Positions 1 to 64,000 of a DNA stretch of 64,000 nucleotides are shown piece by piece (within the stretch, counting starts at the first letter, position 1; each line of letters begins with the position of its first letter). The stretch is taken from positions 434,001 through 498,000 of the forward strand of contig NZ_AP019749.1 of the NCBI RefSeq assembly GCF_006740045.1, in the 5' to 3' direction. A program made the position numbers and the translations under genes. The DNA is from Comamonas terrigena NBRC 13299 (GTDB taxonomy: Bacteria; Pseudomonadota; Gammaproteobacteria; Burkholderiales; Burkholderiaceae_C). Under the pieces are notes generated by a model that saw nothing but the letters and a program-made list of their open reading frames with translations, did not search any database and was not told where the DNA came from.

Positions 1-174
1 GCCCCGAAAGATGCCTGGCCGTGGCGTACAAGGTAGAGGGTTCCCATGCCGCGCATTGTGGGCAGGCGGCTGGCGTGCACATGTCGTGCGGGCGACGCGA
101 AAACCGTGGGCTGTCGCCTGCGCGTCCGGTGCGCCCGGGGAGCTGGGCCGCCCGTCGGGAGGCTGGGCCTGTGT

Positions 175-1125
175 TTACAGCAGGACCTGGCCGTGCACGC
201 AGGTGACCGTGTGCCCGCCCACCCACAGAGCGCCGGTGGCATCGGGGGTGATGGCGATCTCGCCCGCACGGCCCACGCACACGCCCTGGTTGGCAGTATA
301 GGGTGCCTGCAGCCAGCCCTCGGCGGTCAGCCATTGGGCCAGGGCTGCGTTCAGGCTGCCGGTGACTGGGTCTTCCATGGCCAGGGAGGAGACCAGGCCG
401 CGCACTTCCAGCTGCACGCTGGCGGCGGCTGGCGCAGTTTCACCCACGCGGCTGCCGGCAAAGGCACGCGCTTCGCGGCTGGAGCGACCGATCAGGGCGC
501 CGGCGTCTTCCTGCGGGTAGCGTGCCGCCAGTCCCAGCTTCTGGCCGGTGGCGGCCAGGCGCGGCCAGTCCGGCTCCAGGGCCAGCAATGTGTCGGGATC
601 GTCCAGCAACATACCCATCCAGGGACTGCCGTTGTACAGCTGCTGGGCGGCCAGTACCTGGGCGGGCTCCAGGCCCAGTGCCGCCGTGACCTGGGCGAGC
701 AGGGCGGGTTCCACCGCCTGGCGCTGGAGTGCCGGGGCGCAGAACGCCAGGCGCTGGTCGCGCCGGGCAATCTGCACCAGACCCTGCTGGCATTCCTGCA
801 GCACATGGGTGCTGCTGTGCGGCTGTCCGCCATGGGCCAGCCAGGCATGGCAGCTGCCCAGCGTGGGGTGGCCGGCGAAGGCCAGCTCACCCTCGGGCGT
901 GAAGATGCGCAGGCGGTAATCGGCCCCTTGTGCCGCCGCTTCGGCACTGGGCGGCAGTACAAACGTGGTTTCGGACAGATTGGTCCAACAGGCGAATTGC
1001 TGCATCTGTGCGTCAGACAGGCCGGCGGCATCCAGCACCACGGCCACCGGGTTGCCCAGGTAGGGGACGGCGGTGAAGACATCGACGGTCATCAAGGGGC
1101 GGGAGCGCAGGGCGGAGGCTGGCAT
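175..1125 (-). CDS. PhzF family phenazine biosynthesis-like isomerase
   Basis: About 316 residues, the usual size of the PhzF/YddE family. The family has a duplicated diaminopimelate-epimerase-like fold and includes isomerases, many of unknown substrate. Visible family marks are [19 protein letters not shown] near the N-terminus, the ETTFVLPPS segment with its conserved glutamate, [16 protein letters not shown] and a C-terminal DPVTGS segment. An ATG at 1125 is used because the further upstream possibility is a TTG. An internal ATG at 1092 begins directly at the conserved domain and may be the real start. It lies just downstream of an aminotransferase on the same strand. The true substrate cannot be told from sequence, and no phenazine genes are nearby. 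Family assignment is firm, function is not. Confidence 0.85.
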
Positions 1126-1240
1126 GGCGGCAGGCAAGGGCAGAAAAGAACAACGCGGTGCAGGCTGTGGCTGAACGGGTTCAGGCAGCCCGGCACCGCG
1201 CCGGAGGCGCCACGCACGGGGCGTGGCGGCAAGCAGGCGG

Positions 1241-2425
1241 TCAGGCCTGCGATTGTGCGCGGATGGCGTCCGCCAGGGCGGCGATGCCCTGGTTGATCTG
1301 CTCGGCCGACACGGTCACATAGGACAGGCGCAGGGTGTTGGTCTGGGCGTCACCGGCATAGAAAGGCGCGCCGGGCACAAAAGCCATCTGGCGCTCCACG
1401 GCCTTGGCCAGCAGGGCCTGGGCGTCCATGCCCTGGGGCAGCTGGACCCACAGGAACATGCCGCCGACCGGGCGGGTCCACTGCACGTCCAGGCCGGCCA
1501 TTTCGCGCTCCAGCGCGGTCAGCATCACATCGCGCTGGGCCTTGTACATGGCACGGATGGTGGGCACATGGCGGTCCAGGAAGCCGTCCTTGATGACTTC
1601 GGCCACCACGCGCTGGTTGAAGCTGGGGGTGTGCAGGTCGGCGGCCTGCTTGGCCTGGGTCAGCTTGCCGTAGACCGACTTGGGCGCCACGATGAAGCCA
1701 ATGCGCAGGCCGGGGGCCAGCACCTTGGAGAACGAGCCCATGTAGATCACGCCTTCGGGGTTGCGCGCGGCCAGGGGCAGGGGGGGCTCGCCTTCGTACC
1801 AGAGGTCACCGTAGGGGTTGTCTTCGATCAGCGGAATATCCAGTTCCTTGGCCTTTTCCACCAGGGCCTGGCGGCGCGCTTCGCTCATGGTGCGGCCGGT
1901 GGGGTTCTGGAAGTTGGGCAGCACGTAGGCGACGCGGGCCTTGTCGGCACCGCTGCCCACCTTGGCGGCAAAGTCGTCCACCAGCATGCCTTCGTCATCG
2001 CTGTCCACGCCCTCGGCCACCGGCTCCATGGGGGTGAAAGCCTGCAGGGCGCCCAGGTAGGTGGGCTTTTCGACCAGGATGCGGCTGCCTGCGTCCAGGA
2101 ACACCTTGCCGATCAGGTCCAGCGCCTGCTGGCTGCCGGTGGTGATCAGGATCTGCTCGGGGTCGACATTCCAGGGCAGGAAATCGGCAATCGCCTGGCG
2201 CAGGGCCGGCAGGCCTTCGGTGGTGGAGTACTGCAGAGCGGCGGCGCCGTCACGCTGCATCACGGTCTGGCAGGCGGCGGTGAACGCGTCCAGGGGGAAG
2301 GCCTTGGGGGAAGGCAGGCCACCGGCCATGCTGATGATGCCGGGGCGGTCGGTCAGCTTCAGAATTTCGCGGATCGCGGAGGAATTCATCTTGGCGGCAC
2401 GTGCAGCCAGGGTCCAGTTCGTCAT
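1241..2425 (-). CDS. PLP-dependent aminotransferase, LysN/2-aminoadipate type
   Basis: 394 residues with a complete fold-type I aminotransferase (class I/II) sequence. The N-terminal [20 protein letters not shown] followed by AGGLPSP is typical of the aminoadipate/aromatic aminotransferase group related to MocR C-terminal domains. The stretch [10 protein letters not shown] carries the cofactor-ring-binding residues, and [15 protein letters not shown] contains the lysine expected to bind pyridoxal phosphate. There is no N-terminal DNA-binding domain, so it is an enzyme rather than a MocR regulator. It probably transaminates branched, aromatic or 2-aminoadipate substrates with 2-oxoglutarate; exact specificity is unknown. 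It is transcribed with the PhzF-like gene after a 115-base gap and is unrelated to the neighbouring flagellar genes. Confidence 0.88.
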
Positions 2426-2709
2426 AACTCAATCTCAAAAATCGGCGCACGCCCTGTGCGGGCGCGTTGCGGCGGAAGGAGCATGCCGTTGTGCAGCATG
2501 TGCCGGCGAGCAGTGCGAGCGCTGGCATCGGCAGGCGCAGGCAGGGACGGTCGGCAGGAAACAGGGGGCACAGCCTTTGGGGATAACGCAGGCTGCGGAT
2601 GAGAGCTATTGTGGGGGGGCGGATGGCATGGCTGGGAAAGTTGGGGGAAAAAACTGTGTGCAGTCTGGGGGTGTCAGGCACCAAATTGGGGACGGGATAG
2701 GAGTCCGGC

Positions 2710-3309
2710 TCAGGCCCGCAGCATCCACGCCGCGGTCAGCACCAGCAGCGCGGCCATGCCACGGTTGAACCACAACAGCCGCCGGCCCTGGGCCAGCCAG
2801 CCGCGCAGCAGCGCACCGATGCAGGCATAGAGCAGGTTGCTGGCAAAGGCATAGCAGACCATGACCGGCAGCACCACGGCCAGGCGCTGCAGGCCATCGG
2901 GCTGGCCGGCCACCCAGCCGGCGACGATGGTAAGCGCCAGCAGCCAGGCCTTGATATTGACGAACTGCAGGGCCACGCCCTGCCAGAAGCCGACCTGCAG
3001 CTGTTCGCTGCGGGCCTGGGCCAGCTGGCCGCTGTTCCACAGCCGGAATGCCAGCCATAGCAAATAGGCAATGCCCACGCCCTGGATCAGCCAGCGCAGC
3101 GCCGGGGCGGCCGTGACCATGGCGCCGATGCCGGCAGCGCACAACAGCAGCAACAGGCTCCAGCCGCAGGGTACGGCCAGCACAAAGCGCATGCTGCGAC
3201 GCAGGCCGAGGTTGGCGGCCAGGGCGGTGGACAAGGTGGTGTTGGGGCCGGGGCTGAAGCTCATGGCCGAGGCCAGCACCAGCAGGGCGGTGAATTCGTG
3301 CAAAGGCAT
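2710..3309 (-). CDS. LysE/RhtB family amino-acid exporter
   Basis: 199 residues from the ATG at 3309; a TTG 15 bases upstream is less likely. The N-terminal segment with FSPGPNTTL matches the GPN motif of LysE/RhtB exporters. About five to six hydrophobic segments follow, as expected for this small inner-membrane family, which exports lysine, threonine, homoserine or related amino acids. The substrate cannot be read from sequence. It lies upstream of the aminotransferase on the same strand with a 284-base gap, so it probably has its own transcript. No recognisable gene lies in that gap. Confidence 0.85.
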   Translation of the reverse strand: MPLHEFTALLVLASAMSFSPGPNTTLSTALAANLGLRRSMRFVLAVPCGWSLLLLLCAAGIGAMVTAAPALRWLIQGVGIAYLLWLAFRLWNSGQLAQARSEQLQVGFWQGVALQFVNIKAWLLALTIVAGWVAGQPDGLQRLAVVLPVMVCYAFASNLLYACIGALLRGWLAQGRRLLWFNRGMAALLVLTAAWMLRA

Positions 3310-3569
3310 GGGAGACGGGTGCAATCCCTGCCACTGTAGGCGCGCTCGCCCCGCTTGCCTACGGCGCTATCCCTAGGGTGCAGCCTTGGGTGTGGGGGGC
3401 ATGCGCTGCGGCAAAGCCAGAAAAGGTGCTGCTGAAGCGGCTGTCTGGGCTGGTTGTCCGGTCCCGTTCGCCCACATGGGCACCGGCGCTCATTGAAGCC
3501 ACGGCGCAGTGGGCGTACCGCTGCGCTGGCTGTGTCGTGCTTTTCGGCACACTGCCGCAGAGGGGTTTT

Positions 3570-4793
3570 TTACAGCGCCAGGCGCTCGGCCGGCCATTCG
3601 CTGATGGTGCGCAGCAGCGTGCGGTTCACATGCTCGAGGTCGATGTCGTAGCGCGCGCACAGCTCACGCACCACCGGGCCGTCTTCCTTTTCCAGCGCCT
3701 TGGCCAGCAGCAGGCTGGGAGCGTAGGGGCCGTCTTCCTCCACCGCGGCTTCGTGGATGCGTTCGGACAGCGGCAGGCGCTGCAGCGTCTGGCTCAGCGG
3801 CTCGTCCAGCAGCTCATCGAGGCGCGAGAACAGGCCGCACAGATAGACCTCGCTGCGCAGCTCCTGGCTGACGCCAGGGTCCAGCAGGCGCTCGGTCAGC
3901 TGGGCACGCATCACGGTGGCGGCGCGTATGGGCTGCAGGTCCTTGTCGGCGCTGGCCTGGGTCAGCTGGTTGGCCAGCCACTGCTTGAGCTGGCTGTAGC
4001 CCAGCATCACAAAACCCATGCGCAGCGAGTCCACGCCCGAGCGCAGGGCCAGCGAGGCCGAGTTGGTGAACACCATGAAGCGGTAGGCCAGCATGGGGTC
4101 TTCGCTCAGGATCTGCTCGAAGGTTTCAAAGGATTCGTCCGCATCCACGGCCTTGAGCAGGCGCATCACATGGTCGTGGCTGGGTGCCAGTGCACGTTCG
4201 CCGCGCAGCTTGTGCTGCACGTCTTCCGAAGGCCAGCCCGCGATGGCGGCGGCGCGGTGCTGGTCCAGGCAGCGGTGCATGATGGCGCGGCTGTGCAGTT
4301 CTTCGTATATCTGACCGTCCAGCAGTGCCAGGTGCTCGGGTGCCGGAGCGCCGGGCGACAGCTGCATCAGCTGGATGGCGTCCTGCGGGGCCAGGCGCAG
4401 CATGCTGCTGGCGAACCAGCGGGCGCTGTCGGCGTCGGGCAGATCGTTGAGCGCGCCGCGCCATACCAGGCGTACACCGCGGGCCTGGGCACGCTGCACC
4501 AGGTCGTAGAGCGCAGAATCGGCCAGCCATTCGCCGCGCACTTCGATCAGTTGCTGCGCATCGCGTACGGTGTGCTGCAGCAGCAGACCCAGCAGGTGGC
4601 GCGACTGGGGCGACAGAATGAGCCGGGGCGCCGTGGGCGCCGCCATTTCCTGCAGCATGCGCAGGAAATGCGGGACATCGGGCTGGTCGTCGCCACCCTC
4701 GTGCATGAACAACTGCACACCCACCAGTTTGCGGGCGGCATTCCACAGGGGGCGGTAGCCCAGGGCCAAAGAGGTGAGCGCAGTCTGAACCAT
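3570..4793 (-). CDS. HDOD domain protein with degenerate EAL-like N-terminus
   Basis: 407 residues. The first ~180 residues align by pattern with the N-terminal part of YuxH-type EAL-HDOD proteins (ALGYRPLWNAARKLVGVQLF resembles the usual opening), but no EVL/EAL catalytic glutamate motif is visible, so phosphodiesterase activity is unlikely. From about residue 215 an HDOD-like region follows (FETFEQILSEDPMLAYRFM, then LRMGFVMLGYSQLKQWL). HDOD proteins are signalling scaffolds, often tied to motility or c-di-GMP. It lies 29 bases downstream of flgL on the same strand, so it may be co-transcribed with the late flg genes. Domain call is fairly secure; role is inferred from context. Confidence 0.75.
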   Translation of the reverse strand: MVQTALTSLALGYRPLWNAARKLVGVQLFMHEGGDDQPDVPHFLRMLQEMAAPTAPRLILSPQSRHLLGLLLQHTVRDAQQLIEVRGEWLADSALYDLVQRAQARGVRLVWRGALNDLPDADSARWFASSMLRLAPQDAIQLMQLSPGAPAPEHLALLDGQIYEELHSRAIMHRCLDQHRAAAIAGWPSEDVQHKLRGERALAPSHDHVMRLLKAVDADESFETFEQILSEDPMLAYRFMVFTNSASLALRSGVDSLRMGFVMLGYSQLKQWLANQLTQASADKDLQPIRAATVMRAQLTERLLDPGVSQELRSEVYLCGLFSRLDELLDEPLSQTLQRLPLSERIHEAAVEEDGPYAPSLLLAKALEKEDGPVVRELCARYDIDLEHVNRTLLRTISEWPAERLAL

Positions 4794-4822
4794 GCAGCGA
4801 TATTAGGCCGAAGCCCGCCCCG

Positions 4823-6106
4823 TCAGTTGATGAAATTGAACAGCGACAGCTTCTGGATGGAAGCGTAGGACTGCATGGCGGCCGACACCGTCAGCTGCTG
4901 GTTTTGCAGCAGGGACAGCGCGGCAATGTATTCCGAATCGTTCATGTCTTCGGCGGCGGCGCGCTGGCCTTCCATCTGCTCGTTGCGGGCCAGCAGGGTT
5001 TTGCCGATGCGGTCGGACTGTTGCATCAGATCGCCGGCATAGCTGCGCACCGTCGAGACACGGTTCATGGCGGTGTCGATTTCGGCCTGCACCTTGGCCA
5101 GGCCATGGGCCAGTTCGCCGAAGGCGGTGGTGCCATCCATCTTGCCGCTGTTGCGGGAGGCGGCAATGGCGCTGTCCAGCACCGAGAACAGGTCGGTGCG
5201 TTCGCTTTGCTTGACGGTGAAACCGTCGCCGTTGGCCGGCACGCCGGTGATGGTCAGGTCCATGCCGCCCACGCGGATGGCGTCCCCCGACTTGTAGGCC
5301 AGGTTGGTCATGGGGTTGCCCGCCGTGTCATTGACCGGGTTGCCTGCGCTGTCGACCACGCTGTAGGTGGTCTTGCCGGTGGCGTCCACCGCAAACTGGA
5401 TGGTCTGCGGGCCCACGAAGGCGGCGGCGGCCGAAGGGTCCTTGATGGTGCCGACATTGCTCCAGGCCTTGCCGGTGTTGGGGGTGTAGGTGGGCGGGGT
5501 GGTGGCCGGGGTCACTTCCACGCCCAGTTCCACGGCCAGCACGCCGTTGCCGGTGGAGCCGCTCATGAAGGCCAGGGCGCCGTCCAGGGTGCTGGCGATG
5601 CCGTAGTCGCTGCTCGACTGCTGGCCGGCCTGGCCGTCGTACTGGTACTTGCCGGAGATAACCTGCTCCTGGCTGTCCAGGCCGCGGAACAGGGGCAGGC
5701 CGTTGCTGTCCTTGCGGTTGGCGTAGCCCAGGATCTGGTTGCGCAGGCTTTCCATCTGCTGCACCAGGGCATCGCGTTCGGTCTGGGTGAAGCTGCCGTT
5801 GCCAGCCTGCACGGTCAGGTCGCGAAAGGCCTGCAGCGCGTCCACCATTTCGCCCAAGGTCGATTCGCCATAGGTGATGGTGGCTGTCTGCGCGTCCAGC
5901 GCGCGCTGGTCGGTGTCCAGGCGCGACAGGCGGGTGCGGGCACGTTCGGCCTGGGCGGCGCCGACGGGGTCGTCGCTGGCGCGCAGGACTTTTTTCTTGG
6001 CCGAGACATGCTCGATCTGGTCGGCCAGCTCTTTTTGCTGCTTGCTCAACATGTTCACGGTGTTCGCGTACATGGTGGCCGTGCTGTAACGGTTGACGTT
6101 CGCCAT
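4823..6106 (-). CDS. flgL: Flagellar hook-filament junction protein FlgL
   Basis: 427 residues. FlgL (HAP3) is the second junction protein between hook and filament. The N-terminus (NRYSTATMYANTVNMLS) and C-terminus (LSLLQNQQLTVSAAMQSYA) carry the coiled-coil heptads shared with flagellins, and the middle is a variable surface domain with TTPPTYTPNTGKAWSN-type low-complexity stretches. It is longer than the enterobacterial protein (about 317 residues) because of this middle insertion, as is common in betaproteobacteria. A Shine-Dalgarno-like TAGGAG precedes the ATG. It is 17 bases after flgK in the same minus-strand operon. Confidence 0.95.
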   Translation of the reverse strand: MANVNRYSTATMYANTVNMLSKQQKELADQIEHVSAKKKVLRASDDPVGAAQAERARTRLSRLDTDQRALDAQTATITYGESTLGEMVDALQAFRDLTVQAGNGSFTQTERDALVQQMESLRNQILGYANRKDSNGLPLFRGLDSQEQVISGKYQYDGQAGQQSSSDYGIASTLDGALAFMSGSTGNGVLAVELGVEVTPATTPPTYTPNTGKAWSNVGTIKDPSAAAAFVGPQTIQFAVDATGKTTYSVVDSAGNPVNDTAGNPMTNLAYKSGDAIRVGGMDLTITGVPANGDGFTVKQSERTDLFSVLDSAIAASRNSGKMDGTTAFGELAHGLAKVQAEIDTAMNRVSTVRSYAGDLMQQSDRIGKTLLARNEQMEGQRAAAEDMNDSEYIAALSLLQNQQLTVSAAMQSYASIQKLSLFNFIN

Positions 6107-6123
6107 GGAAAGCTCCTACAGAA

Positions 6124-8106
6124 TCAGTGGTTGACGGCGTTGAGCACGCTGTCAAAAAGGCTTTGGGCGATCTGGATCACCTTGGCCGACGCCTGGTAGG
6201 CCTGCTGGAACTGCAGCAGGCGGGCCGCTTCCTCGTCCTGGTTCACGCCGGAGACTGCGGTGCGTTCGTTTTCCAGGCTGGCCGCCACATTGGCGGACAG
6301 CTCGGCGGCGTACTGGGCGCTTTGGGTGCGGGTGCCGACCACGGCCATGGCCGAGGAGAAGCCGTCGGTCAGCGTGGTGCCGTTGTCGAAGATCTTGGCA
6401 TCGCGCAGATCCAGGAAGGCCGTGGCATTGCCGGAGTTGCGCTTCCAGGCGTCGCCCAGCGCGGGTTCCAGGGCATTGCTCACCTGCACGGTGTCGCCGG
6501 TCTTGGGCGTGCCGTTCAGCGTGATCTGCCAGCCGTCGATGTTGATGGGCTTGCCCGATTGGTAGGGCTGGGGGCCCGACAGGTTGCCGGGGTAGTCGTA
6601 GGTGATGGCGCCCGTGCCGGGATCGACCGTGAAGGTGATGGCCACCGGGGTGCCGATGGGCGGCACACCCGTGCCCGTGGACTTGAGCTGCAGCAGCTGC
6701 AAGGTGCCCTGGTTGTCCTGGCTGATGGCCGCCGACACGGGGTTGGAAACGGCCAGATCCTCGGGCGTGTAGACCAGGGCCTTGATGTCGCTGGCGGCGG
6801 AGCTGAAGGGCTTGAACAGAATGCTCTGGCCTTGTGCTCCCGAATTGGCATCGGCATCCAGCGAGAAGGTCAGTCCGTCGACCGTGAAGGTGGAGGAACC
6901 GGCGGTGGGGCCGGCGGCATAGCCCAGTGCGGGGTCGGTCAGGGCACGGGTCTTGCCGTCCGACAGGCGCACGATCTTGGTGTCGGCCGGGTGGCTGGCA
7001 CCGAACACGATTTTGTAGTCCGAGGCCACCAGGGCATGGGTGTCGGTGAACGCGACCGAGGCCGAGGGCGTTCCCAGGTCATAGCCGGGGATGTTGCTGT
7101 AGCCCGGCATGCTGGTGGGCAGGGCAAACAATTCGGTGCCGGGCACGCCGCTGAGCGTCAGGCCCAGCTGGTTCTGCTTGTTCAGCTCGGTCCCGATGGA
7201 CAGCGCCAGGCGGCCCATCAGGTTGCGCCCTTCGACCAGATCTTCGTTGTTGAACTTGAGCAGGCCCGCAATCTCGCCGCCCGCCACCATGCCTGCCGTC
7301 AGTTCCACCTTCTCGCCATTGGGCTGGCTGAAGTACAGCGACAGCTTGCCGCTGCCGGGGTAGTTGGTGGATTCGCTGACGCTCAGCTGCGCGGCGCTGG
7401 CGCCCAGCACCAGGGCCTGGCTGCCACCCACGAACAGGTTGATGCTGCCGTCATCGGCCGCCACCTGGGTGGTCTTGACGTACTGGTTGATCTCGCGGAC
7501 CACCTGGTCGCGCTGGTCCAGCAGGTCGTTGGGGCTGTGGCCGGCGGCCAGGGCACGGCTAATCTGGGTGTTGAGCGTGGCCACCTGGGTGGCCAGGCTG
7601 TTGACCACGATCACATCGTTGCCGATCTGCTGCTTGGTGACGTAGTCCTGCTCTTCCAGCGCCGTGGAGGAGGCGCGAAAGCGCGATGCCAGCTCGGACA
7701 TGCGGGTGAGCACCACATTGCGTGCCGTGGAGTCGGTCGGCGAGGTTTCCAGGTCGGCAAACGCATTCATCATGTTGGTGATGGCGGCACCCAGGCCTGC
7801 GTCACCGCCGGCGTAGACGTCCTGCATCTGCGTCAGCGACTGGGAGCGTGCGGCATCGGCGGCGCTGGCGGCGTTGGCCGCGTTGGATTGCTTGTTCAGC
7901 AGCTCGCTGTAGTTGCGCATCACCGTAGCGACGGACACGCCGTTGCCGATGTAGCCGTTGCCCCGGTTCTGGCCGGCGACGGTCTGCAGCGCCACGGTCT
8001 GGCGCGAATACCCCGGCGTGTTGACGTTGGCAATGTTGTGGCCGATGGTCTGTAGGGCAGCCTGGTTGGCCGTCAGGGCCGAGACTCCGACATTCAGTAA
8101 GCTCAT
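6124..8106 (-). CDS. flgK: Flagellar hook-associated protein FlgK
   Basis: 660 residues. FlgK (HAP1) is the first junction protein on the hook tip. The start LLNVGVSALTANQAALQTIG followed by HNIANVNTPGYSRQ is the rod/hook-family N-terminal signature, and the C-terminal EEAARLLQFQQAYQASAKVI is the matching C-terminal helix. The large variable middle (about 200-560) explains the greater length than the ~550-residue enterobacterial protein. AAGGAAG lies upstream of the ATG. It follows flgJ by 12 bases. Confidence 0.97.
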   Translation of the reverse strand: MSLLNVGVSALTANQAALQTIGHNIANVNTPGYSRQTVALQTVAGQNRGNGYIGNGVSVATVMRNYSELLNKQSNAANAASAADAARSQSLTQMQDVYAGGDAGLGAAITNMMNAFADLETSPTDSTARNVVLTRMSELASRFRASSTALEEQDYVTKQQIGNDVIVVNSLATQVATLNTQISRALAAGHSPNDLLDQRDQVVREINQYVKTTQVAADDGSINLFVGGSQALVLGASAAQLSVSESTNYPGSGKLSLYFSQPNGEKVELTAGMVAGGEIAGLLKFNNEDLVEGRNLMGRLALSIGTELNKQNQLGLTLSGVPGTELFALPTSMPGYSNIPGYDLGTPSASVAFTDTHALVASDYKIVFGASHPADTKIVRLSDGKTRALTDPALGYAAGPTAGSSTFTVDGLTFSLDADANSGAQGQSILFKPFSSAASDIKALVYTPEDLAVSNPVSAAISQDNQGTLQLLQLKSTGTGVPPIGTPVAITFTVDPGTGAITYDYPGNLSGPQPYQSGKPINIDGWQITLNGTPKTGDTVQVSNALEPALGDAWKRNSGNATAFLDLRDAKIFDNGTTLTDGFSSAMAVVGTRTQSAQYAAELSANVAASLENERTAVSGVNQDEEAARLLQFQQAYQASAKVIQIAQSLFDSVLNAVNH

Positions 8107-8118
8107 GTTGGCGCTTCC

Positions 8119-9102
8119 TTAAGCTTGGTTGCTGCGCTGCACGGCCACGGCACTTTCGATGGCGCGGGTCAGCTTGTTGGCGTATTGGGGATCGGTGGCG
8201 TAGCCCGCTTGCTGCAGGGCCTTGGCGTAGGCATTGGCCGAGCCGGCGCTGGCCACGTTCTGGGCCTGTTCGTAGCGCGGGTTCTCGGTGATCAGGCGGG
8301 CGTAGTCGCGGAACGACTCTTCATACGAGTCGTAGGCGCGGAACTTGGCCTTGACCTTGCGGGGCACGCCGTCGATGTATTCGGTGGTGGTGACTTCGGC
8401 CACCTTGCCGTTCCAGCCCTTGCCGGCCTTGATGCCGAACAGGTTGAAGGAGTTGCTGCCGTCGGCGTTGCGGATGGCGCTCTTGCCCCAGCCGGTTTCA
8501 TGGCCGGCCTGGCCCACCATGAAGCTGGCGGGAATGCCGCTTTCCTGGGCCACGCGCTGCGCGGAGGGCAGGTGCGCCTGGACAAAGCTGTCGCGTCCCT
8601 TGGGGGGCGGCGCATAGGCGTCCACCGCCGGGGTGCTGCCCTTGCTCCAGCTGCTGCCGCTCAGGCTGGTGGCGGCCCGGCTCTGGCTGGCAAAGCTGAG
8701 GGTGGACGTCATGCTGAAGTTGCGCTGCGCCAGGGCGTTGTCATCGCCCAGCAGGCTGGACAGCTCGCCGGTCACATTGGCGGCTGCGAGGTTGTCCTTG
8801 CCGATGGAGCGCGAGATCTGGGCCGTGATGGCATCGCTCAGGCCACGGGGCATGCCGGACATGGCGACCGACATCTGCTGGTCGTACATGTCGTTGGCTA
8901 GGCTGGTGGCCGAGTTGTCCAGCAGGCCCGACTTCATGGTCGCGTCGCGCATGCTCTTGATCATCTCGCGCATGAACAGCGATTCGAGCTGCTTGGCCGC
9001 TTCGCGTGCGGCCTTGGGGTCATTCGACTGGGTCTTGAGCGAGTTGAGGGACTGGACGTCGCTGACCAGCGCGTTCTGGGCGTTGAAGGAGAGGGAGCTC
9101 AT
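8119..9102 (-). CDS. flgJ: Flagellar rod assembly protein / muramidase FlgJ
   Basis: 327 residues with the usual two-domain plan. The N-terminal rod-capping domain covers roughly residues 1-110 (AAKQLESLFMREMIKSMRDA). The C-terminal glucosaminidase domain covers about 165-315 and carries FMVGQAGHETGWGKS with the catalytic glutamate, then NSFNLFGIKAG. It digests peptidoglycan so the rod can pass through the periplasm. A strong GGAGGTGAT lies just upstream of the ATG. Its start overlaps the end of flgI by four bases (ATGA), suggesting translational coupling. Confidence 0.96.
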   Translation of the reverse strand: MSSLSFNAQNALVSDVQSLNSLKTQSNDPKAAREAAKQLESLFMREMIKSMRDATMKSGLLDNSATSLANDMYDQQMSVAMSGMPRGLSDAITAQISRSIGKDNLAAANVTGELSSLLGDDNALAQRNFSMTSTLSFASQSRAATSLSGSSWSKGSTPAVDAYAPPPKGRDSFVQAHLPSAQRVAQESGIPASFMVGQAGHETGWGKSAIRNADGSNSFNLFGIKAGKGWNGKVAEVTTTEYIDGVPRKVKAKFRAYDSYEESFRDYARLITENPRYEQAQNVASAGSANAYAKALQQAGYATDPQYANKLTRAIESAVAVQRSNQA

Positions 9103-10244
9103 ATCACCTCCAGTTCGGCGTTCAGTGCGCCGGCGGACTTGATGGCCTGCAGGATGGCCAGCAGATCCTGGGGAGTGGCCCCCAGGGCGTTGAGGGAGCG
9201 CACCACGTCGGACAGCTGGGGCGAGGCGGGCATGTTGATGACCTTGCCCGGCTCTTGCGAGACCTGGATGGAGGCTTTTTCCGCCACCACTGTCTGGCCT
9301 TGCGAGAACGGGCCTGGCTGGCTGATGACGGGGGTGGAATTGATGGTGATGGCCAGGTTGCCGTGGGCAATGGCGCAGGGGCCCAAGGTCACGGCCTGGT
9401 TCATCACGATGGAGCCGGTGCGGGCGTTGATGACCACCTTGGCGGCCGGCTTGCTGTTTTGCAGCGTCAGCTCTTCGATGTCGGCAATGAAGCTGACCCG
9501 GGCGCCCGACAGCTCGGGGGCGCGCACTTCCACGGTACGGCCATCCAGCGCTGTCGCGGTGCCCGCGCCGTGGCGGTTGTTGATGGCCTTCACGACCTGG
9601 CTGGCCATCTGAAAATCCGAGGCGTTCAAGCCCAGGCGGATGGTGCTGCCTTCGTTGAGCGGCGTCGGGATGGCGCGTTCCACCTGGCCGCCCAGCGGAA
9701 TGCGGCCGGCGCTCAGGTGGTTGATCTGGACCTTGGAGCCGGCCTGGGAGGCCCCGGCACCACCCACCACCATATTGCCCTGGGCCAGCGCGTAGATTTC
9801 GCCGTCGGCACCGCGCAGCGGGGTGACGATCAGCGTGCCGCCCTTGAGCGACTTGGCGTTGCCCATGGAGGACACCACCACGTCAATCTGCTGGCCGGGC
9901 TGGGAGAAGGGGGGGAGCTCGGCGGTGACGATCACGGCCGCCACGTTCTTGAGCTGCAGACTGTTCATGTTGGCAGTCGCCGGCAGCGTGATGCCCATTT
10001 GCTGGAGATAGTTCGCCAGCGTCTGCGTGGTGTAGGGCATCTGCGTGGTCTGGTCGCCCGTGCCATCGAGGCCGACCACCAGGCCATAACCGGTCAACTG
10101 GTTGCTGCGTACGCCTTGCACGGCAGCCACTTCCTTGATGCGCACGGCCTGTGCGGGCGGTGCCAGCATGCTGCCGCACAAGGCAGCGAGCAGGAAAATG
10201 CCGTGAGCTGTGCGGAACTTGGGAAGTGTGGACAGTACTTTCAT
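9099..10244 (-). CDS. flgI: Flagellar P-ring protein FlgI
   Basis: 381 residues from the ATG at 10244. A TTG nine bases upstream in frame was not preferred because the ATG opens the signal peptide cleanly. The signal peptide ends ...LAPPAQA before VRIKEVAAVQGVR. The family signature GYGLVVGLDGTGDQT follows, and the C-terminus has the usual PQLSDVVRSLNALGATPQDL. FlgI polymerises in the peptidoglycan layer as a bushing for the rod, with FlgA as chaperone. It lies 21 bases downstream of flgH and overlaps flgJ. Confidence 0.96.
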   Translation of the reverse strand: MKVLSTLPKFRTAHGIFLLAALCGSMLAPPAQAVRIKEVAAVQGVRSNQLTGYGLVVGLDGTGDQTTQMPYTTQTLANYLQQMGITLPATANMNSLQLKNVAAVIVTAELPPFSQPGQQIDVVVSSMGNAKSLKGGTLIVTPLRGADGEIYALAQGNMVVGGAGASQAGSKVQINHLSAGRIPLGGQVERAIPTPLNEGSTIRLGLNASDFQMASQVVKAINNRHGAGTATALDGRTVEVRAPELSGARVSFIADIEELTLQNSKPAAKVVINARTGSIVMNQAVTLGPCAIAHGNLAITINSTPVISQPGPFSQGQTVVAEKASIQVSQEPGKVINMPASPQLSDVVRSLNALGATPQDLLAILQAIKSAGALNAELEVI

Positions 10245-10265
10245 ACTGCCCAATTCTGGAGAGGA

Positions 10266-11009
10266 TCAGAACGGCATAAAGTTCAAAAAGAACGAGGACA
10301 ACCAGCCAATTGACTGGGCTGATCCCTGCTGGCCGCGGCTGCGCGACTCCACGCGCACATTGGCCACCTGGGTGGAGGCAATCACGCTGTTGGGCTGCAG
10401 CATGTAGGGGTCCACGGTGCCGGTGAAACGCAGCACATCGACGTTGTGGTTTACGCCGATCTGCTTCTCGCCCGCCACGATCAGGTGGCCGTTGGGCAGC
10501 ACATCGATGACGGTGGTGGTGATGGAGCCGGTGAAGGCGTTGGCGCTTTCGGTGCCGCCGGCGCCGGAGAACTTGTTGTCGCTTTCCATGCCGGCGCCGA
10601 GCTTGCCCAGAATGCTGGCGCCGGGCTTCATGAACGGAATGGCGCTGACGCTGGAGTTCATCTCGTTGCTGCGGTTGACGCTGGACGACTGCTTCTGGCT
10701 GGCCGTGACCTTTTCCGTGATGGCAATGGTCACGATATCGCCCACCAGGCGGGCCTTGCGGTTTTCAAACGGCGGGCGGTAGCGGTTGCTCTGGAACAGG
10801 CTGCCGGTCGTGGTCGCAGACGGAGCGGGCGCGGTGATGGCGGCGGCCGTCAGCGGCTGGGTGGGCAGACCCATTTCCACCGGCGGCGGATCGTTGAAGG
10901 CGCAGCCGCTCAGGACCAGGGTGGCGCCGATCCAGATGCTGGTGCGCAGGGGCGGGCGGCCAGGGGTCGGGCGGTGCGACAGCAGCGAAAAACGGGAGGG
11001 CGTGGTCAT
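10266..11009 (-). CDS. flgH: Flagellar L-ring lipoprotein FlgH
   Basis: About 247 residues from the ATG at 11009. A longer in-frame extension to 11057 would put a non-signal-like stretch before the signal peptide. The lipobox is LVLSGC, giving a lipidated cysteine near residue 36. Further on are GSLFQSNRYRPPFENRKARLVGDIVTI and DVLPNGHLIVAGEKQI, both typical of FlgH. FlgH forms the outer-membrane ring of the basal body. The 126-base gap between flgG and this start is larger than the other gaps in the operon and holds a strong inverted repeat. Confidence 0.95.
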   Translation of the reverse strand: MTTPSRFSLLSHRPTPGRPPLRTSIWIGATLVLSGCAFNDPPPVEMGLPTQPLTAAAITAPAPSATTTGSLFQSNRYRPPFENRKARLVGDIVTIAITEKVTASQKQSSSVNRSNEMNSSVSAIPFMKPGASILGKLGAGMESDNKFSGAGGTESANAFTGSITTTVIDVLPNGHLIVAGEKQIGVNHNVDVLRFTGTVDPYMLQPNSVIASTQVANVRVESRSRGQQGSAQSIGWLSSFFLNFMPF

Positions 11010-11056
11010 GGCAGGTATTCCATTCGCAAAATCAGGAGTGGCTGGAGCAAGCACCA

Positions 11057-11092
11057 CAAGGTTTTCAAGGTGGACTTCACCTGAAAACCTTG
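11057..11092 (-). repeat. Long hairpin between flgG and flgH
   Basis: An inverted repeat pairs CAAGGTTTTCAAGGTG (11057-11072) with CACCTGAAAACCTTG (11078-11092). Fifteen base pairs form around a five-base loop, with one bulged base. There is no T-run on either side, so it is not a classical intrinsic terminator. It could be a processing or stability element that sets FlgG and FlgH levels apart. The pairing is seen directly; the role is inference. Confidence 0.7.
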
Positions 11093-11135
11093 CTGGATGC
11101 GCTGAAGCAGCTCACTTAATAAGAGAGCTTGAGAA

Positions 11136-11918
11136 TCAGAGCTGCGAGAGCTTGGCCAGCATCTGGTCACTGGTGGAGATGGCCTTGGAATTCATTTCGT
11201 AGGCACGCTGGGTCTGGATCATGGCCACCAGTTCTTCCACCACGTTCACATTGGACGATTCCAGAAAGCCCTGCATCACCGTGCCCAGATTGTTGGAGCC
11301 GGGTGTGCCCGCCTGCGGCGTGCCCGAGGCCGGGGTTTCACGGAACAGGTTCTCGCCCAGCGGCTCCAGGCCGGCGGGATTGATGAACGATGCCGTATTC
11401 AGCTGGCCGATCTGCTGGGGGGTGGCGCTGCCGGACACCGTCACTTCCACCAGGCCGGTCTTGCTGATGCTCAGGCGGGTGGCGTTGGCCGGCACGGTGA
11501 TGCCGTCCAGCAGCGGGTAGCCGCCGGCGGTGACCAGCTGGCCGGTGCCGTTCTTGCTGAAGGTGCCGTCACGGGTATAGGCCGTGGTGCCGTCGGGCAT
11601 CTGGATCTGGAAGAAACCATCGCCGCTGATGGCCACATCCAGGTCCTTGCCGGATTCCAGCGGCGTGCCCTGGGTGAAGTTGCGGGTGGTGGCCACGGTG
11701 CGCACGCCCAGGCCCAGGTGCATACCGGTGGGCAGGGTGTTTTGCTCGTCGGCCTGGGAACCGACCTGGCGCAGGTTCTGGTAGATCAGGTCTTCGAACA
11801 CGGCGCTCTGGCGCTTGTAGCCGGTGGTCGAGACGTTGGACAAGTTGTGCGAGACCACGTCCATGTTGGTCTGCTGGGCCTGCATGCCGGTCTTGGCAAT
11901 CCACAGGGAATTCATCAT
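11136..11918 (-). CDS. flgG: Flagellar distal rod protein FlgG
   Basis: 260 residues, the standard FlgG length. N-terminal MNSLWIAKTGMQAQQTNMDV then VSHNLSNVSTTGYKRQ and C-terminal NVNVVEELVAMIQTQRAYEM are the paired rod-protein signatures. FlgG builds the distal rod on FlgF and below the hook. The ATG at 11918 is preceded by an AAGGAA at normal spacing; a second in-frame ATG follows immediately. It sits 43 bases after flgF in the flg operon. Confidence 0.97.
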   Translation of the reverse strand: MMNSLWIAKTGMQAQQTNMDVVSHNLSNVSTTGYKRQSAVFEDLIYQNLRQVGSQADEQNTLPTGMHLGLGVRTVATTRNFTQGTPLESGKDLDVAISGDGFFQIQMPDGTTAYTRDGTFSKNGTGQLVTAGGYPLLDGITVPANATRLSISKTGLVEVTVSGSATPQQIGQLNTASFINPAGLEPLGENLFRETPASGTPQAGTPGSNNLGTVMQGFLESSNVNVVEELVAMIQTQRAYEMNSKAISTSDQMLAKLSQL

Positions 11919-11961
11919 GGCAAGGGTTCCTTCCGTATTCGGTGTGTGGGCTGCGCGTGGA

Positions 11962-12699
11962 TCAGCCGTTCATGCTCAGCAGCTGGCTGGCCGTCTTGTC
12001 ATTGCTTTCGGCCGTTTGCAGCATCTTGATCTGCTGCTCGAACTGGCGCGAGGCGGCGATCATGCCCACCATCTGTTCGACGGCGTTCACGTTGGAGCCT
12101 TCCAGGGTGCCGGCCACCAGACGGGCATTGCCGTCGTTGGGTAGGTCGCCGTTCACACCACGGAACAGACCGTCATCGCTGCGCTTGATGGCCTGGTCGG
12201 CCGTGGGGGTGACCATCTTGAGGCGGCCTATGCTCATGGGTGGCTGGTTGGGCAGCGTGGCCACCACGGTGCCGTCGGCACCGAAGTTGAGCTTGGCGTT
12301 CTGGGGAATGTCGATGGGCGTGCCGCCATCGGACAGCACGGGCAGGCCGGTGGCGGTGACCAGCTGACCCTGCTCGGTCACTTCCAGTGCGCCGTTGCGG
12401 GTGTAGGCCTCCATGCCGTCCATGCCCTGCACGGCAAACCAGGCGTTGCCACGGGCCATGAGGTCGGTGTTCTTGCCGGTGGTCATGGCCGGGCCGGGAG
12501 TTTCCAGGTGGCCGGACGTGGCGTCCAGCGCAAACACGCGGGTGGTGGAGCCCTGGCCTTGCACGGGGACCGAACGGAATGTGGTCATTTCCGAACGGAA
12601 GCCCGTGGTCGAGGCATTGGCCAGGTTGTTGGACAGCACCGCCTGCCGCTGGGCAGCGGCGTTGGCACCGGTCATGGTGGTGTAGATGATGCGGTCCAT
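11962..12699 (-). CDS. flgF: Flagellar proximal rod protein FlgF
   Basis: 245 residues, typical of FlgF. The start DRIIYTTMTGANAAAQRQAV followed by LSNNLANASTTGFRSE is distinctive for FlgF rather than FlgG or FlgE, and the C-terminus has SNVNAVEQMVGMIAASRQFE. It is one of the proximal rod proteins. AGGAG lies just before the ATG. It is encoded between flgE and flgG as in most gram-negative flg operons. Confidence 0.96.
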   Translation of the reverse strand: MDRIIYTTMTGANAAAQRQAVLSNNLANASTTGFRSEMTTFRSVPVQGQGSTTRVFALDATSGHLETPGPAMTTGKNTDLMARGNAWFAVQGMDGMEAYTRNGALEVTEQGQLVTATGLPVLSDGGTPIDIPQNAKLNFGADGTVVATLPNQPPMSIGRLKMVTPTADQAIKRSDDGLFRGVNGDLPNDGNARLVAGTLEGSNVNAVEQMVGMIAASRQFEQQIKMLQTAESNDKTASQLLSMNG

Positions 12700-12732
12700 T
12701 ACAAACTCCTAGTTGCGCGTGTCGGGTTGCGC

Positions 12733-13977
12733 TTAGCGCAGGTTGACCAGGGTCGAGAAGATCTGGTCCTGGGTCTTGATGGTCTGGGCGTTGGCCTGGT
12801 AGGCACGCTGCGCGGTCATCATGTTCACCAGTTCGGCCGTCAGGTCGACGTTGGACTCTTCCAGCGCATTGCCCTGGATATCGCCAAAGCTGCCGCTGCC
12901 GGCCGATCCATAGACGGCGGGGCCGGAGTCATTGGAGGCGAGCCAGTTGTTGTTGCCGTCGGGGATCAGACCCTGGGAGTTCGTGAACTTGGCCAGGGCG
13001 ATCTGGGCTTCGGCGCGGGTGACGCCGTTGGAGTAGGACGCCATCAGCGTGCCATCCTTGGAGACGTTGACGCTGGTCAGCTCGCCGGAGGCATAGCCGT
13101 CCTGCGTCAGCTTGGCCACGGACCAGGCGCTGCCGAACTGGGTGGCCTTGCTCAGGTCCATCTTCACCGCGAAGGGGCTGGCGGCACCCGTGGTGGGGGT
13201 GATGGTCAGCTCGAACGGGTCGGTGGGCGCTGCGGGGGGCGCGGGCGTGGCGCTGGCCAGGGTGCCGTCGGTGTTGAAGGTCAGCGTGCCGATGGGGTCG
13301 GTGGCCGTCAGGCTGTCATAGACCTCCCAGCTGTTGGGGCCGGTCTTCTCGAAGTACACCGATGCAGGGTGAGCCACGCCCAGGCTGTCATAGACCTGCA
13401 GCGAGGTGCCGTAGGTGGCGCGCGGTGTGGGTTCGATGGGGGGCGTGGCCGTTGCATCGCCTGCCGCCAGGTTGGCGCGTGCATCCAGGTTCAGGATGCC
13501 CGCCACGCTGGTGGTCTGCTTGGCAGGAATGGGGGCGCCGGTGGGGAAGGTCAACTCGGTCAAGGCCACGCTGTTGCGCTGGCCGGTGAGGGGGTCCACG
13601 GTGTAGCCCATGACCTTGTCGCCGTTCACGGTCTGCAATTCGCCGTTCTTGGTCAGCTGGAAGTTGCCGGAACGGGTGTAGGCCATGCCGCTGGAGGTGT
13701 TGACCACGAAGAAGCCGTCGCCGTTGATGGCCATGTCCAGACCGTTGTTCGTCGGAACGATCACGCCCTGGCTGAATTGCTGCGACACGGCGGCCACGCT
13801 CACGCCGATGCCGGCGTTGCTGCCGCTGGCGGCGCCCATGGCGCTGGCCACCATTTCATTGAACTCGGCACGCGAGGACTTGAAGCCGGAGGTGTTGCTG
13901 TTGGCGATGTTGTGGCCGATGACGTCCAGGTTCTTGCTGGAGGCGTTCAGGCCGGAGAGACCGTGATAAAAACCCAT
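12733..13977 (-). CDS. flgE: Flagellar hook protein FlgE
   Basis: 414 residues. N-terminal GFYHGLSGLNASSKNLDVIG then HNIANSNTSGFKSSRAEF, and C-terminal NVDLTAELVNMMTAQRAYQA, are the hook-protein signatures. The middle (about 140-330) is the exposed D1/D2 region. FlgE polymerises into the hook, with FlgD as cap and FliK as ruler. AGAGGAG is present upstream of the ATG. It follows flgD by 35 bases. Confidence 0.97.
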   Translation of the reverse strand: MGFYHGLSGLNASSKNLDVIGHNIANSNTSGFKSSRAEFNEMVASAMGAASGSNAGIGVSVAAVSQQFSQGVIVPTNNGLDMAINGDGFFVVNTSSGMAYTRSGNFQLTKNGELQTVNGDKVMGYTVDPLTGQRNSVALTELTFPTGAPIPAKQTTSVAGILNLDARANLAAGDATATPPIEPTPRATYGTSLQVYDSLGVAHPASVYFEKTGPNSWEVYDSLTATDPIGTLTFNTDGTLASATPAPPAAPTDPFELTITPTTGAASPFAVKMDLSKATQFGSAWSVAKLTQDGYASGELTSVNVSKDGTLMASYSNGVTRAEAQIALAKFTNSQGLIPDGNNNWLASNDSGPAVYGSAGSGSFGDIQGNALEESNVDLTAELVNMMTAQRAYQANAQTIKTQDQIFSTLVNLR

Positions 13978-14012
13978 GGTGTGTGCTCCTCTAAGAGATG
14001 TGATTCCCGGTC

Positions 14013-14660
14013 TTAGAAGACCGACTTGACGCCGCTGTAGTCGACGGTGGCACCGCTGCCCAGCTCCAGCATCAGCTTGCCGTTGCTCACCGTGGCGGCG
14101 ACGACGTTGCTGGCGGTCAGTGGCGTGACCTTGACGGTGCTTTCCGCGTTGGAGGCCTTCACGCTGTATTGCAGCTGCGACTTGTCGCCGGTGTATTTGC
14201 TGCCGTCCCAGGTGAAGTAGTTGCGGCCGGCATCCAGGCCGGTCATCTCGACCGTGTCCACCAGCTCGCCCGAGGCGTTGGTGATGGTCACGGTTACGTT
14301 CGCCGCCTTGCCGGCCAGCTCGAAGGCGGCTGTGGCTTGGCCTTCTTCGGTCACCGCCAGGCCATTGCCCTCGGTCAGCACAGTGTGGCCAATCAGGCTG
14401 CTGCCTTGCAGCATCTGCATCTGGTTGAACTGGCTGGTCACGCTGGAGACGGTGTCGTTGAGCTTTTCGATGCCGCTCACCGTGCTGATCTGCGCCATTT
14501 GCGAGGTCAGCTGGGCGTTGTCCATGGGGTTGGTGGGGTCCTGGTTCTTCAGCTGGGCCACCAGCAGGGTCAGGAACTTGTCCTGCATTTCCTGCGCGGA
14601 GGTCGCGCCGGAGCTGCTGGAAGAGGAAGAAGAGCTGTTGGAGCTGACGCCGTTGATCAT
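14013..14660 (-). CDS. flgD: Hook cap / hook assembly protein FlgD
   Basis: 215 residues. After a serine-rich N-terminus (residues 6-18, mostly Ser) comes the family motif DKFLTLLVAQLKNQDPTNPM, then a C-terminal FlgD Ig-like/Tudor region containing NYFTWDGSKYTG. FlgD caps the growing hook and is lost when the hook is finished. The poly-serine tract is the only oddity and is probably a flexible export-signal region. TAGGA precedes the ATG. Confidence 0.95.
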   Translation of the reverse strand: MINGVSSNSSSSSSSSSGATSAQEMQDKFLTLLVAQLKNQDPTNPMDNAQLTSQMAQISTVSGIEKLNDTVSSVTSQFNQMQMLQGSSLIGHTVLTEGNGLAVTEEGQATAAFELAGKAANVTVTITNASGELVDTVEMTGLDAGRNYFTWDGSKYTGDKSQLQYSVKASNAESTVKVTPLTASNVVAATVSNGKLMLELGSGATVDYSGVKSVF

Positions 14661-14689
14661 GGGGTCCTACTTTCTGGTGCTGCGGGCGG

Positions 14690-15094
14690 TTACTGGCCCA
14701 GCTGCAGCGTCTTGAGCAGCAGCGTCTTGGCGGTGTTCATCACTTCCACGTTGTTCTGGTAGGAACGGGAAGCGGAAATCATGTTGACCATCTCGTCCAC
14801 GGCATTGACGTTGGAGTGGGTCACATAGCCTTGTTCATCGGCCAGCGGGTGTTCCGGGTTGTGCACGCGGCGGCCGGGGGTGTTGTCTTCCTCCACACCT
14901 ACCACTTTGACGCCGGCCGAGCCGTCCTTGCCCATGGGGGCGGTCTGGAAGACCACTTCGCGGGCCTTGTAGACATCGCCGTTGGGGCCGGCGACGGCAT
15001 CCACGTTGGCCAGGTTGGAGGCCACGACGTTGAGGCGTTGCGACTGGGCGCTGATGGCGCTGCCCGAGACGCTGAAGATGGAGAACATGGACAT
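14690..15094 (-). CDS. flgC: Flagellar proximal rod protein FlgC
   Basis: 134 residues, standard FlgC length. The motif SIFSVSGSAISAQSQRLNVV continuing ASNLANVDA lies at the N-terminus and SNVNAVDEMVNMISASRSYQ at the C-terminus. FlgC is a proximal rod component exported with FlgB, FlgF and FliE. Two purine-rich tracts (AGGAATAGGAA) precede the ATG. The gap to flgB is 30 bases. Confidence 0.96.
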   Translation of the reverse strand: MSMFSIFSVSGSAISAQSQRLNVVASNLANVDAVAGPNGDVYKAREVVFQTAPMGKDGSAGVKVVGVEEDNTPGRRVHNPEHPLADEQGYVTHSNVNAVDEMVNMISASRSYQNNVEVMNTAKTLLLKTLQLGQ

Positions 15095-15124
15095 GGTGGG
15101 TTCCTATTCCTGGCGGTGCGTGGA

Positions 15125-15550
15125 TTACTGGCCGGTGATGGCGCTGAGCATGGTCTTGGACGAGCCGTTCAGGAAACGCAGCGTGGCTTCGTAGCGCACG
15201 GAGTTGTCCACGAAGTTGGCGCGTTCGCGGTCCAGGTCCACGGTGTTGTTGTCCATGCTGGGCTGCGAGGCGATGGAGTAGCCCAGCGTGGAATCCTGGT
15301 TGTGCCCGGTTTTGGCGGCAGGCAGCGGAATGTGCTGGGCGTGGCTGACGCTGCCGGCGCGCTGCTGCTGCATCTGGGCGGTGGGCTGTTCGGTGGCCTC
15401 ACGCAGGGTCTTGCCAAAGTCGAAGTCGCGGGCCACGTAGCCCGGTGTGTCGGCATTGGCGATATTGCTGGAGAGCATGCGCTGACGCTCGGCGCGCAGC
15501 ACCAGTGCGTTGCTGTGGAAATTCAATCCGCCGGTCATTTTGTCGAGCAT
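15125..15550 (-). CDS. flgB: Flagellar proximal rod protein FlgB
   Basis: 141 residues from the ATG at 15550, chosen because GAGAGGAA sits at good spacing before it. A longer reading from 15583 adds eleven residues with no homology. NFHSNALVLRAERQRMLSSN then IANADTPGYVARDFDF is the FlgB signature, and the C-terminus has NFVDNSVRYEATLRFLNGSS. It is the first gene of the minus-strand flgBCDEFGHIJKL run and is divergent from flgA. Confidence 0.95.
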   Translation of the reverse strand: MLDKMTGGLNFHSNALVLRAERQRMLSSNIANADTPGYVARDFDFGKTLREATEQPTAQMQQQRAGSVSHAQHIPLPAAKTGHNQDSTLGYSIASQPSMDNNTVDLDRERANFVDNSVRYEATLRFLNGSSKTMLSAITGQ

Positions 15551-15758
15551 GTGTTCCTCTCGCTTGCAATAGATGGCATCCATGCATCGACAGGACGCAG
15601 GAAGTGGGCTGATTATGGAAATCGGGTGGTTTTTCTAAAGCGCGAAGAACTGGGGGTTGGGCCGGCAGTTCCAGGGTTTGCGCGCAGGCATCTGGCTCTA
15701 CATTGCTGGCATCGCCTCGAAAGGGTTCGGGGCTGTCTGATATGAAAGCCTGTTCCTG
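15551..15758. promoter_or_regulatory. Divergent flgB / flgA control region
   Basis: 208 bases lie between the divergent flgB and flgA starts and must hold the promoters of both operons. I see no convincing sigma-28 or sigma-54 site. A TAAAGCGC near 15636 resembles part of a motif found before other early flagellar operons in this window. No protein-coding frame here looks real. Confidence 0.5.
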
Positions 15759-16496
15759 ATGTCCATTGCCCGCCGTGCTGCCGTCTCTGTCGCCACTTTC
15801 TGCCGCAAGCAGGGCGTGCTGGCGGCGGCGTGCGCGCTGGCAGCGGTGTCAGTGCACGCTCAGAGCGTGGAGCAGGTCAGCCAGCAATGGCTGAACAACG
15901 CGCTGGCGCAAGGCAGCGCTTCGCCGCAGGAAATGCCTTTGCGCCTGGAGGTGGAGCTGGGCAGACTGGATCCCCGCCTGAATCTGGCGCCGTGCGCCCG
16001 CATGGAGCCTTATCTGCCCAACGGCTCCAAGCTGTGGGGGCGTACCCGCATCGGTATCCGCTGCCTGGAAGGCAGTCGCCTGTGGAATGTGTTCATGCCT
16101 GTCACGGTCAAGGCCTGGGGTCCTGCCTGGGTGCTGACCAACAATGTCACCCTGGGGGACGTGCTGAGTCCCCAGGACGCCATGCAGTCCGAGGTGGACT
16201 GGGCGGCGGAAACGGCCGCCGTGATCGCCTTGCCGGACGACTGGGTCGGGCAGAGCGCGGCCCGCTCCCTGAGTTCAGGGCAGACCCTGCGACAGGGCAT
16301 GGTCCGGGCGCCGCAGCTGTTCAAGGCGGGATCGCCGGTCAAAGTGGTGGCTGGCGGCACAGGATTTCAAGTGACTTCGTCTGGCCAGGCACTTTCTGCC
16401 GGAGGGCAGGGGCAAGCCGTACGCGTTCGCATGGATAATGGCCGGATTGTCTCCGGTACGGTCAATGCGAGAGGGGAAGTCGTCGTCAACCAGTAG
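15759..16496 (+). CDS. flgA: P-ring assembly chaperone FlgA
   Basis: 245 residues. An N-terminal signal peptide ends near ...AAVSVHA before QSVEQV, consistent with periplasmic export. PLRLEVELGRLDPRLNLAPC and the later GQTLRQGMVRAPQLFKAGSP match the FlgA/SAF-domain family. FlgA is a periplasmic chaperone for FlgI polymerisation. It is divergent from flgB and followed 91 bases later by flgM, which has its own promoter in the gap. Confidence 0.93.
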   Translation: MSIARRAAVSVATFCRKQGVLAAACALAAVSVHAQSVEQVSQQWLNNALAQGSASPQEMPLRLEVELGRLDPRLNLAPCARMEPYLPNGSKLWGRTRIGIRCLEGSRLWNVFMPVTVKAWGPAWVLTNNVTLGDVLSPQDAMQSEVDWAAETAAVIALPDDWVGQSAARSLSSGQTLRQGMVRAPQLFKAGSPVKVVAGGTGFQVTSSGQALSAGGQGQAVRVRMDNGRIVSGTVNARGEVVVNQ

Positions 16497-16522
16497 GTTG
16501 ACGCCGTTTCGAAAAGAAACAC

Positions 16523-16549
16523 TCAAGTTTTCCGGCACCCCGCCGATAG
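16523..16549 (+). promoter_or_regulatory. Sigma-28 (FliA) promoter of flgM
   Basis: TCAAGTTT (16523-16530), an 11-base spacer and GCCGATAG (16542-16549) match the flagellar sigma-28 consensus TAAAGTTT-N11-GCCGATAA at 14 of 16 positions. The site lies 38 bases before the flgM ATG. This is the best sigma-28 site I find in the window. It fits the known late control of flgM by FliA. Confidence 0.9.
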
Positions 16550-16587
16550 ACTGGATATCAAGCCCGCAAGCGGGCACTGGAGCACAC

Positions 16588-16908
16588 ATGAAGGTCGGAC
16601 AAAACGCAGAGCGGCTGGCACAGCTGCAACAAACCCAGATTCAAGCCGCGGCAGACAAAAAGGCCGGTACGGCCGGTGAAGCCCTGCAGCGCACCACCCA
16701 GACCGCCGCGGCCGGCGTGCCGGTGACGGTGTCGGATTCGGCGCGTTCACTCGATGTGAATGCCAAAAACCAAGGCGACATTGATGTTGCCAAGGTGCGC
16801 GCCATGCGTGAAGCCATTGCCAACGGCACGTTCTCGGTGAATGCCGGCGCCGTGGCCGACAAGCTGCTGGGCGATGCCAGCGACTTCCTGCGCCCTGTCT
16901 CCCGCTGA
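16588..16908 (+). CDS. flgM: Anti-sigma-28 factor FlgM
   Basis: 106 residues from the ATG at 16588. The C-terminal half, with DIDVAKVRAMREAIANGTFS followed by VNAGAVADKLL, is the sigma-28-binding region of FlgM. The N-terminal half is Ala/Gln/Thr-rich and probably disordered, as in known FlgM. FlgM holds FliA inactive until it is exported through the finished hook. A clear sigma-28 promoter precedes it. Confidence 0.93.
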   Translation: MKVGQNAERLAQLQQTQIQAAADKKAGTAGEALQRTTQTAAAGVPVTVSDSARSLDVNAKNQGDIDVAKVRAMREAIANGTFSVNAGAVADKLLGDASDFLRPVSR

Positions 16909-17049
16909 GATCTTCGCCCACCGGCGGCTGCGGCCCGCTCTTGCATGTTCTGCCTTCCGACCTTCGGCAGACCTGCATCGGCGGGCTTTGGCATTTCTGG
17001 CCCGGTGCCGCACAATGCATCCATTTTCTGACGGACGGAATATCGCGCT

Positions 17050-17430
17050 ATGCAACTTGAAGAAGCCTTGAACCATGTGGAAAGCCAGGTCCAGCTGATG
17101 GCCGCCTCGTTGACCGGCCAGGAAGGTGTGCCCGCTCCCGATGTGGTGAGTGAGCGCTTGCGCAGCTGTATGGTGGCTTTTTCCGGTCTGGCGCAGAATT
17201 TCACGCCGGAGCAGTTCACCCCGGCATTGCGCCAGCGCATGCAGGTGATCTCCCAGACCCTGGCCCTGCAGCGCGAACATCTGGTGCGCATGGGCGCCAT
17301 CACGGCACAGCAGGCCCAGGTCCTGGTGCCGCAGCAACGCGATGGCCACACCTACGGGGAGATGGCGTCGACGGCCGCACCGCAAGGCGGACGGGCGGCG
17401 GTTTCCAAGCTTTACCACATCAGCGGCTGA
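17050..17430 (+). CDS. flgN: FlgN-like export chaperone
   Basis: 126 residues, mostly helical by composition, at the position where flgN always lies (after flgM). FlgN is the cytoplasmic chaperone for FlgK and FlgL. Sequence conservation in this family is low, so the call rests on length, helical character and position more than on motifs. The gap to flgM is 141 bases and contains a small hairpin (16949-16971). A strong intrinsic terminator follows. Confidence 0.82.
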   Translation: MQLEEALNHVESQVQLMAASLTGQEGVPAPDVVSERLRSCMVAFSGLAQNFTPEQFTPALRQRMQVISQTLALQREHLVRMGAITAQQAQVLVPQQRDGHTYGEMASTAAPQGGRAAVSKLYHISG

Positions 17431-17452
17431 CGCTCTCTGCTCCTGAAAACGC

Positions 17453-17480
17453 AAAAGCCAGCGCATGCGCTGGCTTTTTT
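17453..17480 (+). terminator. Intrinsic terminator after flgN
   Basis: GCCAGCGCATGCGCTGGC forms a perfect palindromic stem, preceded by an A-run and followed by TTTTTT. Because of the A-run it can act in both directions and may also stop transcription coming from fliA on the minus strand. Confidence 0.9.
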
Positions 17481-17584
17481 GTGGGCGGTTGCTTCAGCCT
17501 GTTCAATGGCTGGAGTTCGTTTTGAGGTGGGGCAGCTTGCTGCATTGGACTGCAATGCAAGCGCTCCCCCAAGGGACGGGGTGT

Positions 17585-18301
17585 TCAGTGGGGGCGCATT
17601 TTAGTGCGCAGGCGGGCGATGGCCTGGCTGTGCAGCTGGCAGACACGGGACTCGGTGACTTCCAGCACGGCGGCAATCTCCTTGAGATTCATGTCGTGCT
17701 CGTAGTACATGCCCATCACGTATTTCTCGCGCTCCGGAAGGCCTTCGATGGCTTGCACCAGGGCGGTGCGCAGCCGGTGGTCGCGCAGCATGGCCATGGG
17801 GTCGCTGCTGCTGTCGGCCACATAGCGGTCCAGATAGCCTTCGTCGTCATCCTGGCCGGGGGACAGGTCTTCCAGGTAGAACAGCTGCGTGCCGCGCACC
17901 TTGCCCAGCAGGCTTTGGTATTCGTCCAGCGGCAGGTCCATGGCTTCGGCGATTTCAGACTCGCGGGGCGTGCGGCCCAGCCGCTGCTCCAGGCGGCGGA
18001 TGGTGACTTCGATGTCTTTCTGCCCTTTGCGCGAGCTGCGGCTCATCCAGTCGCTCTCGCGCAGCTCATCGAGCATGGCGCCGCGGATGCGCTGGCTGGC
18101 AAAGGTCTCAAATTGCACGCCCTGGGCACTTTCGTAGCGCGACAGCGCTTCGGCCAGACCGATCATGCCCACCTGGATCAAATCGTCCAGTTCCACGTTC
18201 GGAGGCAGCTTGGCGATCATATGGTGCGCAATACGACGCACCAGCGGGGCGTGCTGGCGGATCAGCGCGTCACGATCAAGCTGGCCATGGGCGGTGTACA
18301 T
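17585..18301 (-). CDS. fliA: Flagellar sigma factor FliA (sigma-28)
   Basis: 238 residues, normal for FliA. Region 2 is visible as NVELDDLIQVGMIGLAEALS and RIRGAMLDELRESDWMSRSS, region 3 follows, and region 4 ends with MNLKEIAAVLEVTESRVCQL then HSQAIARLR as the helix-turn-helix. FliA directs RNA polymerase to late genes; the flgM, fliC2 and fliD sites here are likely targets. It is the last gene of the flhB-flhA-flhF-flhG run, four bases after the flhG-like gene. Confidence 0.97.
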   Translation of the reverse strand: MYTAHGQLDRDALIRQHAPLVRRIAHHMIAKLPPNVELDDLIQVGMIGLAEALSRYESAQGVQFETFASQRIRGAMLDELRESDWMSRSSRKGQKDIEVTIRRLEQRLGRTPRESEIAEAMDLPLDEYQSLLGKVRGTQLFYLEDLSPGQDDDEGYLDRYVADSSSDPMAMLRDHRLRTALVQAIEGLPEREKYVMGMYYEHDMNLKEIAAVLEVTESRVCQLHSQAIARLRTKMRPH

Positions 18302-18305
18302 CGGG

Positions 18306-19061
18306 TCAATGGCTCCAATCGGTAGGCTGGGCGGCGGCCTGCTGCGGCATTCCCACCGCTTCGGCTTGCTCCAAGCATTGTAGCGACCAGCGCTGCAGTT
18401 GCCGGGGGTTATCGGGGTTCAGTTGCATGACGAGGGGCTCGACATGCAGGTGGTGCATGGCGCACTGCACCACGGCCTGCAGATTGCGGGCGAACCCGGT
18501 GTCCGGCGACATGGAAACCAGCTTGGCGGTCAGTCCCGTGTGCATCAGCATGTGCTTGAGCGCGCGGTAGCTGCGCAGCACGCTGCGGCCCTGGGAGGGC
18601 ACCATCAGCAGCGGGGACTGGCTGGCGCCGTGCAGCACCGGGCTCAGGATCTGTTCCGGGGCAATGATGATGACCAGCGCATGGTTGCGCAAGTGGCGGT
18701 GCAGCAGGTCCAGGGCGCGGCAGCCTTGCTGGCGGGCACGGTGGGCCAGTTGCAGCAGGCCGCGGGCGGCCGGCAGGGTAGCCACGCTGTGGGCGCCTTC
18801 GGTGCCCACGGGCAGGGCGCCAAAGCCGCTGCCGCTGTGGGGCTGCAGCAGATCCTGCAGGCCCGGCGCATCGGCCGTTTCCTGCTCGGTGCCGTCCAGC
18901 ACGATGACCGGATAGCCCTGTTGTTGCAGGTGGGTGCAGGCGCTCCACAGGGCCTGGGTACCTGCCAGATCACCGCCGGGCAGCACGCTCAGCACGCGCA
19001 GCGGGTTGGCGGCGGCCTGCCACTGCAGGCCGGAACCTTGGTGGCTGCTGCTCTCAAGCAT
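18306..19061 (-). CDS. Degenerate FlhG/MinD-like protein without Walker A
   Basis: About 251 residues from the ATG at 19061, overlapping the end of flhF by eight bases. Position (flhF-X-fliA) and the opening RVLSVLPGGDLAGTQALWSA match the start of an FlhG/MinD ATPase, but the deviant Walker A (KGGVGKT) is replaced by PGGDLAGTQ. The usual VIVLD strand (PVIVLDGTEQ) and later VIIIAPEQ strand are still recognisable. FlhG normally sets flagellar number by antagonising FlhF. This copy probably cannot bind ATP in the usual way. Call rests on context plus weak pattern similarity. Confidence 0.65.
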   Translation of the reverse strand: MLESSSHQGSGLQWQAAANPLRVLSVLPGGDLAGTQALWSACTHLQQQGYPVIVLDGTEQETADAPGLQDLLQPHSGSGFGALPVGTEGAHSVATLPAARGLLQLAHRARQQGCRALDLLHRHLRNHALVIIIAPEQILSPVLHGASQSPLLMVPSQGRSVLRSYRALKHMLMHTGLTAKLVSMSPDTGFARNLQAVVQCAMHHLHVEPLVMQLNPDNPRQLQRWSLQCLEQAEAVGMPQQAAAQPTDWSH

Positions 19062-20523
19062 GCAGGCCTCCGGCGCTGCGGGGCGATTCCGCAAAGAAGA
19101 AGTCCAGATCCAGGGCCGAGGGGTCGAAGGCCGAACGGGTGTGGGCGCGCATCGACGAGGCGATCAGTTCCTGGGCGTTGGCGCGCTCGAAGTCTTCGGG
19201 CACGCGCTGGCCGTTGGTGATGCCGCGCAGCTGCATCTGGTGGCGCACCAGGGCGTCCAGGGCCGGGCCCAGCTTCACGGCTTCGTCCACCTTGGACAGG
19301 ATGGTCTGCTTGCAGCCGTTGCGCTTGAAGGCGCCCAGCGATTCGTCCAGCGTATCGCCCTGGCTGCCGGCGTTGACTACCAGCAGGCGTTGCACGCCCG
19401 GCAGGTCCAGCACGTCCAGGATGTCGTCCTTGCGCGGATCGCGCGGGGCCACGCCGGTGGTGTCGATCAGGACCATTTTCTTGCCGGACAGCAGGCTCAG
19501 CAGGTCTTGCAGCGCGGCCTTGTCATGGGCCAGGTGGGCCACCACACCCAGCATGCGGCCGTAGGCACGCAGCTGTTCGTGGCCGCCGACGCGGTAGGTG
19601 TCCAGCGTGATCAGGCCAACATTGTGGGCGCCGTGGACCTGCGCAGCCAGGGCGGCCAGCTTGGCGGCCGTGGTGGTCTTGCCCACGCCGGTGGAGCCCA
19701 CCAGGGCGAACACGCCACCGGTTTCGTAGATGGAGGCCTGCTTGGCGTCGGTGTGCAGATTGCGTTCCAGCACGTTCATCAGCCACTTCAGGGCTTCGGC
19801 CGGGCCGGCGTTCTGGGGCATGCGCTCCAGCAGGGTGCGGCCCAGCGTGGGCGAGTAGCCGGCGCGGATCAGCTTGACCATCAGGTTCGAGTGTAGCGGG
19901 CTCTGGCGCGTCTGGTTCAGCCACGACAGGGTGTTGAAGCGCTCTTCAATCAGGTCCTTCATGGACTGCAGCTCGCCCATCACCTGGGTGTTCAGTGCAG
20001 GGGCGGCCGGGGCGGGCTTGCGCGCCTCGACCGGCAGTTCAATCGCCATGCCGCGCAGCGGGTTGTGCTTGACCACCGTGGGGGTGGTGGGCAGTGGTGC
20101 GGTGTCGCGCACCGCATCCAGGCGGTTCTTGCGGGCAAAAGTGGGCAGTGCCGGCACTTCTTCTTCCATCTGGGCGTCGGGGCCGCGGCGGCGCAGCATG
20201 CGTTCGCGCACATAGTCCTGGAAGGACAGGGTGCTCATGCTCAGCTGTTCGGTGTCTTCCGCCACGGATTGCTTGGCCGATGCCTGCAGCGCCTTGGGAG
20301 GGCGGGTCTCTTCGGCGTCGCGGGCCTGGATGGCTGCCTGCAGGCGGTTGCTGGTGCGGTTGCCCTGGTCCAGCTTGCCCAGGCCGTCTTCCGATGTGGC
20401 CATGACTTCCACACCGGTCGAGGTGGCGCGGTTGGCAAGGATCAGTGTGCCTTCCCCAAAGACGGCCCGCGCTTTGGCCAGGGCCTCACGGGAGGTGGGG
20501 GCGTTAAAGCGTTGGATGTTCAT
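19054..20523 (-). CDS. flhF: Flagellar SRP-like GTPase FlhF
   Basis: 489 residues. The N-terminal NIQRFNAPTSREALAKARAV then FGEGTLILANR is the FlhF signature. The C-terminal NG domain has the G1 loop VGSTGVGKTTTAAKLAAL, the DTYRVGGHEQL motif, the DTTGVAPRD G3 motif and LSKVDEA as G4. FlhF places flagella at the cell pole. The long Pro/Ala-rich B domain between explains its length. Its start overlaps the end of flhA by four bases. Confidence 0.96.
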   Translation of the reverse strand: MNIQRFNAPTSREALAKARAVFGEGTLILANRATSTGVEVMATSEDGLGKLDQGNRTSNRLQAAIQARDAEETRPPKALQASAKQSVAEDTEQLSMSTLSFQDYVRERMLRRRGPDAQMEEEVPALPTFARKNRLDAVRDTAPLPTTPTVVKHNPLRGMAIELPVEARKPAPAAPALNTQVMGELQSMKDLIEERFNTLSWLNQTRQSPLHSNLMVKLIRAGYSPTLGRTLLERMPQNAGPAEALKWLMNVLERNLHTDAKQASIYETGGVFALVGSTGVGKTTTAAKLAALAAQVHGAHNVGLITLDTYRVGGHEQLRAYGRMLGVVAHLAHDKAALQDLLSLLSGKKMVLIDTTGVAPRDPRKDDILDVLDLPGVQRLLVVNAGSQGDTLDESLGAFKRNGCKQTILSKVDEAVKLGPALDALVRHQMQLRGITNGQRVPEDFERANAQELIASSMRAHTRSAFDPSALDLDFFFAESPRSAGGLHA

Positions 20524-22628
20524 GCGGATGCACCTTTAAGAATGGGACCAATGCGGATGGTGTGCGTTTCGGGGATCTCGCTGTGGGCGAGCACCTGCAG
20601 TCGAGGAGCGACACGGCGCACCAACTTGGCAATGGTGTTGCGAATGGAGTCGGGAACCAGCAGGCAGGCGGGCATGCCCATTTCTTCCTGGCGGTTGGCC
20701 ACTTCGGCGGCGCGCTGGGTCAGGACATCGGCGACGCCGGGGTCCAGCGAAGGCGCTGCGGGGTTGGCCAGGGCCTGGACCAGCAGGCGTTCCAGGCCGG
20801 GCTCGATGGCGATCACGTTCAGTTCGCGGGTCGGGCCGTAAATTTGTTGGACGATGGCGGGCGACAGCGCAATGCGCACGCGGCGGGCCAGTTCCATGGG
20901 GTCCTGGGTCGAGCCAGCATGCTCTGCCAGCGTTTCGATGATGGTGCGGATGTCACGGATGTGCACCGAGTCCTCCAGCAGCAGCTGGAGCACTTTTTGG
21001 AACGTCGTGATGGACACCATTTTGGGAATGACTTCTTCGATCAGCTTGGGTGCCAACTTGGCAACATGCTCCACCAGCTGCTGCACCTCAGTGCGGCTGA
21101 GCAGCTTGGAAGCCTGGACTTGCATCAAGTGTGACAAATGCGTCGCCATCACGGTTTCCGAATCAACGACGGTAAAACCGGCCATTTGCGCCGCTTCCTT
21201 TTGGCGCTCATCGATCCAGTGGGCCGGCAGTCCGAATGCGGGGTCGGTGGTGGGGGTGCCGATCAGCGGCGTGCTGATGCCGCCCGGGTTGATGGCCAGG
21301 TACATGCCGGGGAAGGCTTCGCCTTCGCCCACCATCACGCCACGCAGGGTGATGCGGTAGGCGCTGGGCTTGAGCTCCAGGTTGTCGCGCACATGCACGG
21401 CGGGGGGCAGGAAGCCCACTTCCTGGGCAAACTTGCGGCGCACACCCTTGATGCGGGTCAGCAGGTCGCCCTGGCGGTTCTTGTCCACCAGTGCAATCAG
21501 GCGGTAGCCCAGCTCCAGGCCCAGCAGGTCCACGGGCTGCAGATCGTCCCAGGTGGCTTCGCTGTCTTGCTGGGTGGCGGCCACGGCGGCCTGCTTCTGG
21601 GTGGCGCCGGCTGCCTGTTCGGTCTTTTGCTGTTGCTTGCGGTGGGCCAGCCAGGCGGCGTAGCCGAAAGCCGAGCCCATGGCCAGGAACACGACGTGGG
21701 GCATGTTGGGGATCAGACCCAGCAGCACCAGAATGGCGCCAGTGATGCCCAGCGCACGGGGCGAGGCAAACATCTGGGTGGCAATCTGCTTGCCGGTGTC
21801 GCCGTCCTTGCCCACGCGGGAGATCACCATCGCCGAGGCCACGGAGATCAGCAGGCCGGGAATCTGGGCGACCAGCGCGTCACCGACGGCCAGCAGGATG
21901 TAGCTGTTGGCCGCGTCACCCGCCGACAGGCCGTGCTGGGCCATGCCGATGATGAAGCCGCCGATGATGTTGATCACCAGAATCAGGATACCGGCCACGG
22001 CATCGCCGCGCACAAACTTGGAGGCACCGTCCATGGAGCCGAAGAAGTTGGCTTCTTCGCCCACTTCGGCACGGCGGCGCTTGGCTTCGGCTTCGTCGAT
22101 CAGGCCGGCGTTCAGGTCAGCATCCACGGCCATCTGCTTGCCGGGCATCGCGTCCAGGGTGAAGCGGGCCGAGACTTCGGCAATCCGCTCGGCACCCTTG
22201 GTGATCACCACGAAGTTGATCACCACCAGGATGGCGAACACGATCAGACCCACGGCAAAGTTGCCACCGATCAGGAAGTGGCCGAAGGCCTCGATCACCG
22301 CACCCGCCGCGCCGGGGCCGGTATGGCCTTCCATCAGCACCACCCGGGTGGAGGCCACGTTCAGCGACAGGCGCATCAGCGTGGTCAGCAGCAGCACCGA
22401 GGGGAAGGCCGCAAAGTCCAGTGGCTTGATCATGTAGGCCGCCACCATCATCACCATCAATGCAATGGCGATGTTCAGCGTGAAGAAGGTGTCCAGCAGC
22501 CAGGGCGGAATGGGCAGCACCATCAGCGCCAGGATGGCAATCACCAGAATCGGGGCCGACATGCCTTGCAGCGCATTGCCATGCTTGCCAGCCATCTGCT
22601 GGATGTTCTTGATCATTGCGGTGCTCAT
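20520..22628 (-). CDS. flhA: Flagellar export gate protein FlhA
   Basis: 702 residues. The N-terminal half has about eight membrane segments, with the FHIPEP-family region around LIVFAILVVINFVVITKGAE then ERIAEVSARFTLDAMPGKQM. The C-terminal cytosolic half binds chaperone-substrate complexes. FlhA is the main component of the export gate and couples proton flow to export. It overlaps flhB and flhF by four bases at each end, suggesting coupled translation. Confidence 0.97.
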   Translation of the reverse strand: MSTAMIKNIQQMAGKHGNALQGMSAPILVIAILALMVLPIPPWLLDTFFTLNIAIALMVMMVAAYMIKPLDFAAFPSVLLLTTLMRLSLNVASTRVVLMEGHTGPGAAGAVIEAFGHFLIGGNFAVGLIVFAILVVINFVVITKGAERIAEVSARFTLDAMPGKQMAVDADLNAGLIDEAEAKRRRAEVGEEANFFGSMDGASKFVRGDAVAGILILVINIIGGFIIGMAQHGLSAGDAANSYILLAVGDALVAQIPGLLISVASAMVISRVGKDGDTGKQIATQMFASPRALGITGAILVLLGLIPNMPHVVFLAMGSAFGYAAWLAHRKQQQKTEQAAGATQKQAAVAATQQDSEATWDDLQPVDLLGLELGYRLIALVDKNRQGDLLTRIKGVRRKFAQEVGFLPPAVHVRDNLELKPSAYRITLRGVMVGEGEAFPGMYLAINPGGISTPLIGTPTTDPAFGLPAHWIDERQKEAAQMAGFTVVDSETVMATHLSHLMQVQASKLLSRTEVQQLVEHVAKLAPKLIEEVIPKMVSITTFQKVLQLLLEDSVHIRDIRTIIETLAEHAGSTQDPMELARRVRIALSPAIVQQIYGPTRELNVIAIEPGLERLLVQALANPAAPSLDPGVADVLTQRAAEVANRQEEMGMPACLLVPDSIRNTIAKLVRRVAPRLQVLAHSEIPETHTIRIGPILKGASA

Positions 22629-23797
22629 GGTGCGGTGCTTTCCGTGGTGGATTCAGGGGCGGTGCGCAGCTTGGTGTGCGGGTCCAGTTCAGGCGGGACC
22701 GGCGGTTGCACCAGTTCACCCGGGGGCGGGGCTTCGCCGCGCAGCGAGGCCTTGAGACGGTAGACATAGGCCAGCACCTGGGCCACGGCGGTGTACAGCG
22801 TGGACGGGATGGCCTGGTCGAGTTCGGCGTTGGCGTAGAGCGCGCGGGCCAGCATGGGCGATTCGAGCACTGGAATGTCGTGGGCCTTGGCCACTTCGCG
22901 GATCTTCAGTGCCACCAGATCGGCGCCCATGGCGATCACCTGGGGGGCGGCCATGGTGACTTCGTCGTAGCGCAGGGCCACGGCGTAGTGGGTGGGGTTG
23001 GTGACCACGAAGTCGGCCTTGGGCACGCGGGAGACGGAGGCGCGGTGCGCCATCTCGCGCTGCTTCTGGCGGATCTTGCCCTTCACTTCGGGGCTGCCTT
23101 CGGATTCCTTGTGTTCCTGCTTGACTTCCTGGTGGCTCATCTTCAGGCGGCGCTTGAACAGGAAGTTCTGCAGCGGCACATCGATGATGGCAACCATGAA
23201 GACCACCACCAGCATCAAGGCCATGCCGCCGGCAATCCAGTCGCCCACCTTGGACAGGGCCGAGCGGCTGGGCTGCAGGGGCAGGGTGGCCAGCTCGGGA
23301 ATGCCGGAGCGCAGATAGAACCAGCCCACGAAGGCCAGCACGATGGTCAGCAGCACGTTCTTGGCGGCCGTGACCAGCTGCTGCATGGACACCAGGTTCT
23401 TGATGCCCGACAGCGGGTTGATGCGGTTGAACTGGGGGGTGATGGGTTTGAAGCTGAGCACCCAGCCACCGGCCAGCACACCGGAAATGATGGAGGCGGC
23501 CGAAATCAGCACCCCCAGAATCAGCACCGCCGTCAGAGCCAGGATGGACATGTCCACCAGGCGCTCCACCATCAGCTGGGGCGACAGGATGGTGCTGGCG
23601 TTGAAGGACAGCTGGCGGGCCATGGCTTCGTGCATGTGGCCGACCAGGGAAGGACCGCCTGCCAGCACCGCCAGCGCGCCGACACCCATCACCGTCAGGT
23701 GACCGAGGTCGCGGGAGCGTGCAGCCTGACCGTCTTTGCGGGTCTTCTGCAGTTTTCGCTCGGTAGCGGGTAGGTTTTTGTCTTGGCTGGATTCCAT
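22625..23797 (-). CDS. flhB: Flagellar export switch protein FlhB
   Basis: About 390 residues from the ATG at 23797 (ESSQDKNLPATERKLQKTRK is the conserved N-terminus); an upstream ATG at 23824 adds residues not found in the family. Four membrane helices are followed by a cytosolic domain with the self-cleavage motif NPTH inside FVVTNPTHYAVALRY. Cleavage there switches export from rod/hook to filament proteins. It is the first gene of the flhB-flhA-flhF-flhG-fliA run. The 292 bases upstream contain no gene. Confidence 0.96.
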   Translation of the reverse strand: MESSQDKNLPATERKLQKTRKDGQAARSRDLGHLTVMGVGALAVLAGGPSLVGHMHEAMARQLSFNASTILSPQLMVERLVDMSILALTAVLILGVLISAASIISGVLAGGWVLSFKPITPQFNRINPLSGIKNLVSMQQLVTAAKNVLLTIVLAFVGWFYLRSGIPELATLPLQPSRSALSKVGDWIAGGMALMLVVVFMVAIIDVPLQNFLFKRRLKMSHQEVKQEHKESEGSPEVKGKIRQKQREMAHRASVSRVPKADFVVTNPTHYAVALRYDEVTMAAPQVIAMGADLVALKIREVAKAHDIPVLESPMLARALYANAELDQAIPSTLYTAVAQVLAYVYRLKASLRGEAPPPGELVQPPVPPELDPHTKLRTAPESTTESTAP

Positions 23798-23873
23798 GGC
23801 GGCATGGGGGAATGTCCATGCCATTGTCCGCAGCGGGGTGGGCGGCGATGCCGTGAAAAGCGGGGTCGGGGGC

Positions 23874-23886
23874 GCGTTATTCCCGG
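23874..23886 (-). promoter_or_regulatory. Candidate upstream regulatory box of flhB
   Basis: On the minus strand this reads CCGGGAATAACGC, about 77 bases before the flhB start. Closely similar strings occur before fliE/fliF, fliL and in the fliC1-fliC2 gap. It may be a binding site for a flagellar master regulator. The repetition is seen; the function is inference. Confidence 0.3.
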
Positions 23887-24070
23887 ATAGCGGATGCCGA
23901 AAAACCGCTGGAGTCTGCTAGCGCCGGCAGGCATGGGCGTGCCGACGGCTTCCCCAACAAGCGCTTTGCGCGTTGCTGCACCCCGTCATCCGGGTAAGCG
24001 GTAGTGGTGCTTCGCGGCGCGGCCACCGGGGGGCGCATGGCCGAACCCGGCCGAGGGAGGGACAAACCGG

Positions 24071-24086
24071 GCGGCGGTGCCGCCGC
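24071..24086 (-). terminator. Hairpin after cheZ
   Basis: GCGGCGG and CCGCCGC flank a two-base centre just past the cheZ stop. On the minus strand it is followed by CCGGTTTG, with only a short T-run. It is a plausible but weak end signal for motA-motB-cheY-cheZ. Confidence 0.4.
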
Positions 24087-24089
24087 GGC

Positions 24090-24782
24090 TCAGAAGCCCA
24101 GGCTGGCCAGCAGGTCGTCCACTTCCGACTGGGAGGTGACCACGTTGGGCGTGTTGTCCGGGTCTACCACCGGGCCTTGCAGCGCCGGGTGGCCGTCGGC
24201 CGTGAACTCGGCAGCCGGTGCAGCAGGCTCCACCACCTCCGGGACGGTCGCCAACACCGCCGCCGCAGCCGGAGCGCTGTGCATGGGGGCCGTCTGCAGC
24301 AGCAGCTCGACCAGCTGCTCTTCCAGGCTGGACGTCAGCTTGACCACCTTGGCGATCACTTGGCCGGTCAGGTCATGGAAGTCCTGGGCCATCATGATTT
24401 CGGTCAGGCGGCTGTCCAGGCGGGCGTTGGCCGCATCCATGGCTTCCAGGTGGTTCATCACATGGCCTTTGGCCACGGCCGCCACGGGATCGGCCACCAA
24501 GGCCTCACGCATTTTCTGCGTCTGCTCCACGATCTGGCTGTGTTCGTCCTTGGCCGTATCCACAATGCCCAGCACCTTTTCCGCCGCTTCGCCAGTCAGG
24601 CGGGCGATGTAGGTCAGGCGGCTTTGGGCGTCCGGCAGGGCATCCACGGAGCCCCGGAGACGGTCGGCATAGCCAAGTTCTCGCAGCGAATCGTGCAACT
24701 GCCGGGTCAGCAGGCCCAGCTTGTTGTGCACATCCCCCTGGTCGTAACCGCCGGGGAGAGGTGTATTCGGCGCTTCGTCCAT
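24090..24782 (-). CDS. cheZ: CheY-P phosphatase CheZ
   Basis: 230 residues. The catalytic helix contains AQDFHDLTGQ, with D137 and Q141 corresponding to the D143/Q147 pair of E. coli CheZ. The C-terminus ends DDLLASLGF, the CheY-binding tail. CheZ removes the phosphate from CheY-P. It lies four bases after cheY and ends the motA-motB-cheY-cheZ run. Confidence 0.95.
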   Translation of the reverse strand: MDEAPNTPLPGGYDQGDVHNKLGLLTRQLHDSLRELGYADRLRGSVDALPDAQSRLTYIARLTGEAAEKVLGIVDTAKDEHSQIVEQTQKMREALVADPVAAVAKGHVMNHLEAMDAANARLDSRLTEIMMAQDFHDLTGQVIAKVVKLTSSLEEQLVELLLQTAPMHSAPAAAAVLATVPEVVEPAAPAAEFTADGHPALQGPVVDPDNTPNVVTSQSEVDDLLASLGF

Positions 24783-24786
24783 GGGC

Positions 24787-25173
24787 TTACATCCCCATCT
24801 TTTTCAGCACCAGATTGACTTTTTCTTCCAGTGTGGCCTTGGTGAAAGGCTTGACGATGTAACCGGCAGCGCCACCCTGGGCGGCCGCCACGATGTCTTC
24901 CTTGCGGGCTTCGGCGGTCACCATCAGCACCGGCAGGTGCTTGAGCTTCTCGTCAGCCTTGATTTCGGTCAGCAACTGGAACCCGTTCATATTGGGCATG
25001 TTGATGTCGGTCACCACGAAGTCAAACTTGCTGTTGCGCAGCTTGTGCAGGGCTACCACGCCATCTTCGGCCTCATCGGCTTCGGTGAAGCCGCTTTCCT
25101 TGAGCAGGTTGCGCACGATACGGCGCATGGTGGAGAAGTCGTCAACGATCAAAAAGCGAAGGGGATTGGCCAC
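24787..25173 (-). CDS. cheY: Chemotaxis response regulator CheY
   Basis: 128 residues, single receiver domain. D11 and D12 ([10 protein letters not shown]), phosphoryl-acceptor D56 ([14 protein letters not shown]), the threonine in MVTAEA and the lysine in YIVKPF are all in place. It is very close to enterobacterial CheY and should bind FliM at the switch. The start codon is GTG. It is directly followed by cheZ and lies 71 bases after motB. Confidence 0.96.
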
Positions 25174-25244
25174 GTGAGGACCCTTTCGGTCGAAATAGCT
25201 CTGTTATCAATGATGTGCCGGTGCGCATACTAAGCGACAAATTG

Positions 25245-26183
25245 TCACAAAGATGGCGTGCCCGGTACAGGATTGTCCTGCTTATCGGCAGGTTCAATAG
25301 GTTCCTTGACCGCATGTTTGCCCAACAGCCGTTCTTCGGCCTCATGGGTCAGTACGGTGATGGTGATGCGGCGGTTCTGGGGCGCGCGCGGTTGGTCCGG
25401 GTACAGCAGGTCGCTGGCCGCCAGGCCCACCACGCGGGCCAGTTTGTCGTCAGGCATGCCGGATGACACCAATTCGCGGCGCGAGGCATTGGCGCGGTCG
25501 GAAGAGAGTTCCCAGTTGCTGTAACCCCGCTGGCCGTTGCCATAAGGGGCGGCGTCGGTGTGGCCGGCCAGGCTGATGCGGTTTTCCACCCCGCCCATGG
25601 CCGTCCCCACTTCGCGCAGGATGTCGCGCATATAGGGCTTGAGGATGGCGCTGCCGATGTCGAACATGGGGCGGTTCTGTTCGTCCACAATCTGGATCTG
25701 CAGGCCGTCGGGGGTGACGTCGATGCGGATCTGCGACTTGTATTCGTTCAGCGTGGCATTGCTGCTGATCATGGCGTCGATCTTGGCGCGCAGGGATTTG
25801 ATGCGCTGGGCATCCTGCTGCGCGCGGATCTGGCGCGATGTGCTGTCCATCTTGCGGCGGTCGTTGTTTTCGTCCGCGTCGGAGCGGCGGATCTGACCGT
25901 GCACCTTGGCCAGGTCGTTGCCACCGCCGGGAATGATGCTGGAGCTGTTGCCCGAGCCGTCGCCGCCGGCCATCGAGACCTTCAGCGGCGAATTGAAATA
26001 GGCCGCAATCCCCTGCAGATCGCCTTTGGCCGTCGAGCCCAGCAGCCACATCAGCAGGAAGAAGGCCATCATGGCCGTCATGAAGTCAGCGTAGGCAATC
26101 TTCCAGGCACCGCCATGCGCGCCGTGGGCGGCTTTCTTGACGCGCTTGATGATGATGGGCTGGAGTTTTTTTTCGGTTGCCAT
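25245..26183 (-). CDS. motB: Flagellar stator protein MotB
   Basis: 312 residues. A short cytosolic N-terminus is followed by one membrane helix with the proton-carrying aspartate D33 (YADFMTAMMAFFLLMWL). An OmpA-like peptidoglycan-binding domain comes later (LAGHTDAAPYG, ELSSDRANASRREL). MotB anchors the stator to the cell wall. It lies 32 bases after motA. Confidence 0.97.
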   Translation of the reverse strand: MATEKKLQPIIIKRVKKAAHGAHGGAWKIAYADFMTAMMAFFLLMWLLGSTAKGDLQGIAAYFNSPLKVSMAGGDGSGNSSSIIPGGGNDLAKVHGQIRRSDADENNDRRKMDSTSRQIRAQQDAQRIKSLRAKIDAMISSNATLNEYKSQIRIDVTPDGLQIQIVDEQNRPMFDIGSAILKPYMRDILREVGTAMGGVENRISLAGHTDAAPYGNGQRGYSNWELSSDRANASRRELVSSGMPDDKLARVVGLAASDLLYPDQPRAPQNRRITITVLTHEAEERLLGKHAVKEPIEPADKQDNPVPGTPSL

Positions 26184-26215
26184 GTGCGTGGGCCTTCTTC
26201 TTTACCGCTGGAGGC

Positions 26216-27076
26216 TTACTTCTGGCCCTTGACGTGCTCTTCCAGCTCCACAAAGCCGGGTCGTTCGGTCGAGAACAGCACCTTGCGGCCGAATTCAATG
26301 GCCGTGGGCGGGTTGTAGCCTTGCATGCTGGCGATCAGCGTGCACTTCACGCATTCCAGCTCCTTGGAGCCGTCCTGGAAAATCTGTTCGATCACGCCGG
26401 CCAGCGGTTCCACCAGCGCATAGGCCAGCAAGATACCGAGGAAGGTCCCCACCAGGGCGGAAGCGATCATGCCGCCCAGCACGGACGGGGGCTGGCCCAC
26501 GGAGCCCATGGTGTTCACCACTCCCAGCACGGCGGCCACGATACCGAAGGCAGGCAGCGCACCCGCCAGGCGTTGCAAGGCTGCAACAGGGCGGTGGTTT
26601 TCCTGGTGGTGGGCCTCGATCTCGTTCTCCATCAGCGTCTCAATTTCGTGCGAATTGAGGTTGCCAGAGACCATCATCCGCAGGTAGTCGGTGATGAACT
26701 CCACCAGGTGGTGGTCGGCCAGGATGTCGGGGTACTTCTGGAACAGCGGCGATTCGTTGGGCTCTTCCACGTCGGATTCGATGGCCATCAGGCCTTCCTT
26801 GCGGGCCTTCTGCAGCAGGTCATACAGCAGGGCCAGCAGGCTCATGAACCGGGCCTTGGTGTACTTGGAGCCTTTGATGGCCAGCGGAATGGCGGCAGCC
26901 GTGGCCTTCAGCACCTTGGGCTGATTGCTCACGATGAAGGCGCCAAACGCCCCGCCACCAATGGTGGCCATTTCAAAAGGCAGCGCCTTGGCCAGCACGG
27001 ACATATTGCCACCGTGCAGGGCGTAGACACCGAAGATGCAGCCGAAGGCCACGAGGTAACCGATGAGGACAAGCAT
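26216..27076 (-). CDS. motA: Flagellar stator protein MotA
   Basis: 286 residues with four membrane helices and a large cytosolic loop between the second and third. Typical features are the opening LIGYLVAFGCIFGVYALHGG, the charged loop around residues 60-160, and LPAFGIVAAVLGVVNTMGSV in the third helix, which carries the conserved proline. MotA and MotB form the proton-driven stator. The gene is first in its operon. No purine-rich Shine-Dalgarno is evident before its ATG. Confidence 0.96.
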   Translation of the reverse strand: MLVLIGYLVAFGCIFGVYALHGGNMSVLAKALPFEMATIGGGAFGAFIVSNQPKVLKATAAAIPLAIKGSKYTKARFMSLLALLYDLLQKARKEGLMAIESDVEEPNESPLFQKYPDILADHHLVEFITDYLRMMVSGNLNSHEIETLMENEIEAHHQENHRPVAALQRLAGALPAFGIVAAVLGVVNTMGSVGQPPSVLGGMIASALVGTFLGILLAYALVEPLAGVIEQIFQDGSKELECVKCTLIASMQGYNPPTAIEFGRKVLFSTERPGFVELEEHVKGQK

Positions 27077-27236
27077 GGGGAGGATTCTGTCAGTCAGCAG
27101 GCCGAGCTAAGGGGGAAGAAGCGGCGGAAAAATGCGCATCTTCGGCGCTTGGGGAGGATCTTATCGAGGGAGACTTGGCTAGGCTAGAAGTGTATTCTGG
27201 TCAACAGATATTTCGATTTCTTTCATCACTTGCTAT

Positions 27237-28895
27237 ATGACAACGCTTGACCAAGCTGTGGTTGCTTCCGAGCCGGCGCCGGCCCTCTCCCATGTGCTGC
27301 ATGACATCAATGTCAGGCTGATCGGGCAGAACAAGTTCCTGCCGGCGCTGACCGAGCTCATGTGCCTGGCCAAGGACCATGTGATGAGTGCCCACCTGTG
27401 GGTAGCAATCGGTGTGGTTTATGTGCGGATGTCGAATTGGTCGGCTGCCATCGGGGCGCTGGAAACGGCGATTGCGCTGGATGAACGGGTGCCGGGCGCC
27501 CACCAGTTGCTGGCGCTGGCGGTGTTCAGCATTGGCCGGCGGGAGCAAGCCTGTCAGATGGTGGATGAGGCGTGCAAGCGCTCTTCCGAAAACAACGCGT
27601 GGCTGCTGCGCGCTTATATCCACTCCCATTCCTCCCGCAGTCCGGAGGTGGCACTGAAGGTGGCCCAGGATTGGGGGCGCCGCTTTGCCGATCCGCTTAC
27701 ACGCAAGGCCAAGCCCCTGGTGGTGCGGGATCGCAGTCCCCGGAAAAAGCTGAAGATCGGTTACGTCACTGCCGACTTCCGGGAGCATTCGGTAGCGTTT
27801 TTCATGCAGCCCGTACTGAAGTTTCATAACCATGAGGAGTATGAGATCCATGTGTACTCCAACGGGCCCTGGGACCACTTCACGCCGCAACTGCGAATGC
27901 ATGTCCGGTATTGGGAAGACGTGATGGCGCTTTCCGACAAGGAGCTCCATCAAAAAATCCGGGATGATGAAATCGATGTGCTGGTCGATTTGTCAGGCTT
28001 TACACATGGGCACAGGTTGGGAGTGTTCGCGCAGAGAGCGGCTCCTGTCCAGGTGACATGGGTGGGCTATATCCAGCCATTGGGCATGAAGGCGATGGAC
28101 TACCGCCTAGTGGCATCTGGTTTGGTACCCCCTTCCCTGGCTCCGTACTACTCGGAAACACTGTTTCAGCTGCAGGCGTCGGCCTGCTACGAGCCTCCCT
28201 CCTACTCGCCCTTGTGCGAAGTCCCGCCGATGGTGCGCAATGGCTATCCGACGCTGGTATCGCCCAACAGTTCGGCCAAGATCACCGACCAGATGTTGCG
28301 GCTGTGGGCCCGCATTCTCCATGAGCGCACGGATGCGCGGCTCATCATCATGGTCAAGGAGGGGGATGCCGATGCCGCCCAGGCCGATATGCAGCCGCGT
28401 GTGGAAGCGGCGGGATTTCCGCTGGACCGGGTATCGGTGATGCACCAACAGCCACTGCACCATTTCATGGAAGTGGGGCATATTGCCGACATCATGCTGG
28501 ATACGGCTCCCATATCCGGCGGTACGACCACCTTGCATTCCTTGTGGATGGGGATGCCTGTCGTTACCCTGGACGCTGAACGGGGGGTGGACGCCTGCAG
28601 TGCCTATGTGCTGCGTGAGTTGGGGCTGGAGGCGGAGATTGCACAGACCGAAGAGGAGTATGTGCAGATTGCCATGCGTTTGATGGCTGACCCGGAGCGG
28701 TTGTACGTACAGCGTGAAAACATTCGCGCACATATGGGCTCCAGCATTTTCATGGACTACGCCGCTTATGCGGCCGACGTGGAGAAAAGCTTCCGCATCA
28801 TGTGGCTCAACTGGTTGCGCGGAGACAAGCGCGATTTGAGCCTGGATGTGGACGTCGACGCCGAGATGGCCCTTGCCGAAGGACGTGCCCCATGA
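27237..28895 (+). CDS. TPR / O-GlcNAc-transferase-like (GT41-type) glycosyltransferase
   Basis: 552 residues. Residues ~10-160 are helical TPR-like repeats (SAAIGALETAIALDERVPGA). The rest is a GT41-like GT-B catalytic region with KIGYVTADFREHSVAFFMQP, DVLVDLSGFTHGHRLGVF, APVQVTWVGY, NSSAKITDQMLRLWARIL (the lysine expected to contact the nucleotide) and a C-terminal DTAPISGGTTTLHSLWMGMP. These match the SPINDLY/OGT group. TPR-GT fusions of this kind, such as Caulobacter FlmG, glycosylate flagellin. Being next to three flagellins, it most likely transfers a sugar to flagellin Ser/Thr. It is divergent from motA and overlaps the next gene region. Enzyme class is secure; substrate is inferred. 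Confidence 0.85.
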   Translation: MTTLDQAVVASEPAPALSHVLHDINVRLIGQNKFLPALTELMCLAKDHVMSAHLWVAIGVVYVRMSNWSAAIGALETAIALDERVPGAHQLLALAVFSIGRREQACQMVDEACKRSSENNAWLLRAYIHSHSSRSPEVALKVAQDWGRRFADPLTRKAKPLVVRDRSPRKKLKIGYVTADFREHSVAFFMQPVLKFHNHEEYEIHVYSNGPWDHFTPQLRMHVRYWEDVMALSDKELHQKIRDDEIDVLVDLSGFTHGHRLGVFAQRAAPVQVTWVGYIQPLGMKAMDYRLVASGLVPPSLAPYYSETLFQLQASACYEPPSYSPLCEVPPMVRNGYPTLVSPNSSAKITDQMLRLWARILHERTDARLIIMVKEGDADAAQADMQPRVEAAGFPLDRVSVMHQQPLHHFMEVGHIADIMLDTAPISGGTTTLHSLWMGMPVVTLDAERGVDACSAYVLRELGLEAEIAQTEEEYVQIAMRLMADPERLYVQRENIRAHMGSSIFMDYAAYAADVEKSFRIMWLNWLRGDKRDLSLDVDVDAEMALAEGRAP

Positions 28896-28927
28896 CTGCG
28901 GCGCATGCCGTTCCCACAGGAGTAGAT

Positions 28928-30118
28928 ATGCCTGAGCCAATTCCTCTGCTGGTGCCTTGTGTGCCCGCACCGCATGAGCTTCTTCCTTGGCTGGAGCGCA
29001 TGCATGCTGCGCGCCATTACTCCAATTTCGGGCCATTGGTGTGCGAGCTGGAAGCGACATTTGCAACGCAATTTCAAGTCGCGGGCGCACAGGTCACCAC
29101 AGTCGCCAATGCCACCCTGGGGTTGGAGCTGGTGCTGCAGGCCCTGGATCTTCCTGCAGGGTCGCGGATTTTGCTGCCGTCCTTCACTTTTGTCGCAACG
29201 GCCACCGCCGTGCTGCGTGCAGGCCATGTCCCTGTGTTGGCCGATGTGGATGCAGACAGCTGGATGCTGACCCCTGATATTGCCAGTGCCGCCCATGCCT
29301 CCATGCCGGTCGCTGCGGTGGTGCCTGTGGCGACCTTTGGCATGCCGCATGACATGCAGGCATGGCAGCAGTTTGAAGCGCAGACCGGTTTGCCCGTGGT
29401 GATCGACGCCGCTGCTGCCTACGGAAGCCAGTGGTTGCACAACGGAGAGGGTACGCTGGTTTTCAGCCTCCACACCACGAAAAGCATGCCGGCGATCGAA
29501 GGCGGCCTGGTGGTTTCCTCCCGACCTGGGCTTACGACCAAGGTGCGGCAGCTTTCCAATTTCGGTATCAACCTGGAGCCGACGGCAGGGGTGCCTGTCG
29601 GCACATTGGCCGGCGCAGGAACCAATGCCAAGATGAGCGAGTACCATGCTGCGGTAGGCTTGGCTTCGCTGCAGCAGTGGGAGCGCCATGCGCAGGATCG
29701 CAAGGCGCTCCAGGCCGATTTAATGCAATTCCTGAACCAGTGCAGCGGTCACAACCTGCAGTGGCAGGGCGATGGTACGGGTGGGCCGCTGAAGGCGCCC
29801 ACATTGTTGTGCCCGCGGCTGCCCAGCGCACACATTCGCAGCCAACTGGAGCAGATCTGCGCACAGGAAAAAATCACCGTGCGCCGGTGGTACCAGCCTT
29901 TGCTGGAGCATATGCCGGCACTGCATTCGCGTTGTCTGGCACTGCCGACGCCCGTGGCCCACCAACTGGCCGATACCTTGCTGGGATTGCCCTTCTTCTT
30001 AGGGATGACGGCAGCACAGCGTGAACGCGTGGGCAATGCCGTGGCCCGTGTGCAGTGGTCGCGGCCTGCAGGGCGCCTGACGGCATGCGTTGCCCACCCC
30101 GTACCGTTGGCCGCGTGA
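28928..30118 (+). CDS. DegT/DnrJ/EryC1/StrS family sugar aminotransferase
   Basis: 396 residues from the ATG at 28928, chosen because AGGAG stands five bases before it. An earlier ATG at 28892 overlaps the stop of the preceding gene as ATGA and could also be used. The fold-type I pattern is complete: ILLPSFTFVATATAVLRAGH, cofactor aspartate D160 in VVIDAAAAYGSQW, and lysine K185 in FSLHTTKSMPAIEGG. This family makes amino sugars from keto-sugar nucleotides. It probably supplies an amino sugar for the modification attached by its neighbour. The stop lies three bases from the end of a converging methyltransferase gene. Confidence 0.87.
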   Translation: MPEPIPLLVPCVPAPHELLPWLERMHAARHYSNFGPLVCELEATFATQFQVAGAQVTTVANATLGLELVLQALDLPAGSRILLPSFTFVATATAVLRAGHVPVLADVDADSWMLTPDIASAAHASMPVAAVVPVATFGMPHDMQAWQQFEAQTGLPVVIDAAAAYGSQWLHNGEGTLVFSLHTTKSMPAIEGGLVVSSRPGLTTKVRQLSNFGINLEPTAGVPVGTLAGAGTNAKMSEYHAAVGLASLQQWERHAQDRKALQADLMQFLNQCSGHNLQWQGDGTGGPLKAPTLLCPRLPSAHIRSQLEQICAQEKITVRRWYQPLLEHMPALHSRCLALPTPVAHQLADTLLGLPFFLGMTAAQRERVGNAVARVQWSRPAGRLTACVAHPVPLAA

Positions 30119-30121
30119 TGC

Positions 30122-30877
30122 CTAGCGGCTGCCGCGCTCGCACACCAGCATGATGCTGGAACAGAGATCGGGGTACTGCTGGCCAAGCTGGTAGCAGCCT
30201 TCCAGGTATTCCTTGGAAATAATGTCGGTTTGCAACAGGCGGTCCCACTGGAAGTTGGCCAGAGCCTTGAAGAAGATGCCCGACCGATGGACGACACGCA
30301 GTCCGGCGCGAGAGGCGTCGCGCTCCAGCGTATCCAGCGCGTAGGTAATCCGGTGGCCGTGCTCGGCTTCGGCCGGGGTCACTGCCGCATTGTGCGAGAT
30401 CAGCCCCATCTTGACGGCAATCTGGCGCGAGGGCGCATTGGCATTGGGGCAGACCAGGAAAAACCGCCCTGTTTCACTGAGCCATTCATGGTTCACCCGC
30501 TGCAAGACCTGGACCGGATCATCGAGGTGTTCCAGTACATGGGTCATCACGATATTGTCGTACTGGCGTGGCAGGTCGATATTTTCAAACATGCCCTCGA
30601 ATTGCTGGATCCGATTTCCCAGACGCTCTTGGGCAATCGCAATTGCATCGGAGGATGCCTCCACGCAGGTCACATCCTCAAAATGCTGCAGCAGGCGCTC
30701 GGTAAATTGCCCCTGGTAGCTACCGAGTTCAAGGAGATTGCCCTTCTTGAAATAGGGCGAGAAAGCCTTGATCATGTAAGGGTGCATGACATCAAAGTCA
30801 AAGCTGTACGCATATTTCTCATGCGTCGCATTGTTCTTGTCATTCAACTCACGGTTGTAATCGCGCACATTCGTCAT
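30122..30877 (-). CDS. Class I SAM-dependent methyltransferase
   Basis: 251 residues from the ATG at 30877 with GGAGA upstream; a TTG six bases earlier is less likely. Motif I is LLELGSYQGQFTERLL, the acidic residue is in VTCVEASSD, and MTHVLEHLDDP with FFLVCPNANAP are typical of Methyltransf_11/23-type enzymes acting on small molecules or sugars. It is last in the seven-gene minus-strand island operon, starting two bases after the stop of the propeller gene. The methyl acceptor is unknown, but a sugar of the flagellin glycan is a sensible guess. Confidence 0.82.
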   Translation of the reverse strand: MTNVRDYNRELNDKNNATHEKYAYSFDFDVMHPYMIKAFSPYFKKGNLLELGSYQGQFTERLLQHFEDVTCVEASSDAIAIAQERLGNRIQQFEGMFENIDLPRQYDNIVMTHVLEHLDDPVQVLQRVNHEWLSETGRFFLVCPNANAPSRQIAVKMGLISHNAAVTPAEAEHGHRITYALDTLERDASRAGLRVVHRSGIFFKALANFQWDRLLQTDIISKEYLEGCYQLGQQYPDLCSSIMLVCERGSR

Positions 30878-30879
30878 TT

Positions 30880-31836
30880 TCAATTCTCCAGTACAGCCAG
30901 GCCAAATCCTCGACGGCCAAATTCATTGCCGTTGTAGATGAGGTATATTTTCCCATCGCATTCGAAAAGATGTGGGTAGCACTGCATTTCTGAATCCCAG
31001 CCTTCGTCGGAAAGATCAATGCCAGCATTGGCATCGTCACGCACCCAGTGGATCAGATCCAAGGAGTACGCGTAACCCAGGCGATAGCCGCGGCCGCTCT
31101 CCTTGCGAAAGCCATGGGCTTCGCGGTAACAGAAATACATATGGTATTTCCCCGCATGAAATATCACGGTGGGCAGCGCCTGGCATTCATTTTCATCCAA
31201 CTTGGATTCAATGATGTGTTTTCCGTCTCGGTTCCAATGCAGTCCGTCGGGTGAGGTGGCCTGCGCTATTTTGTAGACGCGTTCATGTTGGCCGCTGTCA
31301 GCAAACTTCAGCCATTTCGTGCCATAGATGTACCACATGTAGAAGGTATCACCGTAGCGCTGCACAAAGGCATCTGCGACCAGAAACGGCTCATGCAGTG
31401 TCGCTGCAACAATGGGGCCGCCCAGCCCAATGCGCGAAAAAGTCTGCCCCTCATCATGGCTGATGGCTAATCCGATGGCCGCGTCGACAGGAACGGATGA
31501 TTTACGGTTGCATCCCGTGGTGTAGGCAAGAACACGGTCTCCATCCTTTAATACATTGAATGGAAAAATACCATGCTCATCGAAGCACCCCAACTTCCCC
31601 AGTGGGATGACGGTATGCTGTGAGGTGCCAATAATATCCTTCATGTCCCGAGAGAAATCCACATATGCCACATGGCTGAGGTATTTTCCCGATGCATCCT
31701 TCTCCCTGGTGGAATAATAAATGCGGACCCTGTCCTGCAGAACAAGAGATTGCGGAGCCTGCGAAAATTCAACGCAGTTGTTGGGTATTTGATGCTCGAC
31801 GGGATCAAATATTTTCCCTAGTTTTTTCCAGCGCAT
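30880..31836 (-). CDS. Five-bladed beta-propeller, glycoside-hydrolase-like protein (copy 1)
   Basis: 318 residues. Repeated blade-like strands such as SHVAYVDFS, AIGLAISHDEGQTF, KIAQATSPDGLHW and RLGYAYSLDLIHW fit the GH43/GH32/GH130-like five-bladed propeller fold. Acidic motifs shared with the next gene are CFDEHGIFPF, DENECQALP and EGWDSEM. There is no signal peptide, so it should act in the cytosol on a nucleotide sugar or glycan precursor, or serve as a binding protein. It is a tandem paralogue of the upstream gene, three bases away. Catalytic activity cannot be judged from sequence. Confidence 0.7.
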   Translation of the reverse strand: MRWKKLGKIFDPVEHQIPNNCVEFSQAPQSLVLQDRVRIYYSTREKDASGKYLSHVAYVDFSRDMKDIIGTSQHTVIPLGKLGCFDEHGIFPFNVLKDGDRVLAYTTGCNRKSSVPVDAAIGLAISHDEGQTFSRIGLGGPIVAATLHEPFLVADAFVQRYGDTFYMWYIYGTKWLKFADSGQHERVYKIAQATSPDGLHWNRDGKHIIESKLDENECQALPTVIFHAGKYHMYFCYREAHGFRKESGRGYRLGYAYSLDLIHWVRDDANAGIDLSDEGWDSEMQCYPHLFECDGKIYLIYNGNEFGRRGFGLAVLEN

Positions 31837-31838
31837 GC

Positions 31839-32810
31839 TTAACTCCAGATGCTTTGTTTGTCGAGAACGGCCAATCCAAAGCCTGAGCGCCCCATGCCAT
31901 TGCCTTGGTACAGCATGTAGATGGACCCATCCAGTTCGAACACATGGGGATAGTTGATCATTTCAGAATCCCAGCCTTCGTTGGATAGCGGGATATCGAT
32001 CAGATCGTCATTCCGTGTCCAGGTTTCCATATCTGGCGACGAGGCATAACCTATGCGATAGCCGCCTTCACGGGATGTGTAGTTGTAGATGTCGCGATAG
32101 GAGAAAAACATGTGGTATTTGCCATCGCGGTATATCACATCAGGGCATGCCTGACATTCATGCTCCCCCAGTTTATTGGGGATGAGGTCCCGGCCCACCT
32201 TGTTCCATTGAATACCGTCAGTGGATGTGGCCATGCGTATCTTATAAATAGGCTCTTTTTTGCTGTTTTCTGTGATTCGCCATTCTTTACCGGCGACATA
32301 CCATAACTGCCATTGCCCCTCGAAGCGGCGAATACGTGGGCTGCCCAATAAAAAAGGCTCGTCCGGTGTGTAGGGGAGGACTGGGCCTTCGCCGAGGCGG
32401 TGAAAGCTGTCGCCGCCATCCTGGCTGACGGCCAGGCCAATGGTGGCATTGAACGGGACGGACTCGCAACGCGAAATCCCAGCGTAGTAAGCGCGTATTT
32501 CGTTTTGGTGGGAAATGACGGAAACCGGGTAAGTGCCGTGCTCGTCAAAGGTCCCTACCTTGCCCAGTTCCAGTACGGGGGTTGCACTGATCTTGAGAAT
32601 GTTCAGAAGATTTTTTCTGTCCAAATCAAGATAGGCGATGTGGCTTTGGTATTTCCCGTCGGCACTGGGTGCGGGGCGTGTGCAAAAGAATACCCGGACC
32701 GTATGCGGATTGATTATGGTAGCTGGAGATTGTGCAAACTCGTGCATCCAAGCCGGAGATGCCATGCATTGCGGATCAAATATCCTGCCTAGTTTCTTCC
32801 AGTGAAACAT
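31839..32810 (-). CDS. Five-bladed beta-propeller, glycoside-hydrolase-like protein (copy 2)
   Basis: 323 residues, paralogous to the downstream gene along its whole length. Shared blocks include the opening KKLGRIFDP, SHIAYLDLD, TFDEHGTYPV, EHECQACPDVIY, KYHMFFSYRD and EGWDSEMINYPHVFELDG. Blades are marked by repeats such as ATSTDGIQWN and YASSPDMETW. No signal peptide is visible. Tandem duplication followed by divergence suggests related but different substrates. Composition is AT-richer than the flagellar genes around it. Confidence 0.7.
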   Translation of the reverse strand: MFHWKKLGRIFDPQCMASPAWMHEFAQSPATIINPHTVRVFFCTRPAPSADGKYQSHIAYLDLDRKNLLNILKISATPVLELGKVGTFDEHGTYPVSVISHQNEIRAYYAGISRCESVPFNATIGLAVSQDGGDSFHRLGEGPVLPYTPDEPFLLGSPRIRRFEGQWQLWYVAGKEWRITENSKKEPIYKIRMATSTDGIQWNKVGRDLIPNKLGEHECQACPDVIYRDGKYHMFFSYRDIYNYTSREGGYRIGYASSPDMETWTRNDDLIDIPLSNEGWDSEMINYPHVFELDGSIYMLYQGNGMGRSGFGLAVLDKQSIWS

Positions 32811-32847
32811 ATTTCAATATTCTCTCTGATTGTGTGAATGGCGGAAA

Positions 32848-33543
32848 TCAGGATAGTCGGTGGTACTTCAGCATGGCACTGACATCTTGAACAGGGTTGA
32901 ACATCAGTACGTCGACGATACTCAGCCAAGGCACAAAATCGTGATGGTTCTGAGGGTAAGGATGCAGTTCAGATTGGATGAACTTCAATTGTATTCCGCG
33001 GGCTTCGAATGCATCCCGGGAATACAATTCCACGCCTCCAATGGGATTGATATAGGTGGTGGCGTGGGTGGCTTGGCACATCGCCAAGACCCTGTCCTGT
33101 GATTTCAGGTCGTGATCAATAGGCAGAGCCGATGAATCCTGTATGCGTGTCGGAATTCCTATATGCTTGCATACGGCCGTGATGGAGTTTTTCAAGAAAT
33201 AAAAAAGATTGCTGGAGTCATACAAAAGAATATCTTGAATGAGTGCAATGGTTTCTTGAAAATAAGGTGCTTTGCCATAAGCTCCTATGAACTGATTGAG
33301 CAGCTTCTTCCTGTCGAAGCTCTCAGATAATTCACGATGCACAATGTCCAGTGCATCGGAGTCTTTGCGCAAAGGCAAGGAGAAGGTGGCGGCCTCTCCA
33401 TTGGAGAGCAGTCGGTTTCTATTGATCCAGCCTTTTTTGGTGTATTTGATGTTGTCGTAGACAATAAACTCATCCACGGCCGCGATGAGCTGAAAATATC
33501 CAATATATGGAAGAAAGTACGGCTGCATGATTCCCAGTGTCAT
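32848..33543 (-). CDS. WbqC-like family protein
   Basis: About 231 residues from an ATG at 33543, where the family's conserved N-terminus begins (GIMQPYFLPYIGYFQLI). An ATG at 33600 would add nineteen residues and cannot be excluded. Other family marks are DEFIVYDNIKYTKKGWINRN and INPIGGVELY. WbqC-like proteins occur in O-antigen and other glycan clusters; their biochemical role is not established. It lies between a methyltransferase and the propeller pair in the island operon. Family call is good, function unknown. Confidence 0.82.
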   Translation of the reverse strand: MTLGIMQPYFLPYIGYFQLIAAVDEFIVYDNIKYTKKGWINRNRLLSNGEAATFSLPLRKDSDALDIVHRELSESFDRKKLLNQFIGAYGKAPYFQETIALIQDILLYDSSNLFYFLKNSITAVCKHIGIPTRIQDSSALPIDHDLKSQDRVLAMCQATHATTYINPIGGVELYSRDAFEARGIQLKFIQSELHPYPQNHHDFVPWLSIVDVLMFNPVQDVSAMLKYHRLS

Positions 33544-33634
33544 GCCGCCCACATGCTGGAGATAGGGCATGCCAGGGCGAGAAGAGGCGCTGTCAGGCAT
33601 TCAGGTGCACCCTATGGCTATGGAAGTCATAGAA

Positions 33635-34333
33635 CTATTTTTCTTGCAGTACATAAACGCCAAGCCAGGAAGCCGTGACCCCGCATCGTCCTCTGGAAAA
33701 GCGCCACATGCCATCCAGTGCTGCAACGGTGCAACGGGTGAGAAAGGACATGAGCCCTGTTTTCTTATAGAAGGAGCGCCAGTATCGAGGACGGTATGGA
33801 TCTTTGAAGAAATAAATATCTTCTAACTGCAGGAGCTTGATTTCCTGGTAAGAATTGGGCATGCCTGTTGCACCAAATGCGTGGCGAAAACTCTGCGGGA
33901 GATACGGGCGGATATGGGTGAAGTCATGATAAAACCTCTCGCCGTGGGTGGGGCTGAGGACAATGAGCTTCCCGTGGGGCGATAATTTTTGGCAAAGCTT
34001 GGGAATGAGCCCATGCAGTTCATCTGGCGAGAGGTGCTCTATCAGGTGGCTGAGGAATATGATGTCGTACGGTGGAGTGTCGGTGCTGAAAAAGTATTCA
34101 GGGTCGTAGGCCGATTGACCTTTTTGCACGGCACGTTGAATATATTCAGGATTGATATCGACGCCGCTTGCATCCATGCCAAGGCTGCAAAACAGATCCA
34201 GAAATTTCCCTGTGCCACATCCGTAGTCCAGGATGCGCAATGTGGCGGATCCTTGCTTCTTGAAATCGTGCATCAACTGGGTGACGCGTGCGAATTCAAG
34301 GCTCTGATAGTGGGCCGGCGTGCGGAGGTTCAT
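33635..34333 (-). CDS. Class I SAM-dependent methyltransferase
   Basis: 232 residues. Motif I is RILDYGCGTGKFLDLFCSLG, motif II includes the acidic GVDINPEYIQ, and IIFLSHLIEHLSPDEL is followed by GKLIVLSPTHGERFYHDF. This is the common Methyltransf_23 type seen in polysaccharide clusters. Its start overlaps the end of the upstream gene by four bases (ATGA). The C-terminus is rich in Arg and aromatic residues. Acceptor unknown. Confidence 0.83.
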   Translation of the reverse strand: MNLRTPAHYQSLEFARVTQLMHDFKKQGSATLRILDYGCGTGKFLDLFCSLGMDASGVDINPEYIQRAVQKGQSAYDPEYFFSTDTPPYDIIFLSHLIEHLSPDELHGLIPKLCQKLSPHGKLIVLSPTHGERFYHDFTHIRPYLPQSFRHAFGATGMPNSYQEIKLLQLEDIYFFKDPYRPRYWRSFYKKTGLMSFLTRCTVAALDGMWRFSRGRCGVTASWLGVYVLQEK

Positions 34334-35103
34334 CGTGTGCTGCCTGGAACCAGCTGCTTGATCAGCAAACCGTGGCCGTTGAGGTTGTGGACGAAAAATG
34401 CATCCCGCTGATTCCGGGCAATGGAATTCACAAAATCCGTAATGCCCTCACAGCCGAAGAAGCCATAATCATCAAATACCACCACACCGCCAGGCTGGAC
34501 TCTTGGCCAAATGACATCAAATGCCTCACTGGCGGAGCCGCGCGTGTCCACATCGATGTGAGCGAGGCTGATTTCTTTGGGGAGTTGATCGAATGTGTGG
34601 TCCGGGAATATGCCAGGATAAATGTCGCACTCCAGTTGCATGCTGCTGAACAGCGATTCGACCAAATTCTGGTGCGTATCAGAATGCTCGTTGCCGGTGT
34701 AAAGCGTGTCGTGCTGCGTGTCTGATTTGGCGACACCGGTAAATGTGTCGAAAAGCGCGATGCGCTTTTGCGCGCCAGCCGCCAGCAAGGCGCCTGTACC
34801 TCCCCGCCATACACCGATTTCCACCAGATCGCCAGGGATGTGAGCGCATTGCCTTGCCAGTGTGTACAGCTCGTGGCAACGGTAAATGTCCACCATGGTG
34901 TGGCCCTTCACACGCTCGTGCAAGGCTGAAAAAACGGAATCATCCAGCCATGGTGAATAGCTGGCATATGGGATGACTTGGGTATGTGTCAACCCTGCTT
35001 TCAGTGAAGAAAATTTGGTTTTTCTCAGGCGATCCAGTACATCTTTGCGTTCCTGACGCAGAACGGCAAGAAACTCTTCAGGACGGGTAAAAAGCTCAGA
35101 CAT
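34330..35103 (-). CDS. TylF/MycF-like O-methyltransferase
   Basis: 257 residues. DLVEIGVWRGGTGALLAAGA is motif I of the TylF/macrocin O-methyltransferase family. IALFDTFTGVAKSD, AHIDVDTRGSASEAFDVIWP and GGVVVFDDYGFFGCEGITDF are its further marks; the aspartates bind a metal in characterised members. Such enzymes methylate hydroxyls of deoxysugars. This supports a methylated sugar as the product of the locus. It overlaps the next gene by four bases and follows the ATP-grasp/HAD gene by eight. Confidence 0.82.
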   Translation of the reverse strand: MSELFTRPEEFLAVLRQERKDVLDRLRKTKFSSLKAGLTHTQVIPYASYSPWLDDSVFSALHERVKGHTMVDIYRCHELYTLARQCAHIPGDLVEIGVWRGGTGALLAAGAQKRIALFDTFTGVAKSDTQHDTLYTGNEHSDTHQNLVESLFSSMQLECDIYPGIFPDHTFDQLPKEISLAHIDVDTRGSASEAFDVIWPRVQPGGVVVFDDYGFFGCEGITDFVNSIARNQRDAFFVHNLNGHGLLIKQLVPGSTR

Positions 35104-35111
35104 AGGATCAA

Positions 35112-36386
35112 TTAATTGATGAAAAATTCCAGTGCATCCACATCCAGAACGGGGATTGCCTGCTTCTTGGCGACGTCAAGCCGCTCCAGGAAGGCGTTGT
35201 CGATGAAAATGGAATGCGGCTCGATGAAGTCTGCTTTGGATTCTTCATTCTGGAGATGAATGATTTTCTTGAACAGACTGGGCGGAATATGTGTGCGCTG
35301 CAGCGTCGTTTCCACATCGCCTGCGTGGCGGGTGATGAGGAAAATCTCTTTTCCCTTGGCGTGTTCTTGATACACAAAGGCCATGGCACGCGGAACGGCG
35401 GCACCATCAATGATCAAGGTGTCATCGAGATCGATGAAGATCTTGTCGTAATGGAATTCCAAACGGGCCTTGGTGGTGATATTGCGATCGATCACTTGGA
35501 CAAAGCGGTGATCGAGCGTCTGCAATCTGCGGCCCATGAAGTCCTGTACCGCCATCAAAGGCAGGTTGACACCCCGGGCACGGGCTGCGGCCGTGGTGCT
35601 GGCAACGCGGCAGGAGACTTCCAGCAACTTCCAGTGTCCTGACAGATCCTTTTTGACTTGAAAGAACCAGGGGCCGCGCATGGACAGCCGTGCGTTGATG
35701 CCGTGGGCAATCTCACGCAGTTCTGCACTGGCCTCCAGTAGCTCGGAGCGCATGGTGATGCCGGCTCGCACACGCTCTCGGGTGCGTGGCCCGATCCAGA
35801 TCAGTTCCTTGGTGAAGCTGGTGAAGCAGTCGACAGAAAGTTCTTGCCCCGGGAGATATTCCACCAGCAAAGGGTCTTCGATCCTCGCCATTGCGGCCTG
35901 GGCCTCGGAGGCCGTGTGGGCAATGCTGAAGCCTTGTCCACCTTGCCCGCAATCGGGCTTGATGGCCGCGGGCCAATGTGCTACATCGGCGGGGTCGGCG
36001 TAGACCGAGGGGGTGGCTGGCAGGTCTGCGAGGGCCTGGTAGGTCAGGCTCTTGCGGCGGGTGACACGGCTGGTATCCGGATCGCCGTTGACCAGGTGAA
36101 AACCCATGGTCGCGGCACGCTCCGACAAATAGGTGTGCACGGTGTCATGGGTGGCAAATACCAGATCTATTTGGAGATCTGAGAGCAGCTGGCTCCAGGC
36201 CGCATCAAATGCTGGGTCTGCAATATTGGGGAGATCGCCAAAATAGTTGGCGAATAGAAATCGTCCATGGTCGTCAATACTGGATGCGCCATATAAATCG
36301 ACGTGGAGCGAGTAACGAAGCGCTTGGTGTATTTCAGATGCACCCTCTGAGCCACAAGGAAAAACAAGTACACGGATTTTTTTCAT
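35112..36386 (-). CDS. ATP-grasp / HAD fusion protein
   Basis: 424 residues and two domains. The first ~300 are a CarB-like ATP-grasp ligase: VTRRKSLTYQALADL, PAAIKPDCGQGGQGFS as nucleotide loop, DPLLVEYLPGQELSVDCFTS, and GPWFFQVKKDLSGHWKLLEV with the metal-site residues. From about 310 a HAD-like domain starts with IFIDLDDTLIIDGAAVP (Asp nucleophile in DxDDT), then IFLITRHAGD and SIFIDNAFLERLDVA. ATP-grasp enzymes join a carboxylate to an amine, while HADs usually remove phosphate. A plausible job is attaching an amino acid or other acid to an amino sugar. It is first in the island operon. Domains are clear; reaction is inference. Confidence 0.82.
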   Translation of the reverse strand: MKKIRVLVFPCGSEGASEIHQALRYSLHVDLYGASSIDDHGRFLFANYFGDLPNIADPAFDAAWSQLLSDLQIDLVFATHDTVHTYLSERAATMGFHLVNGDPDTSRVTRRKSLTYQALADLPATPSVYADPADVAHWPAAIKPDCGQGGQGFSIAHTASEAQAAMARIEDPLLVEYLPGQELSVDCFTSFTKELIWIGPRTRERVRAGITMRSELLEASAELREIAHGINARLSMRGPWFFQVKKDLSGHWKLLEVSCRVASTTAAARARGVNLPLMAVQDFMGRRLQTLDHRFVQVIDRNITTKARLEFHYDKIFIDLDDTLIIDGAAVPRAMAFVYQEHAKGKEIFLITRHAGDVETTLQRTHIPPSLFKKIIHLQNEESKADFIEPHSIFIDNAFLERLDVAKKQAIPVLDVDALEFFIN

Positions 36387-36446
36387 GGTTCAGAGTGCAT
36401 CCATTTGCATCCCATGAGATTCAACTTCCAATGGTTTGGGCACTGG

Positions 36447-36492
36447 TAAAAATAAACCGCAATGCCCAGCAATCACGCTGAGAACATTGCGG
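36447..36492 (-). terminator. Intrinsic terminator of fliC1
   Basis: On the minus strand CCGCAATG (36492-36485) pairs with CATTGCGG (36464-36457), with an inner CAGC/GCTG pair, and is followed by TTTATTTTT. It lies 38 bases past the fliC1 stop and separates flagellin transcription from the island operon that starts at 36386. Confidence 0.85.
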
Positions 36493-36529
36493 CCTAGGCA
36501 TTCAATCTCAGAGAAGGATTGCTTGCTTT

Positions 36530-37792
36530 TTATTTTTGCAGCAATTGCAGAACGTTCTGCGGGATCTGGTTGGCTTGCGACACCATGGCAGTGCCCGCTT
36601 GCTGCAGGATCTGGGTGCGGCTCAGATTGGCTGTTTCCTTGGCGAAGTCGGCATCCATGATACGGCCGCGGGCAGCGGACAGATTTTCGACCTGGATGTC
36701 GATGTTGTTCACTGCGTTTTCGAAGCGGGTCTGCACCGCACCCAGGGTAGCGCGTGCGCCATTGACCTGATCGACGGCGCTGTCGATCTTCTTCAGGGCC
36801 ACCCAGGCGCCGGCTTGGGTGGTGACATCGATTTGCTCAATGCCCTTGTCGTTGATGACCGACGTTGCCGCGGCCGTGCCGCCTGCCATGTCGAAGTCTG
36901 CCTTGACGATGCCTGTCGCTGCGGCAGAGAAATTCGCAGACAGAGTGACTGCCACGGGTTCGCCGTTGGAGTCCAGCTTGCCGGACATCAATTCCACCTT
37001 GTAGGTTTCCGTGCCCTCGATCTTGGTCAGGTAGGCGGTCACGCCGGTGTCGGCCGTCTTGTTGTTGATGGCCGTCACCACCTGGCCCAGGCGCTCTTGC
37101 GGATTCTGGGCGGCCTTGATCGTTTCCAGGGTGACGGTGGTCGCATTCGGAGCAGTTCCCACCGTGATGGAGGCGAAGTCTGCAGCGCTCGCGGTGGCAG
37201 GGTTTGCCGGGATGGAGGTGCTGATGTCGGTGATGGAGGCCAGATCCACGACCGAGTTCGTGGCGGCGTAAGACGTGGTGGACAGCTGCGAAGCGCGGGT
37301 GTCTGCCAGTGCGCCCAGGGTCACGTTGTCACCGGAGTTGGCGCCCACTTGGAACACGGCGCCTGCAAACGAGCCGTCCAGAATCTTCTGGCCGTTGAAG
37401 TTGGTCTGCTTGGCCACACGGTCAATTTCAGCCGACAGCTGGCTGACTTCGGCCTGCAGGGCCTTGCGGTCGCTGTCGCTGTTGGTGGCGTTGGAGGCTT
37501 GCACGGCCAGCTCACGCATGCGCTGCAGCATATCGCCCACCTTGCCCAGCGCACCTTCTGCCGTCTGTGCCAGCGAGATGCCGTCGTTGGCATTGCGCGA
37601 GGCCACGCTCAGGCCGCGGACCTGGGTGTTCATGCGTTCGGCGATGGCCAGACCGGCGGCATCGTCCTTGGCGCTGTTGACACGCAGGCCTGAGGACAGA
37701 CGTTGCATGGTGGTGTTCAGCGAGCTACCCGAGAGGGTCAGGTTTCGCTGCGCATTGATCGAAGCAATATTGGTGTTGATAGTTGCGGCCAT
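36530..37792 (-). CDS. fliC: Flagellin (copy 1, divergent)
   Basis: 420 residues. N-terminal [20 protein letters not shown] and C-terminal [20 protein letters not shown] then MVSQANQIPQNVLQLLQ are the D0 helices of flagellin, and [20 protein letters not shown] is in D1. The central region (about 170-320), Ala/Thr/Ser-rich, differs strongly from the two other copies. It is transcribed opposite to them. AGAGGAA precedes the ATG. No sigma-28 site is evident upstream. It may be a minor or alternative filament subunit. Confidence 0.96.
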   Translation of the reverse strand: MAATINTNIASINAQRNLTLSGSSLNTTMQRLSSGLRVNSAKDDAAGLAIAERMNTQVRGLSVASRNANDGISLAQTAEGALGKVGDMLQRMRELAVQASNATNSDSDRKALQAEVSQLSAEIDRVAKQTNFNGQKILDGSFAGAVFQVGANSGDNVTLGALADTRASQLSTTSYAATNSVVDLASITDISTSIPANPATASAADFASITVGTAPNATTVTLETIKAAQNPQERLGQVVTAINNKTADTGVTAYLTKIEGTETYKVELMSGKLDSNGEPVAVTLSANFSAAATGIVKADFDMAGGTAAATSVINDKGIEQIDVTTQAGAWVALKKIDSAVDQVNGARATLGAVQTRFENAVNNIDIQVENLSAARGRIMDADFAKETANLSRTQILQQAGTAMVSQANQIPQNVLQLLQK

Positions 37793-38178
37793 TGCTGTTC
37801 CTCTAGTGAAAGGGCGGGTTGCATCGCATCGCTACTGAAACCGTGGGCACAAATAAGCGACAGGCAACGCTAGCGATGGGGGAATTCTTCTATGGAGGGC
37901 GGCTCGGTATAGCGGGAATAAACGCAGCAATCACCGCGCTTCTCGGTCTTTCGTGGCGGAGGCGGGGCAGAAGAGGGGGCGGGGGCTCTAGAGGGAGCAA
38001 AGCGGCCTTCGCAGGCGGATGCGAAAAAAAGCTAAAGAAATTTCCAGGGGGCCCGATAACAGTTTTGTACGGAGCAAGCACGCAGCCTCAAGGGGGTGCA
38101 AAGGTCCACAGAGACAACCGCAAGCACCGGCAAAAGCAAACGTTCATCAACTATCGCCTGGATAAAAGGAATCGCATC
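37793..38178. other. Divergent fliC1-fliC2 intergenic region
   Basis: 386 bases without a convincing gene. It holds the fliC2 sigma-28 promoter, a GCGGGAATAAACGC string (37912-37925) like those before other flagellar operons, and the ribosome-binding site AAAGGA of fliC2. The fliC2 5' leader is about 115 bases long. An in-frame extension of fliC2 into this region exists but has no flagellin similarity. Confidence 0.6.
38033..38059 (+). promoter_or_regulatory. Sigma-28 promoter of fliC2
   Basis: TAAAGAAA (38033-38040), an 11-base spacer and CCCGATAA (38052-38059) agree with TAAAGTTT-N11-GCCGATAA at 13 of 16 positions. It lies 119 bases before the fliC2 ATG. Confidence 0.85.
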
Positions 38179-39408
38179 ATGGCCATGACCATCAACACCA
38201 ACACCGTTTCGATCAACGCCCAACGCAACCTGGGCCTGTCCGGCAGCTCGCTCGGCACCGCCATGCAACGTCTGTCCTCGGGCCTGCGTGTCAACAGCGC
38301 CAAGGACGATGCCGCCGGTCTGGCCATTTCCCAGCGTATGAGCACCCAGGTGCGTGGCCTGACCGTGGCTGCCCGCAATGCCAACGACGGCATCTCGCTG
38401 GCCCAGACGGCTGAAGGTGCACTGGGCAAGGTGGGTGACATGCTGCAACGGATGCGCGACCTGGCTGTGCAGTCCAGCAACGCGACCAACAGCAAGAGCG
38501 ACCGCGAAGCCCTGCAGGCCGAGCTGAGCCAACTGCGTGACGAAGTGGATCGCGTGGCCAAGACCACGACCTTCAACGGCGCCAAGCTGCTGGACGGCAG
38601 CTTCACCGGCGGCGTGTTCCAGGTGGGGGCCAATTCCGGCGACAACATCACCGTGGGTGCCCTGAGCAACACCAAGGTGACCGAGCTGGGCAATTCGGTG
38701 TACGGCTCCGGCTCCACCACTGCAGCGACCGCAGAGGCTCTGCAAACCACCTTGGCGGGTAACGGTACGGTTGCTGCCGCAGACGTGACGATTGGTATCC
38801 GAGGTGCCGATTCGACCACGGTGCACACAATCACCATCAAGGCCGATGCCAACATGACCAAGGAGCAGGCGCTGGGCAAGACGATCGAGGCGATCAACTC
38901 CAAGACGGCTGACACCGGCGTGACGGCTTTCCTGGAAGAGGATGCTGCTGGTGTCATGCAGATCCAGATCCGTGCGACCGCGGAACAGGCTGGTAATGCC
39001 ACGGGCGTTGCCATCACCTACAGCACGGGGACCAATGTGACCGGTACCGGTGCGAACTTGGTGGCCGCTGCAAGCGTGACCGATGCAGGCGACAAGGGTA
39101 TCGACCAGCTGGACATCAGCACCCAGTCGGGCTCTTGGGAAGCGCTGCAGCGTATCGACGGTGCCATCGACTCCGTGAGTTCCGCCCGGGCCGGTCTGGG
39201 TGCCATCCAGACCCGCTTTGAGAAGTCGATCGAGAACATCGAGTCGATGAACGAAAACCTGACAGCTGCCCGTGGTCGCATCATCGATGCCGACTTCGCC
39301 AGCGAAACCGCTGCCCTGAGCCGCGCTCAGATCCTGCAGCAAGCGGGTACCGCCATGGTGTCCCAGGCCAACCAGCTGCCCCAGCAAGTGCTGAGCCTGC
39401 TGAAGTAA
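38179..39408 (+). CDS. fliC: Flagellin (copy 2)
   Basis: 409 residues from the ATG at 38179, where [20 protein letters not shown] begins; AAAGGA stands upstream. The D0/D1 ends are canonical, with [20 protein letters not shown] near the C-terminus. The central part (about 175-320) is Thr/Ala/Gly-rich and offers many Ser/Thr sites for O-glycosylation. It is nearly identical to copy 3 over the first 165 codons and the same length. A sigma-28 promoter precedes it, so it is probably a major filament protein. Confidence 0.97.
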
Positions 39409-39416
39409 GAGGCACC

Positions 39417-39453
39417 GTACCCAGGGACACGCGAACCGCGGAACTCTGGGTAC
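39417..39453 (+). repeat. Hairpin between fliC2 and fliC3
   Basis: GTACCCAG (39417-39424) pairs with CTGGGTAC (39446-39453), and inside it CGCG-AAC-CGCG forms a second stem. No T-run follows, so full termination is doubtful. It may stabilise the fliC2 message or reduce read-through into fliC3. Confidence 0.6.
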
Positions 39454-39631
39454 AGCGTTTGAATGAATAACCCCGTGCCCTGCACTCCCCTCTCTCGCAG
39501 GGCATGGATCCGGAATTACGGGCAGACCAACTGCCTGAAAACAAGGTGTCAATCGTTCTTGGGCTTGAGCAAGTGAGACCGTTTGGCGCTATCCATCACT
39601 GTGTGAGCGTTAGAAAAGAAGGGGAAATCAA

Positions 39632-40861
39632 ATGGCAATGACCATTAACACCAATGTTGTGTCCATCAATGCACAACGTAACCTGGGTCTGTCGGGCAAT
39701 TCGCTGTCGACCTCCATGCAACGCCTGTCCTCGGGTCTGCGTGTGAACAGTGCCAAGGACGATGCCGCTGGTCTGGCCATCTCCGAACGCATGAGCACCC
39801 AGGTTCGTGGCCTGACCGTGGCTGCCCGCAATGCCAACGATGGCATCTCGCTGGCCCAAACCGCAGAAGGTGCGCTGGGCAAGGTGGGCGACATGCTGCA
39901 GCGTATGCGTGACCTGGCTGTTCAGTCCAGCAACGCCACCAACAGCAAGAGCGACCGCGAAGCCCTGCAGGCCGAGCTGAGCCAGCTGCGTGACGAAGTG
40001 GACCGTGTGGCCAAGACCACGACCTTCAACGGCGCCAAGCTGTTGGACGGCAGCTTCACCGGCGGCGTGTTCCAGGTGGGTGCCAACTCCGGCGACAACA
40101 TCACCGTGGGTGCCCTGAACAACACCAAGGTGACCGAGCTGGGCAATTCCATCTACGGTTCCGGTGCGACGGCCGCTACGGCGACCGATGCCCTGCAGAC
40201 CATCCTGGCTGGTGGCGGCACTGTGGCTGCTGCAGACGTGACCATCGGTATCCGTGGCGCCAATTCGACCGCCGTGCAGACTGTCACGATCAAGGCCGAT
40301 GCCAACATGACCAAGGAACAGGCTCTGGGCAAGGCGATCGAAGCGATCAACTCCAAGACTGCTGACACCGGCGTGACGGCTTTCCTGGAGGAAGATGCCG
40401 CTGGCGTGAAGCAGATCCAACTGCGTGCGACCGAAGACACCTCGGGAACCGCTACGGCCGTGGCAGTCACCTACAGCTCGGGCACCAACACGACCGGTAC
40501 GGGCAACAACCTGGTGGCCGCTGGTACCCTGACGGAAGCCGGCGACAAGGGCATCGACCAGATCGACATCAGCACCCAGTCGGGTTCTTGGGAAGCCATG
40601 CAGCGTCTGGACAAGGCCATTGACAGCGTGAGCTCTGCACGTGGCCAGCTGGGCGCCCTGCAGACCCGCTTCGAGAAGGCTGTCGAAAACATCGACATCC
40701 AGAACGAAAACGTGACGGCTGCCCGTGGTCGCATCATCGATGCCGACTTCGCTTCCGAAACTGCCAACCTGAGCCGCGCTCAGATCCTGCAACAAGCCGG
40801 TACCGCCATGGTGGCCCAGGCCAACCAGCTGCCGCAGAACGTGCTGAGCCTGCTGCGTTAA
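39632..40861 (+). CDS. fliC: Flagellin (copy 3)
   Basis: 409 residues, same length as copy 2. [20 protein letters not shown] opens it and [20 protein letters not shown] closes the conserved C-terminal helix. Differences from copy 2 are concentrated in the central domain and last third. AAGAAGGGGAAATCAA provides a ribosome-binding site. No clear sigma-28 site is visible in the 223 bases before it, so it may depend on read-through from fliC2 or on a weaker promoter. A strong terminator follows. Confidence 0.97.
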
Positions 40862-40928
40862 TCAGCCAGGCAGCAGCCATGACCTGTGATGGGCCATGGT
40901 TGCTGGCTGAATGAAAGTTTGCTTTGAT

Positions 40929-40960
40929 GACCGCCATGGATTCATGGCGGTCTTTTTTTT
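40929..40960 (+). terminator. Intrinsic terminator of fliC3
   Basis: GACCGCCATG and CATGGCGGTC form a perfect ten-pair stem around GATT and are followed by eight T residues. It isolates the flagellin genes from fliD. Confidence 0.95.
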
Positions 40961-41031
40961 GGCCAGCTGGGGCTGGCCGGTGCGTATGGCTCTTGTGGTG
41001 CCGGGATCCGACAAACGGCAGTCGAAGGCCC

Positions 41032-41058
41032 TCAACTATCGGAAAAACCGGCCGATAT
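41032..41058 (+). promoter_or_regulatory. Sigma-28-like promoter of fliD
   Basis: TCAACTAT (41032-41039), an 11-base spacer and GCCGATAT (41051-41058). The -10 half matches at seven of eight positions, the -35 half at five of eight. It lies just after the fliC3 terminator and 151 bases before the fliD ATG, as expected for a late operon. Confidence 0.7.
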
Positions 41059-41209
41059 CTCAAATAGGCAAGGTGTAGGGGCTGCGGGTCAGACGTACTG
41101 TCCGGTGCTCTCCGTTTAATTCGGCCTTTTGTATTCCGGCAAGAGGTTACACAATACGGGCAGTTTCAGATCTGTGCAGACCGGCACGGATCAGCAAGGA
41201 GTATGCAAT

Positions 41210-42658
41210 ATGGGCGTTTCATCCGTAGGTATCGGCAGCGGGCTGAAGGTTGACGAGATCGTCTCTCAGCTGGTGGAGCTCGAGAAAAAACCACTGGAAA
41301 CGCTGCAGTCGAAGGCGGAAATCATCAGCGCCAAGATCTCGTCCTATGGGCAGATCAAGTCGCTGATGGATGACCTCAATACCGCCGCCCGGGATTTGAC
41401 CCTGGACCGCACCTGGGGTGCTTCCAAGGTGTCGTCCTCCGGTTCTGCTGCCACGGGTGCCATGACTGGGCTGGCCGCCGCCGGCTCCTACAACATCAAT
41501 GTGCTGCAGCTCGCGCAGAGCCAGACCTCGGTGACCGCCAAGCTGGCCAAGGGCGCCACGATGGACGTGTCGGGGGTCATGCGTTTCAAGATTGGTAACC
41601 TGGAAACCAAGACCTTTGACCTGACCATCAATGCTTCGGATTCGCTGCAGAACGTGGCGGACAAGATCAACGGCGATACCAATATCAGCAAGTCCGTCGT
41701 GGCCACGGTTATCAAGGACAGCTCGGGCAAAGAGCAGCTGATGATCCGTTCGCGGGAAACCGGCCTGGACAGCAAGTTTGAGGTCAGCTTAGGCTCGGGC
41801 GTCGATGCCAATGGCGACTTGGAGGCGTTTGGTGCGTTGGATACCGGCAATCTGGTGACATTGGCGGGCGCAGGTGGCGTCACGACCACGCAGGCCGCCA
41901 AGAACGCCGAGATGGAACTCAACGGTGTGAAGCTGGAGTCGAACACCAACACCTTTGCCGAGACCATCCCGGGTCTGTCGATCTCGGTATCGGCAGTGGG
42001 AACCTCGCTGCTGACGATCGCGCCTGACAAGGATGCGGTGCAGGCCAGCATCCAGAAATTTGTGGATGCCTACAACGCGGTGAACGATCTGCTGTCGCAG
42101 TCGACCAAGAGCGTGCGTACCGCGGATGGCAAGACGGATGACGCCGCCATCAAGGATGGCAGCGGATTGCTGCAGGGAGATAGCAGCACGGTGAGCCTGC
42201 AGAACTCCTTGCGGATGATGCTGCAGCGCGTTTCCAGCAACGCGACAGGGGCCTACACGCGCCTGTCCGAAGTCGGCATGCAGATGCAGCAGGGCGGCAA
42301 GCTGACCGTGGATACGGAAAAGATGACTGCCGCGCTGAAAGATGTGGATTCGCTCAAGAGCCTGTTCACTGCCAAGGCCGATGCGCAGGGCGCGGGCGGC
42401 GGGGTGGCCACCAATTACAAGACGTTCACCGACGAGCTGCTGGCTTGGGAGGGGACGCTCAACAACAAGACCGACGCCTTGCAAAAACAGCTGGATAACA
42501 ACGGTGACCAGCAGGACAAGGTGAATGCCCGGGCTTCGACGCTTGAGACCCGTCTGCGTGCACAGTACAGCGCGCTGGATGTGAAGATGGCATCGCTCAA
42601 CGCTTTGGACTCCTACGTCAGCCAGATGGTGACGACGTGGAACAAGTCGAGTGATTGA
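41210..42658 (+). CDS. fliD: Filament cap protein FliD
   Basis: 482 residues from the ATG at 41210 (AAGGAG upstream). The N-terminus GVSSVGIGSGLKVDEIVSQL then VELEKKPLETLQ is the FliD (HAP2) signature. The C-terminal ~200 residues form the FliD_C domain, ending in helical SLNALDSYVSQMVTTWNKS. FliD caps the filament and folds arriving flagellin. fliS and fliT follow on the same strand. Confidence 0.95.
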   Translation: MGVSSVGIGSGLKVDEIVSQLVELEKKPLETLQSKAEIISAKISSYGQIKSLMDDLNTAARDLTLDRTWGASKVSSSGSAATGAMTGLAAAGSYNINVLQLAQSQTSVTAKLAKGATMDVSGVMRFKIGNLETKTFDLTINASDSLQNVADKINGDTNISKSVVATVIKDSSGKEQLMIRSRETGLDSKFEVSLGSGVDANGDLEAFGALDTGNLVTLAGAGGVTTTQAAKNAEMELNGVKLESNTNTFAETIPGLSISVSAVGTSLLTIAPDKDAVQASIQKFVDAYNAVNDLLSQSTKSVRTADGKTDDAAIKDGSGLLQGDSSTVSLQNSLRMMLQRVSSNATGAYTRLSEVGMQMQQGGKLTVDTEKMTAALKDVDSLKSLFTAKADAQGAGGGVATNYKTFTDELLAWEGTLNNKTDALQKQLDNNGDQQDKVNARASTLETRLRAQYSALDVKMASLNALDSYVSQMVTTWNKSSD

Positions 42659-42711
42659 GTTGGCTGGGCCAGCGGTTTTATTGCCAACAAATTAGGCGCA
42701 CAAGGAATTAC

Positions 42712-43131
42712 ATGTTTTCGTCCACAGGTTTCAGCAAAGCGAATGCCTACCGCCAGGTAGGGGTGCACTCCGGCGTTGAAGATGCCTCCCCGCATATGCT
42801 GATTCAGATGCTGTTCGATGGCCTGTTCCAGTCGCTGAATGCGGCGCGCGGTGCCATAGAGCGCGGGGATATCGAGGAGAAGGGGCAGCTTATCTCCCGG
42901 TCCGTCCGCATCCTGCAGGAAGGGTTGATCATGGGCCTGGACATGGAAAAAGGCGGCGAACTGGCTGCAAATCTGCGCTTGCTCTATGACTACTGTGTGG
43001 CACAGTTGACCAAGGCCAATCTGCACAGCGATGCCTCGCTGGTGGAAGAGGTGATCGGTGTTTTGCAGCCTGTGGCACAGGGATGGAAAGAAATTGGTTC
43101 TCAGGTGGATACAGTCGCACGTGGAGACTGA
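42712..43131 (+). CDS. fliS: Flagellin chaperone FliS
   Basis: 139 residues from the ATG at 42712 (AAGGAATT upstream). NAYRQVGVHSGVEDASPHML followed by IQMLFDGLFQSLNAARGAIE and a C-terminal segment with GGELAANLRLLYDYCVAQLT are family marks. FliS binds the flagellin C-terminus and prevents early polymerisation in the cytosol. It lies 53 bases after fliD and one base before fliT. Confidence 0.95.
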   Translation: MFSSTGFSKANAYRQVGVHSGVEDASPHMLIQMLFDGLFQSLNAARGAIERGDIEEKGQLISRSVRILQEGLIMGLDMEKGGELAANLRLLYDYCVAQLTKANLHSDASLVEEVIGVLQPVAQGWKEIGSQVDTVARGD

Positions 43132-43132
43132 G

Positions 43133-43432
43133 ATGGAGATGCAGTTGTTGGATTACTACAAAGCAATCGAAGCGAAGAGCGCAGACATGCTGCAAGCAGC
43201 CCAGTCTCATGATTGGGATGCGGTGGTCGACTGCGAAAAAGCCTGTGGCGTGCTGATCAATGAACTGCGTGTCCAGGCCGAGCAGAACGTGCTGTCCGTC
43301 TTGGAGCGCAAGGAAAAGACGCGCATCATGCAGCGCATTCTGCGCAACGATGCGCAGATCCGCATCCTGGCCGAGCCCTGGTTGGCGCAGCTGGACCATC
43401 TGGGCAAGGTGCCGGCATCGGTGATGCACTGA
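43133..43432 (+). CDS. fliT: FliT-like export chaperone
   Basis: 99 residues, all helical by composition, starting one base after the fliS stop. Size and position match FliT, the FliD chaperone that also antagonises FlhDC in enterobacteria. Sequence conservation is poor in this family, so the name rests mainly on the fliD-fliS-X order. A second ATG six bases further is possible. Confidence 0.8.
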   Translation: MEMQLLDYYKAIEAKSADMLQAAQSHDWDAVVDCEKACGVLINELRVQAEQNVLSVLERKEKTRIMQRILRNDAQIRILAEPWLAQLDHLGKVPASVMH

Positions 43433-43456
43433 GATCCTGTTTGATTCGACGAGCCG

Positions 43457-43490
43457 CAAGGCCCGCATGCCGAGAGGTCTGCGGGCCTTG
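43457..43490 (+). terminator. Hairpin after fliT
   Basis: CAAGGCCCGCA (43457-43467) pairs perfectly with TGCGGGCCTTG (43480-43490) around a 12-base loop, 24 bases past the fliT stop. Only TTG follows, so it is a T-poor terminator candidate. Confidence 0.6.
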
Positions 43491-43721
43491 TTGCATGGGC
43501 GCCAGGCTTGCTGTTGGTGGCCAGCTGCCTGGAAGAGGTGGTGGAATGTCGGCTGATGAATTGGCGAATTGGCGTGCCACGGGATGCCAGGGTGTGTGGC
43601 TGGGGTAAATAGCCGCGTGTTCTTTGCAGTGCGGCTTCCTGTGCCGCCACATCCGGGCTCTGGAAGATGCCTGTCCTTGGGTAGCCGGGATGGTGCAGTG
43701 CAGCAGGCGTTTTCCAAGGAC

Positions 43722-43750
43722 AAAAAAAAGCCACAGATTGCTCCGTGGCT
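43722..43750 (-). terminator. Intrinsic terminator of fliE
   Basis: On the minus strand AGCCAC and GTGGCT pair around ten bases and are followed by a run of eight T. It lies 70 bases past the fliE stop. Confidence 0.85.
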
Positions 43751-43819
43751 ACTTGAAGTGTGAACTGTGAAGAGGAAAGGGGTGAATGCATGCGGTCGGC
43801 ATGCATTCGAATGGGGTTA

Positions 43820-44140
43820 TTACACCTGCATGTTCATTACATCGGTGTAGGCCTGGACCAGGCGATTGCGTACGTGTAGCGTGGCCTGGAAGCCGATTTG
43901 TGCTTTTTGCATGGCCACCATGGTTTCTTCCAGGCTGACCGACGGATTTTCCAGCTGCACTTCTTTTTGCAGGTGGGAAGAATGGTTCTGCGAGGCGCTG
44001 ACTGAGCGCAGCGCGCTTTCCAGCTCCGTGCTGAAGCCGTTGCCCTGGGCTTCGGCCTTTTGCAGAGGTTTGGTCAGGCGGGCGGTCAGATCGCCGCCGG
44101 CAGAGACGGGTGAGGTCGCGCTATGAAGACGGAGGTCCAT
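43820..44140 (-). CDS. fliE: Flagellar basal body protein FliE
   Basis: 106 residues from the ATG at 44140 (DLRLHSATSPVSAGG). The C-terminal part VSLEETMVAMQKAQIGFQAT then LHVRNRLVQAYTDVMNMQV is the FliE signature. A much longer in-frame reading begins at 44338 but has no similarity in the extra part. FliE joins the MS ring to the rod. It is transcribed alone, divergent from fliF. Confidence 0.93.
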   Translation of the reverse strand: MDLRLHSATSPVSAGGDLTARLTKPLQKAEAQGNGFSTELESALRSVSASQNHSSHLQKEVQLENPSVSLEETMVAMQKAQIGFQATLHVRNRLVQAYTDVMNMQV

Positions 44141-44322
44141 GGTGGGTTCCTGATGGTGACTTGAAGATGGGGCAATCGTAGGCGGGTGGGGAAAGTGCAT
44201 CTGGGGGAATAAAGCGGGAAAGCCGCGCCTTATTGGGGGAACGCCGGCGGGGGGGATTTCGCATACTCGGCACCACGTTGGGCTCCGTGTCGGGCCCGCA
44301 CTTTCTGTTTGTGGAAGAACCC
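44141..44322. promoter_or_regulatory. Divergent fliE / fliF control region
   Basis: 182 bases between divergent starts. It contains GGGGGAATAAAGCGG (44203-44217) and, inverted, CCGC...TTATT (44223-44234), so AATAA-GCGG and CCGC-TTATT arms are arranged symmetrically. Similar strings occur before flhB and fliL. It is a candidate operator for both operons; the regulator is not identified. Confidence 0.45.
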
Positions 44323-46017
44323 ATGTCCGCTGTCGCACAAGTCCCTGTTGCCGAGAACCCGCCTCCCGCAGTCACGCAGGCGCCTGCCAGTTGGCAGCAG
44401 CGCATCAGCGACATGGACCGCGGCCAGCGCCTGCGCTGGGGTGCGGTTGCCGCTGTGGCCGTGGCCGCTGTGGCTGCGGCCTTCTTCTTCAGCCGCCAGC
44501 CGGATTACCGGGTGCTGTTCTCCAACCTCAGCGACAAGGATGGCGGCGCCATCGTGGCGCAGCTGGCGGGCATGAACGTGCCTTACAAGTACACCGAAGG
44601 CGGTGGCGCCATCATGATTCCGGCCGACCGCGTGCATGACGTGCGCCTGAAGCTGGCCACGCAAGGCCTGCCCAAGGGTTCGGTGTCGGGCTTTGAGATC
44701 ATGGAGGGCAGCAAGTTCGGCATCACCCAGTTCCAGGAGCGTGTGAACTACCAGCGTGCGCTGGAAGGCGAGCTGACACGTTCCATCCAAGGCCTGTCGG
44801 CGGTGCAGAACGCCCGTGTGCACCTGGCCCTGCCCAACCAGAATGGTTTTTTCCGTGAGCAGCAAAAGCCTTCGGCTTCGGTGCTGCTGACGTTGTACCC
44901 CGGCCGTGTGCTGGACCGCACCCAGATTGCCGGCATCGTGCACCTGGTCTCGTCCAGCGTGCCGGAGCTGCTGCCCACGGCGGTCAGCGTGCTGGATGAC
45001 AGCGGCAAGCTGCTGTCGCAGGCACCGGATGGCAAGGACAGCCCGGTCGATCTGCAGCAGCTGATGTTCCAGCAGCAGCTGGAAAAGCAATACACCCAAC
45101 GCATTCTGGACATCCTGGAGCCCGTGGTGGGCAAGGGCAATGTCAAAGCCCAGGTGACGGCCGAGCTGGACTTCTCGCAGTCCGAGTCCACCACCGAGCA
45201 GCACAACCCCAACCAGGGCCAGGCGCCCAGTGCGGTGCGCAGCCAGCAGGTGGTGGAGAGCACCGGTGAGCAAAAGCCCCAGCCACCGACTGGCGTGCCC
45301 GGCGCCACCAGCAACCAGCCGCCCCAGCAGAACCAGGCGCCTATCAACAGCAACAATGCTCCGGTGCTGCAGGCTGCCAATGGCACGCAAAAGGCCGATT
45401 TCATGACCATCCCCGGCAGCAAGCGCGAGTCGGTGACCAATTTTGAAGTGGACAAGACCGTCAGGGTCACCCGCAACAGCACCGGTGGCATCAAGCGCAT
45501 GACGGCCGCAGTGGTGGTCAATTACCTGCCCGTGGCGGCCGCCGAAGGCGAAGGTGCTGCGGCACCGAAGGCGCTGCCGGCAGAGCAGCAAGCCCAGATG
45601 CTGGCCCTGGTGCGCGAGACCATTGGCTACAACGCCGATCGCGGGGACTCGGTCAACCTGATGAACGCACCTTTCCGTGTGGAGAAGGTGAATGTCGAAA
45701 ACCTGCCGCTGTGGCGCCAGCCTGAAACCATTGAGCTGGCCAAGACCCTGGCCTGGCCTGTGGGTCTGGGTGTGGCCGCTGCCGTGGTCCTGCTGGGTCT
45801 GCTGCTGCGCCGCCGCAAGCAGAAGAAGCAGGAAGCGACTGCCGTGGATCTGCTGGCTGCCGAAGAGCTGGAACGCCCCGCATTGGCCGCGCCGCTGAAG
45901 CCGGGAGAGCCTTCGCCCGAGCAGATTCGACTCGAGCAGGCGCGTGCCCTGGCCAAGCAGAACCCGATTGCGGTGGCCAACATCGTCAAGACCTGGATCA
46001 GCGGCGAGGCGTCCTGA
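44323..46017 (+). CDS. fliF: MS-ring protein FliF
   Basis: 564 residues from the ATG at 44323 (SAVAQVPVAENPPPAV); a longer reading from 44233 adds unrelated residues. One membrane helix lies near residues 40-60 (VAAVAVAAVAAAFFF) and a second near 510 (VGLGVAAAVVLLGLLL), flanking the periplasmic ring-building domains with GGGAIMIPADRVHDVRLKLA and YQRALEGELTRSIQGLSAVQ. The C-terminal tail binds FliG. It is the first gene of fliFGHIJK. Confidence 0.97.
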   Translation: MSAVAQVPVAENPPPAVTQAPASWQQRISDMDRGQRLRWGAVAAVAVAAVAAAFFFSRQPDYRVLFSNLSDKDGGAIVAQLAGMNVPYKYTEGGGAIMIPADRVHDVRLKLATQGLPKGSVSGFEIMEGSKFGITQFQERVNYQRALEGELTRSIQGLSAVQNARVHLALPNQNGFFREQQKPSASVLLTLYPGRVLDRTQIAGIVHLVSSSVPELLPTAVSVLDDSGKLLSQAPDGKDSPVDLQQLMFQQQLEKQYTQRILDILEPVVGKGNVKAQVTAELDFSQSESTTEQHNPNQGQAPSAVRSQQVVESTGEQKPQPPTGVPGATSNQPPQQNQAPINSNNAPVLQAANGTQKADFMTIPGSKRESVTNFEVDKTVRVTRNSTGGIKRMTAAVVVNYLPVAAAEGEGAAAPKALPAEQQAQMLALVRETIGYNADRGDSVNLMNAPFRVEKVNVENLPLWRQPETIELAKTLAWPVGLGVAAAVVLLGLLLRRRKQKKQEATAVDLLAAEELERPALAAPLKPGEPSPEQIRLEQARALAKQNPIAVANIVKTWISGEAS

Positions 46018-46057
46018 AGCGACTCCTTGATTCCACACCACATACAAAGAGAATCTT

Positions 46058-47053
46058 ATGGATGACCGTGGCCTGAACGACGCCGCCATTTTGTTGATGT
46101 CCCTGGGCGAGGAGGAGGCGGCCGAGGTGTTCAAACACCTGTCTCCCAAGGAAGTGCAGAAGCTGGGTGAAACCATTGCCCGCATGCGCGCCGTGTCCAA
46201 GGAGAAAGTGGATTTCGTGATCGCCCGCTTCACGGACGATTGCGCAGCCCAAAGCCTGCTGGTGGAAGATGCCAGCGGCTATGTGAAGTCGGTGCTCCGG
46301 CGCGCGCTGGGCGACGACAAGGCCGCCCTGCTGCTGGACCGTATCCTGCAGGGTGGCGACGTCTCGGGCATTGAAAGCCTGAAGTGGATGGACCCGGTGT
46401 CCGTGGCCGAACTGCTGCGCAACGAACACCCGCAGATCGTGGCGGCCATCCTGGTCCACCTGGAGCATGAACAGGCGGCGGCCGTGCTGATGCAGCTGCC
46501 CGAACGCCTGCGCAGCGAAGTGATGCTGCGTGTGGCCACGCTGGAAGGTATCCAGCCCTCGGCCCTGAAGGACCTGAACGAGGTGCTCTACAAGGTGCTG
46601 GCAGGTGGCGACAAGATCCGCAAGACATCGCTGGGCGGTGTGAAGACCGCTGCCGAAATCATCAACCAGCTGGGCGGCAATGCCGATGTGGCGGTGCTGG
46701 ACACCATCCGCAACTACGACGCCGACCTGGCGCAGAAGATCATGGACAAGATGTTCGTGTTCGACGACCTGGTCAAGCTGGACGACCGCTCGCTGCAGCT
46801 GGTGCTGCGCGAAGTGCCGTCCGAGACCCTGATCGTGTCGCTCAAGGGCGGCTCGATGGAGGTGCGCGACAAGATTCTGGCGAATATGTCCATGCGTGCT
46901 TCGGCAGCCCTCAAGGAAGACCTGGAGTCCCGCGGCCCCATGCGCCTATCGGAAGTGGAAGCGCAGCAGAAGGAAATCCTGAAGGTGGTGCGCCGTCTGG
47001 CCGAAGAGAACCAGATCACCATCGGCGGCGGTGCCGAAGACAGCTTCGTGTGA
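46058..47053 (+). CDS. fliG: Motor switch protein FliG
   Basis: 331 residues, the standard length. FliG_N begins GLNDAAILLMSLGEEEAAEV; the middle domain has EHPQIVAAILVHLEHEQAAA. The C-terminal domain has FVFDDLVKLDDRSLQLVLRE, the charged torque helix that faces MotA. It lies 40 bases after fliF and ten bases before fliH. Confidence 0.98.
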   Translation: MDDRGLNDAAILLMSLGEEEAAEVFKHLSPKEVQKLGETIARMRAVSKEKVDFVIARFTDDCAAQSLLVEDASGYVKSVLRRALGDDKAALLLDRILQGGDVSGIESLKWMDPVSVAELLRNEHPQIVAAILVHLEHEQAAAVLMQLPERLRSEVMLRVATLEGIQPSALKDLNEVLYKVLAGGDKIRKTSLGGVKTAAEIINQLGGNADVAVLDTIRNYDADLAQKIMDKMFVFDDLVKLDDRSLQLVLREVPSETLIVSLKGGSMEVRDKILANMSMRASAALKEDLESRGPMRLSEVEAQQKEILKVVRRLAEENQITIGGGAEDSFV

Positions 47054-47063
47054 GGACGTGGCC

Positions 47064-47915
47064 ATGACAAGTTCCACCCACCACTACGCACGTTTCATCC
47101 CCAGCGAAGAGATCGATGCCCAGTCTGTGCGCCACTGGCAGTTCGGCGATGTGCAGAAATCCGCGCCGGGCGCGGCGCTGCAGCCCCTGCACGAGCTGGC
47201 CACGCTGACGGACCTGCTGCCACCCCCTGCCCCGCAAGGCATTGCGGCGCAGGCACTGGCCGAAGACGCGGTGGTGGCGGAAGAGGAAAACGCCGTCCAG
47301 CTGCGCGAAGAAGAGGTGCATGCCCAGCTGGAGCAGGCACGCCAGGAGTCGCATGACGCAGGCTATGAGGCCGGCATGCAGGCTGGCCATGGGCTGGGGC
47401 TGGAAGAGGGCAAGCAGCAAGCGGGTGCCGAATGGCAGCACCGTTTTGATGATTACATGGCCCAGCAAGGCCGCCAGGCGGCCGAACAGCTGCAGGCCTT
47501 GCTCCAGGCTGCACAGCGTGACGTGCAAGGCATGCAGCAGCACATGGCACCTGACGTGTTGCAACTGGCCTGCGACATTGCGCGCCAAGTGGTGCGGCAG
47601 GAGTTGCGCAGCAATCCCCAGGCCTTGCTGCCGGTGGTGCGCGAGGCGCTGGACATGATGTCGGCTGAATCCAAGCCCGCCACGGTGCGCCTGAATCCCC
47701 AGGATTGGGAGCGCCTGCAGGAGCCGCTGAAGGCCGCACACCCGCAACCCAAGATCGAATGGCTGGCGGATGCCAGCGTGAAGCCGGGCGACTGCCTGGT
47801 GGAAAGCGCTGGCGCACAAGTGGATGGCAGCCTGGAGCGCCGCTGGCAGCGTGCCGTGGCCGCGCTGGGTCTGGTGTCTACCTGGTACGACGGAGCACCT
47901 GCCCATGGCCAATGA
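47064..47915 (+). CDS. fliH: Export ATPase regulator FliH
   Basis: 283 residues from the ATG at 47064. The N-terminal [18 protein letters not shown] is typical of betaproteobacterial FliH. A Glu/Gln-rich coiled coil with GxxxG-like spacing ([20 protein letters not shown]) precedes the C-terminal domain ([34 protein letters not shown]). FliH holds FliI inactive and brings it to the export gate. It overlaps fliI by 11 bases. Confidence 0.94.
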
Positions 47916-49314
47916 CACCGATATGCCCGTGGCCGATCAGTTGCAGCGGTTCTTGCAACTGGGCCGTGAGCGGCTCAAGCAGCCATTGCCGCTGCACAGC
48001 CACGGCACCCTCACCCGCTTGACGGGCCTGGTGCTGGAAGCGTCGGGCCTGCGCGTGCCGGTGGGCTCGCAATGCCATCTGCAGATGCCCGGGCAGGAAC
48101 CGGTGCTGGCCGAGGTGGTGGGTTTTGCCGGCGATCGCGCTTTTCTGATGCCGGCGGGGGACATCCAGGGTCTGTCTTGCGGTGCGACCGTGACACCGGC
48201 CGAGCCCTATGTGCCGCCGTTGCAGCTGAGCGACACCGAAGTGCCGGTGCTGGCCAAAGGCGTGCTGCGGCTGCCCATGGGGGATGGCCTGCTGGGGCGG
48301 GTGGTGGATTCGCAAGGCGTTCCGCTGGACCATGCCGGACCGCTGGCGAATGTGCAGGCCGAGACCCTGGACCGCGAACCCATCAATGCCATGGAACGTG
48401 CCCCGGTGCGCGAAAGCCTGGACACCGGTGTGCGGGCCATCAACGCCCTGCTGACCGTGGGGCGTGGACAGCGTTTGGGTCTGTTCGCCGGTTCGGGCGT
48501 CGGCAAATCGGTGCTGCTGGGCATGATGGCCCGCTATACCAAGGCCGATGTCATCGTGGTGGGCTTGATCGGCGAACGGGGCCGCGAAGTCAAGGAATTC
48601 GTGGAAGATATTCTGGGTGCGCAGGACCGCTCGCGCGCCGTGGTGGTGGCCGCGCCGGCCGATGCGCCGCCGCTGCTGCGCATGCAGGGCGCCAATTACG
48701 CCACCGCCATTGCCGAGCATTTCCGTGACAAGGGCCAGCATGTGCTGCTGCTGATGGATTCGCTCACCCGCTACGCCCAGGCGCAGCGTGAGATTGCCTT
48801 GGCGATTGGTGAGCCGCCGGCCACCAAGGGCTACCCTCCGTCGTGTTTTGCAAAGCTGCCCGGCCTGGTGGAGCGCAGCGGCAACGGTTTGCATGGCGTG
48901 GGCTCGATCACGGCGTTCTATACCGTGCTGTCCGAAGGCGACGATCAGCAGGATCCGATTGCCGATGCGTCGCGCGCCATTCTGGACGGACACTTTGTGC
49001 TGTCGCGTGCGCTGGCGGAACAGGGGCATTACCCGGCCATCGACATCGAGCAATCCGCGTCGCGGGTCATGCACAACGTGGTCACGCGTGAGCACTTCGA
49101 TCTAGCTAGGCGGTTTAGGGCTGTCTATTCCTGCTATCAAAAGAGTAGGGATTTGATACAAGTAGGGGCTTATATGAGTGGTTCCGATCCCGCGGTGGAT
49201 GAAGCCATTCGACTGCAGCCATCCATGGTGCAGTTTCTGCAGCAAACCATGTTTGAGGCGGCGCCCATGGAACAGAGTCTGGTGGACATGGCTGCGGTCC
49301 TGGAACAGCAGTGA
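47905..49314 (+). CDS. fliI: Flagellar export ATPase FliI
   Basis: 469 residues from the ATG at 47905 ([16 protein letters not shown]). Walker A is [20 protein letters not shown], Walker B is [20 protein letters not shown] with the [12 protein letters not shown] segment, and the C-terminal helical domain has [15 protein letters not shown]. FliI powers unfolding and release of export cargo with FliH and FliJ. The protein is normal throughout, but codons at 49099-49182 differ sharply from the rest of the gene (listed separately). Confidence 0.97.
49099..49182 (+). other. Rare-codon, repeat-like patch inside fliI
   Basis: Within fliI, 28 codons in a row use AGG three times, CTA, ATA, GTA, TTG and many A/T-ending codons, while the rest of the gene uses GC-ending codons. 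The patch contains the palindrome CTAGCTAG (49102-49109) and an inverted repeat TATCAAA/TTTGATA (49135-49158). The encoded residues still match the FliI consensus, so it is not an insertion. Confidence 0.75.
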
Positions 49315-49334
49315 GCAAATAAAGGGAGATGCTG

Positions 49335-49799
49335 ATGTCATCACTTCACGCTTTGATGGTGGCCATTGAAATGGCCACGCGCAAACGCGATGAGGCCCGC
49401 CAGGCCTTGCGCGAGCGCCAGCGTGCGCATGCGGCTGCACAGTCCCAGATGGAGCAGCTGGAAAGTTACACGGAAGAAATGCGCCAGCGCTGGGCGCCGC
49501 AGGAAGGTGCTGAACTGAAGCTGGAGGTGATGTACCACCACGAGCAGTTCATGGCACGGCTGCAGCATGCGATCGGCTTGCAGACCCGGGTGATGCAGGA
49601 CCAGGCGATCCGTCTGGAGGCTGCCCAGAAGGCCCTGATGGCCACCGAGCTGCGCCTGTCCAGCCTGAACAAGGTGGTGGAGACGCGCCGCCGTGACATT
49701 GCCCTGGCGCAGCTGCGCCGGGAACAGAAGCAGACGGACGAGCGGGCTGCGCTGCAGTTCATCGGCCGCACTTTCGGCATGCAGTTCCAGGAGGCCTGA
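49335..49799 (+). CDS. fliJ: Flagellar export protein FliJ
   Basis: 154 residues from the ATG at 49335, which has GGGAG six bases before it; an ATG at 49329 is the alternative. The protein is one long charged coiled coil (RKRDEARQALRERQRAHAAA, ALMATELRLSSLNKVVETRR), as in all FliJ. It acts as the stalk of the FliHI ATPase and escorts chaperones. It lies between fliI and fliK. Confidence 0.92.
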   Translation: MSSLHALMVAIEMATRKRDEARQALRERQRAHAAAQSQMEQLESYTEEMRQRWAPQEGAELKLEVMYHHEQFMARLQHAIGLQTRVMQDQAIRLEAAQKALMATELRLSSLNKVVETRRRDIALAQLRREQKQTDERAALQFIGRTFGMQFQEA

Positions 49800-49801
49800 G
49801 C

Positions 49802-51169
49802 ATGGAGACATTGCCATCGACCCCGGCCCCCGGCAAACGCGCCACGGCCGCAGAAGGACTGGCGGCCCTGCAGCGCAAGCCACGGGCTGCAGAGGGTGAC
49901 AGTGACAGCGCGGGGCAGACCTCTGCCGCCGGCTTTTCCCGGCTGCTGCGGGCGGCCGCGCAACCGGAAGCCAGCGATGCGGCGTTGACGGACTTGGGCG
50001 CAACAGGGGCGGACCCCAGCCTGGGACTGATGGTGCAGCAGACTTTGCCGCAACCGGAGGTCGCGGTGGAGGGAGATGCGACGTCCATGACCCTGATGGT
50101 GGGCGATGCGGCCTGGACGGTGCAAAGCCTGGTCGGGCAGACGGCCCGCATGGACCAGTCCGCCGATGTGGCCGTGCGCAATGGCTCCCACCTGCAGACG
50201 CGAATGGACGCGGGCGACCCCTTGGGTTTGATGCGCAGCGCGGCCCAGAGCGCGCAGGGTGCTGCGTCCCAGGTGCCGGTGGTGGCGCAGGGCGTGGCCC
50301 AGGCCTTGGGTGGCGGCGTGATGCAGGCGGTGGCACAAGGCGATGTGGCCGGGGCTGCCGCATGGAATGCCGTCAGCGATACTGCACAGTCCGTAGTGGA
50401 TGCCATGGCCGATGCCGTGAAGTCTGACGACGGCGACGCGCTGTCGCGCGGCGAGCGTGGCAGCGAAGGGCGTGTCAGCCTGCAAGGCCAATGGACGGCC
50501 ACCGACCGCCAGGCACAGCCTGCCGAGGTGATGCAGCGCCTGCTGGGACAGATGTCGCAATTCCTGTCGGCCACGGGCGCTACCGAGGCCGCGGGGCTGC
50601 GCCGTGCCGGCAGCAAATCGGTCGATGATGCGGCCGCTTCTGCCCAGGACGCCGCCGCCGTGCCTCCAGGCGCCGGGATTGGTGCTGGAACAGGGCGTTT
50701 GCAGGACAACGCCGTGGCGCAGGCCGCAGCCGGCCAGCAGACGTCCAACGGAGATGCGCAGGGTGCGCAGGCCGAGCCGGACATGGCGTTCTGGATGAAT
50801 TCCCGCCAGCAACGCGCCGAAGTGGTGCTGGACCGGGACGGCGCGCCGGTCCGCGTGCAGGTCACCATGGAAGGCAGTACCGCCCATGTGACGTTCCGCA
50901 GCGACGAGCAGGCCACCCGGTCCATGCTGGATGCCAGTGTGGCCCAGCTGCGTGACATGCTGGCCGCCCAGGGGGTGGAGCTGGCAGGGGTGCAGGTGGG
51001 GGCACAGGGCAGTGGCAGCTCGCAAGGCGGTTCCTCTGGTGCGCAGGAGGCTTTCATGCCCGAGGGCGCCCGCCGCGTGCGCCTGCCGTCACAGGCGGGG
51101 GCCGAGCAGACGCCCGGCCTGCAGCGTGCGGGCAGTGGCAGCCGCCAGGGGGTCGATATTTTTGCGTGA
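49802..51169 (+). CDS. fliK: Hook-length control protein FliK
   Basis: 455 residues. The first ~320 are Ala/Gln/Gly-rich and low in conservation, as expected for the ruler part. The C-terminal domain (about 325-420) has RQQRAEVVLDRDGAPVRVQV, STAHVTFRSDEQATRSMLD and LRDMLAAQGVELAGVQV, matching the Flg_hook domain that contacts FlhB. It starts two bases after fliJ and ends the fliF operon. Confidence 0.92.
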   Translation: METLPSTPAPGKRATAAEGLAALQRKPRAAEGDSDSAGQTSAAGFSRLLRAAAQPEASDAALTDLGATGADPSLGLMVQQTLPQPEVAVEGDATSMTLMVGDAAWTVQSLVGQTARMDQSADVAVRNGSHLQTRMDAGDPLGLMRSAAQSAQGAASQVPVVAQGVAQALGGGVMQAVAQGDVAGAAAWNAVSDTAQSVVDAMADAVKSDDGDALSRGERGSEGRVSLQGQWTATDRQAQPAEVMQRLLGQMSQFLSATGATEAAGLRRAGSKSVDDAAASAQDAAAVPPGAGIGAGTGRLQDNAVAQAAAGQQTSNGDAQGAQAEPDMAFWMNSRQQRAEVVLDRDGAPVRVQVTMEGSTAHVTFRSDEQATRSMLDASVAQLRDMLAAQGVELAGVQVGAQGSGSSQGGSSGAQEAFMPEGARRVRLPSQAGAEQTPGLQRAGSGSRQGVDIFA

Positions 51170-51570
51170 ACGGCAAAAAACACGCTCTGTATACAAGAGC
51201 GAAGCCACCAGGGGCGCCGAGTGCGCCCCTTGTCACGTCTGCTGCACTGCAAGGCCGCGGCAGCCAGGATTCACGGCGGCGCGGGTGCTGCAATGCAACA
51301 AAAAAGACGGTTTTCTGCCCATTGGTGCGGAACACCGGGCGTGAGCGGCAGGGATTGGGCGATGTTTCGGCGCTTTATTCTGGCTATGATTTCGACCGTG
51401 CCCGGAATAATTGGCACCCAAAGGCCCGTATCAGGCCTGAGCCAGCGTAGTGCGGCGCCCTGTCCAATGGCCGGATCAGTCTGACAAATCAGGCTGTGAA
51501 GTCCGCGCAGGGCGATGTCACCCGCCGGCTCGGCGCCGGGCAGTCCCATTTTCCACGCAAGGAATCACAC
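51170..51570. other. fliK-fliL intergenic region
   Basis: 401 bases with no convincing gene. It contains a small CGCTCT/AGAGCG hairpin (51183-51201) and the GC-rich hairpin listed separately. An inverted pair, GCGCTTTATTCTGGC (51370-51384) and CCCGGAATAATTGG (51401-51414), resembles strings before flhB, fliE/fliF and motA. It probably ends the fliF operon and holds the promoter of the fliL operon. Confidence 0.55.
51210..51230 (+). terminator. GC-rich hairpin after fliK
   Basis: AGGGGCGC (51210-51217) and GCGCCCCT (51223-51230) pair perfectly around CGAGT, 40 bases past the fliK stop. No T-run follows, so termination is uncertain. Confidence 0.5.
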
Positions 51571-52131
51571 GTGTCCGCCACTTCTTCTGCAGCATCTCCT
51601 GGCAAAGAACCTGCCAAGAGCAAAAAACTGATCGTGATCGGTGCCGTTGTCGCTTTGCTGGTGATCGTCGCGGCCGCGCTGGGCCTGTTTCTGGTGAACA
51701 AGCAACGCCATGCCGCCGATGATGATGCGCAGGAGTCGAAAGCCGCCGCCGTGCTGGTGCCGACTTTCCTGCCCATGGAAAACATGGTCGTGAATCTGGC
51801 CGATACCGGCGGTGACCGCTTTGCGCAGATCGGCATCACGCTGGAGCTGCAGGATGAAAAGACCTCGGCCTCCGTCAAGCAGTACATGCCCAGCATCCGC
51901 AATGGGGTGCTGATGCTGGTGTCGCAGCGCACGGCCGAAGAGCTGCTGCGCCGCGAAGGCAAGGAAAAGCTGGCGGCCGACATCCTGGCCGAAGTCTCGC
52001 GTCCGCTGGGCGTGCGCCCAAGTGCCGCACGCGTCGAGCATGACGCCGACGATGGCGAGGAAGAAGAGCGTCCCCGTCGCCGTGCCAATCCGGTGCGCCG
52101 CGTGCTGTTCTCCAGCTTCATCATTCAGTAA
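51571..52131 (+). CDS. fliL: Flagellar basal body-associated protein FliL
   Basis: 186 residues from a GTG at 51571, with AAGGA at normal spacing. The first residues (SATSSAASPGKEPAKSKKL) lead into one membrane helix (IVIGAVVALLVIVAAALGLF). The periplasmic part has FLPMENMVVNLADTGGDRFA and LLRREGKEKLAADILAEVSR, typical of FliL. FliL supports stator function. The acidic/Arg-rich stretch near the C-terminus is an unusual linker. It is the first gene of fliLMNOPQR. Confidence 0.93.
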   Translation: MSATSSAASPGKEPAKSKKLIVIGAVVALLVIVAAALGLFLVNKQRHAADDDAQESKAAAVLVPTFLPMENMVVNLADTGGDRFAQIGITLELQDEKTSASVKQYMPSIRNGVLMLVSQRTAEELLRREGKEKLAADILAEVSRPLGVRPSAARVEHDADDGEEEERPRRRANPVRRVLFSSFIIQ

Positions 52132-52152
52132 GCAAGCGCGGGAGTACAGGGC

Positions 52153-53157
52153 ATGAGTGATTCTTTTCTCTCGCAAGAGGAAGTTGACGCCCTTCTGGAA
52201 GGGGTGACCGGCGAGAGCCAGAAGTCAGACGCTGGCGACGTCGATGAAGCCAACGTACGCAACTACGACATCTCCAGCCAGGAACGCATCGTCCGCGGAC
52301 GCATGCCGACCATGGAAATCGTGAACGAGCGTTTTGCGCGCAACTTCCGTATCGGCCTGTTCAACTTCATCCGCCGCAGCCCCGAAGTTTCGGTGGGCAC
52401 GGTGAGCGTGCAGCGTTACAGCGCTTTCCTGCGCCGTCTGGCGGTGCCGACCAATTTCAACATCGTGGCCATCCGCCCCTTGCGCGGCAATGGCCTGGTG
52501 GTCTGCGATCCCTCGCTGGTGTTCGGCATCATCGATACGCTGTATGGCGGCGCAGGCCGTCTGCAGACCCGTATCGAGGGCCGCGATTTCTCCGCCACCG
52601 AGCAGCGTGTGATCAACCGCCTGGTGGATGTGATCTGCGAGGAATACAAAAAGGCCTGGCACGGCATCTATCCGCTGGAGCTGGCCTACCAGCGCTCGGA
52701 AATGCAGCCGCAGTTCGCGAACATCGCCACGCCCAGCGAAATCGTGGTGTCCACCGCGTTCCAGCTGGAAATCGGCGACATCTCCGGCTCCATCCACATG
52801 TGCTATCCGTATGCCACATTGGAGCCGATTCGCGACATCCTGTATTCGTCCACGCAGGGCGACTCCATGGAAGTGGACCGCCGCTGGGTCAAGGTGCTGA
52901 CGCGGGAAATCCAGTCGGCCGAAGTGACGCTGGTGGCCGAGCTGGCCCGCGCCGATGCGACCGTGGAGCAGCTGCTGGCCATGAAGCCGGGCGACTTTAT
53001 CGAATTGGACCGTGAGCCACGTATCAAGGCATCGATCGGCGGTGTGCCGGTGTTCGATTGCCAGTACGGGACTTACAACAACAAATACGCCATCCGCGTG
53101 GAGCAATGCCTGCGCGGGGTGGATGCAAACTGGACGGGAGATAAGAATGGCAACTGA
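52153..53157 (+). CDS. fliM: Motor switch protein FliM
   Basis: 334 residues. The N-terminal peptide DSFLSQEEVDALLEGVTGES is the CheY-P-binding EVDALL segment. The middle CheC-like domain includes NFNIVAIRPLRGNGLVVCDP, and the C-terminal SpoA domain includes LLAMKPGDFIELDREPRIKA. FliM is part of the C ring. It overlaps fliN by 11 bases. Confidence 0.98.
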   Translation: MSDSFLSQEEVDALLEGVTGESQKSDAGDVDEANVRNYDISSQERIVRGRMPTMEIVNERFARNFRIGLFNFIRRSPEVSVGTVSVQRYSAFLRRLAVPTNFNIVAIRPLRGNGLVVCDPSLVFGIIDTLYGGAGRLQTRIEGRDFSATEQRVINRLVDVICEEYKKAWHGIYPLELAYQRSEMQPQFANIATPSEIVVSTAFQLEIGDISGSIHMCYPYATLEPIRDILYSSTQGDSMEVDRRWVKVLTREIQSAEVTLVAELARADATVEQLLAMKPGDFIELDREPRIKASIGGVPVFDCQYGTYNNKYAIRVEQCLRGVDANWTGDKNGN

Positions 53158-53593
53158 CCAAAATACCGACGCCGCAGGCGCGGGCGCAGGCGATGATCCG
53201 TTTGCCGATTGGGCCGAAGCACTGGGCGAGCAGAAAAAGGTCGATGACCAGCAGTCCGTGCTGGATGCCGAACAAGGGGGCCCGCTGAGCGGCGAACCCG
53301 CTTTTGCCCGCGGCACGGAAGTGCCGGTCAACGACATCAACATGGTGCTGGACATCCCGGTCCAGCTGTCGGTGGAGCTGGGCCGCACCAAGGTGCCCAT
53401 CAAATATATCCTGCAACTGGCCCAGGGGTCGGTGGTGGAACTGGACGCGCTGGCCGGTGAACCCATGGACGTGCTGGTCAATGGCTACCTGATCGCCCAG
53501 GGCGAAGTGGTGGTGGTGAACGACAAGTTCGGTATCCGCCTGACCGATGTGGTCACGCCGTCCGAACGCCTGCGCCGCGTCAGCCGTGGATAA
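53147..53593 (+). CDS. fliN: Motor switch protein FliN
   Basis: 148 residues from the ATG at 53147, inside the end of fliM. The acidic, low-complexity N-terminal half precedes a complete SpoA domain: VLDIPVQLSVELGRTKVPIK then YILQLAQGSVVELDALAGEP and VNDKFGIRLTDVVTPSERL. FliN completes the C ring and binds FliH. It overlaps fliO by eight bases. Confidence 0.97.
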   Translation: MATDQNTDAAGAGAGDDPFADWAEALGEQKKVDDQQSVLDAEQGGPLSGEPAFARGTEVPVNDINMVLDIPVQLSVELGRTKVPIKYILQLAQGSVVELDALAGEPMDVLVNGYLIAQGEVVVVNDKFGIRLTDVVTPSERLRRVSRG

Positions 53594-53984
53594 CTCGGCG
53601 ACCGCGTCCGTCTCCAGCTTCCAGACCATTGCGGTGCTGGTGCTGTTCATCGGCGTGATGGCGGTGTTGCCCTGGTTGCTGCGCCGCTGGCAGCAGCGCC
53701 AGATGGTGGCGCGGGGCGGGCAGGGCGTGCAGACCCAGGTGCTGTCCTCGGTGGCACTATCCCCCGGCCAGCGCATTGTGGTGGTCGAGGTAGGCCAGGG
53801 CGGGCACAGCACGCGCCTGGTGCTGGGTGTCACGGCCCAGAACATCCACTGCCTGCATGTGCTGGGCAGCGCCGCGCCGGCGGGCGCAGCGGATGCGGCG
53901 GCGGCTTCCTCCGCCTCGTTTGCTGGCGCCATGGAACAACTTCAGCAGGCCAGCAGCCAGCCGGCTGCCAGCACACACCCTTGA
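53586..53984 (+). CDS. fliO: Flagellar biosynthesis protein FliO
   Basis: 132 residues from a GTG at 53586 overlapping the fliN stop. One membrane helix (TIAVLVLFIGVMAVLPWLL) is followed by a cytosolic part with LSSVALSPGQRIVVVEVGQG, typical of FliO. An Ala/Ser/Gln-rich tail ends it. FliO helps assemble the FliP ring. An in-frame ATG at 53547 is possible but less well supported. Confidence 0.88.
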   Translation: MDNSATASVSSFQTIAVLVLFIGVMAVLPWLLRRWQQRQMVARGGQGVQTQVLSSVALSPGQRIVVVEVGQGGHSTRLVLGVTAQNIHCLHVLGSAAPAGAADAAAASSASFAGAMEQLQQASSQPAASTHP

Positions 53985-54048
53985 AGCCCGCGGCGGCGCA
54001 GCCTGCGCTGCCGGGTGCACAACCTGATTTCTTTCTGGACCCCCTTCC

Positions 54049-54807
54049 ATGTCTCGCACTTCCCTTTTGGCCAAGCTGGCAGCCTGCGCGCTGACCTGTG
54101 CGGTGGTGCCGCAGATGGCCTGGGCGCAGAACGCGCCCAGCCTGCCGCTGCTGGTGGGTTCGGGAGGTGGCGGCACCAATTTCTCGGTGCCCATCCAGAC
54201 CCTGCTGTTCTTTACGGCACTGTCCTTTCTGCCGGCGATCCTGCTGATGATGACGGGCTTCACCCGCATCGTCATTGTGCTGAGCCTGCTGCGCCAAGCG
54301 CTGGGCACGCAGTCCTCACCGCCCAACCAGGTGATCATCGGCCTGTCGCTGTTCCTCACGCTGTTTGTAATGGGGCCCACGCTGGACCGGGTCTATGAGG
54401 ATGCCTACAAGCCTTACAGCAGCGGCGCCATCACCTTCGAGGCGGCGGTGGGCAAGGCCGAGCTGCCGATGCGCGACTTCATGCAGCGCCAGACCCGCCA
54501 GTCCGACTATGCGCTGTTCGCCCGCCTGGCCAAGCTGCCGGCGGACACCAAGATTGAAGATGCGCCTTTCCGCGTGGTGGTGCCGTCGTTCGTGATCAGC
54601 GAGCTCAAGACCGCGTTCCAGATCGGGTTCATGATCTTCATTCCCTTTCTGATCATCGACATGGTGGTGTCTTCCATCCTGATGTCACTGGGCATGATGA
54701 TGCTGTCGCCCGTGCTGGTGGCGCTGCCCTTCAAGATCATGCTGTTCGTGCTGGCGGATGGCTGGAATCTGCTGATCGGTTCGCTGGCTTCCAGCTTCGC
54801 CATCTAG
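54049..54807 (+). CDS. fliP: Export gate protein FliP
   Basis: 252 residues. A cleavable signal peptide ends near ...AWAQ, as known for FliP. FFTALSFLPAILLMMTGFTR followed by IVIVLSLLRQALGTQSSPPN is the first conserved block, and FQIGFMIFIPFLIIDMVVSS the last. FliP forms the core pore of the export gate with FliQ and FliR. It lies 64 bases after fliO. Confidence 0.97.
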   Translation: MSRTSLLAKLAACALTCAVVPQMAWAQNAPSLPLLVGSGGGGTNFSVPIQTLLFFTALSFLPAILLMMTGFTRIVIVLSLLRQALGTQSSPPNQVIIGLSLFLTLFVMGPTLDRVYEDAYKPYSSGAITFEAAVGKAELPMRDFMQRQTRQSDYALFARLAKLPADTKIEDAPFRVVVPSFVISELKTAFQIGFMIFIPFLIIDMVVSSILMSLGMMMLSPVLVALPFKIMLFVLADGWNLLIGSLASSFAI

Positions 54808-54818
54808 AAGGAGCGTCC

Positions 54819-55088
54819 ATGAATGCCCAGTCGGTACTGACCTTTGGCCGCGAAGCCCTGACCTTGCTGCTGATGATTTCCCTGCCCGTGCTGCTGACGG
54901 TGATGGCCGTAGGTCTGGTGGTGAGTATTTTCCAGGCGGTGACGCAGATCAACGAAAACACCTTGTCCTTCGTGCCCAAGCTGGTGGCGGCGGTGCTGGT
55001 GTTCCTGGTTGCCGGGCCGTGGATGCTGAGCACGGTGGTGGACTTCATCCGCCGCACCATCGAAAACATTCCGCTGGCGCTGGGCTGA
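54819..55088 (+). CDS. fliQ: Export gate protein FliQ
   Basis: 89 residues, exactly the usual size, with two membrane helices. REALTLLLMISLPVLLTVMA and VGLVVSIFQAVTQINENTLS match the family. It lies 11 bases after fliP, with AAGGAG before its ATG. Confidence 0.96.
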   Translation: MNAQSVLTFGREALTLLLMISLPVLLTVMAVGLVVSIFQAVTQINENTLSFVPKLVAAVLVFLVAGPWMLSTVVDFIRRTIENIPLALG

Positions 55089-55134
55089 CGCGCAGCGGCT
55101 CCCGGTTTCGGCACATATTCACAGGCGGCACACG

Positions 55135-55908
55135 GTGTTTGGCTTTTCCGAGCAGCAGATCATGGCCTGGCTGTCGCCGATCATCTGGCCGTTTCTGCGC
55201 ACGCTGGCCATGTTCTCGGTGGCGCCGGTCTTCTCGCAACGAGCCATCCCGGCGCGGGGCAAGGTGGCCATGGCCTTTGTGGTGGCGCTGGGCGCCCAGG
55301 CCACGCTGATCGACCAGCCGGTGGTCAGCGTCAATTCCCCGGATGCGCTGGGCACGGTGCTGCAGCAAGTCGGCGTGGGGCTGGCTATCGGTTTTGCCGC
55401 ACGCCTGGCTATCGCGGCCGTGGAAGTGTCCGGTGAACTGGTGGGCCTGCAGATGGGCCTGAACTTTGCCTCTTTCTTCGATCCGGTCAGCAATGCGCAG
55501 CTCAGCGCCATCTCGCGTTTTCTGGTGCAGATCTTCACGCTGCTCTTCATTGCGATCAACGGCCACCTGGTGGTGCTGATGGCGGTGATCAAGAGCTTTG
55601 ACGCCTTCCCGGTGAACGGGCATTTCATGCAGTCGGTCTCCCAGATGCGCATCCACGAGCTGGGCAGTGCCATTTTTTCCAGCGCGTTGTGGATCGCCTT
55701 GCCCATGATGGCGCTGCTGTTGTTCGTGAACCTGACCATGGGCATCATCTCGCGCATTGCGCCGCAGATGAATATTTTTGCCGTGGGCTTTCCCGTCACG
55801 CTGACGGTGGGCATGCTGGGCATCACTGCCACGCTGCCGATGATGGAGCAGCCGCTGCTGCGCATGTTCGAACAGGCCCTGGGCGTGTTTGGCGCGGTGT
55901 CGTTCTAG
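55135..55908 (+). CDS. fliR: Export gate protein FliR
   Basis: 257 residues starting at a GTG (55135) with AGGCGG upstream. Several membrane helices carry family blocks such as VSGELVGLQMGLNFASFFDP and SSALWIALPMMALLLFVNLT. FliR completes the FliPQR gate. It is the last gene of the fliL operon and converges on a NarL-type regulator gene. Confidence 0.95.
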   Translation: MFGFSEQQIMAWLSPIIWPFLRTLAMFSVAPVFSQRAIPARGKVAMAFVVALGAQATLIDQPVVSVNSPDALGTVLQQVGVGLAIGFAARLAIAAVEVSGELVGLQMGLNFASFFDPVSNAQLSAISRFLVQIFTLLFIAINGHLVVLMAVIKSFDAFPVNGHFMQSVSQMRIHELGSAIFSSALWIALPMMALLLFVNLTMGIISRIAPQMNIFAVGFPVTLTVGMLGITATLPMMEQPLLRMFEQALGVFGAVSF

Positions 55909-55914
55909 GCGTGG

Positions 55915-55957
55915 CGCAGCGCTGAGCGGCGCACGGCGGGACGCTATCAGCGCTGCG
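55915..55957. terminator. Inverted repeat after fliR
   Basis: CGCAGCGCTGA (55915-55925) and TCAGCGCTGCG (55947-55957) are perfect complements separated by 21 bases, seven bases past the fliR stop. It has no T-run in either direction. It may end transcripts from the two converging operons. Confidence 0.5.
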
Positions 55958-56089
55958 GGCGCGCGCCGAAACAGAACGGCATGCTTTTCTCATGCATCCG
56001 CAGTGCCTGCGGTGAGGCTGCCTGTTTTTTGAGCAGATCTGGCAGCGGGTGCGGGCCAGGTGCACCGCTGCAGCACTGTCGGCAGTGGC

Positions 56090-56719
56090 TCAGACCAGGT
56101 TGTTGCGGATGGCGTAGACCGTCAGCTCGGCATTGTTGGCCAGTTGCAGCTTTTCCAGCACGCGGGCGCGGTAGACGCTCACCGTCTTCGGGCTGAGCAT
56201 CAGCTCTTCGGCGATATCGGTCAGCCGCCGGCCAGTGGCAATTTTCTGCAGCGTCTGCATCTCGCGTTCGGACAGGGTTTCGTGCAGCACCTCGGCCTGG
56301 GGCTGGGCCACGCTCTCGGCCAGCATCTGTGCGACTTCGGCTGTCAGGTATTTGCGCCCCTGCATGACCATGCGCACGGCCTCGATCAGCTGCACCGGAT
56401 CGCCCGCCTTGTTGGCATAGCCCTGGGCCCCGGCCTTGAGGCTGCGCAGCGCGTACTGGTCTTCGGGGTACATGGAGACCATGATGACCTTGATCTCCGG
56501 GTGCGTCTCACGCACGCTGGCCAGCACTTCCAGTCCGTTGCGACCGGGCATGTTGATGTCCAGCAGCAGCACTTCACAGGCCGCGGTGCGCAGGGCCTCG
56601 CGCAGTTCGGTGTAGCTGGCGGCCTCGGCGGTGACGCGGATATCGGTGGCTTCTTGCAAGGTGTCCCGGATGCCGCGGCGCAGCACGGCATGGTCGTCGC
56701 ATAGCACTACTTGGATCAA
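56090..56719 (-). CDS. NarL/FixJ family response regulator
   Basis: 209 residues. The receiver domain has acidic pair CDDH at 8-9, acceptor D54 (LLLDINMPGRNGLE) and KAGD near the conserved lysine. The C-terminal LuxR-type helix-turn-helix reads LSEREMQTLQKIATGRRLTD then IAEELMLSPKTVSVYRARVL. It should be a DNA-binding partner of the kinase that overlaps it by four bases (ATGA). Its targets are unknown; position between fliR and the chemotaxis operon suggests motility genes, but this is inference. Confidence 0.92.
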   Translation of the reverse strand: MIQVVLCDDHAVLRRGIRDTLQEATDIRVTAEAASYTELREALRTAACEVLLLDINMPGRNGLEVLASVRETHPEIKVIMVSMYPEDQYALRSLKAGAQGYANKAGDPVQLIEAVRMVMQGRKYLTAEVAQMLAESVAQPQAEVLHETLSEREMQTLQKIATGRRLTDIAEELMLSPKTVSVYRARVLEKLQLANNAELTVYAIRNNLV

Positions 56720-57855
56720 AGCATTTCCTTGGCAAATTCAGCACCAGACGCCGATGGTAGTGGGATGGAGACAATGATGCTGCTGCCTTTCCCTATTTGG
56801 CTGCTGACATCCAGCCATCCCCCCACGGTGCGGGCGCGTTCGGCCAGGCCGCGCAGGCCGAATGCCTTGGGCTTGTCGCGCTGGGCAGGAGCGATGCCGC
56901 AGCCGTTGTCGCGCACCTCGACCGTCAGCACGCCCTCGGCATCCGACATCTCGATGTGCACGGCCGTGGCCTGGGCGTACTTGGAGACATTGGTCAGCGC
57001 CTCCTGGGTGGTGCGGTAGGCGACCAGCTGGATGTTGGACGCCAGATTGTTGTGTAAAGGCGACAATCTCAGCGCCACGGGAATGCCGGTGCGGCGCTCG
57101 AACCCTTCAGCCAGCCACTGGATGGCGGCGGCCAGGCCCTGGTCCAGCACCGGGGGGCGCAGGTCCAGCATGATGCGCTGGCTGGCGCCCAGCGCATGCT
57201 GCAGCATCTCCAGTGCGGACTGGGCGTGCTGCACCACCTGGGGCTGGGTGGCGGTGTTGCGTGCAATCCATGACAGGTCGAACTTCACGGCGGTGAGCGC
57301 TCCACCGATGTCGTCATGAATTTCCCGGGCGATGGCGGTGCGCTCCTGCTCGATCGAGGTCTGCAGGTGCTCCGTCAGCTCTGCCAGACGCCGTTCCGAG
57401 GCGGCCAGCTCGGCGGCTGCCAGCTCGCGCGCGCGCCGGGCCTCGTGCACTTCCAGGGCCCGCTCCAGCACGTGGGGCAGCCGCGCCATATCGTCCTTGA
57501 GCAGGTAGTCGGAAATCCCCAGGCGGATGGCGTCGACAGCCGCCGCCTCGCCAATGGCCCCGGACAGCAGGACAAAAGGAGGGCAGGGTGATATCTGTTG
57601 TGCGCCTTCCCAGGCGTCGATGGCGGTAAACCCGGGGAGGTAGTAGTCCGCCAGTACCAGATCATAGGGACGGGCGGCCAGTGCCTCCAGGAAAGCCGAA
57701 AGCTGATCGACGCAATCGATCTGGCAGACCCGTTGCGCACGGCGCAAAGTCAGTGCTGCCAGACGTTGATCGGCTTGTGAATCCTCAAGGTGGAGGATCA
57801 GGAGGGGTCTATCTGTTGGATCAGGACCCAGAAGGGGCGCTATCATAGGATACAT
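56716..57855 (-). CDS. Receiver-containing cytosolic histidine kinase (HisKA_3 type)
   Basis: 379 residues with no membrane segment. Residues ~17-135 are a receiver domain (LILHLEDSQADQRLA; acceptor Asp in DLVLADYYLPGF). A coiled coil leads to the HisKA_3 domain with phospho-His in AIAREIHDDIGGALTAVKFD. The ATP-binding domain carries TQEALTNVSKYAQATAVHIE, VRDNGCGIAP and FGLRGLAERARTVGG. The order receiver-then-kinase suggests it is itself controlled by another kinase. It is paired with the NarL regulator. Start choice between ATGs at 57855 and 57846 is open. Confidence 0.9.
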   Translation of the reverse strand: MYPMIAPLLGPDPTDRPLLILHLEDSQADQRLAALTLRRAQRVCQIDCVDQLSAFLEALAARPYDLVLADYYLPGFTAIDAWEGAQQISPCPPFVLLSGAIGEAAAVDAIRLGISDYLLKDDMARLPHVLERALEVHEARRARELAAAELAASERRLAELTEHLQTSIEQERTAIAREIHDDIGGALTAVKFDLSWIARNTATQPQVVQHAQSALEMLQHALGASQRIMLDLRPPVLDQGLAAAIQWLAEGFERRTGIPVALRLSPLHNNLASNIQLVAYRTTQEALTNVSKYAQATAVHIEMSDAEGVLTVEVRDNGCGIAPAQRDKPKAFGLRGLAERARTVGGWLDVSSQIGKGSSIIVSIPLPSASGAEFAKEML

Positions 57856-57865
57856 CTTGGAACAA

Positions 57866-57922
57866 ACGTGCAGGCTGGCGGTACGCTACAGCTCTGAAGT
57901 TAGGGCTCATTCCCCTGCACGT
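57866..57922. repeat. Inverted repeat in the kinase / chemotaxis divergent region
   Basis: ACGTGCAGG (57866-57874) and CCTGCACGT (57914-57922) are perfect complements 39 bases apart in the 159-base region between the divergent kinase gene and the chemotaxis operon. It may be an operator for either side. Confidence 0.45.
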
Positions 57923-58014
57923 CCACAGCAGAGCCACAAGGTGATGCGCCTGCGCAGGTGCCCACCGGGTGAACTCCTGTCCAAGCTTTGCACCTGCCCC
58001 TGAATGGAGAAACG

Positions 58015-58464
58015 ATGCATTCAACGCTATCACCGACCGGAGAACCTGCTGTTCAGGTGCCTGTCATGGTTGCGGCGGAATTGCAGGATTCCCTGTTGGT
58101 CGTCATGCGCGACCTTCATCGACTGGAAGGGCTCCTCAATCATGCCACGTCCAATTTGCTGGAACGGTTTTCTGAAGCCAACGGCCTGCTCTCGGGTACC
58201 GGCGCAGTGGACCGCAACGAGCTCGAAGCCGCCCGCCATGCGTTGCGCAGTGCCGTCACGGAACTGCAATTCCATGACATGGCCACCCAGTTGATCTGGC
58301 ACACCACCCAGGTGTTGCAGGGGTGTGCATTCCGGCTTGCGGCGGAAACCATGGGCGTGGAAGAAGGGGAACTGCCTTCGGAGCCTGCACAATCCATGAT
58401 GCCGGAACGCCCTAACCCTGTGACCCAAAGCGAAATGGACGCGGGTTCGGTGGATTTGTTCTAA
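58015..58464 (+). CDS. Small CheZ-like protein upstream of cheA
   Basis: 149 residues from the ATG at 58015 (GGAGA upstream). I do not recognise a named family for the whole protein. It is helical, and residues 85-92 read QFHDMATQ, the same spacing as the catalytic DxxxQ of the CheZ in this window (FHDLTGQ), giving D88 and Q92. The C-terminus ends AGSVDLF, like the end of CheD here. It is the first gene before a CheY-like regulator, cheA and cheW. A second CheY-P phosphatase or a CheY/CheA-binding helper is a reasonable inference. Confidence 0.6.
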   Translation: MHSTLSPTGEPAVQVPVMVAAELQDSLLVVMRDLHRLEGLLNHATSNLLERFSEANGLLSGTGAVDRNELEAARHALRSAVTELQFHDMATQLIWHTTQVLQGCAFRLAAETMGVEEGELPSEPAQSMMPERPNPVTQSEMDAGSVDLF

Positions 58465-58509
58465 GACGCTGTCCTGTTTACTAATTCCAAAGTCAGTTGG
58501 AGCCCATAC

Positions 58510-58872
58510 ATGCAATCGATCCTCGCTGTAGATGACTCACCATCCATGCGCAAGATGGTGTCGTTCACCCTGTCCGGCGCAGGCTACAAAGTCGTCGAGG
58601 CCGTGGACGGCATGGACGCGCTGGAAAAAGCAGAAGCACAACAGATAGATCTTGTGTTGGCTGACCAGAACATGCCACGTCTGGATGGCATTGGCCTCAC
58701 CAAGAAACTGCGCGAGCATCCGCGCTTCAAGAACACCCCGATTCTGATCCTGACCACCGAGTCCAGCGACCAGATGAAGCAGGCTGGGCGCGCAGCTGGC
58801 GCTACCGGCTGGCTGGTCAAGCCGTTCGATCCGAACCGCCTGATCGAAGTCATTCAAAAAGTAATCCGCTAA
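58510..58872 (+). CDS. CheY-like single-domain response regulator
   Basis: 120 residues. DD at 8-9, acceptor D52 (LVLADQNMPRLDG), threonine in ILTTESS and lysine in WLVKPFDP are all present. The sequence opening SILAVDDSPSMRKMVSFTLS resembles the CheY type found directly upstream of cheA in many proteobacteria rather than the FliM-binding CheY. With another cheY at 24787, this one may be a phosphate sink or feed a different output. It lies 33 bases before cheA. Confidence 0.92.
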   Translation: MQSILAVDDSPSMRKMVSFTLSGAGYKVVEAVDGMDALEKAEAQQIDLVLADQNMPRLDGIGLTKKLREHPRFKNTPILILTTESSDQMKQAGRAAGATGWLVKPFDPNRLIEVIQKVIR

Positions 58873-58905
58873 GCAGCGGCGCAGCAGGCGATCACAGGAG
58901 CCTAC

Positions 58906-61035
58906 ATGGTGGACACTCATACAGATGCTGGGGGCGGGGCGGATTTCGACCTGACCCAGTTCTATCAGATCTTTTTCGAAGAGGCCGGGGAAAACCTCGA
59001 CCAGATGGAGCAGATGCTGCTCAACCTGGACTTGTCGGCCGCCAACGACGAAGAACTCAACGGCATCTTCCGTTGTGCGCATTCGATCAAAGGGGGCTCT
59101 GCCACCTTTGGCTTCTCCGATGTGGCCGAGCTGACCCACAAGATGGAGTCGCTGCTGGACCGCCTGCGCCGCCACGAAATCACGCCCATCCCCGAGATGG
59201 TGGATGTGTTGCTGGAATCGGCCGATGCCTCGCGCAGCCTGCTGGCTCGCCACCAGGCGGGCGGCGAGGGCGAAGCCCTGTCGACGTCCGATCTGGTGCG
59301 CCGCATCACGGAACTGGCCGCCGGCAACGGCGCGGTGCCCGCTCCGGTGGCAGCCCCTGTGGTGGCGGTCCCGGTGGCACCACCGCCTCCCGCGCCGGCC
59401 CCGGTGGCCGCCGTCCCGGTGGGCGGTACCCGTGCGCTGGAGATTCGCATCGGCCCCATGGACAATCTGGATCTGGCCGATGCCATCAAGGAGCTGTTCC
59501 GCGATATCCCGGGCCTGGGCACCATCGAAGACCTGCCTTGTACCGATGCCGGCTGTCGCCTGTTCGGTGTGCAGACCCAGTCCAGCGATGAGGACCTGCT
59601 GGACCTGTTCGCTTTCCACGTCGCCAAGGAGCAGGTGCAGATCCGCGGCCAGGCCTCCCAGGCGGCCCCGGTGGCTGCGGCTGCTTCGCCGCAGGCGGTG
59701 GCCGTGGAAGCAGCCTCTGCACCGGTGGAAGCCGCTGCGGCGCTGGCCGCCGACATGGTGAGTGGTAATTTCGGCATCTTCCCGGGTGCGCCCGGCGATC
59801 CGGAAACACGTCCCGCGCTGGCACCAGCCAAGGCCTCTGCCGCGGCCAAGCCGGCCGTGGCGGCCACCATGGAGTCCACCAGCATCCGCGTGGCCCTGGG
59901 CAAGGTCGACCAGCTGATCAACCTGGCCGGCGAGCTGGTGATCACCCAGGCCATGCTGGCGCAGAACAGCCGCACGCTGGACCCGGCCGCCAACCAGCAA
60001 CTGCTGGCCGGTCTGGCGGATCTGGACCGCAACACGCGTGACCTGCAGGAATGCGTGATGTCGATCCGCATGATTCCCATGTCCACCGTCTTCAGCCGTT
60101 TCCCGCGCATGCTGCGGGACCTGGCCAACAAGATGGGCAAGAAGTTCGACCTGGTGTTGCAGGGCGAAGCCACTGAGCTGGACAAGGGCCTGGTGGAAAA
60201 GATCACCGACCCGCTGACCCACCTGGTGCGCAACTCGCTGGACCATGGCATCGAAATGCCCGAGCAGCGCATTGCGGCCGGCAAGTCCGAAGCGGGTACG
60301 CTGACCCTGGCGGCTTCCCACCAGGGCGGCTCCATCGTCATCGAAGTGCGCGATGACGGCCGTGGCATGAACCGCGAAAAGATTCTGCGCAAGGCCCGTG
60401 AGCGCGGCATGGATGTGTCGGACAGCCTGCCCGATGCCGATGTCTGGCAGCTGATCTTTGCCCCCGGCTTCTCCACCGCCGATGTCGTGACCGATGTGTC
60501 GGGCCGCGGCGTGGGCATGGACGTGGTGAAGAAGAACATCACCGCGCTGAACGGTACCGTGGAAATCGACTCGGCCGAAGGCGTGGGCATGCGTGTGGCG
60601 ATTCGCCTGCCGCTGACCCTGGCCATCATGGACGGCATGTCGGTGGGCGTGGGCCAGGAGGTCTACATCCTGCCGCTGTCTTCGGTGGTGGAGTCCTTCC
60701 AGGTCAATCCGAACGATGTGAACACCGTGGCCCAGGGCTCCCAGCTGGTCAAGGTGCGCGACGAGTACATGCCCGTGATCGCCATGGAAAAGACGTTCCG
60801 TGTGCCGCGCGCCGAAGGGGAAAAGAGCAGCGACATCATGGTGGTGGTCGAGTCCGATGGCAGCCGGGTGGCATTGCTGGTGGACGAACTGCTGGGGCAA
60901 CATCAAGTGGTGGTGAAGAACCTGGAGTCCAATTACCGCAAGGTGCCGAATGTGTCGGGTGCCACCATCCTGGGTGATGGCACCGTGGCCTTGATCCTGG
61001 ACACCATCAGCATGGTGAACCGGGCGCGTTACTGA
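58906..61035 (+). CDS. cheA: Chemotaxis histidine kinase CheA
   Basis: 709 residues with all CheA domains. The P1 Hpt domain has H59 in FRCAHSIKGGSATFGF. A long Pro/Ala/Val linker follows near residues 145-180, then a P2-like region (about 180-250). The dimerisation domain starts near STSIRVALGKVDQLINLAGE. The ATPase domain has LVRNSLDHGIEMPEQR (N box), VRDDGRGMNREK (G1) and DVSGRGVGMDVVKKNI (G2), and a CheW-like P5 domain ends the protein. It phosphorylates CheY and CheB in response to receptors. Confidence 0.98.
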   Translation: MVDTHTDAGGGADFDLTQFYQIFFEEAGENLDQMEQMLLNLDLSAANDEELNGIFRCAHSIKGGSATFGFSDVAELTHKMESLLDRLRRHEITPIPEMVDVLLESADASRSLLARHQAGGEGEALSTSDLVRRITELAAGNGAVPAPVAAPVVAVPVAPPPPAPAPVAAVPVGGTRALEIRIGPMDNLDLADAIKELFRDIPGLGTIEDLPCTDAGCRLFGVQTQSSDEDLLDLFAFHVAKEQVQIRGQASQAAPVAAAASPQAVAVEAASAPVEAAAALAADMVSGNFGIFPGAPGDPETRPALAPAKASAAAKPAVAATMESTSIRVALGKVDQLINLAGELVITQAMLAQNSRTLDPAANQQLLAGLADLDRNTRDLQECVMSIRMIPMSTVFSRFPRMLRDLANKMGKKFDLVLQGEATELDKGLVEKITDPLTHLVRNSLDHGIEMPEQRIAAGKSEAGTLTLAASHQGGSIVIEVRDDGRGMNREKILRKARERGMDVSDSLPDADVWQLIFAPGFSTADVVTDVSGRGVGMDVVKKNITALNGTVEIDSAEGVGMRVAIRLPLTLAIMDGMSVGVGQEVYILPLSSVVESFQVNPNDVNTVAQGSQLVKVRDEYMPVIAMEKTFRVPRAEGEKSSDIMVVVESDGSRVALLVDELLGQHQVVVKNLESNYRKVPNVSGATILGDGTVALILDTISMVNRARY

Positions 61036-61102
61036 TACCGGATTGCAGGCGATCCACAACTAGCAAAGGCCAGGCCCCCAGCGGGCCGCCAGGAGAATTG
61101 AA

Positions 61103-61591
61103 ATGAATGTGATGGGCAAAAATACCGAGTCTGCGGCCACCGGCACCCGCGAATATCTGACCTTCCGTCTGGGTCAGGAGGAATACGGCATCGACATCCT
61201 CAAGGTGCAGGAAATCCGCGGCTACGAACAACCCACCCGCATTGCCAATGCACCGGAATTCATCAAGGGCGTTGTGAATCTGCGCGGCACCATCGTGCCA
61301 ATCGTGGACATGCGCCTGAAGTTCAACTGCACGGAAGTGGAATACAACAGCTTCACGGTGGTCATCATTCTGAACCTGCGTAACCGCGTGGTCGGCATTG
61401 TGGTGGACTCCGTGAGCGATGTGATGGAGCTGGCGCCGGACGCCATCCGCGCGGCACCCGATATCGAAAGCGCCATCGACAACGGCTGTATCCTGGGCCT
61501 GGGCTCGGTGGGCGAGCGCATGCTGATCCTGCTGGACATCGAAAAGCTGATGTCCAACGTGGACATGGGCCTGGTGGCTCCGGCCGAGTAA
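61103..61591 (+). CDS. cheW: Chemotaxis coupling protein CheW
   Basis: 162 residues, one CheW domain. [20 protein letters not shown] and [20 protein letters not shown] then [16 protein letters not shown] are standard, and [18 protein letters not shown] closes it. CheW links receptors to CheA. It lies 67 bases after cheA. AGGAGAA precedes the ATG. Confidence 0.97.
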
Positions 61592-61616
61592 AGGGCGCTG
61601 CGGCGGATTAGCTAGC

Positions 61617-61646
61617 CAACGGCCCGCCCCCTGTCGTGGGCTGTTG
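61617..61646 (+). repeat. Hairpin between cheW and cheR
   Basis: CAACGGCCC (61617-61625) pairs with GGGCTGTTG (61638-61646), including one G-T pair, around a 12-base loop. The following sequence is not a T-run. It may adjust cheR and cheB levels relative to cheA and cheW. Confidence 0.45.
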
Positions 61647-61692
61647 AATTTGAACGCCTTGCGGGCGTTGGGATTTTTTGACCCTTTCATCC

Positions 61693-62585
61693 ATGCGTAC
61701 TTCTGCTTCTTCGTTGTCCACGGATGCCGGGTCGGCATCCGGCATGCCGGCCTCCATGGGGGGCGGGGCTGCGCAGCGCGAGTTCGCCTGGACCAATGCC
61801 GATTTCACCCGCGTGCAGGCGCTGATCTACAAGCACGCCGGTATCAGCCTGCACGATGGCAAGCACGCCATGGTGTACAGCCGCCTGTCGCGCCGCCTGC
61901 GCGATACGCGGCTGGACAGTTTTGACGACTACCTGTCCTGGCTGGAAAAGCAGCCAGGCGATGCCCCGGAATGGCAGGAATTCGTCAATGCGCTGACCAC
62001 CAATCTGACCTCGTTCTTTCGCGAGCAGCACCATTTCGAGATCTTTGCGCAGCACCTGCGCAGCAAGCAGCAGCCGTCGTGGAAGGTCTGGTGCAATGCC
62101 GCATCGACCGGGGAGGAGCCTTATTCCATCGTGATGACGGCCCAGGAAGCGCTGGGTGCCAATGCGCAGTTCAAGCTCACGGCCAGCGACATCGATTCCA
62201 AGGTGCTGGCCACGGCATCGAACGGTGTCTACCGCCTGGACAATGTGAAGAACCTGAGCCAGGAGCGTCTGCGCCGCTTCTTCATGAAGGGCAAGGGGGC
62301 CAACGAAGGCATGGTGCGCGTCAAGCCGGAGCTGCGCCGCGCATGATTGACTTCATGCAGGTCAATCTGATCAAGGACGACTGGCCCTTCCAGGAGTCCT
62401 TCGATGTGGTGTTCTGCCGCAACGTGATGATCTACTTTGATGCGCCCACGCAGCGCCGTGTGCTGGAGAAGATCCACCGCGTGCTCAAGCCGGGTGGCAT
62501 GCTGTTTGTGGGGCATGCCGAGAATTTCAGCGAATCGCGCGACCTCTTTACCTTGCGCGGCAAGACCGTGTACGAGCGTCGCTGA
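61693..62585 (+). pseudogene. cheR: Chemotaxis methyltransferase cheR, frameshifted
   Basis: The first frame (ATG 61693 to TGA 62346, 217 residues) gives the CheR N-terminal helical domain and the start of the SAM domain (ALTTNLTSFFREQHHFEIFA, VWCNAASTGEEPYSIVMTAQ) and ends VRVKPELRRA. The conserved rest continues in another frame from 62343: MIDFMQVNLIKDDWPF, VVFCRNVMIYFDAPTQRRVL, LFVGHAENFS, ending at 62585. Removing two bases (GC at 62341-62342) would restore one normal CheR of about 296 residues. The stop and the new ATG overlap as ATGA, so separate translation of an 80-residue second part is possible. Either a true mutation, a sequencing error or a two-part enzyme. Confidence 0.85.
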
Positions 62586-62620
62586 ACGGGCTGCGCCGGT
62601 TATTGGAACAAAGGTCCACC

Positions 62621-63400
62621 ATGAATCCTCTGCGAAAAGGCGTACCGATGTCGTCCAATCCCTTGGGGGGCGGCTTTGGCTCGTCCCTTGCCTTTGGTGA
62701 GCGCCGGGGTCCCGTGCCCAAGATGGCGCCGCCGAGTGCCCCGGTGTTCCACCGGCCGGCGGCCGCACAGCCGCCCGCGCCGCCGTCGTCACTGGAGGCG
62801 CTCAAGCGCCGTACGCCCAAGCCGGGCGAGGCCTCGTTCTTCTATTTCGATCCGCATTTCCAGTTCAACGCCGTCAAGGTGTTGCCGGGCGAGTATTTCG
62901 TGACGGGCGAGAACATGGCCATCGTCACGGTGCTGGGCTCGTGCATTGCTGCCTGCCTGTGGGACCGCACCCTGAACATCGGTGGCATGAACCACTTCAT
63001 GCTGCCCGATGGTGATGCTGGCGATGTCTCCGGCCGCTACGGCTCGTATGCGATGGAGCTGCTGATCAACGAGATGATGAAGCTGGGCGCGCGCCGCGAG
63101 ACCATGCAGGCCAAGATCTTTGGCGGCGGTCAGGTGATGGCCAACTTCACCACCATGAATGTGGGTGAGCGCAACACCGATTTCGTCACCCAGTATCTGA
63201 ATACCGAGCGCATCCCCATCGTCTCCGAGGATGTGCTCGACATCTATCCACGCAAAGTGGTCTACTTTCCGACCACCGGCAAGGCCCTGGTCAAGCGCTT
63301 GGCGCATGCCCACCCCGAAGAGCTGGTGGCGCAGGAACGTCGCGGCAATGCCGCCACGGTGGCACAGTCCAATGCCGGCGGCAGCGTAGACCTGTTTTGA
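62621..63400 (+). CDS. cheD: Chemoreceptor deamidase CheD
   Basis: 259 residues from the ATG at 62621 (AAAGG upstream); a TTG at 62603 is less likely. The first ~75 residues are Pro/Ala-rich and not part of the CheD fold. The catalytic cysteine is in VTVLGSCIAACLWD and the histidine in IGGMNHFMLPDGD; further on is KIFGGGQVMANF. CheD deamidates receptor glutamines and can bind CheC-type proteins. It ends GGSVDLF. It lies between cheR and cheB. Confidence 0.95.
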   Translation: MNPLRKGVPMSSNPLGGGFGSSLAFGERRGPVPKMAPPSAPVFHRPAAAQPPAPPSSLEALKRRTPKPGEASFFYFDPHFQFNAVKVLPGEYFVTGENMAIVTVLGSCIAACLWDRTLNIGGMNHFMLPDGDAGDVSGRYGSYAMELLINEMMKLGARRETMQAKIFGGGQVMANFTTMNVGERNTDFVTQYLNTERIPIVSEDVLDIYPRKVVYFPTTGKALVKRLAHAHPEELVAQERRGNAATVAQSNAGGSVDLF

Positions 63401-63415
63401 GAGAGGTTTGAGGGA

Positions 63416-64000
63416 ATGAGCAAGAAGATCCGTGTGATCGTGGTCGACGACTCCGCGCTGGTGCGCAGCCTGCTGGCCGAGATCATCAACCGACAAAGCG
63501 ATATGGAGTGCATCGGCACGGCCAACGACCCGTTGATTGCCCGCGAAATGATCCGCGAACTCAACCCCGATGTGATCACGCTGGACGTGGAAATGCCACG
63601 CATGGACGGTATCGACTTTCTCGGCCGCCTGATGCGCCTGCGCCCCATGCCGGTGCTGATGATTTCCACGCTGACCGAGCGCGGTGCCGAAGTGACCATG
63701 CGCGCGCTGGAACTGGGTGCCGTGGACTTTGTGGCCAAGCCCCGCGTGGGGGTTGCCAATGGTCTGCAGGACCTGGCCAACCAGATTGTGGACAAGATCC
63801 GCGTAGCGGCGGTGGCCCAGGTGCACCGTGCGGTGCCCGCGGCCCGTCCGGCCATGGCGCCTGCGGCCAAGGGGGCTGCACCGGGTGTGGCGCCCGCTCC
63901 CGTGTCGTCGGCCTCCTTGCTGGGCCGTCTGTCCACCGAAAAGGTGATTGCCATCGGTGCCTCCACCGGGGGGACCGAGGCCATCAAGGAAGTGCTGGTG
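63416..64000 (+). CDS. cheB: Chemotaxis methylesterase CheB (partial, runs off the window)
   Basis: The ATG at 63416 follows GAGGG. 195 residues are visible. The receiver domain has the acidic pair in [14 protein letters not shown], acceptor D57 ([13 protein letters not shown]) and the lysine in [11 protein letters not shown] Pro/Ala-rich linker leads to the methylesterase domain, of which [16 protein letters not shown] with active-site S183 is present. The remaining catalytic His and Asp lie beyond the window. It starts 15 bases after cheD. Confidence 0.97.

What the first reader, a model, noticed from the sequence alone, without database searches (positions are those of the whole stretch)
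27237..36386. Nine-gene modification island next to the flagellins
Between motA and fliC1 lie a TPR/GT41-like transferase, a DegT aminotransferase, three methyltransferases, an ATP-grasp/HAD fusion, a WbqC-like protein and two propeller proteins. The region is visibly AT-richer than both flanks, which suggests acquisition by transfer. None of the usual pseudaminic or legionaminic acid synthesis genes is present. I infer a pathway that makes an aminated, methylated and possibly acyl- or aminoacyl-capped sugar and attaches it to flagellin. I do not recall this exact combination as a described system.
Basis: partly seen in the sequence, partly recalled or inferred. Interest (0 to 1): 0.78.

Follow-up and report, generated by a model that had tools for sequence, protein, structure and literature searches.

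The report
Swappable flagellin sugar-coating gene island
Nine genes fill a slot beside the flagellin genes that is empty in many sister species and holds different sugar-modifying genes in others, so this bacterium most likely coats its flagella with its own unusual methylated amino sugar.

Summary
The nine genes are real and fill the motA-fliC interval (insert about 27228-36529). Genes g3-g9 are AT-rich (GC 0.524 against 0.638 outside). The genome has no NeuB but has rmlBDAC, so the dTDP-keto-sugar precursor is available.

In this genus the slot is a hotspot. Of 37 other genomes read, 18 are empty, 10 carry a g1 relative (9 with a g2 relative), 5 another GT41 protein, 4 are unclear. Some of the other payloads are viosamine-island-like.

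WbqC, two propellers and methyltransferase g3 form a mobile core in 23 other loci read, 8 of them with flagellar genes nearby. ATP-grasp genes there come with a phosphatase of one of two unrelated families (11 of 11).

The parts
27228..36529 (.). island: insert between motA and flagellin relative to empty-slot congeners
   Evidence: window 27001-27227 aligns to L085 1-226 and window 36536 onward to L085 352 onward
27237..28895 (+). g1: TPR/GT41 protein, likely flagellin O-glycosyltransferase (module A)
   Evidence: PF13844 150 bits; best solved relatives 5djs and SPINDLY 8dtf; relatives 56-62% in the same slot of 10 congeners
28892..30118 (+). g2: DegT sugar aminotransferase, likely C4 amination (module A)
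   Evidence: PF01041 200.5 bits; best NCBIfam model DesI 139.4 bits, far below its cut-off 650; relatives 64-70% in 9 congeners
30122..30883 (-). g3: methyltransferase, most conserved member of the mobile core (module C); TTG start, ATG six bases further in
   Evidence: PF13489 60.3 bits; 66-74% in L032-L038
30880..31836 (-). g4: five-bladed propeller, GH32/43/130-like (module C)
   Evidence: PF00251 22.2 bits, cut-off 22.1; paralogue of g5 at 46%
31839..32810 (-). g5: five-bladed propeller, GH130-like (module C)
32848..33600 (-). g6: WbqC protein, proposed ligase acting on the sugar amine (module C)
33635..34333 (-). g7: methyltransferase (module B)
   Evidence: PF13489 55.4 bits; a relative (57%) only in L160 among 100 loci read
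34330..35103 (-). g8: TylF-type O-methyltransferase (module B)
   Evidence: PF05711 74.9 bits; 56% in L109, 52% in L160
35112..36386 (-). g9: ATP-grasp with C-terminal HAD-like phosphatase (module B)
   Evidence: PF15632 60.8 bits; HAD by motif; fused in the same way in L035, L109, L160
26216..27076 (-). motA, left border of the slot
   Evidence: flagellar-slot marker; relatives in 41 of 52 other congeners at E <= 1e-100
36530..37792 (-). flagellin 1, right border of the slot and likely substrate
   Evidence: aligns with the flagellin beside empty slots

Best explanation
A flagellin O-glycosylation island made of exchangeable modules in the motA-fliC slot. Module A (g1-g2): transferase and aminotransferase. 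Module B (g9-g8-g7): ATP-grasp/phosphatase and two methyltransferases. Module C (g6-g5-g4-g3): a mobile core of WbqC, two GH130-like propellers and a methyltransferase. Proposed route, in the cytoplasm: (1) RmlA/RmlB, encoded elsewhere, give dTDP-4-keto-6-deoxyglucose (genes shown, activity inferred). (2) g2 aminates C4 (inferred). (3) WbqC joins a carboxylate, perhaps an amino or hydroxy acid, to that amine with ATP (inferred from fold and DegT-WbqC adjacency). (4) The ATP-grasp part makes or extends this amide through a phosphorylated substrate or product, and the HAD part removes the phosphate (inferred from the 11 of 11 coupling). (5) g8, g7 and g3 methylate (inferred from family). (6) The propellers do an unknown sugar-handling step, perhaps as a pair. 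(7) g1 transfers the residue to Ser/Thr of flagellin (inferred from class and location). The payload sets a species-specific flagellar coat and is exchanged by recombination. The confidence given is for 'island that modifies flagellin with such a sugar', not for each step.
For: Slot: empty in 18, g1 relative in 10, other GT41 in 5, unclear in 4 of 37 congeners read; exact insert borders. Two overlapping or closely packed operons. g1 is of the OGT/SPINDLY class; the TPR-GT protein FlmG glycosylates flagellins in Caulobacter (PMC7591256, passages). rmlB, rmlD, rmlA and rmlC all exceed a curated cut-off. In a g1-bearing slot (L109) the core-type DegT stands in place of g2, next to WbqC, ATP-grasp/HAD and TylF. 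DegT lies within 300 bases of WbqC in 20 of 23 core loci. Other payloads in g1-g2 slots carry KAS III, reductase, hexapeptide and Rieske proteins, like the P. syringae viosamine island (passages). Dickeya dadantii: a cluster at fliC with OGT, transaminase, carbamoyl-phosphate-synthase-like protein and methyltransferase; FliC mass 32,170 Da falls to 28,890 and 31,034 Da in two glycosyltransferase mutants (PMC6637903, passages).
Against: Core loci are more often without than with flagellar genes in the stretch read (15 against 8 of 23), and L048 has an EPS-type regulator beside it. g2 scores far below every curated aminotransferase cut-off and is about 30% identical to the core DegT. g1 divergence follows fliD, so it need not be newly acquired. 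No sigma28-like site of 10 of 12 or better before g1 or g9. WbqC-BshC has no profile support. Module B rests on two loci, L160 and L109. No role is proposed with evidence for the propellers.
Confidence: 0.78

Rival explanations
1. The payload g3-g9 makes a sugar for lipopolysaccharide or another surface polymer and only happens to lie beside the flagellins; g1-g2 alone serve flagellin, or nothing does.
For: 15 of 23 core loci show no flagellar gene in the stretch read; L048 has a MarR_EPS regulator (133.7 bits, cut-off 88); the operons g1-g2 and g9-g3 are separate.
Against: Within the genus the slot is flagellar and filled with sugar-modifying genes whenever it is filled and readable (15 of 15); there is no polymerase or flippase among the nine genes; 12 of 20 other order-level g3 loci have flagellar genes in the stretch read.
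Confidence: 0.13
2. The cap is a methylated glyceroyl amide: the ATP-grasp part of g9 couples 3-phosphoglycerate to the sugar amine, the HAD part removes the phosphate, and the methyltransferases cap the hydroxyls (a sub-hypothesis of the best explanation).
For: ATP-grasp comes with a phosphatase of one of two unrelated families in 11 of 11 loci; TylF and a second methyltransferase travel with g9 in L160, TylF in L109. Di-O-methylglyceroyl groups on Campylobacter flagellin sugars are recalled, from no call.
Against: No substrate evidence. The 11 loci come from about two ancestral arrangements. It leaves WbqC and the propellers without a clear part.
Confidence: 0.12
3. A true viosamine island: the sugar is the 3-hydroxybutyryl-viosamine type known from Pseudomonas and Burkholderia.
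For: DegT, methyltransferase and rml genes as in P. syringae (passages); KAS III/reductase payloads sit in the same slot in congeners.
Against: None of the nine genes is a KAS III, ketoreductase, acyl carrier or hexapeptide acyltransferase by Pfam.
Confidence: 0.05

Closest known systems
Dickeya zeae WH1 insertion between fliA and fliC (PMC9650423, one passage seen)
   Same: Strain-specific insertion at fliC with SAM methyltransferase, 'glycosylase', WbqC and DegT
   Different: Annotation only; seven genes; no ATP-grasp/HAD or TylF named; different border genes; sequences not compared here
Dickeya dadantii 3937 flagellin glycosylation cluster (PMC6637903, passages seen)
   Same: OGT-class transferase, transaminase, carbamoyl-phosphate-synthase-like protein and methyltransferase beside fliC; FliC shown to be modified
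   Different: No WbqC or propellers named; has an oxidoreductase and a second sugar transferase
Pseudomonas syringae viosamine island (PMC3927599, passages seen)
   Same: DegT and methyltransferase make a decorated sugar for flagellin; uses dTDP sugars
   Different: Acyl cap by KAS III/reductase/VioB, absent here; island not at fliC; large VioT transferase
Enterobacterial flagellin glycosylation islands (PMC4875605, passages seen)
   Same: Highly variable islands; DegT-type aminotransferases in 242 of 307 and methylation genes in 235 of 307 island-bearing strains
   Different: No hit for WbqC, glycosylase or glycoside hydrolase in that text
BshC, presumed bacillithiol cysteine ligase
   Different: 11% identity; Foldseek TM-score only 0.34; no profile signal; WbqC half as long; BshC activity itself unproven in vitro according to that 2015 review
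GH130 mannoside phosphorylases
   Different: About 16% identity; GH43, GH32 and GH117 match nearly as well; g5 scores 25.4 on PF04041, cut-off 26

Membership tests
Flagellin glycosylation island | Inserted at the flagellin locus and variable between close relatives | tested here: met
   Insert borders; 18 empty, 15 filled, 4 unclear of 37 congeners
Flagellin glycosylation island | Encodes a glycosyltransferase and sugar-modifying enzymes | tested here: met
   GT41, DegT, three methyltransferases, ATP-grasp
Flagellin glycosylation island | Flagellin carries the glycan | not testable with these tools
   Needs mass spectrometry
TPR-GT41 (OGT-class) transferase | TPR repeats followed by a GT41 domain | tested here: met
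   PF13844 150 bits, cut-off 25; TPR matches at 29-145 below their cut-offs; 5djs E 1.5e-75
Viosamine island | KAS III, ketoreductase, acyl carrier and VioB-type acyltransferase | tested here: not met
   None among the nine proteins by Pfam
Viosamine island | dTDP-4-keto-6-deoxyglucose C4 aminotransferase | tested here: inconclusive
   g2: DesI model best, 139.4 bits against cut-off 650
Nonulosonic acid pathway | NeuB-family synthase | tested here: not met
   0 matches in the genome; control rings in 9 of 14 genomes
WbqC family PF08889 | Profile above its cut-off | tested here: met
   230 bits, cut-off 21.3
BshC | Core fold | tested here: met
BshC | Family profile or profile-profile similarity | tested here: not met
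   PF10079 not listed for g6 at E <= 0.01; hhalign score 18.4, controls 13.1-29.4
GH130 | Pfam profile above cut-off | tested here: not met
   g5 25.4 bits against 26; g4 not listed
GH130 | Catalytic and phosphate-binding residues | not tested
   No residue-level comparison made

The most novel reading that the evidence does not exclude
WbqC, a family without known function, is an ATP-dependent amide ligase with a BshC-type core that couples an amino acid or other carboxylate to the amine made by its DegT partner. With a phosphatase-coupled ATP-grasp enzyme, methyltransferases and a pair of GH130-like propellers it forms a mobile 'amide-cap' cassette that bacteria plug into flagellin slots or polysaccharide loci to change the outermost residue.
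Probability: 0.28. Interest if true: 0.72.

Novelty: new variant of a known kind. Interest (0 to 1): 0.52.

Why it matters
Flagellin glycans are known to affect host recognition and virulence (general knowledge; for P. syringae and D. dadantii the passages). This slot is a natural series: same locus, related transferase, different decorating genes or none. That lets the link between gene set and flagellar glycan be tested across sister species. It also gives a concrete biochemical hypothesis for WbqC proteins, and shows that in every locus read here this type of ATP-grasp comes with a phosphatase, which narrows its chemistry.

Tried and rejected
Nonulosonic acid pathway: rejected, no NeuB match in the genome.

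Recent transfer of g1: not supported. Pairwise g1 identity follows fliD identity (rho 0.68, Mantel p 0.001, 45 pairs of 10 genomes; L108 had no fliD in its stretch); g2 against fliD is weaker (rho 0.24, p 0.035, L109 left out).

Flagellar promoter for the island: no sigma28-like site of 10 of 12 or better before g1 or g9.

Literature: 'WbqC' alone gave 12 papers, most unrelated by title; with flagellin 1; with glycosyltransferase and aminotransferase 2. 'flagellin' + 'ATP-grasp' + 'glycosylation' + 'aminotransferase' gave 1, not opened. The passages read call WbqC functionally uncharacterized. Only open-licence papers are held, so this is no proof that nothing is in print. The B. cenocepacia flagellin sugar is recalled, from no paper read here.

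Limits: neighbourhood counts rest on tblastn with this window's proteins and a few from L032-L036, in stretches of at most 20 kb, some cut by contig ends; 'no flagellar gene' means none found there. Loci L040-L046 share only about 80 residues at about 30% with g5 and were left out of the core counts' discussion. In one search matches covering under 60% of the query were dropped. Of 41 other genomes with motA I read 37; four (G314, G324, G325, G336) were left out, most because motA lies near a contig end. Gene calls in relatives are my own simple ORF picking. L032 is labelled a Chloroflexi MAG and may be mis-binned.

Full report
Observation. They form two opposed, tightly packed operons: g1-g2 (+, ATGA overlap) and g9 to g3 (-, gaps of at most 37 bases, two overlaps of 4 bases). 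GC is 0.524 over g3-g9 against 0.638 outside the insert; none of 169 outside windows of that size is below 0.594. g1 and g2 are close to normal, so the AT-rich part is the payload, not the whole island.

A slot, not just an island. motA was found at E <= 1e-100 in 42 of 53 genomes of the genus, own included. I read the motA-fliC side in 37 of the 41 others. In 18 a flagellin begins within 174-517 bases of the start of the stretch read, and these include the two nearest relatives by motA identity (96% and 95%). Ten carry a g1 relative (56-62%), nine of them with a g2 relative (64-70%). Five carry another GT41 protein, two of these with a DegT. Four are rearranged or unclear. Alignment to an empty slot puts the insert at about 27228-36529, its left edge about 10 bases before the g1 start.

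Payloads differ. Some g1-g2 slots in other species carry 3-oxoacyl-ACP synthase III, a short-chain reductase, hexapeptide/PglD-type transferases, Rieske oxygenases and O- or FkbM-type methyltransferases (clusters; nine representative proteins identified, a tenth gave no match). Enzymes of the first three kinds make the acyl cap of modified viosamine in Pseudomonas syringae (PMC3927599, passages). In the window their place is taken by WbqC, propellers, ATP-grasp/HAD and three methyltransferases. In L109 a g1 relative (60%) stands with the core type of DegT, WbqC, ATP-grasp/HAD (51/53%) and TylF (56%). That suggests g2 and the core DegT can supply the same kind of amino sugar.

A mobile core. 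WbqC + g5 + g4 + g3 occur together in 23 of 100 other loci read; 22 also hold a DegT (not L038), 20 have it within 300 bases of WbqC, 11 hold a GT41 protein and 8 hold flagellar genes (L033, L035, L036, L047, L154, L155, L158, L162). These loci were fetched because they match g5 or g3, or are slots of the genus, so the fractions are not frequencies in nature. Of the 20 other order-level g3 loci, 12 have flagellar genes in the stretch; of the 8 phylum-only loci none has. g3 is 66-74% identical in L032-L038, which include a Bacteroidetes MAG and a planctomycete. In its own genus only this species has it; nine other genomes gave weak partial hits of at most 31%. Frequency: g3 at E <= 1e-60 in 21 of 399 order genomes and 11 of 398 phylum genomes, own included; the g5 propeller at E <= 0.001 in 21 of 299 family genomes, own included. 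A g7 relative of 35% or more was seen only in L160, with relatives of g9, g8 and g3; none of the 100 loci has the whole set of nine.

ATP-grasp and phosphatase. Of 101 sequences (100 loci and the window region), 11 hold this type of ATP-grasp, and each of the 11 has a phosphatase beside it: a fused HAD domain in four (window, L035, L109, L160) and a separate calcineurin-like phosphoesterase in seven (L032, L033, L034, L036, L039, L047, L151) (families). In L035 the fusion stands where L032 and L033 have a reductase, ATP-grasp and phosphoesterase. Common descent makes this about two independent arrangements, but they point to the same chemistry.

Mechanism. See Best explanation. Shown: genes, slot, empty sites, co-occurrence of modules, rmlB, rmlD, rmlA and rmlC in the genome, each above a curated cut-off, and no NeuB. 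Inferred: every catalytic step and the target. Nearest experimental support: the Dickeya dadantii cluster at fliC, in which two glycosyltransferase mutants lower the FliC mass from 32,170 to 28,890 and 31,034 Da (PMC6637903, passages). The TPR-GT protein FlmG binds and modifies flagellins in Caulobacter (PMC7591256, passages).

Against. The core is not flagellin-specific. g2 scores far below the curated aminotransferase cut-offs. g1 divergence tracks fliD (rho 0.68), so the transferase module may be old and often lost. No good sigma28-like site lies before either operon. A similar gene list was printed for Dickeya zeae WH1 (PMC9650423, passage).

Verdict. A flagellin glycosylation island of unusual gene make-up in a recombination slot: a new variant of a known kind. 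The WbqC-BshC lead and the phosphatase-coupled ligase are the parts most worth a specialist's time.

Noticed in passing
36530-40861: Three flagellin genes in mixed orientation (-, +, +); the listed frame of the second starts too early, the likely start is the ATG at 38179. A sigma28-like site (11 of 12) lies at 38033 and one of 10 of 12 at 41032, before fliD.
   Followed up: partly
L094, L108 (motA-fliC slot): Two filled slots hold related fragments and an extra frame that look by eye like insertion-sequence remnants (cluster K14), a hint at how payloads are exchanged.
   Followed up: no
L038:11941-12420: In the planctomycete core a GNAT acetyltransferase (PF00583) sits between g4 and g3; L037 and L048-L051 have a gap of several hundred bases there.
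   Followed up: partly
L087, L094, L096, L098, L101, L108, L118, L119: Rieske oxygenases (clusters K6/K8) recur in the flagellin slots of other species, suggesting an oxidative step on the flagellar sugar there.
   Followed up: partly
L163-L168 (GT41-DegT-propeller-TylF/g3-WbqC beside flagellins): One genus of another family carries a repeated variant of this set directly before its flagellins, with a DegT 41-42% like g2 in five of these six loci.
   Followed up: no
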